Below are positions 1 through 64,000 of a DNA stretch of 64,000 bases, one piece after another. A program made the position numbers and the translations under genes. The notes below the pieces were generated by a model. That model made no database searches. It saw only the letters and a program-made list of their open reading frames with translations, and was not told the DNA's origin. Numbering within the stretch: position 1 is the stretch's first letter; each line of letters starts with the position of its first letter. Source of the DNA: Xanthomarina spongicola (GTDB lineage Bacteria > Bacteroidota > Bacteroidia > Flavobacteriales > Flavobacteriaceae); assembly GCF_003148645.1 (NCBI RefSeq), contig NZ_QGGP01000002.1, positions 231,525-295,524 of the forward strand. The letters are read 5' to 3'.

Positions 1-370
1 GACCACTATCTGCATTGGCTATTCCAACATAAGTTGTAAAAGAGTAAGGTGAAAACATTCTTTGAATGGTACTGCCGCCATCAGTAGAACGAAATGGATA
101 CCAGTTAGAGGTATAAATTACTTCGTTAGCATCATAAGGATTAAATGTAGCTGATAATCCAAAATAATATTCAGGTACCCAAGGACTATAAGTTTGAACT
201 GACCAATTGGCACCACCATCTGTGCTTATGGCAATTTCATTGGTCTCTAAAACGTAAATTTTATCTTGAATAGTTGGGTGAAAAATCACTTCATTGATTG
301 CTTTTTCAAAATTTTGGAAATATTTATCTAATGTATTATATCTGATGTTTTGGCATTTGATTTCGAACAT
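1..370 (-). CDS. BNR/sortilin-type repeat protein, partial and probably 5'-truncated
   Basis: The reading frame enters from the right at an ATG and runs off the left edge of the window, so only about 123 residues are visible. It contains two Asp-box-like motifs, STDGGANWS and STDGGS, with beta-propeller spacing, as in BNR/VPS10-repeat exported proteins of Bacteroidota. The visible start has no signal peptide and opens directly with a repeat-like sequence. An in-frame TAA lies about 20 bp upstream and the neighbouring hipT gene begins immediately after. I infer that the 5' end of a larger secreted-protein gene has been lost, perhaps when the neighbouring accessory DNA arrived. A genuine short gene starting here is less likely. 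Confidence 0.5.
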   Translation of the reverse strand, partial: MFEIKCQNIRYNTLDKYFQNFEKAINEVIFHPTIQDKIYVLETNEIAISTDGGANWSVQTYSPWVPEYYFGLSATFNPYDANEVIYTSNWYPFRSTDGGSTIQRMFSPYSFTTYVGIANADSG

Positions 371-388
371 ATTTAGAGCAATAGAATT

Positions 389-1372
389 TTAATATAAGTT
401 CCAATCATTATTCTTGTTATTAACAAAGCTTAAATTGATTTGTTTTGCTCTTGTTTCAATTAACTCTTTAAGTATTTCTTTTTGTTCTAATGTTAAGAAG
501 CTATTATTTATTAACTCAAGCCACTGTCGCATGCCTTTTTCTATACGATTCCATAGGTTTTCAATAGCTTTTGCAGGGATTTGTACTTTGGCCATGGCTT
601 CGTTAAAATCTAGGCGCTTGATTTTTCGCTTTTTTCCGTTGAGGTTTAGCGCTAATTCTTCTTGATCTTCTGGAATTAATAATTTAACCGCTACCATATC
701 ATAGGCTGGTGCCAATGCATAGTGTTTACTGTCTTTTGCAATGAGTGAAAAGTTTTTTAAATGCATATCGTTATTTCCAATCAGGAAAGAAACAATAACT
801 TGCTCATAAAATTTTACGGCATCCAGTAATGGGTTTTGTGTATAGGTAATAATACCCTTTGCAATTTGCTCGTAAGATCCACGATATTTATGTTCTGTAA
901 GACGCTCTGTGAATTGGCAAGCATCTTCCATTGGGTATTTTTCGTTATTGGCAGTTCGATCTATACGCTTGGTTAAATAAGCTAAAGCACCATCTTTTAA
1001 TGGGATTAATAAAAAGGGTACTGTAGCTATGCCACAAGCTTGTGCTAATAACATAGATAGTGCCTCAATTTCTGGCATTTGTGGGTACATTTGAAATGGT
1101 GGTTTTAAAATATACCTGCCATTTAATGCACCTACAATGGTTAACCTATTTTGAGCATTTTCTTGAGTGAAACCTAATGATAATTTTGGTTGTACACCAG
1201 TAACGATGATGCGTTGTGCTACATTTTCTTTTGCCAACGCTTCGATTTGAGACATCTCAACCTCTAATTTTAGTACAGGCGTGTCTTCTTGCCAAAATGC
1301 TGTTAGGCAGTTTTGATGGTAGTTTATGTTACCATCTTCTAGTTTTTTGTGACATGCTAAACAGTAGTTCAT
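389..1372 (-). CDS. HipT-like Ser/Thr kinase toxin (HipA C-terminal domain)
   Basis: This is a 327-residue HipA-family kinase without the HipA N-terminal subdomain. That subdomain is encoded separately upstream, as in the tripartite HipBST systems. Visible kinase features are a Gly-rich loop (TGVQPKLSL, 58-66), a conserved lysine (ILKPP, K90), the catalytic loop GNNDMHLKN (D202, N207) and the metal-binding aspartate in PAYDMV (D225). An N-terminal CLAC (4-7) plus YHQNC (C22) looks like a small zinc-binding site. By eye alignment, the serines that are autophosphorylated in HipA and HipT are replaced by I56-V57-T58. The start overlaps the stop of the HipS-like gene by 4 bp, so the genes are translationally coupled. 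Family members phosphorylate aminoacyl-tRNA synthetases; the target here is unknown. Confidence 0.85.
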   Translation of the reverse strand: MNYCLACHKKLEDGNINYHQNCLTAFWQEDTPVLKLEVEMSQIEALAKENVAQRIIVTGVQPKLSLGFTQENAQNRLTIVGALNGRYILKPPFQMYPQMPEIEALSMLLAQACGIATVPFLLIPLKDGALAYLTKRIDRTANNEKYPMEDACQFTERLTEHKYRGSYEQIAKGIITYTQNPLLDAVKFYEQVIVSFLIGNNDMHLKNFSLIAKDSKHYALAPAYDMVAVKLLIPEDQEELALNLNGKKRKIKRLDFNEAMAKVQIPAKAIENLWNRIEKGMRQWLELINNSFLTLEQKEILKELIETRAKQINLSFVNNKNNDWNLY

Positions 1373-1686
1373 ACTTTCTCTATAATGCTAATATTGCCAA
1401 TACAATCTCTACATGTGGTTAATAATAAGCCCATGCGGTCTCTTGGATTTATTTTCCAATTTTTATGTGCGATGTCTAATAACCAACCTTCCGGAATTAA
1501 ACCATCGAAGAAAGGGAATAGGTATTCGGCACTAAACGATTCTTCTTGTAATGGTAACGTTAAACTCACTGCTAATGCGCTTTCATTTTCTAGGTATGCT
1601 TTTTCATACTTGAAATGATAGCCATTATCGTCCTCGGTTAATATACCTGCCAACGTTTTATTTACCCAGATTTCTCCTTGTCTCAT
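1369..1686 (-). CDS. HipS-like protein (HipA N-terminal subdomain)
   Basis: The 105 residues match the HipA N-subdomain 1 ('couple_hipA'). Motifs are WVNKTLAGIL near the start, AVSLTLPL in the middle, FFDGLIPEGW at about 60-69, and RDCIGNISI at the end. In single-chain HipA this domain is fused to the kinase; here it is a separate protein. In E. coli O127 HipBST, the equivalent HipS neutralises the HipT kinase. The start lies 29 bp inside the hipB-like gene and the stop overlaps the kinase start by 4 bp, so the three genes form one tightly coupled transcript. A frameshifted hipA is unlikely: each gene has its own ATG and the kinase has its own N-terminal cysteine motif. Confidence 0.8.
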   Translation of the reverse strand: MRQGEIWVNKTLAGILTEDDNGYHFKYEKAYLENESALAVSLTLPLQEESFSAEYLFPFFDGLIPEGWLLDIAHKNWKINPRDRMGLLLTTCRDCIGNISIIEKV

Positions 1687-1897
1687 CGCTTATAGGTGTT
1701 GGTGTTAGTGTGTGTCCAAAAAATAATAATACCTGATTTACTTTATCGGTCATTATATTTGGTTTTCCCTGTTCGAGTTCGCGTACAAAACGCAAGCCTA
1801 CACCTGTAAAGTCTGATAACTCTACTTGTGTTAGATTTGCTTTTTTACGTCTATCCCTTACAAATTGGGCTATTGTATTTTCTCTATCCCATTCCAT
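1658..1897 (-). CDS. HipB-like XRE-family antitoxin/repressor
   Basis: This 79-residue protein is almost entirely one helix-turn-helix domain of the Cro/CI (XRE) type: NLTQVELSDFTGVGLRFVRELEQGKP at about residues 21-46, with the recognition helix around GVGLRFVRELE. It is the first gene of the three-gene operon and overlaps the HipS-like gene. HipB proteins bind palindromic operators upstream of their own gene as dimers. Three matching operator-like repeats lie directly upstream, the first only 5 bp from the start codon, so autorepression is very likely. The frame has no alternative upstream start that would avoid those sites. Confidence 0.87.
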   Translation of the reverse strand: MEWDRENTIAQFVRDRRKKANLTQVELSDFTGVGLRFVRELEQGKPNIMTDKVNQVLLFFGHTLTPTPISDETRRNLGK

Positions 1898-1902
1898 TGT
1901 AT

Positions 1903-2000
1903 TATACCTTTATGGGTACAATATAGTGAATTATTTTACAATTATACCTTAAAGGGTGTAAATATTTTAATACTGCTGTATTTATACCTTTTAGGGTGTA
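1903..2000. promoter_or_regulatory. Three operator-like repeats, 40 bp apart, upstream of hipB
   Basis: Three copies of an 18-bp imperfect palindrome, consensus TATACCTTNNNGGGTRYA, start at 1903, 1943 and 1983. The half-sites TACC and GGGTR are conserved in all three, and the spacing is exactly 40 bp, close to four helical turns. This fits cooperative binding of the HipB-like repressor. The proximal site would cover the ribosome-binding region and the distal two the promoter. The assignment to HipB is inferred from position. Confidence 0.75.
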
Positions 2001-2063
2001 AAAATGCTATTTTTAATTTGTGATTTGAATTGAGTTAATTACTAATTCGTTCATAAATTTTGC

Positions 2064-2084
2064 ATGTTCATTGTCAATGAACAT
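2064..2084. repeat. Perfect 9-bp inverted repeat between hipB promoter region and dnaC-like gene
   Basis: ATGTTCATT and AATGAACAT flank a 3-base centre. Another half site (ATGAACA) lies about 15 bp further right. There is no strong T-run, so an intrinsic terminator is not well supported. It may be an additional regulator-binding palindrome or a weak 3' hairpin for the dnaC-like gene. Confidence 0.45.
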
Positions 2085-2132
2085 CAAAGAATAATGAACA
2101 CCGACATCAATAATTTTTTTTAAAATACTGTG

Positions 2133-2744
2133 CTATTGCCTTCGTTTGTCTTTTGAATTATTATTAAAGGCTATTAAATTTAAGGTTTCTCTTAATCTGC
2201 TTCTAACTCGATTGCCATAATGATGTTCAAGTTCTGATGCAGATAGGTTAGTGGTGAGATGTGTTTTAACTTTTTTGCTAATAAATAAATCATAGCGACT
2301 TAATAGAATTTCGCCCATCACATTACACTCGTTACCGAAGTATTTTAAATTGTTTTCTGTACCAAGATCATCAAAGCAGATGATGCCTGCTTTGGATTGA
2401 TGTAAACTTGGTTTGCTATATCTGCTTATGACGTCGTAACCCTCTTTAATGAACTCGAAACTCACTTCTCGACACGATTTCACATAGTATTTGTTTTGAG
2501 GGGAAGCTAAATGTTTCATTAGTGTCATTAACGTTGTTTTACCACAGCCAATAGGACCAGAAAGTAGTATTCCTTTTTCTAAATTAATATCGAGTTGATT
2601 TGTTGCTTCTTCATCACCTGTGCTGTAGGCCATGAGTTTATGAATAATGGTTTTGTCTTCGTCATAAATTTTGAAATGGTTACCAAATAGTTCTTGTCCT
2701 TTAGATTCTAGCCATTTGGTTGCTTTTTGGTAATTGTAATTCAT
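2133..2744 (-). CDS. DnaC/IstB-like AAA+ ATPase (putative helicase loader)
   Basis: The 203-residue protein has a Walker A motif (GPIGCGKTTLM, about 63-73) and a Walker B (GIICFDDLG, about 120-128). A sensor-1-like THLTTNLSASELEHHYGNRVRSRL region follows, including the arginine-rich stretch typical of DnaC-type loaders. In elements and phages such proteins bring the replicative helicase to an origin. It follows a replication-initiator-like gene in the same orientation, a pairing that supports a replication role for the mobile element. An IS21-type IstB is unlikely because no IstA transposase is present. Confidence 0.75.
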   Translation of the reverse strand: MNYNYQKATKWLESKGQELFGNHFKIYDEDKTIIHKLMAYSTGDEEATNQLDINLEKGILLSGPIGCGKTTLMTLMKHLASPQNKYYVKSCREVSFEFIKEGYDVISRYSKPSLHQSKAGIICFDDLGTENNLKYFGNECNVMGEILLSRYDLFISKKVKTHLTTNLSASELEHHYGNRVRSRLRETLNLIAFNNNSKDKRRQ

Positions 2745-2799
2745 TTTGATTAGCAGTTGTATTTATGAGATTGCTTCAGATAGGTCTTTCAAATAAGCA

Positions 2800-2831
2800 G
2801 ATTGCCGCGTCGTAAACTTCTCGCAATGACG
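2800..2831. repeat. REP-like repeat abutting the rep stop codon
   Basis: On the minus strand the TAA stop of the initiator-like gene is followed immediately by CGTCATTGCGAG and the rest of a short GC-richer palindromic sequence ending with GGCAATC. This resembles a dispersed short repeat known from many Bacteroidota genomes (ends CGTCATTGCGAG and GATTGC). A partial second unit (GAGATTGCTTC) lies at 2767-2777. Confidence 0.6.
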
Positions 2832-3641
2832 TTAGAGTGGTTCAGAATAATTTTTATTGGTTGCTGTGTTGAGGTTTTTTGCGCGAATTGTCGGTGTTAT
2901 GTCGGTGTTGTGGTGGTGTTGCGCATTGAAATTGAAGCTATTAATCATCCAATTCTGTGCAGCAGCTTTCCAATTGGCCATAGGTGTTTTGCCACCTACT
3001 AGCCAGCCATTACTGGAGAAGTAATTAAAAAACTTTTTTGCTTCTAATTCTGGAAAGTTTTGTTCCAGGAAGTAATTGATCAGATCTTTTTCATTTGGCG
3101 TAATCATACTTTTATTTTTTTGACGCAACTTTTTTTGTTTTGTATTAGCAGCTTCTTTTATTAAATCTAAAGTTTCATTTTTAGAATCTAGAGATTGCTT
3201 CTTTATGTTTGTATTGTTTAATTTATTTGTATTGTTTATACTGTTTATATAAGATACTTCTGCTTGTTCAGGAATTGTACCAGTACCAGTATAAGACTTG
3301 CCTGTTACTTGTTTTATAACCTTGCTGTTTTTTGGTTTTGGTTTTAAGTTTTCAGAAAAATTAAAGAGATGTACTAAACTTCCTTTATAGGGGTTGTATG
3401 ATGGTTCGTATTTAATATATCCTAATGCGTGTAAATTTTTTAAGCATTTATGGTAAGTTGCTTTAGAGCTTATCTTGCTGATGCGCATGACTTCATCGCG
3501 CGAAATGCTAATGGGATTTCTGAAGCGGTTGCAGTTCCAGAATTGAAACAATGCGATATATAAACTGATATGTGTTGGGTTTAAGGTGTTATCGTTAATG
3601 ACTTTATCGAAAAAACCTGTTAAGTGTTTAATGTAGTTCAT
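2832..3641 (-). CDS. Replication-initiator-like helix-turn-helix protein
   Basis: The 269-residue protein has an N-terminal winged-helix-like region (about 1-110: ISISRDEVMRISKISSKATY resembles an HTH). A low-complexity Asn/Lys linker follows (about 125-180), then a C-terminal domain with FFNYFSSNGWLVGGKTPMAN and WKAAAQNWM. That ending resembles DnaD-like/phage replisome organiser C-termini, which contact DNA and the helicase loader. It sits just upstream of the DnaC-like gene in the same direction. I infer an initiator/loader pair that could replicate the excised element. The family assignment is by motif only. Confidence 0.6.
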   Translation of the reverse strand: MNYIKHLTGFFDKVINDNTLNPTHISLYIALFQFWNCNRFRNPISISRDEVMRISKISSKATYHKCLKNLHALGYIKYEPSYNPYKGSLVHLFNFSENLKPKPKNSKVIKQVTGKSYTGTGTIPEQAEVSYINSINNTNKLNNTNIKKQSLDSKNETLDLIKEAANTKQKKLRQKNKSMITPNEKDLINYFLEQNFPELEAKKFFNYFSSNGWLVGGKTPMANWKAAAQNWMINSFNFNAQHHHNTDITPTIRAKNLNTATNKNYSEPL

Positions 3642-3668
3642 GATTAAAGGTTTAAAATTTTATGATGA

Positions 3669-3968
3669 TTAATTTTCTAGCATGTTTTGGATGTCTTCAT
3701 ACTTATAGAAGATGATGCCACCAATGCGCTTAAAATTGAGTGTTCCGTTAATTCGAAGATTTTGAAGCGTTCCTGGAGAGATGCGTAATAGTTTTCTAAC
3801 TTCTGATGATTTTAACCATTGCGCTGGTTTGTCTTCTTTTTTGACATTTTTTAATTCTTGAAGTAATGCATTAACCACATTTAATAGATCTCTTTTAGTC
3901 ACTAATTGGTGATTCAAAAGCTCTAAATTTTCGGTTTCTGGGAAAAGTGTTTTTGGATGTAAATTCAT
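3669..3968 (-). CDS. Small MerR/AlpA-type HTH protein (excisionase-like)
   Basis: The C-terminal half reads WLKSSEVRKLLRISPGTLQN followed by an LRINGTLNFKRIGGIIFYKYEDI region. This is the helix-turn-helix plus wing of the HTH_17/AlpA/excisionase superfamily, common next to Bacteroidota integrases. The N-terminal half is a helical region (LLNVVNALLQELKNVKKE). I chose the ATG at 3968 (99 residues). An upstream TTG at 3995 would add nine residues and lacks support. The likely role is a directionality factor for excision or transcriptional control of the rep/loader genes downstream. Confidence 0.7.
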   Translation of the reverse strand: MNLHPKTLFPETENLELLNHQLVTKRDLLNVVNALLQELKNVKKEDKPAQWLKSSEVRKLLRISPGTLQNLRINGTLNFKRIGGIIFYKYEDIQNMLEN

Positions 3969-4192
3969 AAAGTGTTTTGTATTGTTATGATACAAAGCAA
4001 CTTCATTTCGTAATTTTTCACTAACAAGGTAAACCCAAGGTGGGTGCTATTTTAATTGAAAAATATTTAATATGTTGATTTTTAATTATATGACTAGCGA
4101 TCTCTTATAGGTTTGTTTAGATGAGAAGTTGAAAACTGTTTAAATTATTGCCATTAATAATGGAAACCATAGTAGGGAAGACCCTGTGTGTT
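3969..4192. other. Intergenic region between HTH and RteC-like genes
   Basis: No gene is visible. It contains a short hairpin (ACCCAAGGTGGGT, about 4031-4043) and a near-palindrome around CCATTAATAATGG (about 4150-4162). It should hold the promoter of the HTH-rep-loader genes and could be a binding region for the RteC-like or HTH protein; nothing more specific can be supported. Confidence 0.4.
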
Positions 4193-5029
4193 TTAGGAGT
4201 CTTCTTCCATCAATTTTTGGTTGAGGCTGTCCACCAAACTATTTAAGAATTTTGTTCGAACCGTTTTTCTGATCTTGATATCTTGATATACTCGGTAAAT
4301 GCTATCTTCTAATTTAATATTAAAGAGTTTACCAATATGAGTCGCTAATTCTTTAACATCGGTGTTACCATTGTTAATTAGCTTTGCATGTTTTAATGCA
4401 TAGATGAGTTCTACCAAATCTATTTTGGTACCAGACCAGGAATAATTTACTGGTTGACCATAATTATTGGTGCCATTTTTATTATCGATTTCGTCAATTT
4501 TACGTTCCAAGAAATTAATCAGCATGTCAGCACTAATTAAGCTGGCTACTTGATAATCATGAGACGTCGATATTTTAGAGTCAAAAAACAATAGCATGGA
4601 GTGATCACGAATGATATCCTTATAGGGTCTTCTAATAAAATAATTGGTGTCGCTGTAAGTTGCTCTGCATCTAAAGTATTCATAGAATTCGCGATTTTCT
4701 TTTCCTAATTGAGTCGCTTTATTTAATGCCTTGATGTAATGTTTACGTTTTCCTTTTTTGCTTGGAGGCAATGTAGATTCAATTTTTAAAATGTGTTTGT
4801 AGTACAATATTTTAGAAACTAATGATGGTTTTAGTTCTTTAAAGAAATAGATTTCATCTTTTTCGTTTGCAAAGCAAAATGTTTTCACCCATTTATTGAT
4901 TTGCTTTAGCTTCTTTTCAAGAAAGAAAATCATTTTTTGACTATGCTCAATACTATTGCAATAGGTGCATTTGAGTAATTCAAAGTCACGCTCCAATTCC
5001 TGAAAGAATGGTATGCAAAAGGTATTCAT
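4193..5029 (-). CDS. RteC-domain regulatory protein
   Basis: This 278-residue protein resembles RteC of Bacteroides conjugative transposons. It has a helical N-terminal half with basic stretches, a YFRCRATYSDTNYFIRR segment at the centre (about 117-133), and a C-terminal segment YSWSGTKIDLVELIYALKHA typical of the family (a winged-helix-like DNA-binding region). In CTnDOT, RteC activates the excision operon. Here it lies directly downstream of the integrase gene and upstream of the excisionase-like gene, consistent with control of element excision. It contains no enzymatic motif. Confidence 0.8.
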   Translation of the reverse strand: MNTFCIPFFQELERDFELLKCTYCNSIEHSQKMIFFLEKKLKQINKWVKTFCFANEKDEIYFFKELKPSLVSKILYYKHILKIESTLPPSKKGKRKHYIKALNKATQLGKENREFYEYFRCRATYSDTNYFIRRPYKDIIRDHSMLLFFDSKISTSHDYQVASLISADMLINFLERKIDEIDNKNGTNNYGQPVNYSWSGTKIDLVELIYALKHAKLINNGNTDVKELATHIGKLFNIKLEDSIYRVYQDIKIRKTVRTKFLNSLVDSLNQKLMEEDS

Positions 5030-5036
5030 AGATTAA

Positions 5037-5076
5037 AAAATGGTTTATTTCGAGTGCTATCAAAATAAACCATTTT
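5037..5076 (-). terminator. Intrinsic terminator after the integrase gene
   Basis: A perfect 14-bp inverted repeat (AAAATGGTTTATTT with its complement) surrounds a 12-base loop, and on the minus strand the arm runs into a T-rich stretch. It sits between the integrase stop and the rteC-like start, so it should separate the two transcripts. Confidence 0.7.
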
Positions 5077-5127
5077 CTGTTAAAATTATTGAATTGAACA
5101 CTTAAAAAGTTTTCAACAACATCAAAA

Positions 5128-6375
5128 TTAACCAATTTGTTTGGCTTTTGTAATGGTATGTGTATTACCCAGTTTTTCCTTTAAAAGCCTCATGTCGTCA
5201 CTTACTTTTCTATCTAAAACTTTGGCGTAATGCTGTGTGGTTCTTAAATTTTTATGACCAAGCATTTTACTAACGCTTTCGATAGGTACGCCATTTGAAA
5301 GGGTGACTGTAGTCGCAAATGTATGACGCGCAATATGGAATGTGAGTTCCTTGTTTATTTCGCAAATTCCTGCTATTTCCTTTAAATAGGCATTCATTTT
5401 TTGATTGCTTAATATGGGTAGTAAACGATTTTCATTTAAGCATTGTGGATGCTCTAAATATTTATCGATAATTAATTGTGTTACCGGAAGGATCGGAATT
5501 TTAGAAGCAGATTCCGTTTTTTGACGGTGTGTAAATATCCATTTCTCACCATCAATACCTAAACTGATGTGAGATTTGGTTAGGTTCTTTACATCGATAT
5601 AAGCCAGACCAGTAAAGCAGCTAAATAAGAATATATCTCGAACTAGTGATAAGCGCTCTGTTGGGAATTCTTTGTTTAGTATTTTCTGGATTTCATCTTC
5701 TGTTAGGTATACGCGTTCTACTTCTCTAACTTTTGCTTTGTAGTTGCTAAATGGATTTTTATCTATCCAATTATTCGCTAAACAGATCTTGATTATTTTG
5801 CCGAAATTCTTGATGTATTTTACAGCTGTATTATTACTGCAGTTTCTTACACTTCTTAAATAGAATTCATATTCCGTAATAAATGCATGGTTTATTTTTA
5901 AGATGTCGATGTCTGATATTTTATATTTCCATTCTAAAAAATCAACGGTATGTTTTAATGATGTTTTGTAACGTTCTAATGTGCCTGGTGCGTATTCTTT
6001 ACCAATCAGTTCTTCAATCTTTTTATTATGATCTTGAAAAATGGGAATGAGCATGCGTTGTTTTTCATCAAGTCCGAGTAGTTTGCTTTTAAATGCTTTT
6101 GCTGTGATTGGAATATTTTGATGAATTAACTCCATCTGCATGTCAATAATCTTGACTTTTAGCATATCAAGCTGTCTATTTACTGAACGAGCTTCTTCTG
6201 ATTGGCCTTTCATTTTGCCTGCAGAGGTGGACCATTTGGATGGATCTACAAATCTTCCGGTGCTCATTTCAATTCGTTTTCCGTTAACTGTAATGCGTGT
6301 GTAAATAGGGAATAAGCCATTCGCATTGACTTTTGCTCTTTTTGCATAAAAGAGGATAGAAACTTTTGTTTTCAT
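5128..6375 (-). CDS. Tyrosine recombinase/integrase of a mobile element
   Basis: The 415-residue protein has the Bacteroidota integrase layout. An N-terminal arm-binding region (about 1-100, VSILFYAKRAKVNANGLFPIY) precedes a SAM-like core-binding domain (about 105-210) and a catalytic domain (about 215-400). Catalytic residues visible are R in CFTGLAYIDV context, HIARHTFATT (H-x-x-R), the later H of LGHKNLRTTQHYAKV, and the nucleophile Tyr in QHYAKV. It is transcribed away from the 3' end of tRNA-Ser, the usual arrangement for tRNA-integrated islands. The DNA between it and the tRNA carries repeated motifs that may be its arm sites. Confidence 0.9.
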   Translation of the reverse strand: MKTKVSILFYAKRAKVNANGLFPIYTRITVNGKRIEMSTGRFVDPSKWSTSAGKMKGQSEEARSVNRQLDMLKVKIIDMQMELIHQNIPITAKAFKSKLLGLDEKQRMLIPIFQDHNKKIEELIGKEYAPGTLERYKTSLKHTVDFLEWKYKISDIDILKINHAFITEYEFYLRSVRNCSNNTAVKYIKNFGKIIKICLANNWIDKNPFSNYKAKVREVERVYLTEDEIQKILNKEFPTERLSLVRDIFLFSCFTGLAYIDVKNLTKSHISLGIDGEKWIFTHRQKTESASKIPILPVTQLIIDKYLEHPQCLNENRLLPILSNQKMNAYLKEIAGICEINKELTFHIARHTFATTVTLSNGVPIESVSKMLGHKNLRTTQHYAKVLDRKVSDDMRLLKEKLGNTHTITKAKQIG

Positions 6376-6379
6376 TTTT

Positions 6380-6535
6380 GGTAACCTTTTTAATTAATAA
6401 TAAACTTAATTTTTACCTCAATACGACACAAGATGTTTGATTTTTGAACCAGTTTTAGTACTGGTTAACCCTTGTAAACATTGAAGAAAGCTTAAAATTC
6501 GGTTACCCTAAAAATTGAAAAAGTTGAGGTAACCG
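6380..6535. other. Putative attachment-site arm region
   Basis: Between the integrase start and the tRNA terminator several short sequences recur. GGTAACC occurs at 6380 and 6528, its inverted form GGTTACC at 6501, and CGGTTACC/GGTAACCG form an inverted pair (6500-6507, 6528-6535). TTACCTCAA (6413-6421) pairs with TTGAGGTAA (6524-6532), and AACCAGT/ACTGGTT is a hairpin at 6447-6466. Clustering of such motifs beside an integrase and a tRNA 3' end suggests integrase and excisionase binding sites; this is inference. Confidence 0.5.
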
Positions 6536-6582
6536 ATTTTACCACCTTTGTTACACGATTTAATGAATATTTTGGTATATGC

Positions 6583-6625
6583 TAAAAAGAAAAAACCCCT
6601 TAAAACATACGTTTTAAAGGGTTTT
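6583..6625 (-). terminator. Intrinsic terminator of tRNA-Ser
   Basis: A 15-bp nearly perfect stem (AAAACCCCTTAAAAC at 6592-6606, partner at 6611-6625, loop ATAC) is followed on the minus strand by a run of T residues. It lies about 25 bp downstream of the tRNA-Ser 3' end. Confidence 0.85.
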
Positions 6626-6648
6626 GGTGGAATTTGTTTAATTCCTAG

Positions 6649-6733
6649 CGGAGAAAGAGGGATTCGAACCCCCGGAGGTGTGACCCTCAACAGTTTTCAA
6701 GACTGCCGCATTCGACCACTCTGCCATTTCTCC
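6649..6733 (-). tRNA. tRNA-Ser(TGA)
   Basis: The minus strand folds as a class II tRNA of 85 nt. The acceptor stem is GGAGAAA/TTTCTCC with discriminator G and no encoded CCA. The anticodon loop CTTGAAA has anticodon TGA (plus-strand 6697-6699), a long variable arm follows, and the T-loop is GGTTCGAATCC. The adjacent integrase suggests that its 3' end is the attachment site of the element to the left. Confidence 0.95.
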
Positions 6734-6864
6734 TTGAGTGTCTCATTAGGTATTCCCTAATTGCGGGTGCAAATATAGAATCCTTTTTTGATTCTTTCAA
6801 ATAAATAAACTGAAATTTTGTAAAGAAATTTTTCACATGAAATATTATTTTGATTATCTGTTAG

Positions 6865-6892
6865 TTGAAACAAAATGCATGTCTTACTTTTG
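6865..6892 (+). promoter_or_regulatory. Flavobacterial-type promoter of the nitroreductase operon
   Basis: TTG (6865-6867) and TACTTTTG (6885-6892) are separated by 17 bp, matching the Bacteroidota TTG-N17-TANNTTTG consensus. Transcription should begin near 6899, about 17 nt before the chosen ATG. This argues against the longer TTG-initiated frame that starts inside the promoter. Confidence 0.8.
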
Positions 6893-6915
6893 TGGTTCTT
6901 ATTAGAGAATCAATA

Positions 6916-7554
6916 ATGGATATAATACATCATTTACAATGGCGTTACGCTACTAAATCATTTGACTCATCAAAATATATTGCTGAAGAAAAATTAAACG
7001 TTTTATATCAAGCTTTTAATTTAACAGCTACATCTTATGGACTACAACCTATTAAATTAGTTGTAATAAAAAATAAGGAGTTGCAATCAGACTTGGTAAA
7101 ACACTCAATGAATCAGGTTCAAATAGCTCAAGCATCACACCTTTTAATTTTTTGTATTGAATCAAATATTGATGAAGAATTTGTTTTGGAATATTTTAAT
7201 AGAGTACATACGATTCGAAATACATCCAAAACGATTTTAAAACCATTTCAAGATTTTTTAATTTCCGATTTTGAAAGCAAACCATTAAAAGAAATTGAAG
7301 ATTGGGCTACCAAACAAGCCTACTTAGCTATGGGAAATATATTAACTGTTTGTGCTTTAGAGGGTATAGATTCTTGTCCTATGGAAGGTTTTGATCCAGA
7401 AGCTTATAACGAAATTCTTAATTTAAATAAACTTGGATTAAAATCTGTGTTACTTTTACCAATAGGATACAGAGCTACAGATGATATATTTGCAGATTTT
7501 AAAAAAGTAAGAAAAACGGTTACTGAAAGTGTTATAGAATTGAAAACAAATTAG
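6916..7554 (+). CDS. NAD(P)H-dependent nitroreductase/oxidoreductase (NfsB-like)
   Basis: The 212-residue flavoprotein belongs to the nitroreductase fold. It starts with MDIIHHLQWRYATKSFD, the FMN phosphate-binding start of NfsB/NfnB-type enzymes, and ends with GIDSCPMEGFDPEAYNE, a conserved FMN-proximal segment of the same subfamily. These homodimers reduce quinones and nitro compounds using NAD(P)H. The start is set by the promoter just upstream and by the family's usual N-terminus. The aminotransferase-family gene begins 4 bp after the stop, so the two are co-transcribed. The physiological substrate is unknown. Confidence 0.88.
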   Translation: MDIIHHLQWRYATKSFDSSKYIAEEKLNVLYQAFNLTATSYGLQPIKLVVIKNKELQSDLVKHSMNQVQIAQASHLLIFCIESNIDEEFVLEYFNRVHTIRNTSKTILKPFQDFLISDFESKPLKEIEDWATKQAYLAMGNILTVCALEGIDSCPMEGFDPEAYNEILNLNKLGLKSVLLLPIGYRATDDIFADFKKVRKTVTESVIELKTN

Positions 7555-7558
7555 AATT

Positions 7559-8755
7559 ATGCCTGGATTTGAATTATTTGGAGATAAAGAACGAAATGAA
7601 TTAAACGATGTTTTAGATAATGGTGTCTTGATGCGTTACGGATTTGATGGTATGAGAAAAGGCCATTGGAAAGCCAAAGCATTGGAAACCGAATTAGAAA
7701 ATCAACTTCAAGTAAAACACGCACAATTGGTTTCTAGTGGAACAGCAGCTGTTTCTGTGGCTATGGCTAGTGCAGGAATTGGAGCAGGAGATGAGGTTAT
7801 TATGCCGACATTTACCTTTGTAGCCAGTTTTGAAGCCATTATGATGCTTGGAGCCATTCCTATTCTAGTTGATATTGATGATACACTAACACTCTGTCCA
7901 GAAGCAGTTGAAAATGCTATAACATCAAAAACTAAGGCTGTTATGCCAGTTCATATGTGTGGAAGCATGGCAAATTTAGAGGCTTTGCAAGCTATTTGTA
8001 AAAAACATAATCTTATTTTAATTGAAGATTCTTCGCAAGCAACTGGAGCAACTTATAAAGGAAAACCGTTGGGAAGTATTGGAGATTTAGGCTGTTTGTC
8101 TTTAGATTTTGTAAAGATTATTACAGCTGGCGAAGGTGGAGCAGTCTTAACAAATAATGAAACATATTATAAACATGCCGATCATTATTCAGATCATGGA
8201 CATGACCACGTTGGAAACGATCGTGGAGCTGAAACCCATCCATTTTTAGGATATAACTTTCGAATTTCAGAATTGCATGCTGCCGTTGGTTTGGCACAAT
8301 TAAGACGTTTAGAAGAGTTTGTTGCTATTCAAAAACGAAACTACATCGTACTTCGTGATGCTTTATCACAAATACCTGAAGTAACTTTTAGAACTGTTCC
8401 AGAAGGTGGTATTGAAAGCTATTCATTTTTAAGTTTCTTTTTACCAGATTTAGAAATAGCTCGTATAGCTAGTACATCTTTAAAGGAAAATGGCATAGAT
8501 GCCTGCTTTCATTATTACGATAATAGCTGGCACTACATTAGAAAATGGGAGCATCTTACAGAACTAAAAACCTTATATCCAATTTCAACAGAAGTAAAAG
8601 ACGGTTTAAAATATCTTCAAACAAAAACCTTTAAACAGTCTGACCATTATATAGGCAGAAATATATCTTGTTTGATAAAACTGTCTTGGACAGAAGATGA
8701 AGTTAAACAACGTGCTGAAAAAATGGTTCATGTAATTACTTTAACTTTAAAATAG
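7559..8755 (+). CDS. DegT/DnrJ/EryC1/StrS family PLP-dependent aminotransferase
   Basis: The 398-residue fold-type I PLP enzyme has the family signatures. SSGTAAVSVAMASAGIGAGD binds the cofactor phosphate, EDSSQATGATYKGKP contains the aspartate (D157) that contacts the pyridine nitrogen, and LDFVKIITAGEGG contains the Schiff-base lysine (K186). Family members aminate keto-sugars for surface polysaccharides or antibiotics. No sugar-nucleotide gene lies nearby, so the substrate cannot be assigned. The His-rich stretch HADHYSDHGHDHVG (about 206-219) is unusual. It forms an operon with the nitroreductase. Confidence 0.85.
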   Translation: MPGFELFGDKERNELNDVLDNGVLMRYGFDGMRKGHWKAKALETELENQLQVKHAQLVSSGTAAVSVAMASAGIGAGDEVIMPTFTFVASFEAIMMLGAIPILVDIDDTLTLCPEAVENAITSKTKAVMPVHMCGSMANLEALQAICKKHNLILIEDSSQATGATYKGKPLGSIGDLGCLSLDFVKIITAGEGGAVLTNNETYYKHADHYSDHGHDHVGNDRGAETHPFLGYNFRISELHAAVGLAQLRRLEEFVAIQKRNYIVLRDALSQIPEVTFRTVPEGGIESYSFLSFFLPDLEIARIASTSLKENGIDACFHYYDNSWHYIRKWEHLTELKTLYPISTEVKDGLKYLQTKTFKQSDHYIGRNISCLIKLSWTEDEVKQRAEKMVHVITLTLK

Positions 8756-8801
8756 ACAATCAAAAACAATTTAGTAACTTTAAGTAACGAATCAGCTATA
8801 A

Positions 8802-11800
8802 ATGAATTACTTAAAGTTCCTTTTTGTTTGTTTACTTTCTAATATTGCTTTTTCTCAAAGCAATAAACAAGTTGCATTTAGAGAACTAACGGTAGAGCAT
8901 GGGCTTTCACAAAATAGCGTGGTAAGTATTGCTCAAGATAGTATTGGGTTTATGTGGTTTGCCACACAAGATGGACTCAATAAATATGATGGACGAGAAT
9001 TTATACATTATAATGTTCAATTTGAAGATGTTACCCGATCTACTTATAGCAAGCTCGGAAAAATTTATGTAGATAATTCAGAAGGGTTGTGGATTGTGTC
9101 TAATTCCGGGAAATTAGAGTACTATCAGAAAGATACAGATAGTTTTCAGAAAGTTTCAAATATCGCAAATGTAAGCACACTCATTCAAGACGCTGCTCAA
9201 AACTACTACATTGGCACCTATGAAGAAGGTATTTACAAAATTCATCATCAAACAAAAGATACTATACAATTTTTAAAACCACCAAACGCACACTTAACCA
9301 TTTATGATTTTCTAGAAACAAATAACAAGACCATATTAGCAGCAACTAATAATGGTATTATTGAAATTAAAGATAACACCTATGAATTAATAGAAATTGC
9401 TGCAGAAACTAATTTTAGCTCACTTACAAAGTCTAGAGAAAACACCTTGTTTTTAGGGAGTTATGGTAAGGGGTTATTTGTGAAACATAAAAATGACATT
9501 GATTTTAAATCGTTTCAAGGCTTTTCTAATTATTTATTACCCGAAAACTTAATCATTCAAGATTTGTTGTTTGATAAGCGAAATCGATTATGGATTGCAA
9601 CTTATGGCCAAGGGGCTTTTTTAGTTGATTTTGAAGAAAAAACCATTCAAAATTTTACCGAAAATAAAAATGACCCTTATGCCATGCATTATAATGATGT
9701 TTTGTCATTGTATGAAGACTACACTGGTACTATCTGGTTAGGAACAGATGGTGCAGGATTAAGTTATTATGATGAATACTTGGTTAAATTTAATGTTTTG
9801 ACCAATGACCAAGTACCACAAAATATTAATTTAGATGTAATTAGAGCCATAACCATAGATGATAATCATTCTATCTGGGTTGGTACATCTGGAAAAGGGC
9901 TCACTAAAATAAATACTAACAATCAAGAATTCTTTACGTATACCACCATCAATTCCAATCTTTTGGGAGATAGAATTATGAGTTTGTTGTATGATGATGG
10001 CAATCTTTGGATAGGTCATCAAACCCATGGACTTCAATTGCTGAATGATGCAGGAAGAATGGTATCTTTTAAAGAAACAGAACCGTTTACCATCTGGAAG
10101 ATTTTTAAAGACACATTTGGTAATCTGTGGCTTTGTACTAGAGATCATGGTCTCATACAATTTGATAAAAATCAAGGTATTATTAAACAGTTAACTTCAG
10201 AAAATTCAAATTTTAGTACTAACAATATACGAACCATTGAGCAGGGCAATGCAAGCACACTTTGGGTAGGAACAGAATCTGATGGGTTATACAAGTTGGA
10301 TATTAAAGAAAATCAATTAGTTAAAATCTATAATGTAACTGATAAAATAAAGTCGCTCTATTACGATGACCCAATACTTTGGGTGGGTACCAATGGTTAC
10401 GGGTTAATGGCTTTTAATACTAATAATAATACTATAACAATCTATTCTAAAACCGAAGGCTTGCCAAATAATGTTATTTATAGCATTCTGCCAGATTCTG
10501 AAGATAATTTATGGTTGAGCTCCAACAAAGGAATAACCAAGATAAAAATTGAGAACGATACCATTTCGGATATTGAAAATTATACGAATTACGATGGTTT
10601 ACAAGCATTTGAATTTAATACAGGAGCTTATTATAAAGACAAAAATGGAATTTTATATTTTGGTGGTTTAGAAGGTTTAAATTGGTTTGATCCAAGCCAG
10701 TTAGAATTTAATCCTATAAAACCAAAGACTATTATTACTGGGTTTGAAGTATTTAATGATCCAAGGGATTTGATTGAAAATATAACCCTTAATTCAAATG
10801 AAAATACAGTAACCTTTACGTTTTCTTCTTTACATTTTTCACAACCTGAACGTAACCTATATAAGTATAGATTAATTAATAACGATGCCGATTGGATTAT
10901 GTCTGGAAATACTAATCTAGCACATTACACCAATTTGTCTCCTGATGATTATGAATTTCAGGTTATTTCATGTAATTATGATGGGGTTTGGAACACAACT
11001 CCAGCAACGTATTCATTTACTATTTTAAAACCGTGGTACGCTACCAATTTTTCAAAAGCAGTTTATATTTTATTTGGTATTTTATTAGTCTTTTTAATGT
11101 ATCGCTATTTAAAATGGCGTTGGTATGTAAAAAACCAATTGCGATTAGAACACGATGAAACGGAAAGGTTAAAAAAGTTGGATGAATTCAAGACCAAACT
11201 TTACACCAATATTTCTCACGAATTTAGGACACCATTAACACTCATTTCTGGACCAATTGATAACCAACTAGCAAAACAAGAGCTTTCTAAAAACGATAAG
11301 AAAGAACTCACATTGGTTAAACAAAATGCTGATAGGTTACTCAAGTTGGTAGACCAAATGCTTAACCTTTCTATGATAGATTCTGGACAAATCAAACTCA
11401 AGGTTTCTGAAGGTAATTTATCTGTTTTATTAAAGCAAATAATAAGTGCGTTTCAATATAAAGCGAATCAGAAAAATAGTTATATAAAAAGTACTATTCA
11501 AGATTTAAACCATGTATGGTTTGATAAGGATATTATAGAGAAAGTAACATCCAACTTACTATCAAACGCTGTAAAATATGCGCCAAAACAAAGCGATATT
11601 ATTTTTGAAGCTAATAAGCAAGACCACATGTTGGTTCTATCGGTTATAAATACGAGTAGTCATGTGGGCAAAAAAGACTTAAGTAGTTTGTTTCAAAGGT
11701 TCTATCAAGATAACGAGCTGTCTGAAGGTGTTGGTGTAGGTTTGGCGTTGGTGAGAGATTTAGTAACACTATCCAAAGGAACTATTATTGCCAACAATAT

Positions 11801-12689
11801 AGATGATGATAAAATTCAGTTTTCCTTATCAATTCCTATTCATAAAGATGCTTTTAGTGATGAAGAGATTGTTAATAATACTATTGAAAATCAAAATAAA
11901 GTACTATCGCAAGCAAATGTAGGTGTTAATAAAAGTAAACCTACTGTATTGATTGTTGAAGACGACTCTGAAATTCGTGCATTTATTGTGTCAACTTTCA
12001 AAAGGAGTTATAATATTATTGAGGCAACCAACGGTAAAATAGGTATTGAAAAAGCCCAGAAAAAACTCCCTGATTTAATTATTAGTGATATTATGATGCC
12101 TATACAAGATGGTATAGAACTGTGTCATAACATTAAAACCAATGAGCTTACCAGTCACATACCTATTATTTTGTTAACCGCAAAAGTAGGCGAAGAGAAT
12201 GAAATTCAAGGGATTAAAACAGGAGCAGATGCTTATGTTACCAAACCGTTTAATAGTGAGAAACTCAAAATTAGAGTCGAAAAGCTTATTGAAAGTAGGT
12301 TGAAACTGCAAAAGCATTTCAGTAAAACATTAAGCCTCAATCCAGAATTGGCAATCACTTCAACCGAAACAGAATTTTTAAAACGTCTTCAAACGGTTTT
12401 AGATACACATATAACCAATCCGGAATTTACTAGTGAACGTTTTGCCAAACTCATGCAAATAAGTCGAACACAGCTTCATAGAAAATTAAAAGCCATTACA
12501 AACATGACAACCAGTGAGTTTATACGTTCACAACGTTTAAAACTTGCTGAAGATTTACTGAAGAAATCTGATGCGACTATTTCTGAAATAGCCTATCAAG
12601 TAGGCTTCAATACACCTTCCTATTTTATCAAATGTTTTAAAGAAATTTACCACTGCACACCTAATGAGTTCCAATCAAGAACCTTCTAA
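8802..12689 (+). CDS. Hybrid two-component system regulator (sensor kinase-receiver-AraC)
   Basis: This 1295-residue single-chain regulator has a signal peptide (1-19), periplasmic Reg_prop beta-propeller blades (about 25-680, first blade HGLSQNSVVSIAQDSIGFMW), and a Y_Y_Y domain (about 690-745). One membrane span (about 751-770) and a HisKA domain follow, with phospho-accepting H806 in NISHEFRTPLTL. The HATPase has N-box LLSNAVKYAP and G-box GVGVGLAL. The receiver carries D1096 in LIISDIMMP, and the C-terminus is an AraC HTH. All catalytic residues are intact. Such HTCS proteins usually sense glycans for SusC/D loci, but none is present. The adhesin/lipoprotein operon downstream is the obvious target, with paired direct repeats in between. 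Confidence 0.93.
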   Translation: MNYLKFLFVCLLSNIAFSQSNKQVAFRELTVEHGLSQNSVVSIAQDSIGFMWFATQDGLNKYDGREFIHYNVQFEDVTRSTYSKLGKIYVDNSEGLWIVSNSGKLEYYQKDTDSFQKVSNIANVSTLIQDAAQNYYIGTYEEGIYKIHHQTKDTIQFLKPPNAHLTIYDFLETNNKTILAATNNGIIEIKDNTYELIEIAAETNFSSLTKSRENTLFLGSYGKGLFVKHKNDIDFKSFQGFSNYLLPENLIIQDLLFDKRNRLWIATYGQGAFLVDFEEKTIQNFTENKNDPYAMHYNDVLSLYEDYTGTIWLGTDGAGLSYYDEYLVKFNVLTNDQVPQNINLDVIRAITIDDNHSIWVGTSGKGLTKINTNNQEFFTYTTINSNLLGDRIMSLLYDDGNLWIGHQTHGLQLLNDAGRMVSFKETEPFTIWKIFKDTFGNLWLCTRDHGLIQFDKNQGIIKQLTSENSNFSTNNIRTIEQGNASTLWVGTESDGLYKLDIKENQLVKIYNVTDKIKSLYYDDPILWVGTNGYGLMAFNTNNNTITIYSKTEGLPNNVIYSILPDSEDNLWLSSNKGITKIKIENDTISDIENYTNYDGLQAFEFNTGAYYKDKNGILYFGGLEGLNWFDPSQLEFNPIKPKTIITGFEVFNDPRDLIENITLNSNENTVTFTFSSLHFSQPERNLYKYRLINNDADWIMSGNTNLAHYTNLSPDDYEFQVISCNYDGVWNTTPATYSFTILKPWYATNFSKAVYILFGILLVFLMYRYLKWRWYVKNQLRLEHDETERLKKLDEFKTKLYTNISHEFRTPLTLISGPIDNQLAKQELSKNDKKELTLVKQNADRLLKLVDQMLNLSMIDSGQIKLKVSEGNLSVLLKQIISAFQYKANQKNSYIKSTIQDLNHVWFDKDIIEKVTSNLLSNAVKYAPKQSDIIFEANKQDHMLVLSVINTSSHVGKKDLSSLFQRFYQDNELSEGVGVGLALVRDLVTLSKGTIIANNIDDDKIQFSLSIPIHKDAFSDEEIVNNTIENQNKVLSQANVGVNKSKPTVLIVEDDSEIRAFIVSTFKRSYNIIEATNGKIGIEKAQKKLPDLIISDIMMPIQDGIELCHNIKTNELTSHIPIILLTAKVGEENEIQGIKTGADAYVTKPFNSEKLKIRVEKLIESRLKLQKHFSKTLSLNPELAITSTETEFLKRLQTVLDTHITNPEFTSERFAKLMQISRTQLHRKLKAITNMTTSEFIRSQRLKLAEDLLKKSDATISEIAYQVGFNTPSYFIKCFKEIYHCTPNEFQSRTF

Positions 12690-12695
12690 ATAGGG

Positions 12696-12754
12696 TGCTT
12701 TTAAAAGCATGAAACATATCTTCTAACCTTTGAAACATATCTGGTATTCAAAGG
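12696..12754 (+). promoter_or_regulatory. Putative AraC-output operator upstream of the adhesin operon
   Basis: The direct repeat GAAACATATCT occurs at 12711-12721 and 12732-12742, exactly 21 bp apart, the geometry bound by AraC-type domains. It overlaps an 8-bp inverted repeat CCTTTGAA/TTCAAAGG (12727-12734, 12747-12754). The perfect palindrome TGCTTTTAAAAGCA (12696-12709), just after the regulator stop codon, may be part of the site or a short terminator. Confidence 0.6.
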
Positions 12755-12797
12755 AAAACCTTCTATATACATTTATCACATCTTAAAGAATTGATGA

Positions 12798-12932
12798 ATG
12801 AAAAATCATACCGAAAATCATAAAAAAGAAGACAAAATATATTTAAGTATAGATCATCTTAAAGAAGGACAATATCAGTTAAATATACTACTTAAAGACA
12901 AAGTAGTGAAATCAATAAAAATCAATAAATAA
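12798..12932 (+). CDS. Small conserved-looking protein, 44 residues
   Basis: The frame encodes a 44-residue, Lys-rich protein with no signal peptide. Its second half, LKEGQYQLNILLKDKVVKSI, has the alternating pattern of a beta-hairpin and resembles the last strands of T9SS sorting domains or short beta-sandwich proteins. It lies 6 bp before the lipoprotein gene and just after the putative operator, so it would be the first gene of the operon. Function is unknown. It may instead be a leader or a remnant, but codon use looks coding. Confidence 0.6.
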   Translation: MKNHTENHKKEDKIYLSIDHLKEGQYQLNILLKDKVVKSIKINK

Positions 12933-12938
12933 TTTTAT

Positions 12939-13367
12939 ATGAAAACAATTAACAAAATACTTATGGCCTTAATCGTGGTAACATTAATATCATGTAGTGA
13001 CGATAACCCATTAACAGATTCAGGTCAAAATAATAACAATAACAACAACGAGCCAACTTACAATCTTGATGCCCTTCAAGGAGATTGGATTCGCGTTGGA
13101 GGGAACAACCCTAATAATGAAGGGATGGTAGTTAAGGTTACTAATGACAAAGCTAAAATTCTTGATCCTGTAGCTTCAGGATTTCTGGTAGACGACATTA
13201 AATGGAAAACAATAGAAGCAATAGACGAGGAAAACTACAACCATTTAGAACTTGGTAGCGACCTTAATTATTATAACGGAACCATAGAGTTTGGTGTAGA
13301 CGACACTTTAAGAATATCTGTAGGCTCATCTGGTCCTGGTAGTGTCCAAAAATGGATACGTCAATAA
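12939..13367 (+). CDS. Small lipoprotein
   Basis: The 142-residue protein has a lipoprotein signal (hydrophobic stretch then LISC, lipidated Cys near 19). Then come SDD and an Asn-rich flexible linker, followed by a globular domain of about 100 residues (LDALQGDWIRVGGNNPNNEG onward). The domain opening resembles lipocalin-like or 'LQGDWIR' beta-barrel lipoproteins of Bacteroidota, but no specific function can be given. It is followed by the adhesin in the same transcript and is probably surface- or periplasm-exposed. Confidence 0.75.
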   Translation: MKTINKILMALIVVTLISCSDDNPLTDSGQNNNNNNNEPTYNLDALQGDWIRVGGNNPNNEGMVVKVTNDKAKILDPVASGFLVDDIKWKTIEAIDEENYNHLELGSDLNYYNGTIEFGVDDTLRISVGSSGPGSVQKWIRQ

Positions 13368-13404
13368 AATAATTACAAATGCTATTAATCATAAATACAA
13401 AATC

Positions 13405-16089
13405 ATGAAAACACAACTAATCATCGCTATTGCATTATTGGCAAGCTTAACAGCAGTTGCGCAACAAGGCATAAATTACAAAGCTTTAATAAAAGATAAT
13501 TTAGGTAACGTGGTTGCCAATCAGTCCATAGATGTGCAATTTGCCATTTTGGAAGGAGCCACAACGGTTTACCAAGAAGACCATACGGTTGATACGGATT
13601 CCAATGGACTTATAATCCTAAACATAGGCGAAGGCACTACTAGTGATGTTTTTTCTGCCATAGATTGGGGAGCAGACAACCATTTTTTAAACGTACAAAT
13701 AGATACAGGTTCTGGCTTGGTAGATTTAGGAACTTCACAATTTAAAGCAGTGCCTTATGCCTTAAATGCAGCTAATGTTTCTGGTTTAGAAGCTTTAGAC
13801 GAAGGCAATGGTATTGGTTGGAGATTCATAGGACGAAACGAAGCTAATTATGGCAATATTGGGTTGAATGCTGCTGATTTTAGCTATAGTGATTTTGTTT
13901 CCAATATTTATGGTGCTACTGGGAATTACTCAACGTCAATGGGTTATTTAACAACTGCTTCTGGCGAGCGATCAACAGCAGTAGGTTCTGTTACAACTGC
14001 TTCTGCAGCTAACTCTGCTGCTATGGGATATGGCACTTTAGCAGATGATTTTAATAGTTTGGTTGTAGGTACTTTCAATGAAAATTCAACGTCATCAACG
14101 ACCTTATTTCAAGTAGGAAATGGTACTGATATAAATGATCGATCAAATGCTTTTGTTGTAGAAAGAGAAGGAATGATTACAGCACCCAGTTTAGATGTAG
14201 AAGAAATCACTGATCCAAAATCCTTGGTAACAAAAGAATATTTTGATGCAAATGGTTCTGCTTCTACTGGTTTAGAAGCTATTGATGAAGGCAATGGTAT
14301 TGGTTGGAGATTTATTGATAGAGATCCAGCTAATTATGGAAATATAGGTCAAAATGCGGTTGATTTAAGTATTAGTTCTAATTCTAGTTCAAATTTTGGA
14401 GCTACTGGTAATTATGCAATAGCATTTGGCGCTGTAGTAACAGCTTCTGGTATAGGATCAATAGCTGGTGGAACAGGATCTATAGCTTCTGGCTTAAGTT
14501 CCATAGCATTAGGTATTAATTCCCAAGCAACTGGTGATAATGCAATAGCTTTAGGTGATTCAGCAGAGGCTTCTGGAGCGGATGCGATAGCCTTAGGTAA
14601 TTCTAATGCTGTGGGGAATGGATCACTTTCATTTGGATTTTTATCTTCCGCTAATGGTAGGTTTTCCACTGCAATTGGCTCTGGATTAATTGTTAATGCA
14701 TTTAATTCTATGTCAATAGGGCAACTTAATATTGGAGGCGGAAATCCAGAAAGTTGGATACCAACGGATCCGTTATTTGAAATTGGAAATAGTACTGATC
14801 CATCTAATAGAAGTAATGCCTTAACAGTTCTAAAAAACGGGACAATAACTGCACCTAGTTTCGATATTACAGAAATTGCAGATCCAAAAGCATTAATCAC
14901 TAAAGAATATCTAGAAGCTAATGTTTTATCAGCTTCTGGTTTAAGAGCAATAGACGAAGGTAATGGTATTGGTTGGCGATTGATTGGTAGAATTCCAAAT
15001 AATTACAATAATATTGGTAAAGATGCAGTTGATTTTAGTACAGGTACCTCGATTGCGCCTAGTGGAGCATCTGGTGATAATTCATTTTCTATGGGTTCTT
15101 TAAATTATTCATCAGGTAATTACTCATTTAGTTTTGGTTTCCAATGTAGTGCTACAAATGATTACAGTTTAGCATTTGGCCTTTATGCAAATGCAACAGG
15201 GACAAATTCCATATCTATAGGGTATAATAATAGAGCTAACGGAAGTTATTCTGTTGCATTAGGTTATAATACTGAAGCAAATCAAACTTATGCTGTAGCT
15301 ATGGGAGAATCTACAGTTTCTTCTGGGATATCTAGTGTGGCTATGGGAGCAGAAACCACAGCTTCAGGTAATGGTTCTTTTGCAATGGGAGACAGTAACA
15401 TTGCTTCAGGAAATACCTCTGTAGCTTTAGGGATTATTACGCAAGCGAGTGGTGATTATTCGTTGGCTATGGGAAATAATGTTCAGGTTTCTAGTTTTGC
15501 GGCTTCAGCATTAGGATACAACTTAATAAATGACGATTCTTATGCAACTGTAGTTGGTCAGAATAATGACAATACTACTACCTCTAGTGCTTTGTTTCAG
15601 GTTGGGAATGGTGTAAGTACAGCGAACAGAACTAATGCCTTCACCGTTTTTCGTAATGGCACTGCAACATTAGCTGGTACCTTAACTCAAAGTTCAGACC
15701 GACGCTTAAAACAAGATATAATTGAATTAGACTATGGTTTAAATGAAGTGCTCCAACTTAAACCAGTGAGCTACCATTGGAAAAAACATCCAGACCAACC
15801 AAAATCTTTAGGCTTAATTGCTCAAGAGGTACAACCAATTATTAAAGAAATTGTTCATATAGCTGAAGACAAAGACAATACTTTAAGTATTAGCTACACC
15901 GAGTTAATTCCAGTGCTTATAAAAGCGATGCAAGAACAGCAAGCTATTATTGACAATCAAAAACAGACAATTCAAAGTCAAGTACAAGCAAGTTCAGAGC
16001 AAACCGCATTATTACAAACGCTTTTAGACCGAGTAGAGGCTTTAGAAAAGCAAGCCATTTCTTCAGATATAGAATTAGTAAAAAACTAA
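13405..16089 (+). CDS. YadA-head/Hep_Hag repeat surface protein with S74 autoprocessing domain
   Basis: The 894-residue exported protein has a signal peptide (1-20) and an N-terminal beta-domain (22-125). Three homologous modules follow (about 128-285, 289-507, 512-750), each opening with DEGNGIGWR and containing 14-residue YadA-head repeats (pattern SxAxGxxxxAxG). The first two modules close with a TAPSxD-ITDPKxLxTKEY linker; the third ends with FQVGNG-type sequence before the S74 domain. The C-terminus is a peptidase S74 intramolecular chaperone (763-846) starting SSDRRLKQD, which supplies the Ser-Lys dyad, then a coiled coil (about 840-885). S74 domains fold trimeric fibres and cleave themselves off. 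The start at 13405 gives the signal peptide; an upstream in-frame start does not. Confidence 0.88.
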   Translation: MKTQLIIAIALLASLTAVAQQGINYKALIKDNLGNVVANQSIDVQFAILEGATTVYQEDHTVDTDSNGLIILNIGEGTTSDVFSAIDWGADNHFLNVQIDTGSGLVDLGTSQFKAVPYALNAANVSGLEALDEGNGIGWRFIGRNEANYGNIGLNAADFSYSDFVSNIYGATGNYSTSMGYLTTASGERSTAVGSVTTASAANSAAMGYGTLADDFNSLVVGTFNENSTSSTTLFQVGNGTDINDRSNAFVVEREGMITAPSLDVEEITDPKSLVTKEYFDANGSASTGLEAIDEGNGIGWRFIDRDPANYGNIGQNAVDLSISSNSSSNFGATGNYAIAFGAVVTASGIGSIAGGTGSIASGLSSIALGINSQATGDNAIALGDSAEASGADAIALGNSNAVGNGSLSFGFLSSANGRFSTAIGSGLIVNAFNSMSIGQLNIGGGNPESWIPTDPLFEIGNSTDPSNRSNALTVLKNGTITAPSFDITEIADPKALITKEYLEANVLSASGLRAIDEGNGIGWRLIGRIPNNYNNIGKDAVDFSTGTSIAPSGASGDNSFSMGSLNYSSGNYSFSFGFQCSATNDYSLAFGLYANATGTNSISIGYNNRANGSYSVALGYNTEANQTYAVAMGESTVSSGISSVAMGAETTASGNGSFAMGDSNIASGNTSVALGIITQASGDYSLAMGNNVQVSSFAASALGYNLINDDSYATVVGQNNDNTTTSSALFQVGNGVSTANRTNAFTVFRNGTATLAGTLTQSSDRRLKQDIIELDYGLNEVLQLKPVSYHWKKHPDQPKSLGLIAQEVQPIIKEIVHIAEDKDNTLSISYTELIPVLIKAMQEQQAIIDNQKQTIQSQVQASSEQTALLQTLLDRVEALEKQAISSDIELVKN

Positions 16090-16093
16090 AATC

Positions 16094-16552
16094 ATGAAAA
16101 AAGTATATTTCTTAATGATGTTATGCGTAGGATTTGCAGCGACAGCTCAAACGATAGAAAAGTTTAGTATTGATAATGGAGGTGCAAGTACCATAGCTGG
16201 GGAAGTAAACATACTTTACACTATTGGTGAAGTTAATATTCAAGAATTAAGTGTAGGAAATATTCATGTTTCTGAAGGATTTATTAATCCAATTACAGAT
16301 GGATCAACTTTATCAATAGAAAGTGAGACTGCAGAAGCTATTAAAATATTCCCAAACCCTGTCTCCGAAACCCTCTATATTTCAACAGACCAACAAATTG
16401 AAACGGTAACACTATATGATTTATTAGGCAAACAGGTTTTATTAGCAAAAAAAGTTAATCAAATAGAAGTTCGCAATTTGAAATCAGGAATTTATTTACT
16501 TAAAATAAAAACAGATAGAAGTAAAATCACAAAAAAGATAATAATTAACTAA
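16094..16552 (+). CDS. Small T9SS-sorted exported protein
   Basis: The 152-residue protein has a signal peptide (1-18) and a short mature domain (IEKFSIDNGGASTIAGEVNI). It ends with a type A T9SS sorting domain (about 78-152): FPNPVSETLYIS, TVTLYDLLGKQV, LKSGIYLLKI and a final KKIIIN. Half of the protein is thus the secretion signal. It begins 4 bp after the S74 protein and is likely co-expressed and surface-exposed with it. The mature domain resembles the short lead domain often seen next to adhesins in Flavobacteria; function is unknown. Confidence 0.85.
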   Translation: MKKVYFLMMLCVGFAATAQTIEKFSIDNGGASTIAGEVNILYTIGEVNIQELSVGNIHVSEGFINPITDGSTLSIESETAEAIKIFPNPVSETLYISTDQQIETVTLYDLLGKQVLLAKKVNQIEVRNLKSGIYLLKIKTDRSKITKKIIIN

Positions 16553-16581
16553 CTTTGAATCAAGCCATTAAAAATTAAATT

Positions 16582-17547
16582 ATGAAAACTAAAAACCAAC
16601 CAATTTTTATATTACTAATTCTATTTAGTATATTTTTCAATTGCAAAAACGACAAGAGAACCGAACCTATTGAAGAAACAATAGTTGAAGTAGAAGAGGT
16701 AATTGAAGAACCGTCTAATGTTATTGATATTGTAACTCGAAGCATGGAATTTCAAAGTGTAGATACCATCTCTTCTGGTTGGAATACCTTTAAGTACCAA
16801 AACCTATCCAATGAAACACATTTCTTTTTATTAGACAAATATCCTGAAGGTAAAAGTGTAGATAATGCAATTACAGAGATAGCTCCTGTTTTTGAGGAAG
16901 GTATGGATCTTATTAATGCAGGTAAAGCAGAAGAAGGTTTTGCTGCCTTCGGTAAATTACCAGAATGGTTTGGAGATATTATTTTCTCGGGTGGTTCTGG
17001 CTTAATTGCACCAAAGCATACAGCTACAACTACTATAAAATTAGATCCAGGTTATTATATTATGGAATGCTATGTGAAAATGCCTAATGGTAAATTCCAT
17101 ACACTTATGGGAATGGCAAAACCTTTAATTGTTGCAGATGAAGATAGTGGAAATATACCTCCAGAAGCAGCCGTTAATATTACGTTATCAGGTGAGGAAG
17201 GAATAACGTATGACAAAACTATAACAAAAGGAAAGCAAGTGCTTTCTGTGTTTGTAAAAGACCAAAAACCTCATGAAAATTTTATCTGGCACGATTTAAA
17301 TTTGGTGAAACTTGAAGAAACTGCAAGTGAAGACGCTTTGGAAGCATGGATGGATTGGTCAGACCCAAATGGATTGATAACGCCAGTTCCAGAAGGTGTT
17401 ACGTTTTTAGGTGGAGTTAACGATATGCCAGCTGGAAATACAGGCTATTTTACTGTTGATTTATTACCAGGTAAATATGCCTTTATTTCTGAAGTGCCTA
17501 ATACTAAAAGTAAAGGACTTTTTAAGGTGTTTGAAGTAATAGAATAA
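16582..17547 (+). CDS. Lipoprotein of unknown function with repeated beta domain
   Basis: The 321-residue protein has a lipoprotein signal with the Cys in FNCKND and an acidic linker rich in Glu (about 27-45). Two beta-rich halves follow, each with a 'W-x-F/L' start and a GYYIMECYVK or GKYAFISEVP strand, a pattern like cupredoxin-fold domains. No metal-ligand set can be assigned with confidence. It starts 30 bp after the T9SS protein in the same direction and may be the last gene of that operon. Its stop codon directly abuts the stop codon of the convergent ribB. Confidence 0.6.
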   Translation: MKTKNQPIFILLILFSIFFNCKNDKRTEPIEETIVEVEEVIEEPSNVIDIVTRSMEFQSVDTISSGWNTFKYQNLSNETHFFLLDKYPEGKSVDNAITEIAPVFEEGMDLINAGKAEEGFAAFGKLPEWFGDIIFSGGSGLIAPKHTATTTIKLDPGYYIMECYVKMPNGKFHTLMGMAKPLIVADEDSGNIPPEAAVNITLSGEEGITYDKTITKGKQVLSVFVKDQKPHENFIWHDLNLVKLEETASEDALEAWMDWSDPNGLITPVPEGVTFLGGVNDMPAGNTGYFTVDLLPGKYAFISEVPNTKSKGLFKVFEVIE

Positions 17548-18705
17548 TTAATACTTTACATATTCCACAATCTCTAAACCGTAGCCAATCATACCAACAC
17601 GTTTGGTTTGTTCGCTATTAGAAATTAGGCGTAGTTTATGGATATCTAAATGATGTAGAATTTGAGCACCAATACCAAAATCTTTATGGTCCATTTCTAT
17701 TCGTGGTGCTTTAATTATTACGCCATCAATTTGAGATTCTTTTAAAACATGCAATCGTTTTAAGAGATTCATAGATTGAGATTGTTGATTCACAAAAATA
17801 ATGGCTCCTTTTCCTTCATCATTAACAACCTTAAACATGTCGTCTAGTTTTTCATCAGCATTGTTTGTTAAGGTACCAAGAATATCAGTGTTTACTAATG
17901 TAGCATTCACACGAGTTAAAACAGGCTCGTATTTATTCCAAGTACCTTTAGTTAAGGCAATATGTATTTGGTCGTTTGTTGTTTGCTGAAAAGCTCTTAG
18001 ACGAAATTTTCCAAAACGTGTTTCAAGGTTAAAATCTTCCTTCTTCTCAATTAGAGAATCATGCTCCATTCTATATGCTACAAGGTCTTCAATAGAAACT
18101 ATTTTTAAATCAAATTTTTCAGCAACCTTCATTAGTTGAGGTAAACGTGCCATAGAACCATCTTCATTCATAATTTCAACAATCACTCCAGCAGGTTTTA
18201 AACCAGCCAAACGAGCAAAGTCTATAGCAGCTTCTGTATGCCCTGTTCTTCTTAAAACACCACCTTGTTTAGCTACAAGTGGAAAGATATGTCCAGGTCT
18301 ACCTAATTCAAATGGTTTTGTATTTATGTCGACAAGTGCTTTTACAGTTTTAGCTCTATCGCTCGCTGAAATTCCTGTAGTTACACCATTACCTCTTAAA
18401 TCTACAGAAATAGTAAATGCTGTTTCCATTGGGTCAGTATTATTATTAACCATTGGATTTAATTCAAGTTCTTTACAACGTTTTTCTGTAAGTGGAGTGC
18501 ATATTAGACCACGACCATGAGTTGCCATGAAATTAATCATTTGAGGTGTTACCATTTCGGCAGCAGCCAAAAAATCTCCTTCATTTTCTCTGTCTTCATC
18601 ATCAACTACAATAATTACTTTACCATTTCTAATATCGTTAATGGCTTCTTCAATAGTATGTAACTGTATTTTGACAGATTCTTTAGTCGTTTTATGCGTA
18701 GACAT
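17548..18705 (-). CDS. ribB: 3,4-dihydroxy-2-butanone-4-phosphate synthase with degenerate GTP cyclohydrolase II domain
   Basis: The N-terminal half (1-205) is an intact DHBP synthase of riboflavin synthesis, with the acidic catalytic loop DDEDRENEGDF, HGRGLICTPL and the RPGHIFPL/RTGHTEAAID motifs. The C-terminal half (about 210-385) has the GTP cyclohydrolase II fold. However, the region that should hold the zinc-binding cysteines and the HSECLTGD-type motif reads RVNATLVNTDILGTLTNNAD. That domain is therefore probably inactive for GTP hydrolysis, and a separate RibA should exist elsewhere. It is the last gene of the leftward ftsK-lolA-permease run, 34 bp after the permease start side. Confidence 0.85.
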   Translation of the reverse strand: MSTHKTTKESVKIQLHTIEEAINDIRNGKVIIVVDDEDRENEGDFLAAAEMVTPQMINFMATHGRGLICTPLTEKRCKELELNPMVNNNTDPMETAFTISVDLRGNGVTTGISASDRAKTVKALVDINTKPFELGRPGHIFPLVAKQGGVLRRTGHTEAAIDFARLAGLKPAGVIVEIMNEDGSMARLPQLMKVAEKFDLKIVSIEDLVAYRMEHDSLIEKKEDFNLETRFGKFRLRAFQQTTNDQIHIALTKGTWNKYEPVLTRVNATLVNTDILGTLTNNADEKLDDMFKVVNDEGKGAIIFVNQQSQSMNLLKRLHVLKESQIDGVIIKAPRIEMDHKDFGIGAQILHHLDIHKLRLISNSEQTKRVGMIGYGLEIVEYVKY

Positions 18706-18738
18706 AAGTTTTAATTAAATGTTTTGCAAAGATATGGG

Positions 18739-20568
18739 TTATTTTAAACTTTTAGGTAGGACCTCTTTTAATTTATTTCTTCTTAAATAAAAGACAATAG
18801 GATAGAAAATTAGAATTAAAAAAGTAGAAAAAAAGCTTTTTGTGAATAAGGTAGATTCTACCAATTTAAAAATTTTAGAAATAGCAATTCTTTCTTGGAA
18901 GAAATAGATAAAATACACAAACCATGAAATTGCACTTAATTGAATACTAATTTCTGCAAATTCTGGTAATTTATTATTTCTAAAAACAAAGAATAAAATT
19001 AAAGAACATAAGCCTATAAAATAGAAGATTATTGATATAGCACTTGTTGCTTTGTAATCTTTGTACAGAGTAAAAAATGTATTTCTGTTTTCAGATTCTA
19101 TTTCAATAAAAGTTTCTTGAGTTTCTTGGCTGTTTTTGCTTTTTGTAAATTTTGTAGTAACTAATTTTTTTAGAGGCTCTATTACATGGTCAAATTCAAA
19201 TAATCCACGATCTTCGGTAGCTCTTTTTGTTAAATATATTCCTAATGGCAACATAATTAGTGTGGAAAACCAAGACGCAAAAACAGGATTTAAGCTACCA
19301 TCTTTTGCGCTGTTTTTGGCAAAAATACCAATAAAGTGATATGTTAAAAACAACAAAATGGCAACAACCATAGGAAGTCCAATTCCACCTTTTCTAATTA
19401 ATGCACCTAATGGAGCACCAACAAAAAATAAAATAATACATGCAAAGCCTAAAGCTAATTTTTCATGAAGTGCAATAATGTGTCTATTTAACCAAATGCT
19501 TTTTGTTTTAAGTCCTTTTTCTTTGTTTTCAATTATTTGTGTGGTGCTTTTAAAGGAATTTGAAGCTAAATCTATTAATTGTACTTTATCCTTATAATTA
19601 AATAAGTCTAATACAGCACCATTATAAATAGTATCTTTTTTTACTGAAACACCTGTATTTATTGTTGGGAATGTGGTTCTGTTATATAAATTGTTAGCTA
19701 ACTCTTTAATGTTATTTTCTCTGTCAATTTTTAAAGTATCTATAGTGTAGCTTAAGTCTGTAATATTAAGCATATTGTATTTATCGCTAATGTTTTTTTC
19801 CTCTAGGTCGATATTGTTAAGGTTAGATAAATCAACGTTAATAGTATACTTTTCAAAGTAACTTTTAGTCATTGGTCTTTTCTGCCTTTGTTTATGATCC
19901 TTTGGAGGCGTATCATCATAAAAATAGCCATCAAATAGAATGAGTTGCAATATATCTGAATCTTTTTCACCTAGAAGCTCTCCATTTTTAGAATAGATAG
20001 TGGTGTAATTTCCAGATTGACCTTTAGACTTTTTATGAATTAAGACTTCTTCTAAAAATTGACCTCTTTCACCACTTTTTTTAGCAACTTTAATATTATA
20101 CTCGCTACCAACCTCGTTAAATTGTCCTTCAGCAATTACCATTGCAGGTTTTAATTTAGCTATGTTTTTCCTAAGATTATAGGAATTATATTCTGCCCAA
20201 GGAATAACATTGTTTGAGAAAAAGAAAGTTGTAATACCTAATGCTACTATAAAGACACTAAGTCCTGCCATAGCTCTTTGAAGTGAAATACCAGTTGATT
20301 TCATGGCAGCAAACTCGTAGTTTTCTGCAAAATTACCAAAGACCATTATGGATGCTAAAAGAATGGTTAGTGGTAGAACAAGAGGAATTAATTTTGGTGA
20401 GAAATAGAGTAAAAACTTAGCAACCACAACCATATCTAAATCTTTTCCAGCAAGCTCTTTAATATAAAGCCATATGGTTTGTAAAACAAAAATCAGCATG
20501 AGAATTACAAACACGCTGATAAAAGTTTTTAGGTAAGAGGTTAGTATGTATCTATCTAAAATTTTCAA
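18739..20568 (-). CDS. LptF/LptG-family (YjgP/YjgQ) permease with C-terminal extension
   Basis: The 609-residue membrane protein begins with the family signature MKILDRYILTSYLKTF and has three N-terminal spans (about 12-32, 55-80, 100-120). A large periplasmic beta-rich domain (about 125-365) precedes a second set of spans (about 368-445). These permeases extract lipopolysaccharide from the inner membrane with LptBC. An extra C-terminal region of about 150 residues carries further membrane spans and is longer than in proteobacterial homologues. It starts 7 bp after the lolA stop, so lipid-A and lipoprotein transport genes are coupled. Confidence 0.87.
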   Translation of the reverse strand: MKILDRYILTSYLKTFISVFVILMLIFVLQTIWLYIKELAGKDLDMVVVAKFLLYFSPKLIPLVLPLTILLASIMVFGNFAENYEFAAMKSTGISLQRAMAGLSVFIVALGITTFFFSNNVIPWAEYNSYNLRKNIAKLKPAMVIAEGQFNEVGSEYNIKVAKKSGERGQFLEEVLIHKKSKGQSGNYTTIYSKNGELLGEKDSDILQLILFDGYFYDDTPPKDHKQRQKRPMTKSYFEKYTINVDLSNLNNIDLEEKNISDKYNMLNITDLSYTIDTLKIDRENNIKELANNLYNRTTFPTINTGVSVKKDTIYNGAVLDLFNYKDKVQLIDLASNSFKSTTQIIENKEKGLKTKSIWLNRHIIALHEKLALGFACIILFFVGAPLGALIRKGGIGLPMVVAILLFLTYHFIGIFAKNSAKDGSLNPVFASWFSTLIMLPLGIYLTKRATEDRGLFEFDHVIEPLKKLVTTKFTKSKNSQETQETFIEIESENRNTFFTLYKDYKATSAISIIFYFIGLCSLILFFVFRNNKLPEFAEISIQLSAISWFVYFIYFFQERIAISKIFKLVESTLFTKSFFSTFLILIFYPIVFYLRRNKLKEVLPKSLK

Positions 20569-20575
20569 AAGTTAC

Positions 20576-21214
20576 TTAATCCAATTTGTTTATATAATAG
20601 TCTTTATACTTGTTCTTATCAAAAGTAAATAAGGATTTCGATATAGGTTCGTTTGTTTTAAAAGAATTAACAGTTAATGTAGTTTTAGTGCCATTTTTGC
20701 CAACTTCAATTAAATTGTATATGTGTTTTGTTTGCGCATCTATTCCTAGTAGCACATTTTTAATTTCGGAATTGGAATCTATAGGTGTTAATTTTACATA
20801 CTGTATTTTTCTTCCTTTTACATCTTGAATAATGTCCATTTTGTAGGAGTAACCATCTTCATAAAACGATAGCATTTTACTTGGCGTAATGTTACTGTCT
20901 TCATTAGAGACATCCGATGAAATTGTTACTTCTTCATCATCAGGACTGATGCTATATAACGTTTTACCATCGAAGATACGTGTGGCTCCTAAAATGTTTA
21001 ATCGGTATTTATCTCCTTGCATAACAACATCTCCACGAGTTTCCTGTTTAATATTTTCAGCAGAGTTATCTAATACATATTTAAAATCTAGCGAAATGTT
21101 TTCGTAGCTTTTTGCTTTTTGCGAAACTTCGTCTAAAAGCGCTTTAGCTTTAGTGTCTTGCCCAAATGAAATGGCGTAAATGAAGAGGGTAAAAATTACT
21201 GTTATTTTTTTCAT
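20576..21214 (-). CDS. LolA-family outer-membrane lipoprotein carrier
   Basis: The 212-residue protein has a signal peptide (1-18, ending SFGQD) and the LolA fold: an N-terminal helix AKALLDEVSQKAKSYENISL followed by beta strands (DFKYV, ETRGDVVMQGDKYRL, FDGKTLYSISPDDEEVTI). LolA shuttles lipoproteins across the periplasm to the outer membrane. It sits between ftsK and the LptF/G-type permease, an order common in Bacteroidota. No LolB-like gene is nearby, as expected for this phylum. Confidence 0.85.
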   Translation of the reverse strand: MKKITVIFTLFIYAISFGQDTKAKALLDEVSQKAKSYENISLDFKYVLDNSAENIKQETRGDVVMQGDKYRLNILGATRIFDGKTLYSISPDDEEVTISSDVSNEDSNITPSKMLSFYEDGYSYKMDIIQDVKGRKIQYVKLTPIDSNSEIKNVLLGIDAQTKHIYNLIEVGKNGTKTTLTVNSFKTNEPISKSLFTFDKNKYKDYYINKLD

Positions 21215-21279
21215 TTAATAAAATTTTAATCATTCCCTTAGTACTACCATAAGACAGACCAGATAGGAAATTTATTTAA

Positions 21280-23643
21280 TTAATTTGTTTCATTTTCTAA
21301 AAGTTGATCTAGTGCTACTAAATCTGGAACTAAAACTTGTCTCGCTTTACTTCCTTCGAAACCACCAACAATTCCAGCAGCTTCTAGTTGATCTATTAAT
21401 CTTCCTGCACGATTATAACCTAATTTTAGTTTACGTTGCAATAAAGAAGCAGAGCCTTGTTGAGCTGTTACAATAATTTCGGCAGCTTCACGAAAGAGTT
21501 TATCTCTGTCTAAGATATCTATATCAAGACTTGTGCCACTTTCCTCACCAACATATTCTGGAAGTAGGTATGCATCTGGATATGCTTTTTGCGAACCAAT
21601 AAAGTCTGTAATTTTTTCAACTTCAGGTGTATCTACAAACGCACATTGAATACGTATCATATCGTTACCTTGAGTAAATAGCATATCTCCACGTCCAATT
21701 AGTTGGTCTGCTCCAGAACCATCTAATATTGTTCTAGAATCTATTTTACTTGTAACTCTAAAGGCAATTCTAGCTGGGAAATTTGCTTTAATAATACCTG
21801 TAATAACGTTAACAGATGGTCTTTGAGTTGCAATAATTAAATGAATTCCAATAGCACGAGCTAACTGAGCTAATCTGGCAATTGGTGTTTCAACTTCTTT
21901 TCCAGCTGTCATTATTAAATCGGCAAATTCATCTACAACTAAAACAATATAAGGTAAAAATTGATGACCATCGTTTGGGTTTAGCTTACGTGCTTTAAAT
22001 TTTGCATTGTATTCGGCAATGTTTCTACATAAAGCATTTTTAAGCATCTCGTAACGGTTATCCATTTCAATACAAAGGGAATTTAATGTATTAATAACCT
22101 TGGTGTTATCTGTAATTATGGCTTCTTCGCTATCTGGAAGTTTTGCTAGATAATGACGTTCTATTTTATTGAATAATGTTAACTCAACTTTTTTAGGATC
22201 TACTAAAACAAACTTAACTTCGGCAGGATGCTTTTTGTAAAGTAAGGAAGTTAAAACAGCATTAAGTCCTACAGATTTTCCTTGTCCTGTTGCTCCAGCC
22301 ATTAGTAGGTGAGGCATTTTTGCCAAGTCTACAACAAAAGTTTCGTTGCTAATGGTTTTTCCTAAAGCTATTGGTAATTGCATTTCTGATTTTTGAAATT
22401 TCTGTGATGCAATAACTGAGCGCATTGAGACTATAGTCGAATTCTTATTAGGCACTTCTATACCAATGGTTCCTTTACCAGGAATTGGTGCAATAATTCT
22501 AATTCCTAAAGCTGAAAGAGATAAAGCTATATCGTCTTCTAAATTTTTAATTTTTGAAATTCTAATACCTGCATCAGGTACAATTTCGTATAATGTAACC
22601 GTTGGTCCAATGGTAGCTTTTATGCTTGCAATACCAATTTTGTAGTTGTTTAAGGTTTCTACAATTCGGTTTTTATTTTCTTCAAGTTCTTCTTGATTGA
22701 TAGTAATCCCTTCAGTTTCATACTTTTTTAATAAATCTAATGAAGGGAATTTGTAATTGCTAAGCTCTAAAGTAGGATCGAATTGACCAAAATCTTCAAC
22801 TAATTTATTAGATAAGTTATCGGTTTCAGATAGTTCTTCTGCAACTTCTTCAACTTCAATAGTCATTTCTGGCTCTACTTTTTCTTCAATTTTTACAGTT
22901 ATGGGTTTTGCTTTTTCGGTTTCTTTAGGTTCTTCGTCTTTATCTTCAACAGATAACTCAAATGCAGATTTTATATCTTCAGCTTCAGCAGTTAAGTCGT
23001 TGTCAATTGGAATTGAAACGTCTTCATTTGAAGTTTTAAAGTCTTGTTTAATATCTTTTGATGCTCTTTGAAACAGATTCTTAAAAGTTTCAGCAGTCAC
23101 TTTAAACCTAATAGCTAAATATGTAATTAGAAGAAAAACAAGTAGGAGAGAAGTGCCGATTTTACCTAAATAGTCTTGTAGGAAGGTATTCATTTCTAAA
23201 CCAATAGTACCACCTAATATATCTAAAGTATTAGCAAAAAAACCAAATAGAATAGACAACCAGATTACAATAAAGGTTCCCCAAAACCAATGAGTTCTTA
23301 ATTTACTGAGATTTGAATTTGTTAAAATAAATACACCAGAAAGGAATAAGAGTCCAGAAAAAATAAATGAAGCAACTCCAAATCCTCTATAAATAAAGAA
23401 GTCGCTTAACCAAGCTCCTGTTTTATTTAACCAGTTTTCAGTTTTTACATCTCTGGTTGAAAATTCGGTTAATGTGCTTTGGTCTGCTTTTCCAGTAAAA
23501 ATATAAGATACAAAGGCAACAAAAAGTAAAAGTCCTAAAATTGATAAAAAGCTACCCAATATCAGTTTTTGCTGACTAGACATTTTAAAACTTGGGGCTT
23601 TAATTTTAGGTTTGCTTGTTTTTTTTGTTTTATTTTTTGCCAT
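21280..23643 (-). CDS. ftsK: FtsK/SpoIIIE DNA translocase
   Basis: The 787-residue protein has a basic N-terminus and four membrane spans (about 26-48, 75-107, 118-140, 160-178). An acidic Glu-rich linker (about 200-275) leads to the motor domain, with Walker A GATGQGKS (450-457) and Walker B LVVDEFADLI. The C-terminal gamma winged helix (about 715-785, RKLKLGYNRAGRLIDQLEAAG) reads orientation sequences. It pumps chromosome termini through the septum for dimer resolution. It is shorter than the E. coli protein, mostly in the linker, which is usual in this phylum. It heads the lolA-permease-ribB run. Confidence 0.95.
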   Translation of the reverse strand: MAKNKTKKTSKPKIKAPSFKMSSQQKLILGSFLSILGLLLFVAFVSYIFTGKADQSTLTEFSTRDVKTENWLNKTGAWLSDFFIYRGFGVASFIFSGLLFLSGVFILTNSNLSKLRTHWFWGTFIVIWLSILFGFFANTLDILGGTIGLEMNTFLQDYLGKIGTSLLLVFLLITYLAIRFKVTAETFKNLFQRASKDIKQDFKTSNEDVSIPIDNDLTAEAEDIKSAFELSVEDKDEEPKETEKAKPITVKIEEKVEPEMTIEVEEVAEELSETDNLSNKLVEDFGQFDPTLELSNYKFPSLDLLKKYETEGITINQEELEENKNRIVETLNNYKIGIASIKATIGPTVTLYEIVPDAGIRISKIKNLEDDIALSLSALGIRIIAPIPGKGTIGIEVPNKNSTIVSMRSVIASQKFQKSEMQLPIALGKTISNETFVVDLAKMPHLLMAGATGQGKSVGLNAVLTSLLYKKHPAEVKFVLVDPKKVELTLFNKIERHYLAKLPDSEEAIITDNTKVINTLNSLCIEMDNRYEMLKNALCRNIAEYNAKFKARKLNPNDGHQFLPYIVLVVDEFADLIMTAGKEVETPIARLAQLARAIGIHLIIATQRPSVNVITGIIKANFPARIAFRVTSKIDSRTILDGSGADQLIGRGDMLFTQGNDMIRIQCAFVDTPEVEKITDFIGSQKAYPDAYLLPEYVGEESGTSLDIDILDRDKLFREAAEIIVTAQQGSASLLQRKLKLGYNRAGRLIDQLEAAGIVGGFEGSKARQVLVPDLVALDQLLENETN

Positions 23644-23756
23644 ACGTATTGTTTGTAAAAAACAGAAATCTAATTTTAATAAAAGTCAAGATTGCATTGT
23701 TTCCACAATGCAACAAAAATACAAATTACTAACGTTTATCCTAGTCCTAAAAGTAT

Positions 23757-24125
23757 TTAAAAAATCTTAGGAAAATAAATGATGCAACCAATGATTATTG
23801 CTACAACTGCAAATATAAAAACAGCTCCAGCAGCAAGGTCTTTTATTAAACCAATTTTTGTATGAAATTCTGGATGTATAAAATCTGCAATTTCTTCAAT
23901 GGCAGTATTTATGCCTTCAATAGAAATTATTAATCCAATAATTAGTGTTTGAATAATCCATTCTGTTGCACTCAGTCCAACAAAAAAGCCAATAACTGTC
24001 ATTAAAACGCCAATAAATACTTGAACTTTAATGCTAGACTCGGTTTTTATTAAAAGCACTGCGCCTTTAAAAGCATATTTTATGCTTTTAATTCTATTTA
24101 TTAAAAACGATTCTTTTTTATTCAT
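23757..24125 (-). CDS. Diacylglycerol/undecaprenol kinase family protein
   Basis: The 122-residue integral membrane protein has three predicted spans and the DagK signature around EGINTAIEEIADFI (conserved Glu and NTAIE). The family phosphorylates diacylglycerol or undecaprenol on the inner face of the membrane. Small proteins with this Gram-positive-like sequence often act on undecaprenol. The start overlaps the tpx stop by 8 bp, so it is translationally coupled to the peroxidase gene. The substrate is not determined by sequence alone. Confidence 0.87.
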   Translation of the reverse strand: MNKKESFLINRIKSIKYAFKGAVLLIKTESSIKVQVFIGVLMTVIGFFVGLSATEWIIQTLIIGLIISIEGINTAIEEIADFIHPEFHTKIGLIKDLAAGAVFIFAVVAIIIGCIIYFPKIF

Positions 24126-24624
24126 TTAGTAAAGCATATAAGCATGCTTTATAGTTTGGTTCATCTACAATTTCTGGAACTTGTTCGGTATATGTTACAA
24201 TTCCGTTTTCATCAAGAACAATAACACAACGAGAGTGTAATGCTTCAAGAGGACCATTTATAAAATCTAAACCATAAGCTTTTCCAAAGCTACCATCTTT
24301 ATAATCAGAAAGCATTAAAACATTATTAAGACCTTCTGCACCACAAAAACGTGCTTGAGCAAATGGCAAATCTCTTGAAATACATAATACTTTTGTGTTT
24401 TCCATTTCTGAGGCTTCTTTATTGAATTCTCTAACTGATTGCGCACAAGTACCTGTGTCAATGCTTGGAAAAATATTTAAAACAACTTTGTGTCCTTCAA
24501 AATCTGATAGAACTTGTGTTGATAAATCTGTAACTGTTAATTTAAAGTCTGGTGCTTTTGTTCCAAGTTTTGGAAGCGTTCCAGATGTTTGTATTGGGTC
24601 TCCATGTAAGGTTACTGTTGCCAT
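24118..24624 (-). CDS. tpx: Thiol peroxidase (atypical 2-Cys peroxiredoxin)
   Basis: The 168-residue enzyme is full length for Tpx. It has the peroxidatic cysteine C60 in DTGTCAQSVREFN and the resolving cysteine C94 in ARFCGAEG, matching the spacing of E. coli Tpx. It reduces hydrogen peroxide and organic peroxides using thioredoxin. It begins the leftward tpx-dagK pair; a second peroxiredoxin and a thioredoxin lie just upstream in a separate transcript, making this an oxidative-stress cluster. Confidence 0.93.
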   Translation of the reverse strand: MATVTLHGDPIQTSGTLPKLGTKAPDFKLTVTDLSTQVLSDFEGHKVVLNIFPSIDTGTCAQSVREFNKEASEMENTKVLCISRDLPFAQARFCGAEGLNNVLMLSDYKDGSFGKAYGLDFINGPLEALHSRCVIVLDENGIVTYTEQVPEIVDEPNYKACLYALLNE

Positions 24625-24674
24625 AATTTGTTTTTTTAATTTATAGTTAAAAGTAATGATTATTGATTAAAACA

Positions 24675-24704
24675 AAAAGCCTTTTCTAGTTAGAAAAGGC
24701 TTTT
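24675..24704 (-). terminator. Terminator after the peroxiredoxin-thioredoxin operon
   Basis: A perfect 14-bp inverted repeat, AAAAGCCTTTTCTA and its complement, with a very short centre and T-rich flanks on both strands. It lies 28 bp downstream of the last gene of that operon and upstream of tpx. Confidence 0.85.
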
Positions 24705-24731
24705 ATAATTTGATATTTTTTTAAATGAATA

Positions 24732-24989
24732 TTATTTATCAATAGAACCAAGTACACGTTTCATAAAACTATTTAGCGCTTCTTTCTTAGGAGTACCATC
24801 TTTAACCATTTTATTGACTTCGATGGCTCCATACATGTTTGAAATAAGCTCTCCAATAACATCTAATTCCTCATCTTTTAATGAAGGAACTTCAGTTAAA
24901 GATTCAAGAGTTTCAATAGTTTCAATAACAAAATCCTCATCGTTTTCTTCAATGAATTGTGTTAGGTGTTTTATTAATGGTAATTTCAT
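24732..24989 (-). CDS. Small conserved acidic helical protein (DUF6952-like)
   Basis: The 85-residue protein is acidic and mostly helical (FIEENDEDFVIETIETLESL) and ends KEALNSFMKRVLGSIDK. I recognise it as the short conserved protein that accompanies thioredoxin and peroxiredoxin genes in Flavobacteriaceae. It has no cysteines and no known catalytic motif. It starts 6 bp after the thioredoxin stop, so it is in the same operon and may work with the peroxide-reducing system. Confidence 0.75.
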   Translation of the reverse strand: MKLPLIKHLTQFIEENDEDFVIETIETLESLTEVPSLKDEELDVIGELISNMYGAIEVNKMVKDGTPKKEALNSFMKRVLGSIDK

Positions 24990-24995
24990 TTAAAA

Positions 24996-25304
24996 TTAAT
25001 TTAAGGTATTAACTAAATCTTTTAAAATTTCAAATTTGTTTGTTTGCACCTGATTTACAAAATCTCCCTTTTTGAAAGTCGCAAAGGTTGGTAAATTATC
25101 AACTTTTGCTAGTTTTCTTGATTCTGGAAATTTTTCAGCATCTGCAATTACAAAAGTTGTTTGATCCATTTCTGAAGCTAATTTTTTGAATTTAGGCTTC
25201 ATAATTCTACAGTTACCACACCAAGTTGCTGAATATTGAACAACAACTGTGTCGTTATTATTAATAATCTCTTGAAGATTATCTTGTTCTAATTCTTGTA
25301 CCAT
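24996..25304 (-). CDS. Thioredoxin-family protein
   Basis: The 102-residue protein has a thioredoxin fold with the active site ATWCGNC (C29, C32), a cis-proline loop DNLPTFATF and a C-terminal helix. I start it at the ATG at 25304. The longer frame to 25382 runs through two palindromic repeats and lacks any thioredoxin-like sequence. It is followed at 6 bp by the small DUF6952-like gene and preceded by the 2-Cys peroxiredoxin gene, for which it is the likely electron donor. Confidence 0.87.
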   Translation of the reverse strand: MVQELEQDNLQEIINNNDTVVVQYSATWCGNCRIMKPKFKKLASEMDQTTFVIADAEKFPESRKLAKVDNLPTFATFKKGDFVNQVQTNKFEILKDLVNTLN

Positions 25305-25325
25305 ATTTTTTAAATATTTCAAATT

Positions 25326-25391
25326 CCCTGTCTTGCCGACAGGCAGGCAAATTTCAACTTCAAAATTCCAAAACAATATCAATTGGAATTT
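25326..25391. repeat. Two short palindromes between peroxiredoxin and thioredoxin genes
   Basis: CCTGTC and GACAGG (25327-25332, 25338-25343) form one dyad, extended by GCAGGC. AAATTCCAA and TTGGAATTT (25363-25371, 25383-25391) form a second. Both resemble dispersed short repeats of Flavobacteria. Their position in the intercistronic gap suggests an mRNA hairpin that could set the ratio of the two proteins. Confidence 0.55.
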
Positions 25392-25404
25392 TTAATTTAT
25401 TGAT

Positions 25405-26043
25405 TTAATGAGAGGCTAAGTACTCAGCAGTTCCTTTAGCATTAGCTTTCATAGCATCTTTTCCTTCTTCCCAGTTAGCTGGACAAACTTCTCCATGATT
25501 TTGAACATGAGAATATGCATCAATTAAACGTAAAAACTCATTGACGTTTCTTCCAACTGGCATGTGATTAATACCTTCATGGAATACTGTTCCTTCTTCG
25601 TCTATTAAATAAGTAGCTCTATAGGTTACATTGTCACCATCAACAGTAACAATTCCAGTCTCTTCATTATATTGTTCGTTTGTAATATCTAAAATTCCAA
25701 GTGTAGCAGCAAGATTTCTGTTTGAATCAGCTAAAATTGGATACGTTACACCTTCAATTCCACCATTATCTTTTGGAGTGTTTAACCACGCAAAGTGTAC
25801 TTCAGGAGTATCGCAAGATGCACCAATTACAATGGTATTACGTTTTTTGAATTCTTCCATAGCTGCTTGGAAAGCATGTAATTCTGTTGGGCATACAAAA
25901 GTAAAGTCTTTAGGATACCAAAATAAGATTACTTTTTTGTTGTTATTTATCGCTTCTTCTAGAACGTTCACTTTAAAAGTGTCTCCCATTTCGTTCATTG
26001 CGTCTACGTTTAAATTTGGGAATTTTTTACCTACAAATGCCAT
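25405..26043 (-). CDS. Typical 2-Cys peroxiredoxin (AhpC/TSA family)
   Basis: The 212-residue enzyme has the peroxidatic motif FTFVCPTE (C51) and the resolving cysteine in GEVCPANW (C187), as in AhpC/Prx1-type decameric peroxiredoxins. The C-terminus ends EYLASH and lacks a YF motif, so it may be less prone to over-oxidation than eukaryotic Prx1. It detoxifies peroxides using the thioredoxin encoded next. It starts the leftward operon peroxiredoxin-thioredoxin-small protein. Confidence 0.93.
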   Translation of the reverse strand: MAFVGKKFPNLNVDAMNEMGDTFKVNVLEEAINNNKKVILFWYPKDFTFVCPTELHAFQAAMEEFKKRNTIVIGASCDTPEVHFAWLNTPKDNGGIEGVTYPILADSNRNLAATLGILDITNEQYNEETGIVTVDGDNVTYRATYLIDEEGTVFHEGINHMPVGRNVNEFLRLIDAYSHVQNHGEVCPANWEEGKDAMKANAKGTAEYLASH

Positions 26044-26183
26044 GTGTATTATGTTTAAATATTAATAAATTTCTTTAATGCAAATATAGCCTAGATTAGG
26101 ATTATTAAAGGCTAATAAAATCTTAATTTTTTATTGTGTTATAAGTTTTACTTATGATAAAAATAAAAAACAATAAGAAAATT

Positions 26184-27650
26184 CTATTTTGAAGAAAGTT
26201 GTTTGATTTTAATCTGTAAAGCTGCAAAGAATAGTGTAGTAAAAGGGCTAAGCCAGTTAAAAATTGCATAAACAAAATAATCTGCAACACTAACACCTAA
26301 CACACCAGATTGATAAGCGCCACAGGTATTCCATGGTATTAAAACAGAGGTAACAGTCCCAGAATCTTCTAAAGTTCTACTTAAGTTCTCTGGAGCTAAG
26401 CCTTTATCTTGATAAGCTTTTTTAAACATTTTTCCTGGAATAACTATGGCTAGATATTGATCGCTAGCTATGGTATTTAATCCTAAACAGCTTATTACAG
26501 TACTTGCAAATAAGCCAAATACAGTTGTAGCAACAGAGAGTAAAGCCCTTGTAATTCTAGAAAGCGCACCAATAGCATCCATAGTACCACCAAAAACCAT
26601 AGCGCAGCAAATTAAAAAGATAGTCCAAAGCATCCCTTTCATACCACCAGCAGAGAATAAGTCATTAAGCTTTTCATTGTCTGTAGTAATTTGAGTATCG
26701 GTAAAAATAGCATTGATTATCGAGCCAAATTTAGAAGATGCTAATCCGTCTAAAATATTTGGTTGAAAAATAAAAGCAAAAACAGCAGCTAGTAATACAC
26801 CAGCTCCTAAAGCAATTAATGGTTTTGTTTTTAATAATATAAGCGCAATTACTGCCAATGGAACAATAAATAAAAGTGGTGTAATATTAAATGTTTTACC
26901 AATACTGGTTAATAAACTACTTAAATCTGCATTTCCAGTAGTATCGATAGACATACTTATAATACTAAATGTAATAAGTGTAATAATAATGGTTGGAACT
27001 GTAGTTAGAGACATATATCTAATATGAGTAAACAAATCTGTTCCTGCCATTGCTGGAGCTAGGTTTGTTGTATCACTTAATGGCGACATTTTATCACCAA
27101 AATAGGCTCCAGAAATAACAGCTCCTGCAATCATTCCAGTGTGAATTCCTAAAGCACTTCCAATTCCAATTAAAGCAATACCAACGGTCGCAGAAGTGGT
27201 CCAAGAGCTACCTGTAGCAATAGAAATAACGGCACATATAATTACTGAAGCAGGCAAGAATATAGCAGGACTTAATACTTGTAAACCATAATATACCATA
27301 GCAGGTATAACACCACTTACTAGCCAAGTTCCAGCCAAAGCTCCAACTAAAAATAATATCATAATAGGAACAAAGACACTTTTTAAGTTTTCCCATATTT
27401 CTTTCAGCATGATGCCAAAATTAACTTTATTAAAAAAACCAACAATAGCAGCAATACCACCACCAATTAATAAAATAAACTGATTAGAATACTCACCTAA
27501 GGCTTCACCATCTGCAACAAAAATGTTATAAGCTAACATCATCATTAAAAGAACAACTGGAATTAATGCTTCCCAAATATTAAGTTCCTTATTTTCAATA
27601 ATTGTTTGATCTTCGATTTCAATTTCGGAAAGATTTTTATCGTCTTGCAT
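26184..27650 (-). CDS. NhaC-family Na+/H+ antiporter
   Basis: The 488-residue membrane protein has an acidic cytoplasmic N-terminus (about 1-25) and about eleven membrane spans. Family motifs include ATGSSWTTSATVG, GAVISGAYFGDKMSPLSDTTNLAP and DSGTVTSVLIPWNTCGAYQS. NhaC-type carriers exchange sodium or, in some members, organic anions for protons, which suits a marine lifestyle. It is a single gene with its own promoter region in the 306-bp gap to the right. Confidence 0.9.
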   Translation of the reverse strand: MQDDKNLSEIEIEDQTIIENKELNIWEALIPVVLLMMMLAYNIFVADGEALGEYSNQFILLIGGGIAAIVGFFNKVNFGIMLKEIWENLKSVFVPIMILFLVGALAGTWLVSGVIPAMVYYGLQVLSPAIFLPASVIICAVISIATGSSWTTSATVGIALIGIGSALGIHTGMIAGAVISGAYFGDKMSPLSDTTNLAPAMAGTDLFTHIRYMSLTTVPTIIITLITFSIISMSIDTTGNADLSSLLTSIGKTFNITPLLFIVPLAVIALILLKTKPLIALGAGVLLAAVFAFIFQPNILDGLASSKFGSIINAIFTDTQITTDNEKLNDLFSAGGMKGMLWTIFLICCAMVFGGTMDAIGALSRITRALLSVATTVFGLFASTVISCLGLNTIASDQYLAIVIPGKMFKKAYQDKGLAPENLSRTLEDSGTVTSVLIPWNTCGAYQSGVLGVSVADYFVYAIFNWLSPFTTLFFAALQIKIKQLSSK

Positions 27651-27956
27651 TGCTTAAGTTAGTTTTTAGGATTGTAATGTTACGATTTTCACTTTAAGTA
27701 TGCAAAAAAAAACTATTTAAGAGAGTTACAGTAATATTTAATTTTGACAAATACTTATGATACCTTTTTTTAATTAAAATTAAAATATTTAAATTATAGG
27801 TATCCTTCACTTTTTATGATCTTAACTTGTCAATGACTAAACAATTAAAAAGCTTATACACGATAACTAAATTATTGCCTAGTTTATCGAAATAACCTTT
27901 TTTTAAAATAGAATTAAATATTTGTATTATATCTTTGATTTACAATTATTTTAGTC
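27651..27956. other. Divergent intergenic region, 306 bp
   Basis: It separates nhaC (left) from the C1q-like gene (right). TATCTTTG at 27930-27937 fits the -7 element for the right-hand gene. A hairpin at 27861-27889 (CGATAACTA/TAGTTTATCG, one bulge) is followed by a T-run at 27898-27904, terminator-like on the plus strand although no plus-strand gene precedes it. GATACCT/AGGTATC (27759-27765, 27798-27804) form a second, long-loop dyad. Confidence 0.5.
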
Positions 27957-28682
27957 ATGAGTTTTCAGAAAGTTATCATGCTTTTTTGTATTATTAATCT
28001 CTTTTCTTTTGAGTTTTCTGCACAAGTTGGAATTGGGACAACATCTCCTCATGCTTCTTCGGTTTTAGAAATTAATAGTTCAAATTCAGGTATTCTAATA
28101 CCTAGAATAGCTTTAACGTCTTCTACAGATGTTGTTACTATTCTGGCTCCAGAAGTAAGTTTATTAATATATAATACAAACACAGTAATAGATGATATTA
28201 CTCCAGGTTTCTATTTTTGGGATGGAAACCAATGGGATAGGGTTAATAAAGAAATTGAATTGGTTTATGGTGAAATATACAAATCTCAATCTGCTTCTTT
28301 ACAACTATTAAATAGTAGTGTGCCAATTGAGTTTGGTTCTGTAGGTGTTAATCAAGGTGTAACAGCAAACAGTAATAGTTTTCAAGTTTCTCAAGCAGGA
28401 GTATATAGAGTTACTTATTCAATTTCGGTCTATAAATCAGGTGGTGGCCCAATTACTTTGGGGTTTTGTTTAGCTACTGGTTTTACTACTGCTGATCGGA
28501 TTCCAGGTTCTTTTTGTCATTCGAATTTAGATGCTACAAAAGAAATAAATTGTGTTATGAATAAGATTATTCATTTAAACGCAAATCAATCAATCTATCT
28601 TTTTCCAGATATTACAAATACAAACGTAAGGGTAAAACCAAATTCTGCTACCATGAATATTGAATTGATAAAAGCTGATTAG
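27957..28682 (+). CDS. Exported C1q/TNF-like surface protein
   Basis: The 241-residue protein has a signal peptide (1-22) and a Bacteroidota head segment: QVGIGTTSPHASSVLEINSS, GILIPRI and PGFYFWDGNQWDRV (about 23-96). A C1q/BclA-like jelly-roll follows (about 105-239), with the pattern SVPIEFGSV, NSFQVSQAGVYRVTYSISV and NIELIKAD at the end. Such proteins often trimerise and form fibres or coats outside the cell. No T9SS sorting domain or lipobox is visible, so its anchor is unclear. It is a single gene. Confidence 0.75.
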   Translation: MSFQKVIMLFCIINLFSFEFSAQVGIGTTSPHASSVLEINSSNSGILIPRIALTSSTDVVTILAPEVSLLIYNTNTVIDDITPGFYFWDGNQWDRVNKEIELVYGEIYKSQSASLQLLNSSVPIEFGSVGVNQGVTANSNSFQVSQAGVYRVTYSISVYKSGGGPITLGFCLATGFTTADRIPGSFCHSNLDATKEINCVMNKIIHLNANQSIYLFPDITNTNVRVKPNSATMNIELIKAD

Positions 28683-28859
28683 ATTCTAGATTAAAATAAT
28701 TATTATTTTAATCTATACAGTTTATTCAATGTTATAACTGAAAATCTCTATGATATATACAATAAGAAGGTTTGAATAATTCCAATTGATGATTCTAAAA
28801 TTTGACCAGTCTATAAATATTGAATAGATTATCTTTTTGTTATGTATGTTTGTATTTAA

Positions 28860-29885
28860 ATGGATTCACTTACTCAAATAGTTTTAGGTGCTGCGTGTGG
28901 CGAAGCAGCTCTAGGAAAAAAAATAGGGAATAAAGCCTTATTGTTTGGTGCTATTGGTGGAACCATTCCAGATTTAGATGTCTTTGTTGGTAATTGGCTT
29001 TATGGCAACGAAATTGACGCCATGTTATTTCATAGAGGCTTTATGCATTCCATATTATTTTCTGTACTAGGAGCCCTTTTTTTTGGATGGCTTTTTTACA
29101 AATTATACAATACTGGAAAACGTAAAGACACTACCAATTTGAAAGCTTGGATATGGTTATTCTTTTTATCGTTATTTACACATCCTATCCTAGATTGCTT
29201 TACGCCTTATGGAACGCAACTTTTTGCTCCATTTAGTAAATATCGCGTAGCATTTAATAATATTTCTGTAGTTGATCCTATTTACACTTTACCTTTCTTG
29301 TTCAGCATCCTTGTGATGATGTTTTATAAACGAAATTCTCAAAATAGGGCACTTTGGTTAAGGTTAGGAATAGGTGTTAGTTCAGCATATATGCTCTTTA
29401 CATTTGGGAATAAGGTTTATATGGATTCCATTTTTAGAGCATCGTTAAAACAAGAAGGCATTGCATATCAACGTTATTTTACCCAACCTACAATTTTTAA
29501 TAATGTCCTTTGGTATGGGACTGTTGAAACGGAAACATACTACTATGTAGGTTATTATTCTCTCTTGGATAATGGTAATAGATACTCAGATTGGACTAAA
29601 ATACCTAAAGTTAGAGATTTAACAGCTGATGATTTTAAACGTGTCGAAAGATTGGCTTGGTTTAGTAATAACTATTATAGTATCTATAAGATGGATAATA
29701 ACTTGTATAAGTATAATGATCTACGCTATCCTTTAACAAATAAGAACAATCCTAATTCTTCTGTTTTTAGTTTTGTGTTATTTAATGATAATGGAAACTT
29801 AAATATGAAACCCTTTCAACGAAGTGAAGATAATGTTTCTGAAACCTTAACAGTACTTTGGGAACGATTGAAAGGAAAAAAATAA
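28860..29885 (+). CDS. Membrane-bound metal-dependent hydrolase (YdjM/DUF457-like)
   Basis: The 341-residue protein starts MDSLTQIVLGAACGEAALG and contains GTIPDLDVF, HRGFMHSILF and THPILDCFTPYGTQL. These are the conserved His/Asp positions of the YdjM-like membrane hydrolase family. Four to five membrane spans lie in the N-terminal 190 residues, and the C-terminal 150 form a soluble domain. The reaction is not known for the family. A bidirectional terminator follows directly. Confidence 0.8.
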   Translation: MDSLTQIVLGAACGEAALGKKIGNKALLFGAIGGTIPDLDVFVGNWLYGNEIDAMLFHRGFMHSILFSVLGALFFGWLFYKLYNTGKRKDTTNLKAWIWLFFLSLFTHPILDCFTPYGTQLFAPFSKYRVAFNNISVVDPIYTLPFLFSILVMMFYKRNSQNRALWLRLGIGVSSAYMLFTFGNKVYMDSIFRASLKQEGIAYQRYFTQPTIFNNVLWYGTVETETYYYVGYYSLLDNGNRYSDWTKIPKVRDLTADDFKRVERLAWFSNNYYSIYKMDNNLYKYNDLRYPLTNKNNPNSSVFSFVLFNDNGNLNMKPFQRSEDNVSETLTVLWERLKGKK

Positions 29886-29916
29886 TAGTGCTTTAGAATT
29901 GAGCTAAAGCACTATT
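29884..29916. terminator. Bidirectional terminator
   Basis: A perfect 13-bp stem (AATAGTGCTTTAG and complement) with a 7-base loop sits between two convergent genes, with A/T runs on both sides. It begins inside the TAA stop codon of the hydrolase gene. Confidence 0.85.
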
Positions 29917-29942
29917 TAAAAATTATAATTTCTATATGATTT

Positions 29943-31148
29943 TTATGCCTTTAAAATAGAAAGTGAAATCATACATTCACGCATGGTGTTATATGTACGA
30001 TCAATATCTGCATCTAGGCCTATTGAAAAACGAATTAAACCATCGCTTAATCCCATTTCTTTTTGTTCGTCTTCAGGAATTTCAGAAGAGGTTGAGCTTC
30101 CAGGAGCAGAGAATAAGGTTTTATAAAAACCTAAACTTACTGCTAAATATCCTAGGTTTTTTTCTTGCATTAACTCCATTAAAGCATTGGCTTTATCAAT
30201 AGAACCTACGTCTATTGTTAACATACCACCAAAGCCATATTTTTCGTTCATCATAGACTTGAATAAACTATGTGAAGGATGTGAGGCTAATCCAGGATAA
30301 ACCGTTTTTAATCCTAATTTTTCAAATTTTTCAGCTAAATACGTAGCATTCAAACTGTGTTGTTGCATTCTAATATGAAGTGTTCTTAAATTCTTTAAAA
30401 CTGATGCTGCTCTTAAACTGTCCATAGTAGAACCTAAAAGCATACAAGCACCATTGTTAACGTTACGTAAATCGTTTATAAATTCTTGTGTACCACAAAC
30501 AACACCACCAACTGTGTCGCTTGAGCCGTTGATGAATTTTGTTAAACTATGGATTACGATATCTGCTCCTAATTGAATTGGTGAAATAGAAAGAGGAGAA
30601 AAGGTATTGTCAACAATTAATTTTAGGTTGTGCTTTTTAGCTAATTTGGCAAGCCCTTCAATATCTGCTACTTCCAATAATGGATTACTAACAGATTCGC
30701 AATAAAGCACTTTGGTATTTGGTGTAATAGCTGCTTCAACTACATCTAATTTTGTGATATCAACAAAACTTGTTTCAATATTAAATCTTGGCGTAAAGTT
30801 CTTTAGAAAAGCGTAAGTACCACCATAAATGGTTCTACTAGAAACCACATGGTCTCCTGCACCACAAAGCTGCATGATTACTGGAGTAATGGCTCCCATT
30901 CCTGAGGCTGTTACATTAGCCGTTTCTGTGCCTTCCATTGCAGCTAAAGCTTCACCTAAATATAGATTTGATGGTGAAGAATGACGAGAATATAAATAAC
31001 AACCATCTGCATTACCTTCAAAAGTATCAAACATGGTTTTTGCTGAAAGAAAAGTGTAAGTAGATGAATCTGAAATGGAAGGATTAACGCCTCCAAATTC
31101 TCCAAAATATTGTAGATCCTGTATGTTGTTTGCTGGTTTAAAAGCCAT
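29943..31148 (-). CDS. Cys/Met-metabolism PLP-dependent lyase (methionine gamma-lyase-like)
   Basis: The 401-residue trans-sulfuration enzyme has the cofactor-binding GMGAITPVIM, the substrate loop RTIYGGTYAFL, D of LIVDNTFSPL and the Schiff-base lysine in HSLTKFINGSSD. The position corresponding to the catalytic cysteine of classical methionine gamma-lyases (YGCT) is glycine here. A cystathionine gamma-lyase-type or other C-S lyase activity is therefore possible. It is divergent from an Lrp/AsnC regulator, which commonly controls such genes in response to amino acids. Confidence 0.85.
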   Translation of the reverse strand: MAFKPANNIQDLQYFGEFGGVNPSISDSSTYTFLSAKTMFDTFEGNADGCYLYSRHSSPSNLYLGEALAAMEGTETANVTASGMGAITPVIMQLCGAGDHVVSSRTIYGGTYAFLKNFTPRFNIETSFVDITKLDVVEAAITPNTKVLYCESVSNPLLEVADIEGLAKLAKKHNLKLIVDNTFSPLSISPIQLGADIVIHSLTKFINGSSDTVGGVVCGTQEFINDLRNVNNGACMLLGSTMDSLRAASVLKNLRTLHIRMQQHSLNATYLAEKFEKLGLKTVYPGLASHPSHSLFKSMMNEKYGFGGMLTIDVGSIDKANALMELMQEKNLGYLAVSLGFYKTLFSAPGSSTSSEIPEDEQKEMGLSDGLIRFSIGLDADIDRTYNTMRECMISLSILKA

Positions 31149-31234
31149 AATATTATTAATTTAAGTTAAATGTGATGTAAAAATGGTGATTAATAGGCAA
31201 TATATCAATAGAGGTAATTTTCTTTAGATAATAA

Positions 31235-31255
31235 ATCTATAAATAGATATATTTG
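31235..31255 (+). promoter_or_regulatory. Promoter and palindrome of the lrp-like gene
   Basis: TATATTTG (31248-31255) matches the Bacteroidota -7 element. It directly follows the dyad ATCTAT/ATAGAT (31235-31240, 31243-31248), which would suit an Lrp-type dimer site. Autoregulation and control of the divergent lyase gene are inferred. Confidence 0.5.
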
Positions 31256-31312
31256 TAGATTAATAATAAGTTTAAAATGTTTGTAATTCACTTAAACTGA
31301 AAATTTTTCAAA

Positions 31313-31771
31313 ATGACTTTCGATGCGATTGATAAAAAATTACTAGCCTTATTGCAGGCAGATAGCAAACAAACCAATAAGCAGCTTTCTTTAAAATTAA
31401 ATCTATCAGTAACAGCAGTTTACGAACGGATTAAAAAACTGGAGAATAATGGCGTTATTTCTAAATATGTGGCTTTAGTTAAGAAAGATAAAGTAGAAAA
31501 AGATTTTGTTGCATTTTGTCATATTAAGCTTATACAGCACTCTCAGGCTTATGTGGTTAAATTTGAAAAAGAGGTTGCCAATTTAGAAGAAGTATTGGAG
31601 TGTTATCATATTAGTGGCGATTACGATTACCTTTTAAAAGTAATTGTGGAAGACATGGAAGCTTTTCGAGAATTTATGGTGAATAAACTTACGTCCATAA
31701 ACCATATTGGTAGTACACACAGTATGTTTGTAATAAATGAAGTAAAACATACCACTGCTATAACTGTTTAA
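31313..31771 (+). CDS. Lrp/AsnC-family transcriptional regulator
   Basis: The 152-residue protein has an N-terminal HTH (AIDKKLLALLQADSKQTNKQ then LSLKLNLSVTAVYERIKKLE) and a C-terminal RAM effector domain (about 70-145), with the GDYDYLLKV motif typical of the amino-acid pocket. These regulators form octamers and respond to amino acids. Position opposite the PLP lyase suggests that it controls that gene. The next gene begins 2 bp after its stop. Confidence 0.9.
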   Translation: MTFDAIDKKLLALLQADSKQTNKQLSLKLNLSVTAVYERIKKLENNGVISKYVALVKKDKVEKDFVAFCHIKLIQHSQAYVVKFEKEVANLEEVLECYHISGDYDYLLKVIVEDMEAFREFMVNKLTSINHIGSTHSMFVINEVKHTTAITV

Positions 31772-31773
31772 TT

Positions 31774-32400
31774 ATGAAATCTACCACGTATAAACTAATT
31801 GAGTTTTTTATAGTTTTTATATTAATACCTATCAGTTTTACTCTTGATTATTCAATTTGGTTAAAACTGGCTATTTGTGTACTTGGGTTTATATATGTGG
31901 TATTTGTATTATTAAAGGTTGAAAACAATAAATTTAAAATTGCAACGTATCTTAATTGGAAGTTATTTTGGAAACAGACTATTGTTAAGCTAACTGTTAT
32001 AGCTATTTTGACAACTCTTTTTGTGTATTTTACAGATAAAGAATCATTGTTTCAAGTTGTACAAAACAAGCCATTAAAATGGCTGATTATTTTATTTGTT
32101 TATAGCGTTTTTTCAGTATATCCTCAGGAATTAATTTTTAGAACATTTTATTTTCAAAGATTTCAAACCTTTTTTAAAAACAAAAACCTGTTTATTTTCA
32201 TTAATGCTATTGTATTTTCATTAGCACATTTGTTTTTCCGAAACACCTTAGTATTAATCATGACTTTCTTGGGAGGTATTCTATTTGCGCTCACTTATTC
32301 AAAATTAAAATCTACTCTATTGGTTTCAATTGAACATGCCATTTATGGATGTTGGTTATTTACTGTTGGAATGGGAGAGATGCTTGGGTTTCCTTCGTAA
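31774..32400 (+). CDS. CPBP-family intramembrane metalloprotease
   Basis: The 208-residue membrane protein has about six spans and CPBP (Abi/Rce1) motifs. Motif 1 reads QELIFR in place of the usual EExxxR, motif 2 is FSLAH, and a late EHAIYG supplies the third conserved His. The first glutamate of motif 1 is thus glutamine, so activity may be altered. Bacterial members cleave membrane-bound peptides or process prenylated-like substrates. It is co-transcribed with the lrp-like gene; the connection is unknown. Confidence 0.8.
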   Translation: MKSTTYKLIEFFIVFILIPISFTLDYSIWLKLAICVLGFIYVVFVLLKVENNKFKIATYLNWKLFWKQTIVKLTVIAILTTLFVYFTDKESLFQVVQNKPLKWLIILFVYSVFSVYPQELIFRTFYFQRFQTFFKNKNLFIFINAIVFSLAHLFFRNTLVLIMTFLGGILFALTYSKLKSTLLVSIEHAIYGCWLFTVGMGEMLGFPS

Positions 32401-32440
32401 AGTAGTAATATTTCTAAAGTTGATACTTTTTAAATCTATA

Positions 32441-33529
32441 TTAATACTGCAAAGGGATTTTTATTATAGTAATAACACCCTTTTTCGATTTTAATGTTTT
32501 AAAGGTGAAACTATAGTCAGTATTGTAAAGGGTTTTCAATCGTTCAATACTGTTTTTAATTCCTATGCCTTCATTTCTTTTTTTGTTTTTATCTAATATT
32601 TTACCATTATTCTCAATCTCTAAAACAAGGTTATTCTTCTTTTTATAAATATTGATTTTTATTTCTAAATCGGTATGCTCTGCCGAATAGCCATGCTTAA
32701 TAGAGTTTTCAATGATTGGTTGAACCATTAAACTTGGTATTAAAGCATTCTTGACATCGTCTTCAATGTCTATTTTAATAGATAAATGATCAGAAAATCG
32801 AATAAGCATGATTTCCATGTATTTTTCAAGAATCACTAATTCTCTGCTTAGAGGTATGGTGTCTTCATGTTTAATAACAATAATTTCTCTTAAAAGATCT
32901 CCTAAATAAGAAATCATGTTTTGTGCTTTACCAGGATCTAGAGAGATTAAAGATGAAATACTATGTAAAGTATTAAATAAGAAATGAGGGTCTAATTGAG
33001 CCTTTAACATTTCTAATCTGGCATTTGTTACCTGTTGAGTTAATTGGACTTTCTGTAATTCTATTTTTACAATTTTATTAATATAATAATAGCAATATAT
33101 AATGCTAACAAAGCCAACGTAGCCTAGAAAATGAAGATTTGAACTGGCAACAGCTTCTATGAAAAAGTCTTTAATATTTATGGAATCTAAGGTTTTTTGA
33201 TTTGTGATAATTTGGTATGCATATAAGAAAATATACATCGTAATAATGTAAAGCATTGATAATACAAAATGTATAAGAATTACATATTTCCATTTATAAT
33301 GCCTGTCGAATGTTAATTTAGTAATGAGTATTATTAAAATAATAACAGGGGGAATAATAAGCAGGTTTGTAACGAGTGGATCAATTATAGTTTCCTTCCA
33401 ATTTAATCTGCCATAGACTCCTAAATTATTTAATTTTAAAACGATTCCTCTTGAAATTAAATAGATGTGATACAGTAAGACATAGCCTAACAGAATGTAG
33501 AATAATTTTTTATCTATATACTTTTTCAT
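32441..33529 (-). CDS. LytS-like sensor histidine kinase
   Basis: The 362-residue protein has four predicted membrane spans (about 9-30, 50-70, 80-105, 135-155) with a short coiled segment. The His_kinase domain carries HFLFNTLHSISSLI as the phospho-accepting H-box. The ATPase domain has PIIENSIKHGYS as N-box and GIGIKNSIERL as G-box. No extracellular sensor domain is visible, so the signal is likely within or at the membrane. Its start overlaps the LytTR regulator stop by 4 bp, making a standard pair. Confidence 0.9.
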   Translation of the reverse strand: MKKYIDKKLFYILLGYVLLYHIYLISRGIVLKLNNLGVYGRLNWKETIIDPLVTNLLIIPPVIILIILITKLTFDRHYKWKYVILIHFVLSMLYIITMYIFLYAYQIITNQKTLDSINIKDFFIEAVASSNLHFLGYVGFVSIIYCYYYINKIVKIELQKVQLTQQVTNARLEMLKAQLDPHFLFNTLHSISSLISLDPGKAQNMISYLGDLLREIIVIKHEDTIPLSRELVILEKYMEIMLIRFSDHLSIKIDIEDDVKNALIPSLMVQPIIENSIKHGYSAEHTDLEIKINIYKKKNNLVLEIENNGKILDKNKKRNEGIGIKNSIERLKTLYNTDYSFTFKTLKSKKGVITIIKIPLQY

Positions 33530-34302
33530 TTTCTTAGGCCTATTTTTTTTAAAAAGTCCTTTTTATAACTTCTACTTATTCTAAACTGTTTTAAATCTTT
33601 CATTTTAACATCTATTTCACCAAAATTAGATTTAATAACTTCCTTAATATATTCAATGTTTATAATAGTAGAGCGATGAATTCTGCTAAATTGATTATCA
33701 GGTAATTCAAGCATCATATTTGACATGGAATTACGAAGTAAATATTTTTTATCGGTTGTGAATATTTCTATATAGCTATTTGAAGCTGTTATGTAATTAA
33801 TATTATTTGCTTCTATAAATGTTGTTTTATTTTTTAATGGAATTGGGATTGTTTTTTTTGTTGAGACTACTTTTTGTTCCTTAGGCTGTATATATTCAAG
33901 TAGAGACTGGATTTTATGTTGCAAAAAATCTGTGTCATTAGACTTAAAGGTTTCTAATACTTTGTTTATAGATTTATAAAATCTGTCTTCACTAAAAGGT
34001 TTTAATAGATAGTCAAAAGCAAAATAATCAAAGGCTTTTAGAGTATACGTGTCAAATGCAGTAGCAAAAATAACTAAATGAGAGTTTATAGAGATAGCTT
34101 CTAAAACATCAAAACCAGTCATGTCCTTAAGTTTAATATCTAAGAAAATTAAATCTGGTATATGCAGATTAATTAATTCTACAGCTTCTTTTCCTGTGCC
34201 ACACTGCCCAACAATTTCAAATTCAGTTCTAGGAATCAATAATCTTTCAATCATCAATCTAGCTAAAGGCTCATCATCAATTATTAAGGTAGAAATTTTC
34301 AT
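33526..34302 (-). CDS. LytTR-family response regulator
   Basis: The 258-residue protein has a receiver domain (about 1-120, acidic DDEP near the start, phospho-aspartate in DLIFLDIKL, K of LLKPF) and a LytTR DNA-binding domain (about 155-258, ending FRISRSYKKDFLKKI). LytTR proteins bind paired direct repeats about one or two turns apart. A candidate pair lies in the divergent promoter region of the T9SS propeller gene. It is the first gene of the leftward pair with the kinase. Confidence 0.92.
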   Translation of the reverse strand: MKISTLIIDDEPLARLMIERLLIPRTEFEIVGQCGTGKEAVELINLHIPDLIFLDIKLKDMTGFDVLEAISINSHLVIFATAFDTYTLKAFDYFAFDYLLKPFSEDRFYKSINKVLETFKSNDTDFLQHKIQSLLEYIQPKEQKVVSTKKTIPIPLKNKTTFIEANNINYITASNSYIEIFTTDKKYLLRNSMSNMMLELPDNQFSRIHRSTIINIEYIKEVIKSNFGEIDVKMKDLKQFRISRSYKKDFLKKIGLRK

Positions 34303-34424
34303 TTATAGTCAATATAAAAACAGTGATTTAAAATAGAATTAGTCCAATTTATATAAAAAAAACGGATAATCTTTAATATGGAATATGTCTTATTTTAGGT
34401 AAAATGTTATTCACTACAAAATAA

Positions 34425-34456
34425 CAGTAGTTGACAACAAAATTCTAGCAGTTAAC
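34425..34456 (+). promoter_or_regulatory. Candidate LytTR direct-repeat site
   Basis: AGTAGTTGACA (34427 onward) and AGCAGTTAACA (34448 onward) are imperfect copies exactly 21 bp apart, sharing AGYAGTTRACA. The spacing and GTT core agree with LytTR recognition of paired repeats. The site lies between the regulator gene and the divergent T9SS propeller gene, about 100 bp before the latter's ATG. Confidence 0.5.
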
Positions 34457-34557
34457 ATCATTTCCAATAAAATCACCCATAGAAGTTAATAATTTTAAAA
34501 AAGCAATCAGGTCGATTGTGCTATTAATTTAACGGATTATTAATTAAATAACAGATT

Positions 34558-35727
34558 ATGAAAAATTTTTACATCTTGCTACTAGTATTGTTTACAATTA
34601 GTGCAAACTCACAAACAGTTACTACTTATTTAAATTCCCCAGATGCTACTGTAGACGATGATTTAGTTTTAGATTCTCAAGGAAATCTATATGGTTCTAA
34701 TTTTTACGGAGGTAACGTTTATAAAATCACTCCAGATGGAAGCTCATCACTATTTGTGTCAGGATTAATTTATGCAAATGGTTTAGCAGTAGATTCAGAA
34801 GACAATGTTTATGTTAATGCATATTTAGAAGGGTCTATTAACAAATACGATAGCGATGGTAATTTACTTCAAATATTCCCAATTGGAGATGGTTATCCTT
34901 CTGGGCTTATTAAAGCGTATAAAAGCGATAATATGGTGTTTACAGATGTTGGAGATAACAGTATTAAAGAATTGTCAACTACAGATGGCACTGTAAGTGT
35001 GCTAACAGGTGGGGAAGGCCTATTAAACATACCAGTAGGTATTGTTTATGGTCCTAAAGGAGATTTATATATAGGAAACTATATTGGAAGAGAAATCTAT
35101 CGTTTACCAGCAAAAGGTGGTGACTTGGAGTATGTTGCTACAGTTCCTGCCCCAAATAATTATGTGCCATATTTAGCCTTTATTGCTTATGCACAAGGAT
35201 CTTTGTATGGAACAGTTTACGGAGAGCATAAAATTTATAAAATAAACCCACGAAATGTTGATGATGTAGAAATATATTCAGGTAGTGTTTTTGGAAATAC
35301 GGATGGACATTTGTCTGAAGTAACATATGCGTTTCCAGCTGGTATTCTAGCAAATCAATCTGGTAATACTTTGTATGTTTCAGAATTTGATGGTAATGGT
35401 AATATTAGAAAAATTACTAATGGAAATGCGTATGGAAACAATTCAAGAATGGTCGAAAACACGTTGCGTATAGAAACATATCCTAATCCAGCTACAGATT
35501 ATATCAATATAGTAAGTCATTCAGATTCTGAGAAAAAATCCAATAACTTATTTGATATAAAACTTTATAGTATCTCAACAGGTCTTGAAGTGCTAAGCCA
35601 AGAAGCTGTTGATATTAATGGTAAGTATTCTTTGTCCTTAATAGGATTACAAACAGGATTATATGAGCTAATTATCTCAAATGATGAAGCTAAAAAGTCA
35701 AGTACCATTGTTATAAATAGAAAATAA
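34558..35727 (+). CDS. T9SS-sorted NHL/SMP-30-like beta-propeller protein
   Basis: The 389-residue protein has a signal peptide (1-19) and about six propeller blades (about 25-295). Repeats of the form DSQGNLYGSNFYGGNVYKIT, DSEDNVYVNAY and GPKGDLYIGNYIGREIYRL resemble NHL or SMP-30/gluconolactonase blades. A type A T9SS sorting domain (about 305-389) has TYPNPATDYINIVS and GLQTGLYELII and ends STIVINRK. It is probably cell-surface or secreted. The upstream paired repeats suggest control by the neighbouring LytTR system. Ligand or enzyme activity is unknown. Confidence 0.87.
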   Translation: MKNFYILLLVLFTISANSQTVTTYLNSPDATVDDDLVLDSQGNLYGSNFYGGNVYKITPDGSSSLFVSGLIYANGLAVDSEDNVYVNAYLEGSINKYDSDGNLLQIFPIGDGYPSGLIKAYKSDNMVFTDVGDNSIKELSTTDGTVSVLTGGEGLLNIPVGIVYGPKGDLYIGNYIGREIYRLPAKGGDLEYVATVPAPNNYVPYLAFIAYAQGSLYGTVYGEHKIYKINPRNVDDVEIYSGSVFGNTDGHLSEVTYAFPAGILANQSGNTLYVSEFDGNGNIRKITNGNAYGNNSRMVENTLRIETYPNPATDYINIVSHSDSEKKSNNLFDIKLYSISTGLEVLSQEAVDINGKYSLSLIGLQTGLYELIISNDEAKKSSTIVINRK

Positions 35728-35828
35728 GTTTTAATATTGATAAGAGAAACTATAATACTTAATAATACCTAGTTGACTTAATTTTAATTTAATTTTAAAA
35801 TTAATTTGGAACGCTTCTCTTCAAACCT

Positions 35829-35874
35829 GTGCTATCTATTGCTATTAGTTATATACTTTAGTAATAGTTAGCAC
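35829..35874 (+). terminator. Terminator after the propeller gene
   Basis: Arms of 16 nt (GTGCTATCTATTGCTA and a partner with two mismatches) around a 14-base loop, followed by TTTGGTTTTTT. It lies about 100 bp downstream of the stop codon. Confidence 0.65.
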
Positions 35875-35945
35875 TTTGGTTTTTTCTATACTAAAACAAT
35901 CAAAAAAATCATGAACTGTCATTCGCTATTCATAAATCAATATTG

Positions 35946-35998
35946 TATTTTTGTACTCGTTTAAAAAACTATGTCATGCTGAGCTTGTCGAAGCATCT
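35946..35998 (+). promoter_or_regulatory. lpdA promoter element and REP-like repeat
   Basis: TATTTTTG (35946-35953) matches the -7 consensus about 70 bp before the ATG. The REP-like sequence GTCATGCTGAGCTTGTCGAA and its continuation (35973-35998) lies inside the predicted leader. It is of a type dispersed in many Bacteroidota genomes. Confidence 0.55.
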
Positions 35999-36021
35999 TT
36001 ATTAATATTTAATACAATTAT

Positions 36022-37422
36022 ATGAATTCATACGATGTAGCCATTATTGGTTCTGGTCCTGGAGGATATGTAGCAGCTATTCGTTGCGCACAGCTAGGAA
36101 TGAAAACTGCCATTATAGAAAAATATCCAGTTCTTGGAGGAACTTGCCTAAATGTAGGTTGTATTCCAAGTAAAGCCCTTTTAGATTCTTCTCATCATTA
36201 TGAAGATGCTGTGAAACATTTCGAAGAACATGGAATCGATATTCCAGGAGATATAAAGGTGAATTTAAAACAAATGATTGCCAGAAAACAATCAGTTGTA
36301 GATCAAACTACAGGTGGTATTGATTTCTTAATGAAGAAAAATAAAGTGGATGTCTATCAAGGTTTAGGAAGCTTTAAAGATGCCACACATATTACTATTA
36401 AAGGTGAAGAAACTACTGAAATAGAAGCGAAAAACACGATTATTGCTACTGGAAGTAAACCTTCAAATTTGCCATTCATAAATATTGACAAAGAGAGAGT
36501 TATAACTTCAACTGAAGCGTTGAAACTTACCGAAATTCCAAAACACTTAATCGTTATTGGTGGAGGTGTTATAGGTTTAGAGCTTGGACAAGTTTACAAA
36601 CGTTTAGGAGCAGAAGTTTCTGTTATTGAATATATGGACAGAATTATTCCAACTATGGACGCTGGCTTGTCTAAAGAATTAAACAAGGTCTTAAAGAAGC
36701 AGAAATTCAAAATTAATGCCTCTCATAAAGTAAAATCTGTTGAAAGAAAAGGTAATGAAGTTATAGTAAAAGCAGATAATAAAAAAGGCGAAGAAATAGA
36801 ATTTAAAGGCGATTACTGCTTGGTATCTGTTGGACGTCGTCCTTATACAGATGGCTTGAATGCTGAAGCAGCAGGTGTTATATTAAACAACAGAGGTCAA
36901 GTGGAAGTTAATGACCACTTACAAACCTCAGCTAGTAATATTTATGCCATTGGAGATGTTATAAAAGGTGCTATGTTAGCTCATAAAGCTGAAGAAGAAG
37001 GTGTTTTTGTAGCTGAAACCATAGCAGGACAAAAACCACATATTGATTATAACTTAATTCCTGGTGTGGTTTATACATGGCCAGAAGTTGCTGCTGTTGG
37101 ACAAACAGAAGAGCAACTTAAAGAGGCAGGAGTAGATTATAAAGTTGGACAATTCCCTATGCGTGCTTTAGGTAGAAGTAGAGCTAGTATGGATTTAGAT
37201 GGTTTTGTGAAAATTCTAGCAGATAAAACTACAGACGAAATTTTAGGAGTTCACATGATTGGTGCACGTGCTGCAGACATGATTGCTGAAGCTGTGGTAG
37301 CCATGGAATACAGAGCTTCAGCTGAAGATATCTCTCGTATGTCTCATGCGCATCCAACATTTACAGAAGCCATTAAAGAAGCTGCTTTAGCTGCAACAGG
37401 CGATAGAGCTTTGCATATTTAA
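36022..37422 (+). CDS. lpdA: Dihydrolipoyl dehydrogenase
   Basis: The 466-residue flavoenzyme has the FAD-binding IIGSGPGGYVAAIRCAQLG and the redox disulfide GGTCLNVGCIPS (C42, C47). It also has the NAD-binding IVIGGGVIGLELGQV, a second FAD motif YAIGDV, and the C-terminal catalytic HAHPTFTEAIKEA. It reoxidises lipoamide in 2-oxoacid dehydrogenase complexes and the glycine cleavage system. It is monocistronic here, followed by a repeat and a strong terminator, so it probably serves several complexes encoded elsewhere. Confidence 0.95.
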   Translation: MNSYDVAIIGSGPGGYVAAIRCAQLGMKTAIIEKYPVLGGTCLNVGCIPSKALLDSSHHYEDAVKHFEEHGIDIPGDIKVNLKQMIARKQSVVDQTTGGIDFLMKKNKVDVYQGLGSFKDATHITIKGEETTEIEAKNTIIATGSKPSNLPFINIDKERVITSTEALKLTEIPKHLIVIGGGVIGLELGQVYKRLGAEVSVIEYMDRIIPTMDAGLSKELNKVLKKQKFKINASHKVKSVERKGNEVIVKADNKKGEEIEFKGDYCLVSVGRRPYTDGLNAEAAGVILNNRGQVEVNDHLQTSASNIYAIGDVIKGAMLAHKAEEEGVFVAETIAGQKPHIDYNLIPGVVYTWPEVAAVGQTEEQLKEAGVDYKVGQFPMRALGRSRASMDLDGFVKILADKTTDEILGVHMIGARAADMIAEAVVAMEYRASAEDISRMSHAHPTFTEAIKEAALAATGDRALHI

Positions 37423-37423
37423 C

Positions 37424-37480
37424 AAATTCCTGCAAAAGCAGGAATCTCATAATAAAAAGCCACCAATAAGGTGGCTTTTT
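37424..37480 (+). terminator. REP-like hairpin plus intrinsic terminator after lpdA
   Basis: The first part (37424-37449) is the dispersed palindrome ATTCCTGC-AAAA-GCAGGAAT followed by CTCA, which starts 1 bp after the stop codon. It is followed by a strong terminator: AAAAAGCCACC (37454-37464), loop AATAA, GGTGGCTTTTT (37470-37480). Confidence 0.9.
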
Positions 37481-37640
37481 ATTGTTTATAACTGTTTATA
37501 ACTTCAATAGGGATTCACTATTTAAAATTTTAATTTAGCTTCTGTCTGTCGGCGAATAGGTGTCATCAGATATAAAACATTGAAAAGATTTCTTATCAAG
37601 TCGTTTTTTAGAAATTTATAAAGTCACTTACAAAAGTATT

Positions 37641-38681
37641 ATGACAAAGAAAAAAACAAAACGAATTTTTAAAATTGTATTAATAGTAGCAACCATATCC
37701 TCCTTATTTTTTGTGCCATGGCTTTTAGTTAAAGCATGGATACTTCCACTACCAGATGCGATTCAGGAACAGATGGACAAAGCTATAGGTTATGGATTTG
37801 ATGGTATGATAGTTTATGTGGACCAAGCTGGTAATCCACCTCAGTATTTTGCTTCTGGGTGGCACAATCGAGAAACTAAGGTGCCTGCCAAACCAAACGC
37901 ACTTTTTAAACTTGCCAGTATTAGCAAGCTATATGATGCTGTGGCTGTTACCAAATTGGTGAGTGATGGACAGCTTTCTCTTGATAAAACCATTGCTGAT
38001 TATTTACCGGAACTTGAAGGAAGAATCGAAAACTCAAACAAAATATCTTTGAGATTGATGTTACAGCATAGAAGCGGCATTCCTAATTTTACAGACGCTC
38101 CAAATTTTTGGGCTGCTCCAACTGAGACCTATGAAGAAAGTCTTGCATTGATTCTAGATAAGTCGGCCAACTTTGAACCAGGTGAAGACTATGAATATTG
38201 TAATACAAATTATCTTTTAATCAATAAGATTATGGATGACGTACTAGGTTATAATAACTTTCAATTTCTTGAGGAAGAAATACTCATGCCGCTAAATCTT
38301 AACAATACCTTCGGTTCACTCAAAGAAGTGAATTTGAAGGATGTAATGAGTGGCTATCATGTTGGACATCCCTTTGATTTAAAAGAAGACGAACATGGCA
38401 TGTTAGCAACAGCAGAAGACGTAGGTATTTTCCTAAGAGCATTGAATGATGGATCATTGTTTGAACCAGGAGAACAGGAAATATATGCCTCTATTTATAA
38501 ATATGAACATGCAGGTTGGGTTCCTGGATATCAGAGTTTTGCTAAATATCACGAAGACCTTAATGCTGTAATTGTTGAGTTTTATAGCACTACTGATCCT
38601 AAATTGTACAATTGGAACTTATCAGAAATCATAAATAATAGAATTGTTAAAATACTGAAAAGACAACAAAGGTCTGAATAA
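37641..38681 (+). CDS. Beta-lactamase-family serine hydrolase
   Basis: The 346-residue protein has an N-terminal membrane anchor (about 10-30) and the class C/penicillin-binding-like motifs. These are SISK (S93 nucleophile, K96), YCN in EYCNTNY, and HAG near residue 285. Members are D-aminopeptidases, esterases or beta-lactamases, and the sequence does not decide between them. The active site should face the periplasm. It is a single gene between lpdA and a LytTR system. Confidence 0.85.
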   Translation: MTKKKTKRIFKIVLIVATISSLFFVPWLLVKAWILPLPDAIQEQMDKAIGYGFDGMIVYVDQAGNPPQYFASGWHNRETKVPAKPNALFKLASISKLYDAVAVTKLVSDGQLSLDKTIADYLPELEGRIENSNKISLRLMLQHRSGIPNFTDAPNFWAAPTETYEESLALILDKSANFEPGEDYEYCNTNYLLINKIMDDVLGYNNFQFLEEEILMPLNLNNTFGSLKEVNLKDVMSGYHVGHPFDLKEDEHGMLATAEDVGIFLRALNDGSLFEPGEQEIYASIYKYEHAGWVPGYQSFAKYHEDLNAVIVEFYSTTDPKLYNWNLSEIINNRIVKILKRQQRSE

Positions 38682-38736
38682 TGTATAAAAGGAATTAAGG
38701 TGCTCTTTTTTTTAACGATAAACGAAACTTATTTTT

Positions 38737-39453
38737 TTAATATTTCTCCAACAACTCCAAAACCTCCTTTTTATAGCTTCTACTAATAGTTAAAGCTTGT
38801 CCATGAATAACAATATGCTCATTGGTAAAAGAAGATATATGTGCCAAAGCTATAATAAACGATCTGTGGATTCTAATAAATTGCTTGTTAGGTAGTTTGG
38901 CCTCAATAGCACTTATGGTTTCACGAGTGACAATAGTTTCATTAGCTAAATGGATTTTTATATAATCGCTAAAACTTTCAATGTAAATAATGGCATCGAA
39001 ATCAATTTTAATCATACGCCTGTCTGAACGAACGAACATAAAATTATTGCTTTCTATTTCTAGAGTTTCGTTGTTTTTAGAATCACTATAAACTTCAAAA
39101 TAGGTGTTTACAGCTTTTAACAAGCGTTCAAAGGAAATGGGTTTTAGTAAATAATCAACAGCTTGAAGCTCAAAACCTTCCACTGCATAATCTCGATAAG
39201 CTGTAGTAAAAATAATTTTTATGTTTTTGTTTATGGACTTAGCAAAAGCAATTCCAGAAATTTCAGGCATGTTAATATCCAGGAACACCAAATCAATGTC
39301 GTTATTACTAATCTCATTAAATGCTTCCATGGCATTGCTGCAACTTGCCACGATATGGATATTGCTTATTTTAGAGAGATGTGTAGCAATAATTTCTCTG
39401 GCAATGGCTTCGTCATCGACAATTAAACAGGATATTTTTTTAGTTTTACTCAA
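38737..39453 (-). CDS. LytTR-family response regulator
   Basis: The 238-residue protein has a receiver domain with VDDEAIAREII, the phospho-aspartate in DLVFLDINMPE and K of LLKPIS. A LytTR DNA-binding domain follows (about 135-238, RRMIKIDFDAIIYIES, QFIRIHRSFI, ISRSYKKEVLEL). The gene directly follows its kinase with no spacer. It is a second LytS/LytTR pair, separate from the one about 5 kb to the left. No paired GTT repeat of the kind found there was noticed near this pair. Confidence 0.92.
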   Translation of the reverse strand: MSKTKKISCLIVDDEAIAREIIATHLSKISNIHIVASCSNAMEAFNEISNNDIDLVFLDINMPEISGIAFAKSINKNIKIIFTTAYRDYAVEGFELQAVDYLLKPISFERLLKAVNTYFEVYSDSKNNETLEIESNNFMFVRSDRRMIKIDFDAIIYIESFSDYIKIHLANETIVTRETISAIEAKLPNKQFIRIHRSFIIALAHISSFTNEHIVIHGQALTISRSYKKEVLELLEKY

Positions 39454-40506
39454 TTACTTTGTACTTAATGATAAGTTTACTTTAAATAGGTTTTTTGAAT
39501 CGTCTATGTTTAGTTCATATTTGTTTTTGTACAGTAAATCCAAGCGTTTTTGCATATTTTCTAAACCAATACCATTATCACTGGTTACCGATTTGGAGCT
39601 TGTATTTTCAATAGAGAAAACAATATGTTCTTCAGTACAAGATAAATCAATTTTAATAGTTAACACACCATCTTTTATATGACCATGTTTAAAACTATTT
39701 TCAATAAAAGGCAGTAGGAGCATAGGAGCAATTTGAGCGCTTTCTAAGATGTTTTCAGTATGGAAAGTGACATCCAACGTGTTGTTAAATCGCAATTTTT
39801 CAAGCTCAATATAATCTTTTATATGATTTATTTCTTCAGTAAGTAACACAAAAGGTTTATCTACTTGATAGAGCAAATAATCTAACAAGTTTGAGAGTTT
39901 TAAAATCATTTCAGGTGTTTCATCAGCTTTTTTTAACGCAAAACCATACATGGTATTCAAAGTATTAAACAAGAAATGTGGATGAATTTGCATTTTTAGG
40001 TAATTCAGTTCCTGTTCTTTTAGTTTTAGTTGCGTTTCTAGAATTTTAGTTTCGAGTTTCTTAGTGTTTTCGGCTTGAATTAAATTCAATTTTAACAATT
40101 TAAAAGCGCTAACAACTACAACTACCAAATACACGCTAGTTGTTACCAACAAGATGTTTCTGGTAATGGGATTCATGTCGGTATATTCAAAATTAGCCAG
40201 ATAAATCAGGCTAAAAAAAATAGAAACCATAATAAGATAACCCGAAATAATCAATGTATATAAACTGTATAGACCAAATTGCCAATAACGTTTTGTTACT
40301 AAATATTCTGGTATTAATTTATAAATAGATACGTAAGTTGTTGCAATGGTTACAGGCATTAAAAACAACGAAAATAGCAAGGTGTTATTAAAATTATCAC
40401 TCCCAGAACCAAAAAAATATGTAAAGAATAAAAGTACTGCGCACCAAAAGAAGATGTGAAGAATCGCACGTGCTATTGTTTTTAATATGGTTTTTCTTGT
40501 AAACAT
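39454..40506 (-). CDS. LytS-like sensor histidine kinase
   Basis: The 350-residue protein has four membrane spans in the N-terminal 145 residues. A short coiled coil (TKKLETKILETQLKLKEQEL) leads to the H-box QIHPHFLFNTLNTMYG and an ATPase domain with PFIENSFKHGHI and GIGLENMQKRLDL. It lacks a periplasmic domain. On the minus strand TATATTTG, a -7-like element, lies about 25 bp upstream. It is paired with the LytTR regulator that follows immediately. Confidence 0.9.
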   Translation of the reverse strand: MFTRKTILKTIARAILHIFFWCAVLLFFTYFFGSGSDNFNNTLLFSLFLMPVTIATTYVSIYKLIPEYLVTKRYWQFGLYSLYTLIISGYLIMVSIFFSLIYLANFEYTDMNPITRNILLVTTSVYLVVVVVSAFKLLKLNLIQAENTKKLETKILETQLKLKEQELNYLKMQIHPHFLFNTLNTMYGFALKKADETPEMILKLSNLLDYLLYQVDKPFVLLTEEINHIKDYIELEKLRFNNTLDVTFHTENILESAQIAPMLLLPFIENSFKHGHIKDGVLTIKIDLSCTEEHIVFSIENTSSKSVTSDNGIGLENMQKRLDLLYKNKYELNIDDSKNLFKVNLSLSTK

Positions 40507-40558
40507 ACAGTTTCTTTAAAATACAAATATATTTTGGTTGTTTAATATCTTGTAGTCT

Positions 40559-40632
40559 CGTCACCCTGAAATTATTTCAGGGTCTCATAATTGTATGATT
40601 TTATGCGATTCTGAAATAAGTTCAGAATGACG
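40559..40632. repeat. Paired inverted REP-like units (BIME-like)
   Basis: Two palindromes face each other. CCCTGAA/TTCAGGG lies in the left unit (starts CGTCA) and TTCTGAA/TTCAGAA in the right unit (ends TGACG), with about 18 bp of AT-rich sequence between. The outer ends are inverted copies, so the whole can fold as one large hairpin. It lies in the intergenic gap upstream of the kinase gene. Confidence 0.7.
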
Positions 40633-40844
40633 ACAATCAACATAAAATTCTTTTAAATACATTTTAAGCTACAATAATACCATATTTTTTAAGTGATTTC
40701 ATTTTTTGTAGATGAATGACGGAATTAGCAAGGGTTTCAGCAGATTGTCAAATCCATTACTAATTTGGTTGTTTATCGCATTTAAGTTTTTTATCCAAAC
40801 TTCTCCAGTAAGTTTGACACATCATTAATTTAAAACCATCAGTT
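40633..40844. other. Intergenic region before the ExbB-like gene
   Basis: After the REP-like pair, about 210 bp remain up to the ExbB-like ATG. No gene of convincing length or clear terminator is visible. It should contain the promoter for the ExbB-like/esterase pair; no perfect TANNTTTG element was seen. Confidence 0.4.
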
Positions 40845-41249
40845 ATGAAACTATTAGTATTATTTCCAGAAGCAGTTATTACATTAAATCCTTTAGCAGA
40901 TCGATTTAGCGAAGGAGGCTTTTTTATGTTTCTAATTTTAATCTGCCTACTATTGTCATTATTCTTTATTGTGAAAGGTTTTTTAAGTTTAAAATCTAAT
41001 ATACCAACTTCCAAGCGCATGCTTCAATTAGCTGTAGATACAAGTCTTTTAGGTCTAGTTATGGGCTTTTTTGCTTCTGTACTTGGATTAATTACAGCTT
41101 TCGATTCTATTGAAGCCATGGGAAATGCCGATCCATCTATTTTTGCAGGAGGACTTAAAGTGTCTCTATTAACTGCAACTTTTGGCTTATTTACTTTTAT
41201 TATTGCTAGAATTGGAATTGTTGTTTTAAGAGGATTACAAAAGGACTAA
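40845..41249 (+). CDS. MotA/TolQ/ExbB-like proton-channel domain protein
   Basis: The 134-residue protein has three predicted membrane spans (about 26-46, 68-90, 103-127). The conserved TolQ/ExbB stretch is seen around SLLGLVMGFFASVLGLITAF and in GGLKVSLLTATFGLFTFIIA. It is shorter than normal ExbB and no ExbD/TolR partner is encoded nearby. It may partner with a distant subunit or have a different role. It is followed 24 bp later by an esterase gene. Confidence 0.75.
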   Translation: MKLLVLFPEAVITLNPLADRFSEGGFFMFLILICLLLSLFFIVKGFLSLKSNIPTSKRMLQLAVDTSLLGLVMGFFASVLGLITAFDSIEAMGNADPSIFAGGLKVSLLTATFGLFTFIIARIGIVVLRGLQKD

Positions 41250-41273
41250 TTAACATAAATCAATCAAATCGAT

Positions 41274-42506
41274 ATGCGAACAGTTGTATTTATTTTTATT
41301 TGTGTTTTTTTTCAACTAACAGTTAATGCACAAACAGAATACTTGTATCAAGTAGGAAAGAAAGATAGTTTATATTCAAGCGTACTTAACGAATCTAGAG
41401 ATATTTATATTCAAGTTCCTGAAAGTTATCAATCAAATACAGAAGAGACTTATCCTGTTGTTTATATATTAGATGGCGATGTACTCTTGCCAACTGTAGT
41501 TAATGTTCATGATTATTACAGTGGAGGTTTTATGCCAGAAATGATTATAGTTGGTATTTCTAATGCTGAAAACAGAACGAGAGATTTAACAACATCTAAA
41601 ATCACATCAAGACGTGGAATACCTTATAATGAAGAAAATGGCGAAGCAGATAATTTCCTAGAGTTTATTGAAACTGAACTTATACCTTATGTAGAAGGAA
41701 AATATCCAGTTACTAATTATAGAACATTAATAGGTCATTCGTATGCAGGATTGTTTACAATCTATACCTTATTAAATAAACCTGAATTATTTGAAAACTA
41801 TATAAGCATCGATCCAAGTTTAGATTGGGACGACCAGAAATTATTAAAGCAAGCTGAATCTATTATTCTTAAAAATGATTTCAAAGGGAAAGGTTTGTTT
41901 ATGTCTTTAGGTGGTCAATTACACATGCAAAATGCTGATATAACCATAGACAACGTCATGCAAGACACATCAGAATATACGTTGTTTGCACGTTCCAATA
42001 TGATGTTTTCAAATGTTATAGAAGAAAACCCGGAAAACTCCTTGTTTTATAAGTGGCAGTTTTATCCTAACGATTTACATGGAACTATTCCACAGCCTTC
42101 TATAAAAGATGGTTTGATAACACTTTTTGAATGGTTTCAAATGGAAAGCATGGACAAAATCAATAGTCCAGAAACAGCCATAGAAGAATTGTTAAACGTT
42201 ATTAATCATCGGGAAGAAAAATTGTATGACCACTTTGGTTATCAAACACCTCCATATCCAGAATTTTTATTTAATATGTTAGGTTATATGAATATAGATA
42301 TGGAACAATTAGACAAATCTAAAATGTATTTTGAACAAGCTATTAAATATTACCCAAAAAGCGCTAATGCTTATGATTCTATGGCAGATTATTACGAAGC
42401 TATAACTGACTATAAAAACACTTTAAAATATGTAGCTTTAGCCTATAAGATAAGTGGTAACGACTACCATAAAGAGAGATTAGAAAAGCTTAAAGCTCGA
42501 AACTAA
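41274..42506 (+). CDS. Exported esterase-D-like alpha/beta hydrolase with TPR tail
   Basis: The 410-residue protein has a signal peptide (1-19) and a PF00756-type esterase domain (about 22-285). Visible are the strand/loop YPVVYILDGD, the nucleophile elbow GHSYAG, an acidic residue in SIDPSLDWDD and a histidine in PNDLHGTIP. The C-terminal region (about 335-408) contains two TPR-like helical repeats (QLDKSKMYFEQAIKYYPKSA and a partner). Family members hydrolyse siderophore, S-formylglutathione or acyl esters; the substrate is unknown. Confidence 0.87.
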   Translation: MRTVVFIFICVFFQLTVNAQTEYLYQVGKKDSLYSSVLNESRDIYIQVPESYQSNTEETYPVVYILDGDVLLPTVVNVHDYYSGGFMPEMIIVGISNAENRTRDLTTSKITSRRGIPYNEENGEADNFLEFIETELIPYVEGKYPVTNYRTLIGHSYAGLFTIYTLLNKPELFENYISIDPSLDWDDQKLLKQAESIILKNDFKGKGLFMSLGGQLHMQNADITIDNVMQDTSEYTLFARSNMMFSNVIEENPENSLFYKWQFYPNDLHGTIPQPSIKDGLITLFEWFQMESMDKINSPETAIEELLNVINHREEKLYDHFGYQTPPYPEFLFNMLGYMNIDMEQLDKSKMYFEQAIKYYPKSANAYDSMADYYEAITDYKNTLKYVALAYKISGNDYHKERLEKLKARN

Positions 42507-42535
42507 ACAGAGATATCATTATATTTCAATTAATT

Positions 42536-42587
42536 GCGAATTATATAAATACTGACAATCAGTTTTGTATATGATTCGCTTTTTTAT
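42536..42587 (+). terminator. Terminator after the esterase gene
   Basis: GCGAAT (42536-42541) pairs with ATTCGC (42574-42579), with further pairing of ATATA/TATAT and ACTGA/TCAGT inside, followed by a run of Ts. Confidence 0.8.
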
Positions 42588-42812
42588 TTGTTATTGTTTA
42601 TAATTAGTGTAATAGAATTTTCCTATATACTTGGTCAAGTAATAAAAATTGAAGATATTAGACGTTAGTTAATAATTTATGTTATTAATTATTTGAATAA
42701 TTATGTTGAATTCAAAGCTAGACTTATGTATGGTATAAGTTATTGTTAGGAAGGTTTTGATTAAACAAGGTTATTCTAGTCCCTTTTTAGAAATGAAAAG
42801 GGACTTTTTTTG
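42588..42812 (+). other. Intergenic stretch ending in an orphan terminator
   Basis: No open frame longer than about ten codons with a start is apparent. A strong terminator (AGTCCCTTTT 42778-42787, AAAAGGGACT 42796-42805, then seven Ts) ends it, about 120 bp before the AraC-family gene. Because the esterase already has its own terminator, this may mark a small RNA or an attenuating leader. That is inference. Confidence 0.5.
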
Positions 42813-42929
42813 TTATTTTGAATGGTTTTAATTGTAAAAGTCTTTTTTGATTGAAATTGGATATTAACTGCAAAATAAAAGATATAAAGTCTATATTTAT
42901 AGTACAAAATTTAAGCTAAACGTCAAACG

Positions 42930-43769
42930 ATGCCTATAGAAAACATACCAGAAATCTATATTAAAGACAAAGAAAAACGGCCTGATTTATTTGTCTATGA
43001 TTTTAAAATGACCAATGATGTAGTTAAAAGCAAGGTCAATCTTGGGATGAATATGTTTAGCTTTCTACAAGTTGGTAAAAAGCAAGTCCATTTTGCAGGT
43101 ACTGCAGTTGCTGTAAATAAAGAACAATCTCTATTACTAAAAAAAGGAAACTGGCTCTGGACGGAATTATTAGACACTGAAGCAATATATTATTGTAAAC
43201 TTTTCTTTTTTTCTGAAACGAAACTTAAAGAGTTTCTAGAAAAGCACACAAGAAATGTAGCAATAGTAAAAGACGAAATACCATTTTTTATAATCAGAAA
43301 TGACGCATATATCACGTCTTATTTAAACTCATTATCTACCATAAGTGATGCACCAGCTGTTTTTATGGAAAATCTACTGTCTGTAAAGTTTGAAGAATTA
43401 ATGCTTTATTTACTTCAGAAATACGGAAGAAAATTTGAACTTTATCTGTATTCTTTAATCGCTTCAGAAACATCTCCCTTTAAAAAGATTATAGAAAATA
43501 AGATTCATTCTAATTTAAAACTTGAAGAAATAGCCTTTTTATGCAATATGAGTTTATCTACTTTTAAACGGCAATTTATTAAGGAATACAATGAGTCTCC
43601 TGGAAAATGGCTACAAAACAAAAGGCTTCAAAATGCCAAAAATCTTTTAGAACAAGGTAAGTTAAAGCCTTCAGACATCTATTTGGATTTTGGTTATAAC
43701 AATCTTTCAAATTTTAGTATCGCTTTTAAGAACAAATTCGGATTTAATCCTAGTGAAATCTCTTCTTAA
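42930..43769 (+). CDS. AraC-family transcriptional regulator
   Basis: The 279-residue protein has an N-terminal sensing domain (about 1-165, no recognised ligand motif). A C-terminal AraC HTH pair follows (about 180-279), with LKLEEIAFLCNMSLSTFKRQ as the first helix-turn-helix and PSDIYLDFGYNNLSNFSIAF as the second. It precedes the GlcG-like gene in the same orientation by about 130 bp and may control it. Confidence 0.9.
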   Translation: MPIENIPEIYIKDKEKRPDLFVYDFKMTNDVVKSKVNLGMNMFSFLQVGKKQVHFAGTAVAVNKEQSLLLKKGNWLWTELLDTEAIYYCKLFFFSETKLKEFLEKHTRNVAIVKDEIPFFIIRNDAYITSYLNSLSTISDAPAVFMENLLSVKFEELMLYLLQKYGRKFELYLYSLIASETSPFKKIIENKIHSNLKLEEIAFLCNMSLSTFKRQFIKEYNESPGKWLQNKRLQNAKNLLEQGKLKPSDIYLDFGYNNLSNFSIAFKNKFGFNPSEISS

Positions 43770-43854
43770 TTCTTCAAAAACTTCATTTTCAAACTTGACC
43801 TTTTTTCATAAGTTATTGAACTGTTTTAGTAATTAGATGTCTTATCTCTCATAG

Positions 43855-43862
43855 TATATTTG
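43855..43862 (+). promoter_or_regulatory. -7 element of the GlcG-like gene
   Basis: TATATTTG matches the Bacteroidota -7 consensus 34 bp before the start codon; the -33 region is weak, which fits activator dependence. Confidence 0.5.
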
Positions 43863-43896
43863 CATCACAATAATAACAAAACTAAAAACAAAAATT

Positions 43897-44295
43897 ATGA
43901 ATATTACATTAGCACAAGCAGAAAAAGCAATTACAGCAGCAAAACTAAAATCTACAGCAATAGACACTAATATGAACATTGCAGTTGTAGATGCAGGAGC
44001 AAATTTAGTAGCATTTGGTAGAATGGATGGCGCATGGTTAGGATCATTAGACATCTCTATAAAAAAAGCAAAAACAGCCCGTTTTTTTGATATGAACACA
44101 GGAATTATTGGAGAGTTATCTCAACCAGGACAACCTTTATTTAATATTGAACACTCAAATAATGGATTAATTACTTTTCCTGGTGGCGTGCCAATTAAAA
44201 ACGCATCAGGTGAAATTATTGGAGCCATTGGAGTAAGTGGAAGTTCAGTTGAAAACGATCATACTGTAGCAGAAGCAGGAGCAAAAGCAATCTAA
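43897..44295 (+). CDS. GlcG/HbpS-family protein
   Basis: The 132-residue protein matches the GlcG/HbpS heme-binding-like fold. [20 protein letters not shown] and [20 protein letters not shown] are the family signatures, with GGVPI and GAIGVSGSS near the end. Family members bind heme or act as small accessory proteins of oxidase operons. It follows an AraC-family gene and is flanked by its own promoter element and terminator. Function is uncertain. Confidence 0.87.
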
Positions 44296-44359
44296 ATACA
44301 TTATTATTTTATTGCTGAAAATTTAGTAAATAATTTTATAATAAATTGAGATTATCCAT

Positions 44360-44393
44360 AATCCCTTTTCATATTTGAAAAGGGATTTTTTTA
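44360..44393 (+). terminator. Terminator after the GlcG-like gene
   Basis: AATCCCTTTTC and its complement (44360-44370, 44377-44387) form an 11-bp stem with a 6-base loop followed by a T-run. Confidence 0.87.
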
Positions 44394-44483
44394 TAATAAT
44401 TTTAAAATTTTAATAATAATTATTTTCTATTTAAACTATTAATCGTAATATTGCAATGAAGTAATCAATAAGAAATTTTAATC

Positions 44484-45371
44484 ATGAAAAAAGAGCAAGA
44501 ATTAAAAGACATTGTAAAGGAACGCTATGCTAAAATAGCAGAACAAGGAAAGGCAGAAAACGCTTCGTCTTGTTGTGGAGCGACTACACCATCTAATAAA
44601 GTGTATAATATAATGATGGACGATTATTCTGAAACTTCAGGTTATATTGAAGATGCTGATTTAGGATTAGGATGTGGACTTCCTACCCAATTTGCACAAA
44701 TTAAAAAAGGAGATACTGTAATCGATTTAGGTTCTGGAGCAGGTAATGATTGCTTTGTTGCTAGACATGAGACTGGAAGCGAGGGAAAAGTTATTGGGAT
44801 TGATTTTACACCAATCATGATTCAAAAAGCTAGAATAAATGCTGAAAAACTTGGATATAATAATGTTGAGTTTAGAGAAGGAGATATTGATGCTATGCCA
44901 GTAAGTAATGATGTTGCTGATGTAATAGTAAGTAATTGTGTGTTAAATTTAGTACCTAATAAAGAGAAAGTAATTGCTGAAATTCATAGAGTATTGAAAC
45001 CAGGTGGACATTTTAGTATTTCGGATATTGTTTTAGTAGGTGAATTACCTGTAGCATTGAAAGAAGATGCCGAAATGTATGCTGGCTGTGTGGCAGGAGC
45101 TATTCAAAAAGATGACTATCTGAAATTTATAGAAGACAGAAATTTTAAGAATATAAAAGTTCAAAAAGAAAAAACAATTAATATTCCAGACGATATTCTT
45201 GGTAAATATCTATCACAAGATGAAATAAACTCTTTTAATAAAGGGACAACAGGTATTTTTAGTATTACTGTTTATGCTGAGAAAGACGGAGTAAAACAAG
45301 AGAAACCGAAACTTAAACTTTCTGAAATAGAAGCTTCAGATTGTTGTGAACCAACAAGTGGCTGTTGCTAA
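44484..45371 (+). CDS. arsM: Arsenite methyltransferase
   Basis: The 295-residue SAM-dependent enzyme has the methyltransferase motif VIDLGSGAGND (about 79-89), GIDFTPIMI and the full cysteine set: C30/C31, C64, C152 and C202. The spacing of the last two (50) equals that in characterised ArsM. A cysteine-rich tail (SDCCEPTSGCC) is additional. It methylates trivalent arsenic to volatile or less retained species. It is an isolated gene with no arsR, arsB or arsC in the window, so regulation is not apparent. A dispersed palindrome begins in its stop codon. Confidence 0.93.
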   Translation: MKKEQELKDIVKERYAKIAEQGKAENASSCCGATTPSNKVYNIMMDDYSETSGYIEDADLGLGCGLPTQFAQIKKGDTVIDLGSGAGNDCFVARHETGSEGKVIGIDFTPIMIQKARINAEKLGYNNVEFREGDIDAMPVSNDVADVIVSNCVLNLVPNKEKVIAEIHRVLKPGGHFSISDIVLVGELPVALKEDAEMYAGCVAGAIQKDDYLKFIEDRNFKNIKVQKEKTINIPDDILGKYLSQDEINSFNKGTTGIFSITVYAEKDGVKQEKPKLKLSEIEASDCCEPTSGCC

Positions 45372-45434
45372 ATTCCTGCAAAAGCAGGAATCTCAATCAT
45401 AAAAAAATCCCTTTTCTGTAATGAATAGGGATTT
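45370..45434. terminator. REP-like palindrome and bidirectional terminator
   Basis: 45370-45395 is identical over 26 bp to the palindrome after lpdA and begins within the arsM stop codon. Downstream, AAATCCCT (45405-45412) and AGGGATTT (45427-45434) form a terminator serving arsM and the convergent helicase gene. Confidence 0.75.
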
Positions 45435-45455
45435 CTTGTATTTATAAGTTTTTAA

Positions 45456-46811
45456 TTACTTTTTCTTATTTCGTTTATTGTAATTCTTATCTCCACGAGT
45501 TTTTGGTTTTTTATACTTCTTAGCAATTTTAAACTTGTAAGATCCACCAAGATTTTCCTTCATATTCTTCTCCTTTTTCTCATGAAAAGCAGGACCAATT
45601 TCTTCATTTTTTTTGAGTCTTAAAGGGTTGTTACGTTCTTTTATAACTTCTCTTTCTTCTTCAATAAGTTCAGTTGAAATAACAACGTTTTCTGGTATTT
45701 CCATGAATGGAATTTCCATTTGCATTAAAGCTTCAATCTTTTCAAGGGATTCCTGTTCTTTTTCTGTAGAAAATATAATGGCTTGACCTTCACGTTCTGC
45801 ACGACCTGTTCTACCAATTCTGTGCATATAGTTTTCTGGGAATTCAGGTGTATCAAAATTAATTACATGAGATACATTATCGATATCTAGCCCACGAGCC
45901 ATAACATCTGTAGCGACTAGAATTCTATTAAAACCTTCTCTAAATTGTTCAATACTACGTAATCTGTAGTTTTGAGTTTTGTTGGAATGAATGACGCATA
46001 ACTCATCATGAAAAGTTTCGTCTAAAGCATCAAATAATCTATCAGCCATTTTTTTGTAAGCCACAAAAATAAGCACTTTGTTAAATTCTTCAGTATCACT
46101 TAATAAATGATTTAAGAGATTCAGCTTCGTATAAAAATTCGGAACAGTATATTTAGTTTGCGATATGTTTTCCAAAGGTGTACCCGAAACAGCTATCGAT
46201 ACACGTTCAGGAGCAATAAAAAAGTCGTAAATTAAATCATCTACATCTTGAGTCATAGTTGCAGAAAACATAATATTTTGTCTTCTTTCTGGAAGAATAT
46301 CAAAAATATTTAAAAGTTGATGTCTAAAACCTAAATCCAGCATGACATCTACTTCGTCAATCACTAACTTTTGAATAGATTTTAACTGTAAGACTCTACT
46401 AACTGCCAAATCATACAAACGTCCAGGAGTTGCAACTATAATGTCTAAACCTTGAGCAACAGCTTGTTTTTGAGTGTTTATGTTAACGCCTCCATAAACA
46501 CCAAGCACACGAATATTTATATATTTTGCCAGTTTTTCTATTTCTTCAACAACTTGAACAACCAGTTCACGAGTTGGAACCAATACTAAAACTCTAGGAT
46601 TCTCTTGTTTAGAAAATTTTAGGTTTTTTAAGATAGGCAACATATAAGCAAAGGTTTTACCTGTTCCAGTTTGCGCTATCCCAACCACATCTTTACCAGA
46701 AGCCACTACATTAAAGGCTTGTTCTTGGATTGGAGTAGGTTGTGTAAATCCTAAATCATCTAAGGCGTTGTATAAAGGTGTGTTTAAATTTAAATCTCTG
46801 AAATGAGCCAT
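45456..46811 (-). CDS. DEAD-box-type RNA helicase (DEVD variant)
   Basis: The 451-residue helicase has the Q motif (LGFTQPTPIQ), motif I AQTGTGKT and motif Ib TPGR. Motif II reads DEVD instead of DEAD; motif III SAT and motif VI HRIGRTGR are intact, and a lysine-rich tail follows (about 400-451). The pattern resembles RhlE-type helicases used in ribosome assembly and cold adaptation, with a substitution in motif II. It is a single gene. Confidence 0.9.
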   Translation of the reverse strand: MAHFRDLNLNTPLYNALDDLGFTQPTPIQEQAFNVVASGKDVVGIAQTGTGKTFAYMLPILKNLKFSKQENPRVLVLVPTRELVVQVVEEIEKLAKYINIRVLGVYGGVNINTQKQAVAQGLDIIVATPGRLYDLAVSRVLQLKSIQKLVIDEVDVMLDLGFRHQLLNIFDILPERRQNIMFSATMTQDVDDLIYDFFIAPERVSIAVSGTPLENISQTKYTVPNFYTKLNLLNHLLSDTEEFNKVLIFVAYKKMADRLFDALDETFHDELCVIHSNKTQNYRLRSIEQFREGFNRILVATDVMARGLDIDNVSHVINFDTPEFPENYMHRIGRTGRAEREGQAIIFSTEKEQESLEKIEALMQMEIPFMEIPENVVISTELIEEEREVIKERNNPLRLKKNEEIGPAFHEKKEKNMKENLGGSYKFKIAKKYKKPKTRGDKNYNKRNKKK

Positions 46812-47041
46812 ATTTAGATATTATTATTAGAATTTGTTTTAGCGAATTCAATCTGACATTAAATAAATGATAACAGCGAGCAGATTAAAACGTGCTCATG
46901 GTTATTTTATCTGCTGCAAAGATAGATTTTTATAAGGATTTCACATTCCTGAGACGTTAGGAATCTTTTATATAAGAAAATATATAGATTATAGTTTGCT
47001 TCAGCTTTCAAATCCGTTTTTAATTTCGGTAATTTGTAATA

Positions 47042-48355
47042 TTGAGAACAATACATTTATATAAGCCAGAATCTGTAGAAGAATTTAAAAAGCAACTCTT
47101 AAATTGGAGTCAGCAATTTTATGAGATAGTATGGATGGATTCCAATCAAGTTCAACAAGCTTATACAAGTTTCGATGCAGTATTAGCAGTAGATGCCATG
47201 ACTTGTATTCAAACAGATTATCACGAGGCATTTTTAAAATTAAAAGAATATCAATCTATAACTAAAGATTGGATATTTGGGTATTTGACTTACGATTTAA
47301 AAAATGCTGTTGAAGACTTAAACTCTAAAAATTTTGATGGATTACAGTTTCCAGAGCTCTTTTTTTTCCAGCCTAAAAAGCTGTTTTTATTTAAAGGAGA
47401 TACGGTTGAAATGCACTATTTAAATATGGTTGCAGATGAGTTTGAAGATGATATAAACGCTATCTATAATTGCAAGCCTGCCTTGTTGGCAGACAATGAC
47501 GAAGGAAGAGGCAAACTGTTGAATGATATAAAAATAAAGCTTCGTATCCATAAGGACAAGTATCTAACCAAAGTAAACGTCATGCTCGATCATATTCATC
47601 GTGGAGATATTTATGAAGCTAATTTTTGTCAAGAGTTTTATGCTGAAAACTCACACATTCATCCTTTAGAAACATATATAAAACTCAATAATATTTCAAA
47701 ACCTCCTTTTGCAAACTTTGTTAAGTTAGGAGATAAATACGTGTTATCTGCTTCTCCAGAACGTTATTTAAAGAAAAAAGGAAATAAAATTATATCGCAA
47801 CCTATAAAAGGAACAGCCAAACGTTCGAATAATAATAAAGAGGATGATTTTTTAAAACAACAATTGGCTGAAGACGAAAAAGAGAGAAGCGAAAACATTA
47901 TGATAGTCGATTTGGTTCGAAACGATTTATCTAAAACTGCAATAAAAGGAACAGTAAAAGTGGAGGAGTTATGTCAAGTTTATAGCTTTCCTCAAGTGCA
48001 TCAAATGATTTCAACAATCACTTCAGAAATTGAAGATTCAGAACATGCTGTAAATGTTTTAGAATCAACGTTCCCAATGGGAAGTATGACAGGAGCACCA
48101 AAAATTTCAGCCATGCAAATTATAGAGAAATTAGAGGAAACCAAACGTGGTGTGTACTCAGGAGCAGTAGGATATTTTTCTCCTAAGAACGATTTCGATT
48201 TTAATGTAGTTATAAGAAGTATTTTATATAATGAAACCAAAAAGTATGTGTCGTTTTCAGTAGGAAGCGCCATAACTGCAAAAAGTAATCCATTAAAAGA
48301 ATATGAAGAATGTTTAATTAAAGCTAAGGCTATGCGTGAGGTGCTTGAAAACTAA
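47042..48355 (+). CDS. pabB: Aminodeoxychorismate synthase component I-like (chorismate-binding)
   Basis: The 437-residue protein has the chorismate-binding domain of PabB/TrpE/MenF. It carries YEANFCQEFYA, SASPERYLKK, QPIKGTAKR, ENIMIVDLVRNDLS and GSMTGAPKISAMQII. The family makes 4-amino-4-deoxychorismate (folate) or anthranilate; the single short chain without trp neighbours favours pabB. The start is TTG: an in-frame TAA lies 12 bp upstream and no ATG occurs before residue 33. No pabA or pabC is adjacent. Confidence 0.83.
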   Translation: MRTIHLYKPESVEEFKKQLLNWSQQFYEIVWMDSNQVQQAYTSFDAVLAVDAMTCIQTDYHEAFLKLKEYQSITKDWIFGYLTYDLKNAVEDLNSKNFDGLQFPELFFFQPKKLFLFKGDTVEMHYLNMVADEFEDDINAIYNCKPALLADNDEGRGKLLNDIKIKLRIHKDKYLTKVNVMLDHIHRGDIYEANFCQEFYAENSHIHPLETYIKLNNISKPPFANFVKLGDKYVLSASPERYLKKKGNKIISQPIKGTAKRSNNNKEDDFLKQQLAEDEKERSENIMIVDLVRNDLSKTAIKGTVKVEELCQVYSFPQVHQMISTITSEIEDSEHAVNVLESTFPMGSMTGAPKISAMQIIEKLEETKRGVYSGAVGYFSPKNDFDFNVVIRSILYNETKKYVSFSVGSAITAKSNPLKEYEECLIKAKAMREVLEN

Positions 48356-48440
48356 AGTTTTCAGCTAAAAGTTAAATGTTAAAAGTTTCAAGGTGTTATC
48401 TTTGAAAGATATTTAATATCATTCGTGAATTTGTGGCAAG

Positions 48441-49766
48441 ATGTTTAAAAAATTCCAAGAACATATCAATAATAATTTAAGTTTTCTAAAGGAAGGTAAG
48501 CTCTTGGTTGCTGTATCTGGAGGATTAGACAGTGTCTTATTAACACATCTATGTCATGATTTAAAATTAAACATCAGTCTAGCACATTGTAATTTTAATT
48601 TAAGAGGAAATGAAAGTGATGCAGATGAAGAGTTTGTCTTGCAATTAGCAGAAGATTTAGAGTTAGAGGTATTTATTGAAAATTTCGATACAGATTATTT
48701 CTCGAGAATCAATAGCATATCAACACAAATGGCTGCTCGAGAATTACGATACAATTGGTTTTCTGAATTAGCAGAACAACTACATTTCGACTATATTTTA
48801 ACAGCACATCATGCAGACGACAATCTGGAAACATTTTTAATTAATTTGTCTAGAGGAACAGGTTTGGATGGTTTAACAGGTATTCCAGAAATAAATGGAA
48901 ATATTATTAGACCATTCTTGAATTTCTCCAGAGAAGAATTAGAAAACTATGCCAAAGAAAACAAAATTGAATGGCGTGAAGACAGTAGTAATGCTTCAAC
49001 TAAATATTTAAGAAATAAATTAAGACATGAAGTTATTCCCGTTTTAAAAGAATTAAATCCACAGATACTTCAAAATTTTAAGTTGACACAATCTCATTTA
49101 CAAGACTCAAAAAACATTATTAAAGATAGAGTTGAAGAGGTTTTAGAAAAAGTAGTTACAAAAATTTCTGAAAACGAAATTCATTTTAGTATTGGCAAAA
49201 TTAAAAACTTATCTAACCCAAAAGCTTACTTATTTGAAATCCTAAAAGAGTATCAATTTACCGAATGGCAAGATGTAGAAGATTTACTCGAAGCACAAAC
49301 AGGAAAGCAAGTTTTTTCTAACACATATCGATTGTTAAAAAATAGAGATGTTTTAATTCTTACTGAAATTCATAAAAAACAAGCAGAAATTGAAGAGGTT
49401 TCATTTTCCGAAAATGATAGTCAAGTAGAAATTCCTTTAGGAACACTAACTATTACGGAAACTCAAAATTTCAAAGAACATAACAACTTAACGATATATG
49501 TAGATAAAGATTTGTTAAAATATCCTTTAACAGCAAGGAAATGGGAAAAAGGAGACTATTTTTACCCTTTTGGAATGGAAAGTAAAAAGAAATTGAGTAA
49601 GTTTTTTAAAGACGAAAAACTTTCTATGTTAGAAAAAGAGAACGTTTGGTTGGTATGTTCTAATGAAGATGTGGTTTGGATAATAAATTACAGAGCAGAT
49701 AACCGATTTAAAATTACAGAAAAGACAAAAAACATATTAAAAATATCCCTAAAGAATGAAACATAA
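48441..49766 (+). CDS. tilS: tRNA(Ile)-lysidine synthetase
   Basis: The 441-residue enzyme has the PP-loop SGGLDS (26-31), AHHADDNLETFLINLSRGTG, the substrate-binding GIPE and RPFLNFSREEL, and a C-terminal domain. It adds lysine to C34 of tRNA-Ile(CAU) and is essential. Its stop overlaps the dsbD start by 11 bp. It follows pabB in the same direction. Confidence 0.93.
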   Translation: MFKKFQEHINNNLSFLKEGKLLVAVSGGLDSVLLTHLCHDLKLNISLAHCNFNLRGNESDADEEFVLQLAEDLELEVFIENFDTDYFSRINSISTQMAARELRYNWFSELAEQLHFDYILTAHHADDNLETFLINLSRGTGLDGLTGIPEINGNIIRPFLNFSREELENYAKENKIEWREDSSNASTKYLRNKLRHEVIPVLKELNPQILQNFKLTQSHLQDSKNIIKDRVEEVLEKVVTKISENEIHFSIGKIKNLSNPKAYLFEILKEYQFTEWQDVEDLLEAQTGKQVFSNTYRLLKNRDVLILTEIHKKQAEIEEVSFSENDSQVEIPLGTLTITETQNFKEHNNLTIYVDKDLLKYPLTARKWEKGDYFYPFGMESKKKLSKFFKDEKLSMLEKENVWLVCSNEDVVWIINYRADNRFKITEKTKNILKISLKNET

Positions 49767-51759
49767 ATTAACCCTTTTTATCACGCTTTTTTTTACTGCT
49801 TTTTTAATGCAAGCTCAGGTTTTAAATCCTGTAACATGGACTGGAGAAGTTGAAAAATTATCAGATACTGAATACAATTTAATATTTCTAGCAGATATTG
49901 AGGATCATTGGCATTTATACTCTCAAACTATGCCAATAGGAGGAGATGTAATTACTCCAATTCCAACTGATTTTATTTTCGATTCTTTAAGTCAGGTAAA
50001 TAATTATAAGTTAATTGGAAAAACTCTTGAAAGTCCTTATATAACGGCTTATGATAAAGTGTTTGAAATGGACTTAAATTATTTTGATAAGGAAGCAACC
50101 TTTACTCAAAAAATTGAAGTTTTAAACCCAAACCTCAAAACCATAGAAGTTATTGCTTCGTTTCAGGCTTGCGATGATGAGCGTTGTATTTACCAAGATA
50201 AAGATGTTGTTTTCGATTTAACAAAAGCAACTATAGCATCTGAAGATCCATCGAATTATGTTGAAGACGAATCAAAAACTGTAATAAAAAAAGGTATAGA
50301 CCCAGTTAAAACTGATGATAGCAAAGGATTAACATCTATATTTTTTACAGCTTTCTTTTTAGGATTCTTAGTATTGTTGACTCCTTGTGTGTTCCCAATG
50401 ATTCCAATGACAGTAAGTTACTTTACCAAACAAAGTAAAACTAGAGCTTCAGGAATTAAAAACGCTTTGTTATATGGATTTTTCATTATAGTAATATATA
50501 CATTATTAGGGACAGCTATTTCAGCCCTTTTTGGAAGTAATGCTATGTATGAATTCTCAACAGGTGTTACTTTTAATGCGATTATGTTTATTGCCTTAAT
50601 TGTATTTGCTTTTTCATTTTTGGGAGCATTCGAAATTATGTTACCAAATTCTTGGGTAAATAAAGTAGATAGTGGTGCAAATAGAGGAGGTGTAGTTGGT
50701 ATTTTCTTTATGGCATTGGCTTTGGCTGTTGTGTCATTTTCATGTACGTTTCCTATTGCAGGAACTGCTTTATTGGATGCAGCAACAAAAGGAGGTATAG
50801 CTCCAATAGTTAGCATGTTAGGTTTTTCATCTGCCATTGCATTACCTTTTGGGTTGTTTGCGTTTTTCCCAAGTTGGTTAAATTCTTTACCAAAATCTGG
50901 AGGATGGTTAAATACAGTCAAAGTAGTTTTAGGATTTTTAGAATTGGCTTTTGCATTTAAATTCTTATCGATGATCGATTTGGTTTTAGAATGGCATTTC
51001 TTAGAAAGAGAAGTTTTTTTAGCGATTTGGATAGCTATTTTTGGAACTCTAGGATTGTATTTATTAGGGAAAATTAAATTACCACACGATTCACCTTTAG
51101 AACATATTTCTGTTGGAAGATTGAGTATGGCCATATTAGCTTTATCATTCACTTTATATATGGTTCCTGGTCTTTGGGGAGCACCTTTAAAATTAATAAG
51201 TGGTTTTCCACCTCCAATGAGCACGAATAGCGAATCGCCTTATGGTGTTGGCTTTATGAAAAAGCAAGTGTCTGCTTCTGGAGAATTTGTAGCTAAAGAA
51301 TTACCGAAAGATGCTCATTTTGGACCTAACGATTTAATCGCGTTTCACGATTACGAAACTGGGATGGCTTATGCCAAAAAAGTGAACAAACCAGTGATGT
51401 TAGATTTTACAGGTTTAACTTGTGTTAACTGCCGAAAAATGGAAGAACAAGTTTGGGTAGAAGATGAAATATATGCTTTATTAGATAATGATATTGTGCT
51501 TATTTCACTGTATGTGGACGATAGGACCAAACTTCCTGAGGCAGAACAATTCGAATCTGAACTTACTGGAAACAAGGTAAGAACCTATGGACATAAATGG
51601 TTGGAATTTCAACAAACAAGATATAATACTAATGCGCAACCATTGTACGTAATTCAAAATTTAGAAGGCGAAGATATTAGTCCATCTGTTGGTTACACGC
51701 CAGATGTTGAAGAATATTACAATTGGTTGAAAAAAGGCATTGAGAATTTCAAGAAATAA
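49756..51759 (+). CDS. dsbD: DsbD-type thiol:disulfide interchange protein
   Basis: The 667-residue protein has a signal peptide and an N-terminal periplasmic domain with the QACDDERCIYQ cysteine pair. Eight membrane spans follow with LLTPCVFPMIPM and VSFSCTFPIAG cysteines. A C-terminal thioredoxin domain carries FTGLTCVNCRKMEEQ. It passes electrons from cytoplasmic thioredoxin to periplasmic partners. It overlaps tilS by 11 bp. A palindromic repeat lies directly after its stop codon. Confidence 0.92.
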   Translation: MKHKLTLFITLFFTAFLMQAQVLNPVTWTGEVEKLSDTEYNLIFLADIEDHWHLYSQTMPIGGDVITPIPTDFIFDSLSQVNNYKLIGKTLESPYITAYDKVFEMDLNYFDKEATFTQKIEVLNPNLKTIEVIASFQACDDERCIYQDKDVVFDLTKATIASEDPSNYVEDESKTVIKKGIDPVKTDDSKGLTSIFFTAFFLGFLVLLTPCVFPMIPMTVSYFTKQSKTRASGIKNALLYGFFIIVIYTLLGTAISALFGSNAMYEFSTGVTFNAIMFIALIVFAFSFLGAFEIMLPNSWVNKVDSGANRGGVVGIFFMALALAVVSFSCTFPIAGTALLDAATKGGIAPIVSMLGFSSAIALPFGLFAFFPSWLNSLPKSGGWLNTVKVVLGFLELAFAFKFLSMIDLVLEWHFLEREVFLAIWIAIFGTLGLYLLGKIKLPHDSPLEHISVGRLSMAILALSFTLYMVPGLWGAPLKLISGFPPPMSTNSESPYGVGFMKKQVSASGEFVAKELPKDAHFGPNDLIAFHDYETGMAYAKKVNKPVMLDFTGLTCVNCRKMEEQVWVEDEIYALLDNDIVLISLYVDDRTKLPEAEQFESELTGNKVRTYGHKWLEFQQTRYNTNAQPLYVIQNLEGEDISPSVGYTPDVEEYYNWLKKGIENFKK

Positions 51760-51761
51760 AC

Positions 51762-51834
51762 AAATTCCTACGAAATCGAAGATTCACGAATCCAATAATA
51801 TATATTGTGAATTAATGAGTAAAGTAGGAATCTC
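51762..51834. repeat. Expanded version of the 3' palindromic repeat
   Basis: The arms AAATTCCTAC (51762-51771) and GTAGGAATCTC (51824-51834) match the ends of the short palindrome after lpdA and arsM. Here the loop is about 50 bp and contains its own small hairpin (ATTCAC/GTGAAT). It begins 2 bp after the dsbD stop codon. Confidence 0.7.
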
Positions 51835-51882
51835 TTTTTACAAAAAGGAATTCATTATTAAAGATAAGATTCCAATTTAAGT

Positions 51883-53502
51883 ATGAAACTTCAAGGAAAC
51901 ATCGTAGACATAGAAAATCAACGCATTTTTAAAGGTGAAATTACCATTAAAGATGGAAAGATTTTTAGCATAGAAGAAAAGCCGAATGATGTCAATCATT
52001 ATATCCTTCCAGGATTTGTAGATGCACACATCCATATTGAAAGTTCCATGTTGGTTCCAAGTGAATTTGCCAGAATTGCTGTAAAACATGGAACGGTTGC
52101 AACGGTTTCAGATCCTCATGAAATTGCCAATGTGCTAGGTATTGAAGGTGTGGAGTTTATGATTGCCAACGGAAAGAAAACTCCTTTTAAATTCAATTTT
52201 GGAGCACCTTCTTGTGTGCCAGCAACTAATTTTGAATCTGCAGGCGCTGTTATCGATTCCGAAGGCATTAAAACCTTAATGGCTAATCCTGACATTAAAT
52301 ATTTAGCCGAAATGATGAATTATCCTGGCGTTTTATTTGATGATGAAGAAGTCATGAAAAAGATAGCTTGGGCAAAACACAACAACAAACCAATTGATGG
52401 TCATGCTCCAGGATTACGAGGCGACGATGTGACTAAATACATTCAAGCTGGAATTAGTACAGATCATGAGTGTTTTACTTACGAAGAAGGTTTAGAAAAA
52501 CTTCAAAAAGGGATGAAGGTTCTTATTCGTGAAGGTTCAGCTGCTAAAAATTTTGAAGCACTTATCGATTTACTTCCTGAACATTATGAAAACATGATGT
52601 TTTGTAGTGATGATAAGCATCCAGACGATTTATTGTTACATCATATAAACAATCTATGTGCAAGAGCTATTGCTAAAGGCATGGATATTTTTAAAGTCTT
52701 AAAGGTAGCTTGTGTTAATCCTGTTAAACATTACAATTTAGATGTTGGTTTGCTTAATATTGGAGATATTGCCGATTGTATAGTGGTTGAAGATTTAAAA
52801 GACTTTAAAACACTTCAAACATATATTAATGGAAAATTGGTTTTCGATCAAGGTGTTTCAAAAATACATTCTGTTCCTTTTGAAATTCTAAACAACTTTC
52901 ATACAGATAATAAAGACCTTTCAGACTTTAAATTAGAATCTTCAGCTAAACAAATCCGTGTTATTGAAGCCTTGGAAGGACAATTGGTAACAAATGAGCT
53001 TATTGAAGATAGTTTGTTGCAAGACGGAAATTTAGTTTCAAATGTTGAAAAAGACATTTTAAAAATGACTGTTGTAAACAGGTATCAAAATCAGAAACCT
53101 GCTATTGCCTTTATAAAGAATTTCGGAATTAAAGAAGGAGCTATTGCTTCTTCTGTTGGACATGATTCGCATAACATCATAGCAGTAGGAGTAAGCGATG
53201 AAGCTATTTGTAAAGCTGTTAATTTACTTATTGAAAACAAAGGTGGTATTTGTGCAGTTTCAGATACAATAGAAAAAGTGGTGGCATTGCCAGTTGCAGG
53301 AATTATGAGCGATCAGGATGCAAAAACAATTGGAAAACAATATGCTGAACTTGATAAAATGGCAAAACAATTAGGAAGCACACTACATGCACCTTATATG
53401 ACTTTGAGTTTTATGGCTTTGTTGGTGATTCCGTCATTAAAATTGAGCGATAAAGGGCTATTTGATGGAAATACGTTTCAGTTTACTAGCATTGAAGTTT
53501 AG
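51883..53502 (+). CDS. ade: Adenine deaminase
   Basis: The 539-residue amidohydrolase has the metal-binding motif [14 protein letters not shown] near residue 47, [16 protein letters not shown], a HAPG motif (about 174), [10 protein letters not shown] and [11 protein letters not shown]. These are signatures of the bacterial adenine deaminase family that makes hypoxanthine. It is full length with the C-terminal SVGHDSHNI segment. It begins the pair with the hydrolase 3 bp downstream. Confidence 0.92.
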
Positions 53503-53505
53503 AAA

Positions 53506-54471
53506 ATGCCTATAATAGAATCAGTCTACAAAGCACCATATTTTTTTAGAAAAGGTTTTGTGTCAACCGTTTATTCAGGATTATTTAGAAAAGTAAATGG
53601 TCTGATTCAAAAAAGAGAACGGATTACCTTGTCTGATGGCGATTTTCTGGATTTAGATTGGAGTTATTCCGAAGGAAAAACAGAAAGGCTCATCATTATT
53701 CTTCATGGCTTGGAAGGGAATGCACAAAGACATTACATGGCTGGAACTGCCAAACTTTTTAATCAGAACCAAATCGATGCTGTTTCCGTAAATTTTCGAG
53801 GATGTAGCGGCGAAGATAACTTGTCTTATCGTTCGTATCATTCAGGAGATACTGGAGATTTAGAACAGGTTATTCAACATATTTTAAACACAACCGAGTA
53901 CTCCGGAATTTATATTAAAGGTTTTAGTTTAGGTGGTAATGTCGCTTTAAAATATTTGGGTGAAAACCAAAATATTCCTGAGCAAATTAAAGCAGGAATT
54001 GCTGTTTCTGTACCTTGTTTTTTAGCTGGTTCAGCTAAAGAATTACACACTTTAAAGAATAAACCGTTTCACGATAAATTCAAATATAATTTAAAAGAGA
54101 AATTAATTATTAAAAAATTGAAACATACTGATAAATTGAATGATACGGATATTACTTCAATTAAAACTTTATATGATTTTGATAATCTTTATACCTCTAA
54201 AGCACATGGATTTAAGGATGCTCAAGACTATTACAAACAGAGTAGTAGCTTACAATTTCTTCCAAACATCCATATTCCAACATTGCTTATTAATGCGCTT
54301 AACGATTCGTTTTTGTCAGCAGAATGTTATCCAGTAAAAGAAGCTAAAAACAATCCAAATTTATTTTTAGAAATGCCAAATCATGGAGGTCATGTTGGAT
54401 TTTTTCAATTTGGTGGTTTTTATTATAATGAAAAACGTGCATTGGAGTTTATAGAGCAAAACGATAAATAA
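53506..54471 (+). CDS. YheT-like alpha/beta hydrolase
   Basis: The 321-residue protein has the YheT-family motifs. These are LHGLEGNAQRHYM (oxyanion region), VNFRGCSGEDNLSYRSYHSGDT, nucleophile elbow GFSLGGN, a late acid in NALNDSF, and MPNHGGHVGF (catalytic His). Members are esterases of unknown substrate. It is translationally close to ade, but no metabolic link is apparent. Confidence 0.87.
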   Translation: MPIIESVYKAPYFFRKGFVSTVYSGLFRKVNGLIQKRERITLSDGDFLDLDWSYSEGKTERLIIILHGLEGNAQRHYMAGTAKLFNQNQIDAVSVNFRGCSGEDNLSYRSYHSGDTGDLEQVIQHILNTTEYSGIYIKGFSLGGNVALKYLGENQNIPEQIKAGIAVSVPCFLAGSAKELHTLKNKPFHDKFKYNLKEKLIIKKLKHTDKLNDTDITSIKTLYDFDNLYTSKAHGFKDAQDYYKQSSSLQFLPNIHIPTLLINALNDSFLSAECYPVKEAKNNPNLFLEMPNHGGHVGFFQFGGFYYNEKRALEFIEQNDK

Positions 54472-54473
54472 TT

Positions 54474-55451
54474 TTACTTATAAATCTCTAGATACTTAAC
54501 TTGCTCTTCAATAGCCAATTTAAAGTCTTTTTTGAGTTCTGAAACTAATTCTGCTACACTAGGTGCATTATGAATATTAGTAACACCTTGTCCAGCAGAC
54601 CAAATGGTTGCCCAAGCTTTAGCATCATCTTTATGTACAGTTAATTCTTCACCAAAATCGACTTTCTTTTTTCGTTTAAGCATCTCTTCGGTGATTCCCA
54701 TAGCTTCTATACTAGGACCTAGAAAGTTTGCTGCAACACCAGAAATAGCTGCTGTATAAATTATATCGTCTGCTCCAGCTTCAATAATCATATCTCTGTA
54801 TTCTTTTGGAGCTTTGCTTTCTTCAGTATTAATAAAACGGGTTCCCATATAAGCCAAATCAGCTCCCATTTGTAAGGCAGAAGCAATATCTCGACCTGTA
54901 CTAATAGTTCCAGCAAGTAGGATGGTTTTCTTGAAAAAGCTTTTAATTTCGGCTACCAAAGGCATCGGATTAATGGTTCCAGCATGTCCACCAGCTCCTG
55001 CAGAAACTAATATTAATCCATCAACTCCAGCTTCAGCAGCTTTTTCTGCATGACGTTTTTTTATAATATCATGAAACACTAAACCACCATAGGAATGTAC
55101 AGCTTTAACCAATTCTGAAACTGCTCCTAAAGAGGTGATAATTAATGGGACTTTATGTTTTATACATAGCTCTAAATCTGCTTGTAAACGTGGATTTGAA
55201 TTGTGTACAATCAGATTGACACCAAAAGGTGCAGCTTTTTTTCCAGTTTCTTTTTCAAAGGTAGCAAGAGCTGTTTTAATTTCTATCAACCAAGCTTCAA
55301 AGCCTTCACTTGTACGTTGGTTTAAAGCAGGAAAAGTACCTACAATGCCATTTTTACAACATTCAATAACTAATTGTGGTCCTGAAATTAAAAACATTGG
55401 GGCAGCAACAGCTGGTAATGTTAAATCTTTTATAAACGATGGTTTACTCAT
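54474..55451 (-). CDS. Nitronate monooxygenase-family FMN protein
   Basis: The 325-residue TIM-barrel flavoprotein starts with VAAPMFLISGPQLVIECCKN. It contains GLILVSAGAGGHAG (FMN/His motif), LLAGTISTGRDIASAL and MGTRFINTEES, the pattern of class-I-like nitronate monooxygenases (2-nitropropane dioxygenase family). It oxidises alkyl nitronates such as propionate 3-nitronate. It is convergent with the hydrolase gene, with only 2 bp between the stops. Confidence 0.88.
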   Translation of the reverse strand: MSKPSFIKDLTLPAVAAPMFLISGPQLVIECCKNGIVGTFPALNQRTSEGFEAWLIEIKTALATFEKETGKKAAPFGVNLIVHNSNPRLQADLELCIKHKVPLIITSLGAVSELVKAVHSYGGLVFHDIIKKRHAEKAAEAGVDGLILVSAGAGGHAGTINPMPLVAEIKSFFKKTILLAGTISTGRDIASALQMGADLAYMGTRFINTEESKAPKEYRDMIIEAGADDIIYTAAISGVAANFLGPSIEAMGITEEMLKRKKKVDFGEELTVHKDDAKAWATIWSAGQGVTNIHNAPSVAELVSELKKDFKLAIEEQVKYLEIYK

Positions 55452-55593
55452 TATTTAGTAGCTTTAATTACAAATATACCAATCTAATTCTTTGCATTAA
55501 ATAAAATGATTCAGAATTATGAATAAGCTATTAGGGTTGTTTTAGTTCTTTAATAATAAATGTTTTTTCTTACATTTAAGCAAACAATTGAAT

Positions 55594-57132
55594 ATGCTTA
55601 AAAAAGTCTTTGGAAGTGCTGTGTTTGGAGTAGAGGCGACTACCATTACTGTTGAAGTGAATGTGGACACAGGTATTGGATATCATTTGGTTGGATTGCC
55701 AGACAATGCTATTAAAGAAAGTAATTTTAGAATAGCAGCAGCTTTACAAAATAATGGTTTTAAAATCCCAGGTAAAAAGATTATTATTAACATGTCTCCT
55801 GCCGATTTACGCAAAGAAGGCTCTGCATACGATTTAACCTTAGCCATTGGCATTCTTGCAGCAACCAATCAAATTCAAGCCGAAGATTTAGAAGATTATC
55901 TTATTATGGGAGAATTATCCCTTGATGGTTCTTTGCAACCTATTAAAGGTGCTTTACCTATTGCCATAAAAGCTAAAGAAGAAGGTTATAAAGGCTTTAT
56001 CTTGCCTAAGCAAAATGCCAAGGAAGCTGCTATTGTTTCTGGACTAAACGTGTATGGAGTTGAAACCATTGAACAAGTCATCAATTATTTTGATAAAGGT
56101 GAAGCATTAGAGCAAACCATTATTAATGTAGAAGAAGAATTTAATAGAAGTCTCAATTTCCCAGAATTTGATTTTTCAGATGTCAAAGGACAGGAATCTA
56201 TAAAGCGCTGTATGGAAATTGCAGCAGCTGGAGGACACAATATTATTTTAATTGGTCCACCAGGCGCAGGAAAAACCATGCTAGCTAAGCGTTTGCCAAG
56301 TATTTTGCCACCAATGACTTTACATGAAGCTTTAGAAACTACCAAAATACATTCGGTTGTTGGTCGTGTTAAAGAAAATACAGGTCTTATGGCTCAGAGA
56401 CCGTTTAGAAGTCCTCACCACACAATTTCAAACGTTGCATTAGTTGGAGGAGGAAGCTATCCACAGCCAGGAGAAATTTCTTTGTCGCATAATGGTGTAT
56501 TATTTTTAGATGAATTACCAGAATTTAAGCGCGAAGTTCTGGAAGTGATGCGTCAGCCTTTGGAAGACAGAGAAGTAACCATTTCCAGAGCGAAGTTTAC
56601 GGTAACGTATCCTTCGTCGTTTATGTTAGTAGCAAGTATGAATCCGAGTCCGAGTGGTTATTTTAACGATCCAGATTCACCAGTAACATCATCACCAGCT
56701 GAAATGCAACGCTATTTGGGTAAGATTTCAGGACCATTATTAGATAGAATCGATATTCATATAGAAGTCACTCCTGTGCCTTTCGAAAAGCTGTCTGATA
56801 CCAGAAAAGGAGAATCTTCCATTGACATTAGAAAACGCGTAACTGCAGCAAGAGTCCTTCAAACCAAACGCTTTGAAGATTCTAAATCAGTTCATTACAA
56901 CGCGCAAATGAACACGAAACAAATAAGAAAACACTGTTTGCTAGACGATGGTTCCATGCAGTTGTTAAAAACAGCCATGGAGCGATTAAATCTATCTGCC
57001 AGAGCTTACGATCGCATTTTAAAAGTCTCCAGAACCATTGCAGATTTAGAAGGAAGCGAAGACATTAAAGGCTCGCATATTAGTGAAGCCATCCAATACA
57101 GAAGTTTAGACAGAGAAGGTTGGCTAGGCTGA
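55594..57132 (+). CDS. YifB/ComM-family AAA+ Mg-chelatase-like ATPase
   Basis: The 512-residue protein has an N-terminal S5-like domain (about 1-170, [20 protein letters not shown]) and an AAA+ core with Walker [29 protein letters not shown] is the Walker B region, and a C-terminal Mg_chelatase_C domain follows. ComM-type helicases help branch migration in natural transformation. I start at the ATG at 55594; a TTG two codons upstream is possible. It is monocistronic. Confidence 0.92.
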
Positions 57133-57180
57133 TATTTTTGTTAACTTTAAAAAGTTATTAATCAATTTAAATAAATACTT

Positions 57181-57684
57181 ATGAAAAAATTTAGTTTACT
57201 TATTTTAGGAATTCTTGTAGGTGCTTTTGCAACCTATTATTTTTGTCCAAGTTGCAGTGTTGAAGAAACTGAAGTTGCCATTGTTGCACCCAAAGGACTT
57301 ATTACACCAGAAGAAGCTAAAACTTTAGACCAAGCGTTTAACAGCAGGCATGCTTTAATTAGCGATTCTATAGTAAAACGTCCAGACAACCGGTCTTCTT
57401 GGTGGTCATTAAAAGACATGCGCGATTATTTAAATTATGCTGAAAATGAATCTAAAGATTTAGGTTACACTATGGATGGTGTTCGTGTGTATCTAGGTGC
57501 ACATGCAACAACTAATGAAGTTGGTTATACCACCATGTTTTTAATACCAACTGGCGTTGAAAACATTTCTCAAGGAAACAGCACCTTATTTAATATGTTG
57601 CCACCAGATAGTGGAGATATTCCTGGAGGAGGTCTAAATGCAGGAAATCCAGGAAACCCTCCACCAGCTAATTATCCTCAATAG
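57181..57684 (+). CDS. Membrane-anchored exported protein of unknown function
   Basis: The 167-residue protein has one N-terminal membrane anchor (about 4-20) followed by CPSC (C22, C25) with no lipobox. The soluble domain centres on SSWWSLKDMRDYLNYAENES and GYTMDGVRVYLGAHATT. The tail is Gly/Pro-rich (GGGLNAGNPGNPPPANYPQ). I recall homologues of this pattern as uncharacterised exported proteins in Flavobacteria. It begins 8 bp before a multi-span membrane protein and opens the 57-61 kb module. A relic of another copy lies between the first two membrane proteins. Confidence 0.7.
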   Translation: MKKFSLLILGILVGAFATYYFCPSCSVEETEVAIVAPKGLITPEEAKTLDQAFNSRHALISDSIVKRPDNRSSWWSLKDMRDYLNYAENESKDLGYTMDGVRVYLGAHATTNEVGYTTMFLIPTGVENISQGNSTLFNMLPPDSGDIPGGGLNAGNPGNPPPANYPQ

Positions 57685-57691
57685 TTAATTC

Positions 57692-58411
57692 ATGTTTGAT
57701 TTATTATATAGGTATAGTGAACAATTAAATGACCTAATTTTAATTGTATGTGCTGTTATTGGGATTGTATATTATAAAAAATATAAAAATTATAATAGCA
57801 AAATATTTATATACTATTTAATTTATGTGGTATTCGTTGATTTTATTGGAAGTTATCCATATTATGTTATTGAATACGAACAACTTCATGGTCTGCGAGA
57901 TTATTTAAAAGAAACTTATTTTAGCAGAAATTTTTGGTGGTTTACTACTTTTTGGAATATAGGAAGTGTCTTATTTATGTCTTACTATTATTATGTAATT
58001 TTAAAAACTAGAAGTTTTAAAAAAATTGTAAAGTATGTCTGTTTCATATTTTTGTTTAGTTCTGTTATTTATATTAGTCAAAATTTAAACTCATTCTTTA
58101 ATTCACAATTAAAATTTGTCAATATTTTTGGTGCATTAGTCATTTTGAATTGTATTTGCTTATACTTTATTGAAATTCTCAATAGTGACAAAATATTAGT
58201 CTTTTATAAATCGTTAAATTCTATAATAAGTATTACTTTGTTTTTATGGTGGTTAATTATAACCTCTCTTTTATTTTATGAAGTATATTTTTCTGCATTA
58301 GATATAGGCTATTTAAATTTAAGAAGTAATGTGTATTTATTTTCAAACTTATTTATGTACTTAACATTTTCATTTGCTTTAATTTGGTGTGATCCAAAAC
58401 AAGAAATCTAA
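57692..58411 (+). CDS. Multi-span membrane protein, paralog 1 of 3
   Basis: The 239-residue protein has about seven predicted membrane spans. Motifs shared with the next two proteins are IFIYYLIYVVFVDFIGSY, FSRNFWW, FIEILNSDKIL, FLWWLIITSLLFY and LFSNLFMY. The outward loops are short. The family is not one I can name; the architecture resembles 7-TM sensor or receptor domains. It follows the exported protein by 8 bp and probably interacts with it. Confidence 0.7.
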   Translation: MFDLLYRYSEQLNDLILIVCAVIGIVYYKKYKNYNSKIFIYYLIYVVFVDFIGSYPYYVIEYEQLHGLRDYLKETYFSRNFWWFTTFWNIGSVLFMSYYYYVILKTRSFKKIVKYVCFIFLFSSVIYISQNLNSFFNSQLKFVNIFGALVILNCICLYFIEILNSDKILVFYKSLNSIISITLFLWWLIITSLLFYEVYFSALDIGYLNLRSNVYLFSNLFMYLTFSFALIWCDPKQEI

Positions 58412-58418
58412 ATTTTAA

Positions 58419-58467
58419 CTTAAAAGAGGTCTATGAGAATTTTTAATTATGCTGAAAACGAATCTTA
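58419..58467 (+). pseudogene. Relic of a second exported-protein gene
   Basis: The 21 bases at 58445-58465 match 57433-57453 at 20 positions. They encode the same NYAENES motif of the exported protein and are followed directly by a TAA; the flanks match only weakly (TTAAAAGA at 58419). No longer open frame remains. It lies between the first and second membrane paralogs. Confidence 0.6.
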
Positions 58468-58567
58468 AAAAAATATAACTCATAGACTTTTAGAGTATTA
58501 ACATGATAGTATTTTAAATAATTATTATTACATTGAATATAAATTTATTACGTAAGCAATTTTAAGG

Positions 58568-59272
58568 ATGAAAGATTTCCTTCTTAATAATTACATGTTT
58601 GTTAATTTAGCAGTTGTTTTTATAGCAGCTATTACTGGCTTGTTATTATTTAAAAAATTCAATAATACACCTGTAAAGTATTTTATATACTTTCTAGTAT
58701 ATGTATTTATTGCAGATTTACTTGGTTCTTATACAAGAATTTTAAACCAATTAGATCTTTCTTATTTAATTGAGGATACTGTATTTAAAAGAAATTTTTG
58801 GTGGCATACACTTACTTGGTATATTGGAAGTGCCATTTTTTTTAATTGGTACTTTAGAAAAGTAATAAAAAATAATTTCTTACGGAACGTTCTTCGTTAT
58901 GCATTACTTTTATTTTTAATTATTTCTGTAGTTAGTATAGCAATTAACTTCAGACAATTTTTTGAAGGCACTTTTAATATAATCAGAATAGGGAATATGT
59001 CTATCATTATGTTGTGTGTGGCTTTTTATATGTTTGAAATTCTAAGCAATGAAAAAGTATTGGAATTTAATAAAGACATCAATCTATATATAAGCGTCAT
59101 TATTTTTATTTGGTTGCTAATTACTATACCATTGGTGCATTTTGTTTGCGATAATGCGAACAAAGACCCAAATCAAGCTGAATTAAAATGGATGATTATG
59201 CTGTATGCTAATATCTTTATGTATTTATCTTTTGCCATTACTCTAATAATTTCAAAGTCTAAAAAGGACTAA
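58568..59272 (+). CDS. Multi-span membrane protein, paralog 2 of 3
   Basis: The 234-residue protein has about seven membrane spans and the shared motifs YFIYFLVYVFIADLLGSY, FKRNFWW, MFEILSNEKVLEF, FIWLLITIPLVHF and YANIFMYLSF. Conservation with the first paralog is clear by eye across the whole length. It is separated from the first by 156 bp that contains the gene relic, and from the third by about 46 bp. No function is known. Confidence 0.7.
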   Translation: MKDFLLNNYMFVNLAVVFIAAITGLLLFKKFNNTPVKYFIYFLVYVFIADLLGSYTRILNQLDLSYLIEDTVFKRNFWWHTLTWYIGSAIFFNWYFRKVIKNNFLRNVLRYALLLFLIISVVSIAINFRQFFEGTFNIIRIGNMSIIMLCVAFYMFEILSNEKVLEFNKDINLYISVIIFIWLLITIPLVHFVCDNANKDPNQAELKWMIMLYANIFMYLSFAITLIISKSKKD

Positions 59273-59318
59273 TAAACATGATGTTTTTTAATATAAACTA
59301 AAATAACACTCAAATTCT

Positions 59319-60032
59319 GTGCTCGATTTTTTAACTAGTTATTTTAATTTTATAGTTTATGGTTTTGAGATTCTTGCGGCAATAGCGGGTTTGTATTTTT
59401 TAAATAAAACTAAAAACAAAAGCACAAGAATTTTTGTTTTTTATTTGTTATATGTTGTTTTTGTTGAGTTTGTTGCTGTTTGTTTAATATTTTTTAAGTC
59501 AACATTACTAGTTTCATATTTAATAAGTCTAGGAATTAAGAGCACAAGCTGGTTTAATTTGTTTTGGTTATATGGTAGTATTTTGTTTGTATTGTTTTAT
59601 TACCACTCATTATTAACTAACACTAAATTTAAGTTGGTTTTAAAAATTATGGCAATCTTATTTTCAGTAGTCATGTTAAGTCATTTTATAGTATTTCCAA
59701 ACGTATTTTTAACAGAACATCCTCCTCTTTATCAAATTTCAGGATTGATTATTACTTTAATCTGTGTTGCCTTATATTTTATTGAATTCTTAAATGATGA
59801 AAAAGTATTAATGATTTTTCAAACGTTTAGTTTTTATGCCACTTTAGGACTGTTTGTTTGGTGGTTAATTATAACACCAGTTATTTTTTATGATAATTAC
59901 AATACCATAGCAGATTGGGATTTTGCTAACTTAAAGAGAAGAATTTTTTTATTCGCTAATATATTTATGTATACTTGTTTTACCGTTGGATTTATTATTA
60001 CTAAACCTAAATCTAATAATGAGATTATTTAA
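59319..60032 (+). CDS. Multi-span membrane protein, paralog 3 of 3
   Basis: The 237-residue protein shares IFVFYLLYVVFVEFV, YFIEFLNDEKVLMIF, LFVWWLIITPVIFY and FANIFMY with the other two, but the NFWW motif is replaced by TSWFNLFW. The start is GTG (59319). Its 3' end overlaps the start of the histidine kinase gene by 14 bp, so it is likely coupled to the kinase and may act as its sensor. The spans are predicted by eye. Confidence 0.68.
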   Translation: MLDFLTSYFNFIVYGFEILAAIAGLYFLNKTKNKSTRIFVFYLLYVVFVEFVAVCLIFFKSTLLVSYLISLGIKSTSWFNLFWLYGSILFVLFYYHSLLTNTKFKLVLKIMAILFSVVMLSHFIVFPNVFLTEHPPLYQISGLIITLICVALYFIEFLNDEKVLMIFQTFSFYATLGLFVWWLIITPVIFYDNYNTIADWDFANLKRRIFLFANIFMYTCFTVGFIITKPKSNNEII

Positions 60033-60855
60033 TTTCTTTTTCTTATTTCAACAGCCTTCTATATCTACCTCTGCAGAGCGCTACTTACTAATCTACATGA
60101 TTGGTGTTTTACTAATAGTAACCACCTTGGTTGTTGTTTTTTTTATTGTTTTTCAAAAACGAAAAAATAAATTGTTGTTAGATAAAATAAAACAACAACA
60201 AGCTTTCGATGAAGAAATTGCACAAACTCAAACAGAAATACAAGAGGAAACCTTAAAACATATAGGTAGAGAATTGCATGATAATGTAGGACAATTACTT
60301 GCATTTGCAAGCATGCAACTAAACATGCTTAAAGCGCAAGTAAATGAAGATATAAAAGATAAAGTAGCTGATGCATCTAGCGTTATAAAAGAAAGCTTGC
60401 AGGAAGTTAGAGAGCTTTCAAAGTCTCTAAATTCTGATGTTATATTGAATGCTGGTTTTGAAGATTCTATTATAAATGAATTAAAGCGTATTAAACGAAT
60501 GAAATTAATGGAAGTTGATTTTGAAAGTTATGGAGGAAAAATTGTGTTTCATAACGAAAAAGATGCCATTATTTTATTTAGAATTTTACAAGAATTTATG
60601 TCAAATTCAGTTAAGTATTCTAAAGCCAAACAAATAAAGATTGTGTTAGATTATACAGAAGAAATGCTTATTATTCAAGCTTCAGACGATGGTGTAGGAT
60701 TTGACATGAAAGCTGTTAAAAAAGGTTCCGGATTAATTAATATGACAAATCGAGCTAATCTAATAGAGTCTACTTTTAGCCTTACATCTCAACCAAACCA
60801 AGGAGTTGCTATAAAAATAGAATATCCTATTTCAAAAAGAACGATAACAGGTTAA
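60019..60855 (+). CDS. NarL-class sensor histidine kinase
   Basis: The 278-residue protein has one N-terminal span (about 22-43), a coiled linker (LLLDKIKQQQAFDEEIAQTQ) and the HisKA_3 H-box LKHIGRELHDNVGQLLA. A HATPase follows (EFMSNSVKYSKAKQI, DDGVGFDMKAV, GSGLINMTNR). It has no periplasmic sensor. I start it at the ATG at 60019; an earlier in-frame start lies deep in the preceding gene. No LuxR/NarL response regulator is adjacent. The overlap with the third membrane paralog suggests that the paralogs supply the input. Confidence 0.87.
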   Translation: MRLFNFFFLFQQPSISTSAERYLLIYMIGVLLIVTTLVVVFFIVFQKRKNKLLLDKIKQQQAFDEEIAQTQTEIQEETLKHIGRELHDNVGQLLAFASMQLNMLKAQVNEDIKDKVADASSVIKESLQEVRELSKSLNSDVILNAGFEDSIINELKRIKRMKLMEVDFESYGGKIVFHNEKDAIILFRILQEFMSNSVKYSKAKQIKIVLDYTEEMLIIQASDDGVGFDMKAVKKGSGLINMTNRANLIESTFSLTSQPNQGVAIKIEYPISKRTITG

Positions 60856-60864
60856 ATTTGATGT

Positions 60865-61581
60865 TTAACTATTGCTTTCGCAAGCATCCCAAACTGGATC
60901 TTTTGGAAGTGGAGCAGTTACATCAATAAAGTCATTAGAAACAGGATGAGTAAACTGTAAACTCCTAGCATGCAAACTGATACTTGCATCTTTATTACTT
61001 CTGTCGAAACCATACTTTAAGTCGCCTTTTATTGGACAACCTAAGCTGGCTAATTGAACGCGTATTTGGTGATGTCTACCAGTTTCTAAGGCAATTTCAA
61101 GTAAAAAGTAATTGTCTAATTCTTTTAAAACTTGATAATGAAGTATGGCTTTTTTTCCATCTGGAACTTCTTTTGGGTAAGCTGTAGATTTATTGTTTTT
61201 CGGATTCTTTCTTAACCAGTGTATAAGTGTGTCTTGTTTTTTTGGAGGCATTATTTTTACTAAAGCCCAATATGTTTTAGACGTTTTTTTATCTGCAAAC
61301 AACTTATTAAGTCTAGGTAAAGCTTTACTAGTTTTTGCAAACATAACTACTCCAGTTGTAGGTCTATCAAGTCTATGTACTACACCAAGATATACATTTC
61401 CTGGTTTGTTGTATTTGTCTTTAATAAAGTCTTTTACAACATCGCTTAAGGGTTTGTCTCCAGTTTTATCTCCTTGAACAATATCTCCTGCACGTTTATT
61501 TACTATAATAATATGGTTGTCTTCGTAAAGAACTTGAAGGTTTTCTTTGTTTGAAAGTATTTTATCTGAAGTTTTTGCCAC
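60865..61581 (-). CDS. RluA-family pseudouridine synthase
   Basis: The 238-residue enzyme has the catalytic motif VVHRLDRPTTGVVMFAKT with the aspartate at D72, and GRHHQIRVQLASLGCPIKGD. It lacks an S4 domain. It converts uridine in rRNA or tRNA; the precise target cannot be read. It follows panB by about 40 bp and is probably co-transcribed. Confidence 0.9.
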   Translation of the reverse strand: MAKTSDKILSNKENLQVLYEDNHIIIVNKRAGDIVQGDKTGDKPLSDVVKDFIKDKYNKPGNVYLGVVHRLDRPTTGVVMFAKTSKALPRLNKLFADKKTSKTYWALVKIMPPKKQDTLIHWLRKNPKNNKSTAYPKEVPDGKKAILHYQVLKELDNYFLLEIALETGRHHQIRVQLASLGCPIKGDLKYGFDRSNKDASISLHARSLQFTHPVSNDFIDVTAPLPKDPVWDACESNS

Positions 61582-61622
61582 GAATACACGAATAATTAAT
61601 ATTTATTACTGAACACAGAACA

Positions 61623-62441
61623 TTAATACTGTTCCTCATCATTAGGAAAATCTTTCATTTTCACATCATCTACATATTGTGAAATAGCCGAAGTCATATC
61701 TTCATACAAATTCATATAGCGTCGTAAAAAACGTGGATGAAATTCATGCGTCATTCCAATCATGTCATGCAAAACTAGAACTTGTCCATCAACACCATTT
61801 CCAGCGCCAATTCCTATAACTGGAATTGAGACACTTTTAGCAACTTCAGCTGCTAATTTTGCTGGAATTTTTTCTAGCACAATAGCAAAACACCCTGTTT
61901 TTTCTAGCATAAGTGCATCTTCTTTTAATCGGATGGCTTCTTCCTCTTCTTTTGCACGAACAGTATAAGTTCCGAATTTATAAATAGATTGAGGTGTTAA
62001 ACCTAAATGTCCCATGACAGGAATACCAGCATTTAAAATTCGTTTTATAGATTCTTTTACTTCTTTTCCACCTTCAAGTTTTACAGCATGTCCACCAGAT
62101 TCTTTCATAATCCTAATTGCAGATCGTAAGGCTTCTTTTGGGTCACTTTGGTAACTTCCAAAAGGTAAATCTACTACAACTAAAGCACGATCTATGGCTC
62201 TTACCACAGATGAAGCATGATAAATCATTTGGTCCAATGTAATTGGTAAAGTAGTTTCATGTCCAGCCATAACATTACTTGCAGAATCACCAACAAGTAT
62301 AACATCAACTCCAGCTCCATCAACAATTTTTGCCATGGTATAATCGTATGCTGTAAGCATGGAAATTTTTTCACCATTAGCCTTCATATCAACTAAGGTT
62401 TTTACAGTAATTCTTTTATATTCTTTTTTTGCTACAGACAT
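61623..62441 (-). CDS. panB: 3-methyl-2-oxobutanoate hydroxymethyltransferase
   Basis: The 272-residue enzyme carries the PanB motifs [19 protein letters not shown] and [28 protein letters not shown], and VKLEGG with metal and substrate ligands. [12 protein letters not shown] and [20 protein letters not shown] follow. It makes ketopantoate for coenzyme A. It is the first gene of the leftward pair. Confidence 0.95.
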
Positions 62442-62561
62442 AGTATGTGGTTGATTTTTATAGATTGTAAAAGTACTAAATTAGAAATTTAATGTTAAAC
62501 TTTTCTTTAAAGTCTTTATAATAACTAGTTGTTCGGTTAATTTAGTTGAAAACAAATTAAA

Positions 62562-63020
62562 ATGGGACGAATAATTACTTTTTTAGTACTATTAATAACA
62601 ACAGCAATAACAGCTCAAAATAGTGAGGAAGCTCAGGTGAAATTAGCTGTTGACACTTTTTTTGAAGGTTTTCATAAAGGAGATACAACACTAATGAAAT
62701 CTGTTATGATTGATAAATTTTTAACCCAAACAACCTATAAAGATAAGGAAGGGAATGGCATGTTAGTCAATGAAGATTCTTCTAAATTAATTCAAGCTAT
62801 TGCTAATAGACCAGCAGATCAAAAATGGGATGAACGCTTATTAGATTATAACATTCAAATAGATGGAACCATGGCTCATGTTTGGACACCTTACGAGTTT
62901 TGGTTTAATGACCAATTTAGTCATTGTGGTGTTAATTCTTTTCAATTGTTTAATGATTCAGGTAACTGGAAAATTATATACTTAATAGATACTAGGAGGA
63001 GAAAAGGTTGTCAAGAGTAG
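62562..63020 (+). CDS. Exported NTF2-like protein (DUF4440-type)
   Basis: The 152-residue protein has a signal peptide (1-18, ending TAQN) and an NTF2-fold domain with AVDTFFEGFHKGDTTLMKSV, AHVWTPYEFWFNDQFSHCGV and NWKIIYLIDTRRR. Such proteins include small enzymes and ligand-binding domains. A cysteine pair is unlikely to be catalytic. It is a single gene, divergent from panB. Confidence 0.8.
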   Translation: MGRIITFLVLLITTAITAQNSEEAQVKLAVDTFFEGFHKGDTTLMKSVMIDKFLTQTTYKDKEGNGMLVNEDSSKLIQAIANRPADQKWDERLLDYNIQIDGTMAHVWTPYEFWFNDQFSHCGVNSFQLFNDSGNWKIIYLIDTRRRKGCQE

Positions 63021-63087
63021 ATTACTTGATAATAGGTTATTTGAATTTAAGAAATCTGACTTTAAAAACAGATCCAGAAATCTAAGA

Positions 63088-64000
63088 TTAACAATCTGCC
63101 ATATTAACACCAACGGCAAGTCCACCTTCGCTAGTTTCTTTGTATTTAGAATTCATATCCTTAGCAGTTTCCCACATAGTTGCCACAACTTTATCTAAAG
63201 GAACTTTCACATTTTTCGGGTCTGTATCTAAAGCTAATTCAGCAGCATTTATGGCTTTTATGGCTCCCATAGCATTACGTTCAATACATGGTATTTGTAC
63301 CAAACCACCAATTGGGTCGCATGTTAAACCTAAATGATGTTCCATAGCAATTTCAGCAGCAATTAATACTTGTTCTGGTGTACCACCAAGTAGTTCGGTT
63401 AAAGCTCCAGCAGCCATGGCAGAACTCACGCCAATTTCTGCTTGACAGCCTCCCATAGCAGCACTAATAGTAGCACCTTTTTTAAAGATACTTCCTATTT
63501 CTCCAGCTACTAATAAGAATTTTTTAATGTCTTCAAAATTCCCATCATGATTTTCAATCACTAAATAATACATTAAAACGGAAGGAATAACACCTGCACT
63601 ACCGTTAGTAGGAGCAGTTACTACACGTCCTAAAGAGGCGTTAACTTCGTTGACTGCAAGAGCAAAGCAGCTAACCCATTTTATTATTTGTCTAAACTTT
63701 ACTTCGGTATTTCTAATGGAATAAATCCATTCAACTGGATTCGAATAAGGCGTATTGCCTTTTAAATTTTGATTCATATCGTAAGCTCGACGTCTTACAT
63801 TTAAGCCTCCAGGAAGATTACCTTCTGTATGACAGCCTATGTACATGCATTCTAACATGGTGTCCCAAATACGTTGTAACTCTTTATCTATTTCTTCTTC
63901 CTCTCGAATAGATTTTTCATTTTCTAAAACAACTTGAGAAATTGGTAAACCTAAATCATTACAAAACTGTAAAAGCTCAGTTCCTTTATCAATTGGATAA
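63088..64000 (-). CDS. sdaA: L-serine dehydratase (iron-sulfur), partial at the window end
   Basis: The frame stays open to the right edge, so the N-terminus is missing; 303 codons are visible. The C-terminal part shows [16 protein letters not shown] and the Fe-S ligand cysteines in [25 protein letters not shown] and [13 protein letters not shown]. It deaminates L-serine to pyruvate. The visible 5' part ([17 protein letters not shown]) belongs to the same frame, so a start inside the window would be wrong. Confidence 0.92.

Follow-up and report, generated by a model that had tools for sequence, protein, structure and literature searches.

The hipBST locus of Xanthomarina spongicola

The window, i.e., the whole stretch of 64,000 nucleotides of the X. 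spongicola genome that was analyzed, carries close to its beginning three genes on the minus strand. hipB (1658..1897) codes for a 79-aa XRE-type repressor (HTH_3, E 9.7e-6; couple_hipB, E 1.9e-19), with a couple_hipB score of 69.4 bits, just below the model cut-off of 71.65 (Pfam/NCBIfam); hipS (1369..1686) for a 105-aa HipA N-subdomain-1 protein, the predicted antitoxin (Couple_hipA, E 8.4e-27; TIGR03071, E 9e-32); and hipT (389..1372) for a 327-aa HipA-type Ser/Thr kinase without N-subdomain 1, the predicted toxin (HipA_C, E 2.7e-44). hipB and hipS overlap by 29 bp and hipS and hipT by 4 bp. The original prediction had described three separate genes with these two overlaps; the open reading frames, the strand and the overlaps were all as described, and profile searches conducted for each gene gave the expected HTH_3/couple_hipB, Couple_hipA and HipA_C families. 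The order of HTH repressor, HipA N-subdomain-1 protein and kinase core in separate genes is that of HipBST systems, as is a kinase devoid of N-subdomain 1 that retains the Hip kinase motifs.

In a sample of 80 hipT relatives drawn from genome contigs, the three genes are separate and in the same order in 79, with mostly short overlaps, and are fused in none; in the remaining one (L056) there is a partial kinase and no partner genes. Pairwise dN/dS values against close relatives, considered only where synonymous changes were neither saturated nor absent and with the overlaps excluded, were ~0.07–0.18 for each of hipB, hipS and hipT. The conserved three-gene arrangement is not due to chance and, given the separate open reading frames and the low dN/dS, hipBST seems to be maintained as three proteins. 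HipS corresponds to the N-terminal part of HipA and HipT to its C-terminal part, and the two reading frames could be taken for a single HipA gene split by a frameshift, or for a decaying remnant, but this is extremely improbable in view of the separate genes in nearly all relatives, the low dN/dS in every gene and the intact catalytic motifs. A frameshifted HipA in most relatives, which would have contradicted the initial proposal, was thus looked for and not found, and a frameshifted or fused HipA was ruled out on these counts. The gene order, homology, motif conservation, purifying selection, operator array and mobile context, all observed directly, make it likely that the locus is a functional HipBST toxin-antitoxin operon, composed of a repressor, a small antitoxin and a kinase toxin.

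HipT kinase and its partners

Legionella pneumophila HipT (HipT_Lp) is the nearest solved kinase to the HipT of the window, with a full-length match (E 5e-47, 164 bits), compared with 60 bits for E. coli HipT (HipT_Ec) and 29 bits for HipA. In agreement, the predicted HipT structure best matches 7vkc (TM 0.80), followed by other HipT entries. HipT has each of the four Hip kinase landmarks, namely the Gly-rich loop (I56-V57-T58-G59-V60-Q61), the lysine K90 in ILKP, the catalytic D202 in GNNDMHLKN and D225 in YDM, and the catalytic motifs are invariant among the 80 relatives.

Six HipT_Lp residues, including D133, R134, E144, K157 and K201, were shown to bind HipS (Zhen et al., PMC9325769). According to the alignments given by the structure search, on which the comparison with HipT_Lp rests, these residues correspond, without gaps, to D138, R139, E149, T159, K162 and K206, of which five (D138, R139, E149, K162 and K206) are conserved, each in 78–80 of the 80 relatives, and one, T159, differs. 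The contact residues, together with the operator arrays described below, are compatible with neutralization by HipS and autoregulation by HipB.

The position of the autophosphorylated P-loop serine (S54 in HipT_Lp, S57 in HipT_Ec) is occupied by Ile56 in the window and in near relatives, and in the remaining ones by Thr or Ser and rarely by a different residue, with T58 being nearly invariant. Since the S57A mutation abolishes the toxicity of E. coli HipT, the presence of an isoleucine at this position could mean an altered activity; the corresponding S54A mutant of HipT_Lp remains toxic (PMC10653801). P-loops of the aliphatic-aliphatic-Thr type were already listed among HipT kinases (Baerentsen et al., PMC10627512). 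We also noticed that the final ~40 codons of hipT (window 389–510) diverge abruptly from those of four relatives (L003, L004, L006 and L110), elsewhere ~94% identical, which suggests recombination at the 3′ end. In addition, a second HipA-type kinase, full-length or partial, is found a few kb from hipBST in three loci (L036, 5686–6972; L074, 6868–8175; L042, 3978–4568), as was noted for Bacteroides uniformis by Lin et al. (PMC10653801).

HipS matches HI_0666 and the HipS proteins of L. pneumophila and E. coli, and its predicted structure matches 7ab3_B (TM 0.77). The proposed HipBST-like identity of the locus therefore holds, with HipT matching solved HipT kinases from end to end and HipS matching solved HipS chains. 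The PEGW motif of HipS contains W68, the equivalent of E. coli HipS W65, which is required for neutralization (PMC10627512), and both E66 and W68 are present in 80 out of 80 relatives. In Legionella HipS there is no Trp, with I65/M66 in its place (PMC10653801). HipB matches its Legionella counterpart (8ezt) weakly (E 1e-3), and its similarity is weak outside the HTH.

A cysteine/histidine knuckle at the HipT N-terminus

The first residues of HipT form a CxxC...HxxC knuckle (1298..1372, minus strand), a predicted metal site with C4, C7, H19 and C22 as ligands. Its spacing, C4-x2-C7-x11-H19-x2-C22, is invariant in all 80 relatives, and the knuckle is also present in the 11 additional loci inspected, nine retrieved by profile search across the phylum and two from congeners. 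Residues 1–30 of the HipT model have a pLDDT of ~92, and the P-loop one below 50. The knuckle is predicted to bind zinc. In the profile alignment, HipT_Lp is aligned throughout this region and HipT_Ec over a part of it, with other residues at the ligand positions.

Operator array upstream of hipB

Three operator-like palindromes of the form TATACC-N5-GGGTRYA precede hipB: O1 (TATACCTTTATGGGTACA, 1903..1920), O2 (TATACCTTAAAGGGTGTA, 1943..1960), exactly 40 bp from O1, and O3 (TATACCTTTTAGGGTGTA, 1983..2000), exactly 40 bp from O2. Against these three exact matches, none is expected in the window; there is no other exact copy genome-wide, and two sites with a single mismatch were identified elsewhere in the genome.

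The periodicity is a property of the relatives as well. When 79 upstream regions were autocorrelated without any predefined motif, lag 40 appeared in 45 and lag 41 in 41 of them, against ~0.2 expected, with harmonics at 80–82 bp and no further lag shared by four or more regions. The branch motif, TATACCC-N5-GGTATA, is present in one to five copies per promoter, typically two to five, spaced by 40 bp (50 times), 41 bp (35 times), 42 bp (once) or multiples of these. A search for the motif in 80 promoters gave none with the pattern in 16, many of them from Bacteroidales with a diverged half-site. Three 18-nt operators, separated by 53-bp gaps and thus at a 71-bp pitch, are bound by HipB in Legionella (PMC10653801).

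Between the operator array and the DnaC-like gene described below lies an imperfect 25-nt inverted repeat (window 2049–2099), 80% complementary and with a 1-nt loop, which is partly retained in a congener (G007).

Two types of HipBST in Bacteroidota

We surveyed 296 Bacteroidota genomes for HipT-like kinases at a threshold of E ≤ 1e-60. Of the 48 genomes with a match, 35 gave a strong one (E ≤ 1e-105). In the other 13 the match was weaker (E 1e-65 to 1e-80) and usually left the N-terminus uncovered. A kinase of the window's branch or of the Legionella (Lp) type is thus found in about one in six sampled genomes. Eight of the weaker loci (L133–L140) were inspected. All eight code for a complete HipBST, with a HipT that begins with M(N)xCPITYE and has no knuckle, a HipS without Trp after PEG, and a P-loop that, over the part inspected, is S[IV]Q or SIA. 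Sites of the TACYG..CAGTA form were recognized in all eight. Six of the loci have more than one such site, with steps of 71–73 bp in five and one pair at 141 bp in the other. This pitch of 71–73 bp is that experimentally shown for the Legionella operators. By these features the eight loci are Legionella-type systems, and in the kinase tree they form a clade of their own (95/100), the window's branch being the remainder; the rooting of the latter is unsure because the two HipA outgroup sequences are very distant, on very long branches.

The resemblance to the Legionella HipBST system (Lpg2368-2370; PMC9325769, PMC10653801) is nevertheless extensive. The gene order is the same, HipT is matched over its full length and HipS is also matched, most HipS-contact residues of HipT are in common, and three 18-nt operators, with arms of 6 nt and at even spacing, likewise precede hipB. 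In contrast, the N-terminal mini-domain of HipT_Lp aligns with that of the window but is devoid of the CxxC/HxxC ligands, its P-loop is SVQ and not IVT, the operator pitch is 71 bp (53-bp gaps) instead of 40 bp, and the Bacteroidota Lp-type half-site, TACTG..CAGTA, differs from the TATACCC-N5-GGTATA of the window's branch. In this way, by the nearest kinase (164 bits to HipT_Lp, 60 to HipT_Ec and 29 to HipA) the system would fall within the HipBST_Lp subgroup, but it has IVT, W68 and 40 bp where that subgroup has an SVQ/SIQ P-loop, a HipS position 65 without Trp and a 71-bp pitch. The E. coli O127:H6 system (PMC10627512) has the same gene order, the Trp in HipS PEGW and the core kinase motifs; its HipT, however, scores only 60 bits, contains an SIS P-loop and has a known target, TrpS, and the operator motifs of the Legionella system are absent (PMC10653801). 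Thus, neither the close similarity to HipT_Ec nor the S-aliphatic-S P-loop of the HipBST_Ec subgroup is observed (60 bits, IVT), and the HipS Trp alone is shared. The HipBA systems of E. coli K-12 and Shewanella oneidensis also combine an HTH repressor, a HipA-fold kinase and palindromic operators, but there HipA is one chain, HipB is the antitoxin and the kinase similarity to the window HipT is 29 bits.

It could be argued that the window's system is a plain member of HipBST_Lp, with the knuckle, the Trp and the operators reflecting variation within one family and not a separate branch, given that HipT_Lp is the nearest solved kinase and that the homologs reported by Lin et al. across the FCB group may include the window's branch (PMC10653801). 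We regard this as unlikely, since the knuckle and the HipS Trp are missing from all eight Lp-type loci inspected in the same phylum, which have TACTG..CAGTA-type sites and group in a single clade outside the window's branch. Because of these contrasts, we consider the window's system to be a HipBST, although not a typical HipBST_Lp one, that belongs to a widespread Bacteroidota branch separated from the Legionella-type HipBST by the knuckle, the HipS Trp and the operator code. The original prediction of a diverged HipBST lineage was correct as to divergence; its reference to E. coli O127 needs correcting, the kinase being nearer to that of Legionella, and Bacteroidota relatives of HipBST_Lp had already been published (PMC10653801), the branch now being marked by its operator, HipS Trp and HipT knuckle.

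Tripartite HipBST systems, their occurrence in Bacteroidota and the aliphatic P-loop variants are already published (Lin et al., 2023, PMC10653801; PMC10627512). In the main text of openly readable articles we found neither the knuckle, nor the HipS Trp of this branch, nor the 40–41 bp operator code, nor the contrast with the Lp type of the same phylum, and a Bacteroidota branch with knuckle, HipS Trp and 40–41 bp operator array appears to be undescribed. The characterized HipBST systems that we found are from Gammaproteobacteria (E. coli, Haemophilus, Tolumonas and Legionella), and no published experiment or study on any member of the window's branch was found. The markers identified here (knuckle, HipS Trp, operator sequence and pitch) allow genomes to be sorted into two types by sequence, and open the way to tests of HipS inhibition with and without Trp, of the role of the HipT mini-domain and of a branch-specific kinase target.

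Proposed mechanism and kinase target

We infer the toxicity of HipT, its neutralization, the binding of DNA, the kinase target and the benefit to host or island as follows. HipT would act as a Ser/Thr kinase toxin, and HipS would bind over its N-lobe, keeping the Gly-rich loop away from the ATP site, with W68 probably wedged near the active site of HipT, like W65 in E. coli HipS. The operon would be repressed by HipB, by itself or together with HipS and HipT, through binding to the three palindromes that are spaced by 40 bp across the hipB promoter. Upon loss of the locus or a drop in HipS, free HipT would phosphorylate an essential host protein and growth would stop. By analogy with HipA/GltX and HipT_Ec/TrpS, the best candidates for this protein would be translation factors, probably an aminoacyl-tRNA synthetase; HipT_Lp, however, is rescued by neither GltX nor TrpS.

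More speculatively, the knuckle may make HipT of this branch a metal- or redox-dependent toxin, or dock a substrate other than TrpS or GltX, and the 40–41 bp operator pitch may impose a defined higher-order HipB(ST)-DNA assembly, a combination to which we attach a low probability. If this reading of the knuckle were true, E. coli and Legionella HipT would carry relics of it in the form of their metal-free mini-domains.

Genomic context

Upstream of the operator array there is an integrase cassette, entirely on the minus strand, composed of a DnaC/DnaI-like ATPase (2133..2744; AAA_5, E 5e-5; primosomal DnaI model, E 3e-8), a putative replication protein without family match (2832..3641), an HTH_17 excisionase-like protein (3669..3995; E 4.9e-7), an RteC-family protein (4193..5029; E 1.2e-61) and a tyrosine integrase with Arm-DNA-bind_5, SAM_5 and Phage_integrase domains (5128..6375). 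The ATPase and the order of the putative replication protein are conserved in Oceanihabitans sediminis (L003) and in the congener (L108). The integrase adjoins the 3′ end of a tRNA-Ser(TGA) gene (6648..6733, minus strand; ARAGORN), the probable integration target, as in tRNA-targeted elements.

In O. sediminis, ~94% identity to the window extends over hipBST, the four genes that lie between it and the integrase, and the 3′ end of the integrase gene itself; a Druantia DruE-like helicase follows hipBST. The congener (G007, L108–L110, contig C50) has the same tRNA-Ser, then a homologous cassette (integrase 55.7% identical), separated from hipBST by ~43 kb that hold Druantia type III, type I restriction-modification, SoFic (Fic) and RmrA-like genes. 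In Snuella (L004), hipBST comes directly after the same tRNA-Ser, beside the same nitroreductase and DegT genes. Other copies are near tmRNA or tRNA-Pro; in L016 (378–775) and L023 (2276–2673) a tmRNA gene lies 0.8–2.7 kb from hipBST, with an integrase between them in L016. Within the genus, hipBST is found in three of eight genomes, a fourth match being a distant kinase. Its distribution is patchy and mobile.

A direct repeat of the tRNA-Ser 3′ end (attL/attR) was searched for, and no shared 14-mer was found in the window or in the 20 kb to its left; 11–12-mers gave no convincing copy in the window genome, and nothing convincing was retrieved from G007 and three other loci. A comparison with empty sites in the genus showed the tRNA-Ser flank in all congeners but did not reveal the insertion footprint, as the left flank was unmatched at the DNA level. 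The suggestion that the operon is carried on a tRNA-Ser element is therefore plausible, considering the tRNA-Ser, the integrase cassette, the identity to O. sediminis and the cassette of the congener at the same tRNA, but the outcome of the att search leaves the ends of the element unproven, and a rearrangement of the element may have occurred.

hipBST would stabilize its island and may also contribute to defense against phages. A stronger version of the latter, in which the kinase is mainly an anti-phage effector, set free through interference of a phage product with HipS or HipB, and not an addiction toxin, would fit with the Druantia-like helicase beside hipBST in O. sediminis, with the Druantia, restriction-modification and Fic genes between cassette and hipBST in the congener, and with the abortive infection proposed by Gerdes et al. 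for other Hip kinases. The cassette of the window, however, contains no other recognized defense gene, and the mechanism would be identical, with only the trigger and the benefit being different; we take a mainly anti-phage role to be possible, but the less probable option.

The phage collection returned one weak match to HipT (26.7% identity, E 2e-6) and no close one, and the plasmid collection a few Bacteroidota plasmids with a HipT at 41–48% identity, none above 60%. On the other side of the operon, hipT is followed, 19 bp past its stop codon and in the same orientation, by the start of a gene coding for a BNR-repeat protein (window 1–370, extending into L082, 18342–19895). Compared with the nearest relatives, the 517-aa product is missing ~250 residues at the N-terminus, as would result from a truncation at the element end.

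Follow-up and report, generated by a model that had tools for sequence, protein, structure and literature searches.

A Bacteroidota membrane signalling module of free-standing 7TM proteins and a histidine kinase that is orphaned in one clade, with a candidate partner regulator at a second locus

We analysed a 64,000-nucleotide stretch of the Xanthomarina spongicola genome (the window), in which a first-pass annotation had proposed that an exported protein, three tandem 7TM-like paralogs and an orphan kinase could form an undescribed membrane signalling module (Table 1). As that annotation stated, the five open reading frames are co-directional, all on the + strand, and the last paralog overlaps the kinase gene by exactly 14 bp (60019 to 60032). 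The genes are closely spaced in general but not between the first two paralogs, where a gap of 156 bp contains a copy of the first gene that has decayed. On the 3′ side of the kinase, a convergent gene stops about 10 bp away. The promoter consensus TTTG-N17-23-TANNTTTG matched twice in the window, which is below chance, and neither match was close to the operon.

Table 1. Genes and gene remnant of the module locus, in window positions
Feature	Position	Strand	Basis
c1 (P0001), membrane-anchored protein	57181..57684	+	ORF, 167 aa; 5′ of the 7TM gene in relatives
7TM paralog 1 (P0002)	57692..58411	+	ORF, 239 aa
Remnant of a second c1 copy, N-truncated and decayed	58420..58468	+	Base match to the c1 gene
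7TM paralog 2 (P0003), modelled	58568..59272	+	ORF, 234 aa
7TM paralog 3 (P0004), GTG start, more divergent	59319..60032	+	ORF, 237 aa
Histidine kinase (P0005), ATG start	60019..60855	+	ORF, 278 aa; HisKA_3 and HATPase_c

The first protein, c1, consists of an N-terminal TM helix (2-21), two helices, a beta hairpin and a conserved Gly/Pro tail with an NYPQ end. Its description as exported suits the window member but not the family as a whole, in which members carry a lipobox, have a TM anchor or lack any signal; signal and anchor were both absent from 16 of 111 and from 14 of 36 unique sequences. No Pfam, NCBIfam or PADLOC match over cut-off was obtained for c1, the five PDB chains found with its profile (E 0.12 to 0.63) were judged to be chance, and its fold search gave no Foldseek match at E 0.001 and a best Z of 3.4. 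The remnant behind paralog 1 is identical to positions 229-276 of the c1 gene at 37 of 49 bases, including a 21-base block with 20 matches, and the second, N-truncated copy is intact in the congeneric loci L038, L039 and L040 (87 to 92 aa). Both the flavobacterial loci and the window remnant indicate that c1 and the 7TM gene are copied together, and the duplicated unit would have been part of c1 plus the 7TM gene. In our preferred reading, an anchored c1 and the 7TM protein would jointly make up a sensory unit, although the members without signal or anchor fit poorly with a purely external sensor. A reading that differs only in the role of c1, and that we consider somewhat unlikely, makes it a secreted or cytoplasmic ligand or inhibitor, not a part of the sensor, that sets the resting state of the 7TM protein. 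The variable anchoring, which appears dispensable, and the conservation of the c1 domain and tail across members agree with such a role, whereas the position of c1, which in almost every case immediately precedes the 7TM gene, and its co-duplication with that gene suggest a fixed complex.

The three 7TM proteins are the only members of their family in this genome; with P0002 as the query, the other two gave 33 to 34% identity (E 6e-37 and 1e-32). In the modelled structure, P0003 spans the membrane with seven helices (mean pLDDT 90.8), and its charge distribution indicates an N-out/C-in orientation. The LNxEKVL and FANIFMY motifs noticed in the first pass are variants of family-wide motifs, while NFWW is shared by paralogs 1 and 2 but reads STSWF in paralog 3. 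Neither Pfam nor NCBIfam gave a match over cut-off for P0002 to P0004, and the 7TM proteins and c1 both fall outside any Pfam family. For the paralogs, this agrees with the earlier statement that their motifs could not be assigned to a named family. The PADLOC scan of both kinds of protein was likewise without a match, and a defence-system reading was dropped; weak matches in these scans to Rnf-Nqr (0.61), YbhQ (0.015) and DNA_ligase_aden (0.026) were taken as chance. Profile comparison with the PDB found no relative of the 7TM family, and the Pfam families of LiaF, VraT, 7TMR-DISM and HisKA_7TM had no match in 110 members at E 0.01. The best Foldseek match to the model had E 0.42, and comparison with a GPCR-like fold (Z 13.0, 208 aligned, rmsd 4.4) gave a result inside the range quoted for helical models. 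Among the 40 positions of highest conservation are L212, N215 and Y219 of TM7, and none is a TM7 Lys, the residue conserved in the middle of that helix in microbial rhodopsins. Two to five 7TM genes occur in 31 of the 102 window-clade loci, and the three paralogs arose, as judged from these loci, by local tandem amplification of a unit normally present in one copy. Additional copies may broaden the range of signals. Paralog amplification is common among transporters and, together with the lack of a family assignment, is what recommends the view that the 7TM proteins are envelope transporters or enzymes whose activity or state is monitored by the kinase. We regard this as quite unlikely, given that no transporter family scored over cut-off, that the membrane interior has no conserved charges except the E157 and E17-type positions near its ends, and that the 7TM gene is constantly coupled to a signalling kinase and not to metabolic genes.

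The kinase P0005 is composed of one TM helix, a coiled stretch, HisKA_3 (49.1 bits, cut-off 24) and HATPase_c (36.9 bits, cut-off 26.4). No other domain exceeded its cut-off, which bears out the earlier description of a kinase without a sensor domain, and Strep_LiaS, the LiaS equivalog, reached 86.8 bits against a cut-off of 450. Both domains, the phospho-His and the N and G boxes place P0005 among the HisKA_3 or NarL-type kinases. The catalytic residues persist across the 93 unique kinases that lack a response regulator (RR): H87, D88, Q92, N196 and G225 were kept in all, and G227 and G238 in 92. Kinases with an HDxxxQ motif can also act as phosphatases; P0005 would autophosphorylate at H87 and, through this motif, could do the same. 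Its signal would be passed on by the 7TM protein, either within the membrane or via cytoplasmic loops.

Next, we looked into the conservation of the gene order, a survey that the first-pass annotation had recommended. The kinase follows the 7TM gene, in the order c1-7TM-kinase, in 99 of the 103 flavobacterial loci, a set in which some genomes count twice; three of the four exceptions stop at a contig end, and the fourth, L056 in genome G018, is divergent and reads c1-7TM-7TM without a kinase. The two outcomes named against the proposal, an unconserved order and a known transporter family, were not found, and with the order kept and no Pfam family for the 7TM protein or c1, the idea of an undescribed membrane signalling module gained support. 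Moreover, a literature search covering sources available in part returned no published description of the four-gene set. In 40 Bacteroidota loci drawn from a 395-genome sample of the phylum, a NarL-type RR lies directly 3′ of the kinase in 30, a tally that counts L279 as RR-less though its RR follows a second kinase reading frame; four of the ten RR-less loci belong to the window clade. These results indicate, at the level of gene order, that four genes made up the ancestral unit, a two-component system with a stand-alone 7TM protein and an anchored partner. The output across Bacteroidota would then be the NarL-type RR adjoining the kinase, and the locus would be the receptor half of a two-component system.

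Because the RR lies directly downstream of the kinase in most of the phylum, the orphan state is derived. The first-pass annotation saw no RR nearby, and indeed none adjoins the kinase; an RR in the same operon, expected of a complete two-component system, is absent from the window and its clade alike. In the kinase tree, the 51 no-RR kinases, including that of the window, cluster together with an SH-aLRT of 99, and this cluster lies within the RR-bearing kinases; the tree coded L271 and L278 as RR-less since their RR overlaps the kinase beyond the limit, which is corrected in the 30 of 40. The tree topology indicates that the module RR was lost once, in the ancestor of the window clade. Relatives of the lost RR were also seen in G026 (281 bits, at C6:213437) and in G010, G033, G040 and G053 (252 to 305 bits), the last four without a P0003-type 7TM match.

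The search for a partner regulator, likewise recommended, turned up a candidate outside the window, at C1:599754-600377. This orphan NarL-type RR (ORR) sits in the order TatD, retropepsin, ORR, SucB, and is the only unpaired receiver-LuxR regulator with an acceptor Asp among those found in the genome. The regulator at C1:826207 was rejected because its acceptor position, by eye, reads Glu; C12:3561, also judged by eye, is a LuxR-type protein in which no receiver is evident; C2:214556 is a LuxR-type HTH within an 880-aa frame. In the nearest relatives ORR sits behind its own kinase, and in the window clade this TPR-kinase was lost while its RR stayed. The ORR locus has no kinase in 23 of 23 window-clade genomes, whereas a kinase adjoins ORR in all four RR-bearing outgroups, three of which are syntenic, and likewise adjoins each of 13 further ORR-like genes. 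All 23 clade genomes lack the module RR together with the second kinase, all 4 outgroups carry the two, and from these complementary losses we infer that the window kinase may now signal to ORR, the surviving kinase and the surviving regulator making up one pathway. In the ORR tree the 23 kinase-less rows need one to two changes; each loss is perhaps one event on the same branch, and statistically the pattern is then a single coincidence. ORR homologs of at least 179 bits occurred in 22 of 23 module-bearing relatives and none above 150 bits in 37 module-less relatives, a co-occurrence that is confounded by shared ancestry.

Furthermore, we compared residues and trees for signs of a kinase-ORR match. 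No convergence of specificity residues was found: in DHp residues the no-RR kinases were no closer to ORR-locus kinases than were those of the nearest outgroups (0.290 versus 0.300), and helix 1 of the ORR receiver showed no shift toward the module RR. The mirror-tree partial correlation of kinase and ORR (0.40) was not above controls, such as kinase and retropepsin (0.59). With no specific support from these tests, the target of the kinase could instead be a regulator from one of the intact pairs (C8, C3 or C4), with ORR driven by another kinase and the losses coincidental. The C8 pair would suit such a role: no regulator in the genome is nearer to the lost module RR than that of C8 (120 bits), and no paralog comes closer to the window kinase than the C8 kinase. 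We nevertheless consider this arrangement unlikely: the C8, C3 and C4 regulators each adjoin their own kinase, so that the best match to the lost RR is already paired, and ORR would be left without an unpaired HisKA_3 kinase, those over cut-off being only the kinases of the window, C8 and C3.

Several known systems resemble the module in part. In the enterobacterial Rcs system, the lipoprotein RcsF acts on the membrane protein IgaA, which acts on the Rcs kinases and through them on the NarL-type RR RcsB; the series of lipoprotein, inner-membrane protein, kinase and NarL-type regulator offers a working likeness, with no homology claimed and a different domain set. In 7TMR-DISM and HisKA_7TM proteins, which have Pfam models, 7TM part and kinase are a single polypeptide; there too a 7TM module feeds a kinase, but the 7TM protein of the window is separate and without a Pfam match. 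VraTSR and LiaFSR of Firmicutes similarly encode a HisKA_3-type kinase, a NarL-type RR and a separate membrane protein together, LiaF being, in the available part of its source, an accessory membrane protein with an inhibitory effect on LiaRS (PMC3543457). The membrane protein here has seven TM helices and no sequence relation that we found to theirs, and the module adds the anchored partner c1, paralog amplification and, in one clade, loss of the adjacent RR. In Spo0 remodelling in Firmicutes, as the accessible text of PMC6136694 has it, a phosphorelay became direct phosphorylation and components were lost. A kinase switched regulator in evolution and parts were lost there too; the window clade, by contrast, appears to have merged two separate kinase-regulator pairs by reciprocal loss.

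Taken as a whole, the account of a receptor half, loss of its RR, a kinase-ORR pathway and tandem 7TM duplication seems to us moderately probable. Its broadest form is more tentative, possible but short of probable: an undescribed Bacteroidota-wide receptor class, in which a free-standing N-out/C-in 7TM protein and a co-inherited, co-duplicating anchored partner signal to a sensor-less kinase, plus, within a single flavobacterial clade, the merging of two two-component systems through reciprocal loss, with the kinase driving the other system's regulator and the receptor copies multiplied. For most orphan kinases, sequence by itself does not reveal the regulator; in this case the complementary losses at the two loci point to one partner, and a single phosphotransfer experiment could test it. 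If true, the clade would provide a clean natural example of two-component systems merging, and the account gives a working frame for two unnamed protein families that co-occur across Bacteroidota.

We confirmed the five-gene arrangement described in the first-pass annotation, namely, an exported protein (c1), three paralogs with seven transmembrane helices (7TM-1 to 7TM-3; P0002 to P0004), and a histidine kinase (P0005), including a 14-bp overlap (distance, -14 bp) between the last 7TM gene and the kinase gene. The remaining intergenic distances were 7 bp (c1/7TM-1), 156 bp (7TM-1/7TM-2), and 46 bp (7TM-2/7TM-3). The genome carries these three members of the 7TM family only, and the kinase consists of HisKA_3 and HATPase_c domains with a single transmembrane helix, as judged by eye. 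Elsewhere in the window, a 1295-aa frame with a receiver-like stretch probably encodes a large hybrid two-component protein.

Coordinates of the module and related features in the window and on contig C1 of the same genome
Feature	Location	Position	Remark
c1-7TM-kinase module	window, + strand	57181-60855	
Kinase start codon (ATG)	window	60019	inside 7TM-3
Interval with c1 remnant	window	58412-58567	between 7TM-1 and 7TM-2
1295-aa frame	window	8802-12689	receiver-like match, ~11943-12344
Orphan NarL-type regulator (ORR)	C1	599754-600377	
Orphan LuxR-type regulator	C1, locus L246	4187-4816	Glu at expected phospho-acceptor position (by eye)

A Pfam scan of 110 7TM members gave one match in each of two proteins, both at chance level. 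The 7TM model (pLDDT 90.8) showed seven transmembrane helices, and K+R exceeded D+E in loops 1, 3, and 5 and the C terminus (2.66/0.31, 2.06/0.34, 1.77/1.22, and 2.07/1.03, respectively) with no such excess in loops 2, 4, and 6, predicting that the N terminus lies outside. Conservation was seen, among other positions, at N76 and W78 (outer end of TM3), Y154, P188, and, within TM7, N215 and Y219. Class C and class B GPCRs were the top structural neighbors, with a Z of 13.0 and an rmsd of 4.4 over 208 residues, a level of similarity that unrelated helical models also reach. Among 91 c1 members scanned against Pfam, one had a single match, at chance level. The c1 protein opens with an N-terminal helix, continues with two further helices and a beta hairpin, and closes with a conserved tail, and its anchoring differs among members: the 111 unique c1 proteins of the window's clade (the flavobacterial group whose kinases lack an adjacent regulator) included 88 with a transmembrane/signal segment, 1 with a lipobox, 16 with neither, and 6 short copies, whereas the 36 from other loci included 8, 14, and 14 of the first three classes, which were set by simple rules; some of those 8 look lipoprotein-like by eye. 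Two c1 genes precede a single 7TM gene at L250, L100, L105, L120, L132, L141, and L153; at the last four, the first c1 is short (126 to 129 aa) and the second is ~170 aa.

Next, we looked at how the module is distributed. With P0003 as the query, the 7TM family was found in 23 of 60 close relatives, own genome counted (genus, 8/8; rest of the family, 15/29; other families, 0/23). A kinase followed the 7TM genes in 99 of 103 loci, which combined 23 picked by place with the best 80 of 153 confirmed relatives from a scan, some genomes being counted in both sets. Across a phylum sample of 395 genomes, the 7TM profile matched 42 and the c1 profile 34, and a NarL-type response regulator directly followed the kinase in 30 of 40 fetched 7TM loci, indicating that the ancestral unit had four genes. 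The other 10 loci were four from the window's clade plus L259, L262, L264, L273, L279, and L288; at L279, the regulator is present after a second kinase reading frame. The kinase had been called an orphan, which holds insofar as no regulator adjoins it, but this state is derived. Locus L143 (Formosa algae) carries the complete module twice in tandem, and L253 has an extra 7TM gene 3' of the kinase. Many relatives, but not the window, have genes for an Nramp-like transporter and three 5-oxoprolinase-subunit-like proteins (by eye) upstream of the module (L043, L045 to L047, L050, L052, L053, and L055).

A short tree search without bootstrap on 88 kinase rows placed the 51 window-clade kinases, all without a regulator, in a single group (SH-aLRT 99). 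No regulator of the lost type was found in the own genome, where the best match (120 bits, versus 406 to 419 for orthologs) is part of another pair. Among 93 unique window-clade kinases, H87, D88, Q92, N196, and G225 are kept in all and G227 and G238 in 92. Since the catalytic residues and the HDxxxQ motif are retained, the kinase should still have a partner regulator.

Five LuxR-type HTH matches exceeded the cutoff in the own genome. By neighborhood and sequence, ORR was the only unpaired receiver-LuxR protein with an acceptor Asp among the own-genome matches read, which were all but C2:214556. Of the 23 module-bearing relatives, 22 carried an ORR homolog of at least 179 bits, and the one that did not, G018, has a module without a kinase; none above 150 bits was found in 37 module-less genomes (G025, 145.6; G050, 124.2). 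Because ORR-like regulators are common in general (183/395 genomes), only the high-scoring group is telling: the six top phylum-sample matches (312 to 342 bits) came from the five window-clade genomes and G423, and the seventh scored 261 bits.

In the outgroups G034, G019, and G423, nearest relatives that keep the module regulator, genes for TatD, retropepsin, and a TPR-kinase precede ORR in that order, and in the outgroup G028 a kinase is likewise ahead of ORR. This kinase is missing in 23/23 window-clade genomes, where retropepsin adjoins ORR; all 13 further ORR-like genes adjoin a kinase (12 upstream, 1 downstream). One or two changes on the ORR tree suffice for the 23 kinase-less rows. Thus, the same clade has lost the regulator from the module and the kinase from the ORR locus, and no genome with just one of the two losses was found among those examined.

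Had the kinase adapted to ORR, a likeness between its DHp helices and those of kinases from ORR loci might be expected. The DHp helices of window-clade kinases showed no greater likeness to ORR-locus kinases than those of the nearest outgroups (0.290 versus 0.300), REC helix 1 of ORR showed no approach to the module regulator (0.169 versus 0.178), and in a mirror-tree analysis with PanB as the control, the kinase-ORR partial r (0.40) was below those for kinase-retropepsin (0.59) and kinase-TatD (0.68). These tests, weak in themselves, gave nothing in favor of the link. What tips the balance slightly toward the kinase signaling to ORR is the complementary loss, together with the facts that both survivors have been retained and that no other unpaired partner was found. 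The Spo0 pathway (PMC6136694) provides a precedent for partner change in two-component evolution.

The c1 and 7TM genes have been duplicated together. Two to five 7TM frames were present in 31 of 102 window-clade loci (one, L145, being a split frame) versus 3 of 40 elsewhere, with genomes partly repeated. In congeners, N-truncated c1 genes (87 to 92 aa) starting near the LNYAENES segment precede some extra 7TM copies, and the window retains a remnant of this segment (37/49 bases matching, followed by a stop), indicating that duplication probably involved 7TM together with the 3' half of c1. Across L036 to L041 and the window, these copies range from intact frames to the window's decayed remnant.

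Taken together, c1 and the 7TM proteins quite likely form a sensory unit, and there is a good chance that the 7TM proteins act on the kinase, which may in turn signal to ORR. The module resembles LiaFSR and VraTSR (PMC3543457 and PMC9380581), and on this likeness our guess is that the input would be an envelope signal.
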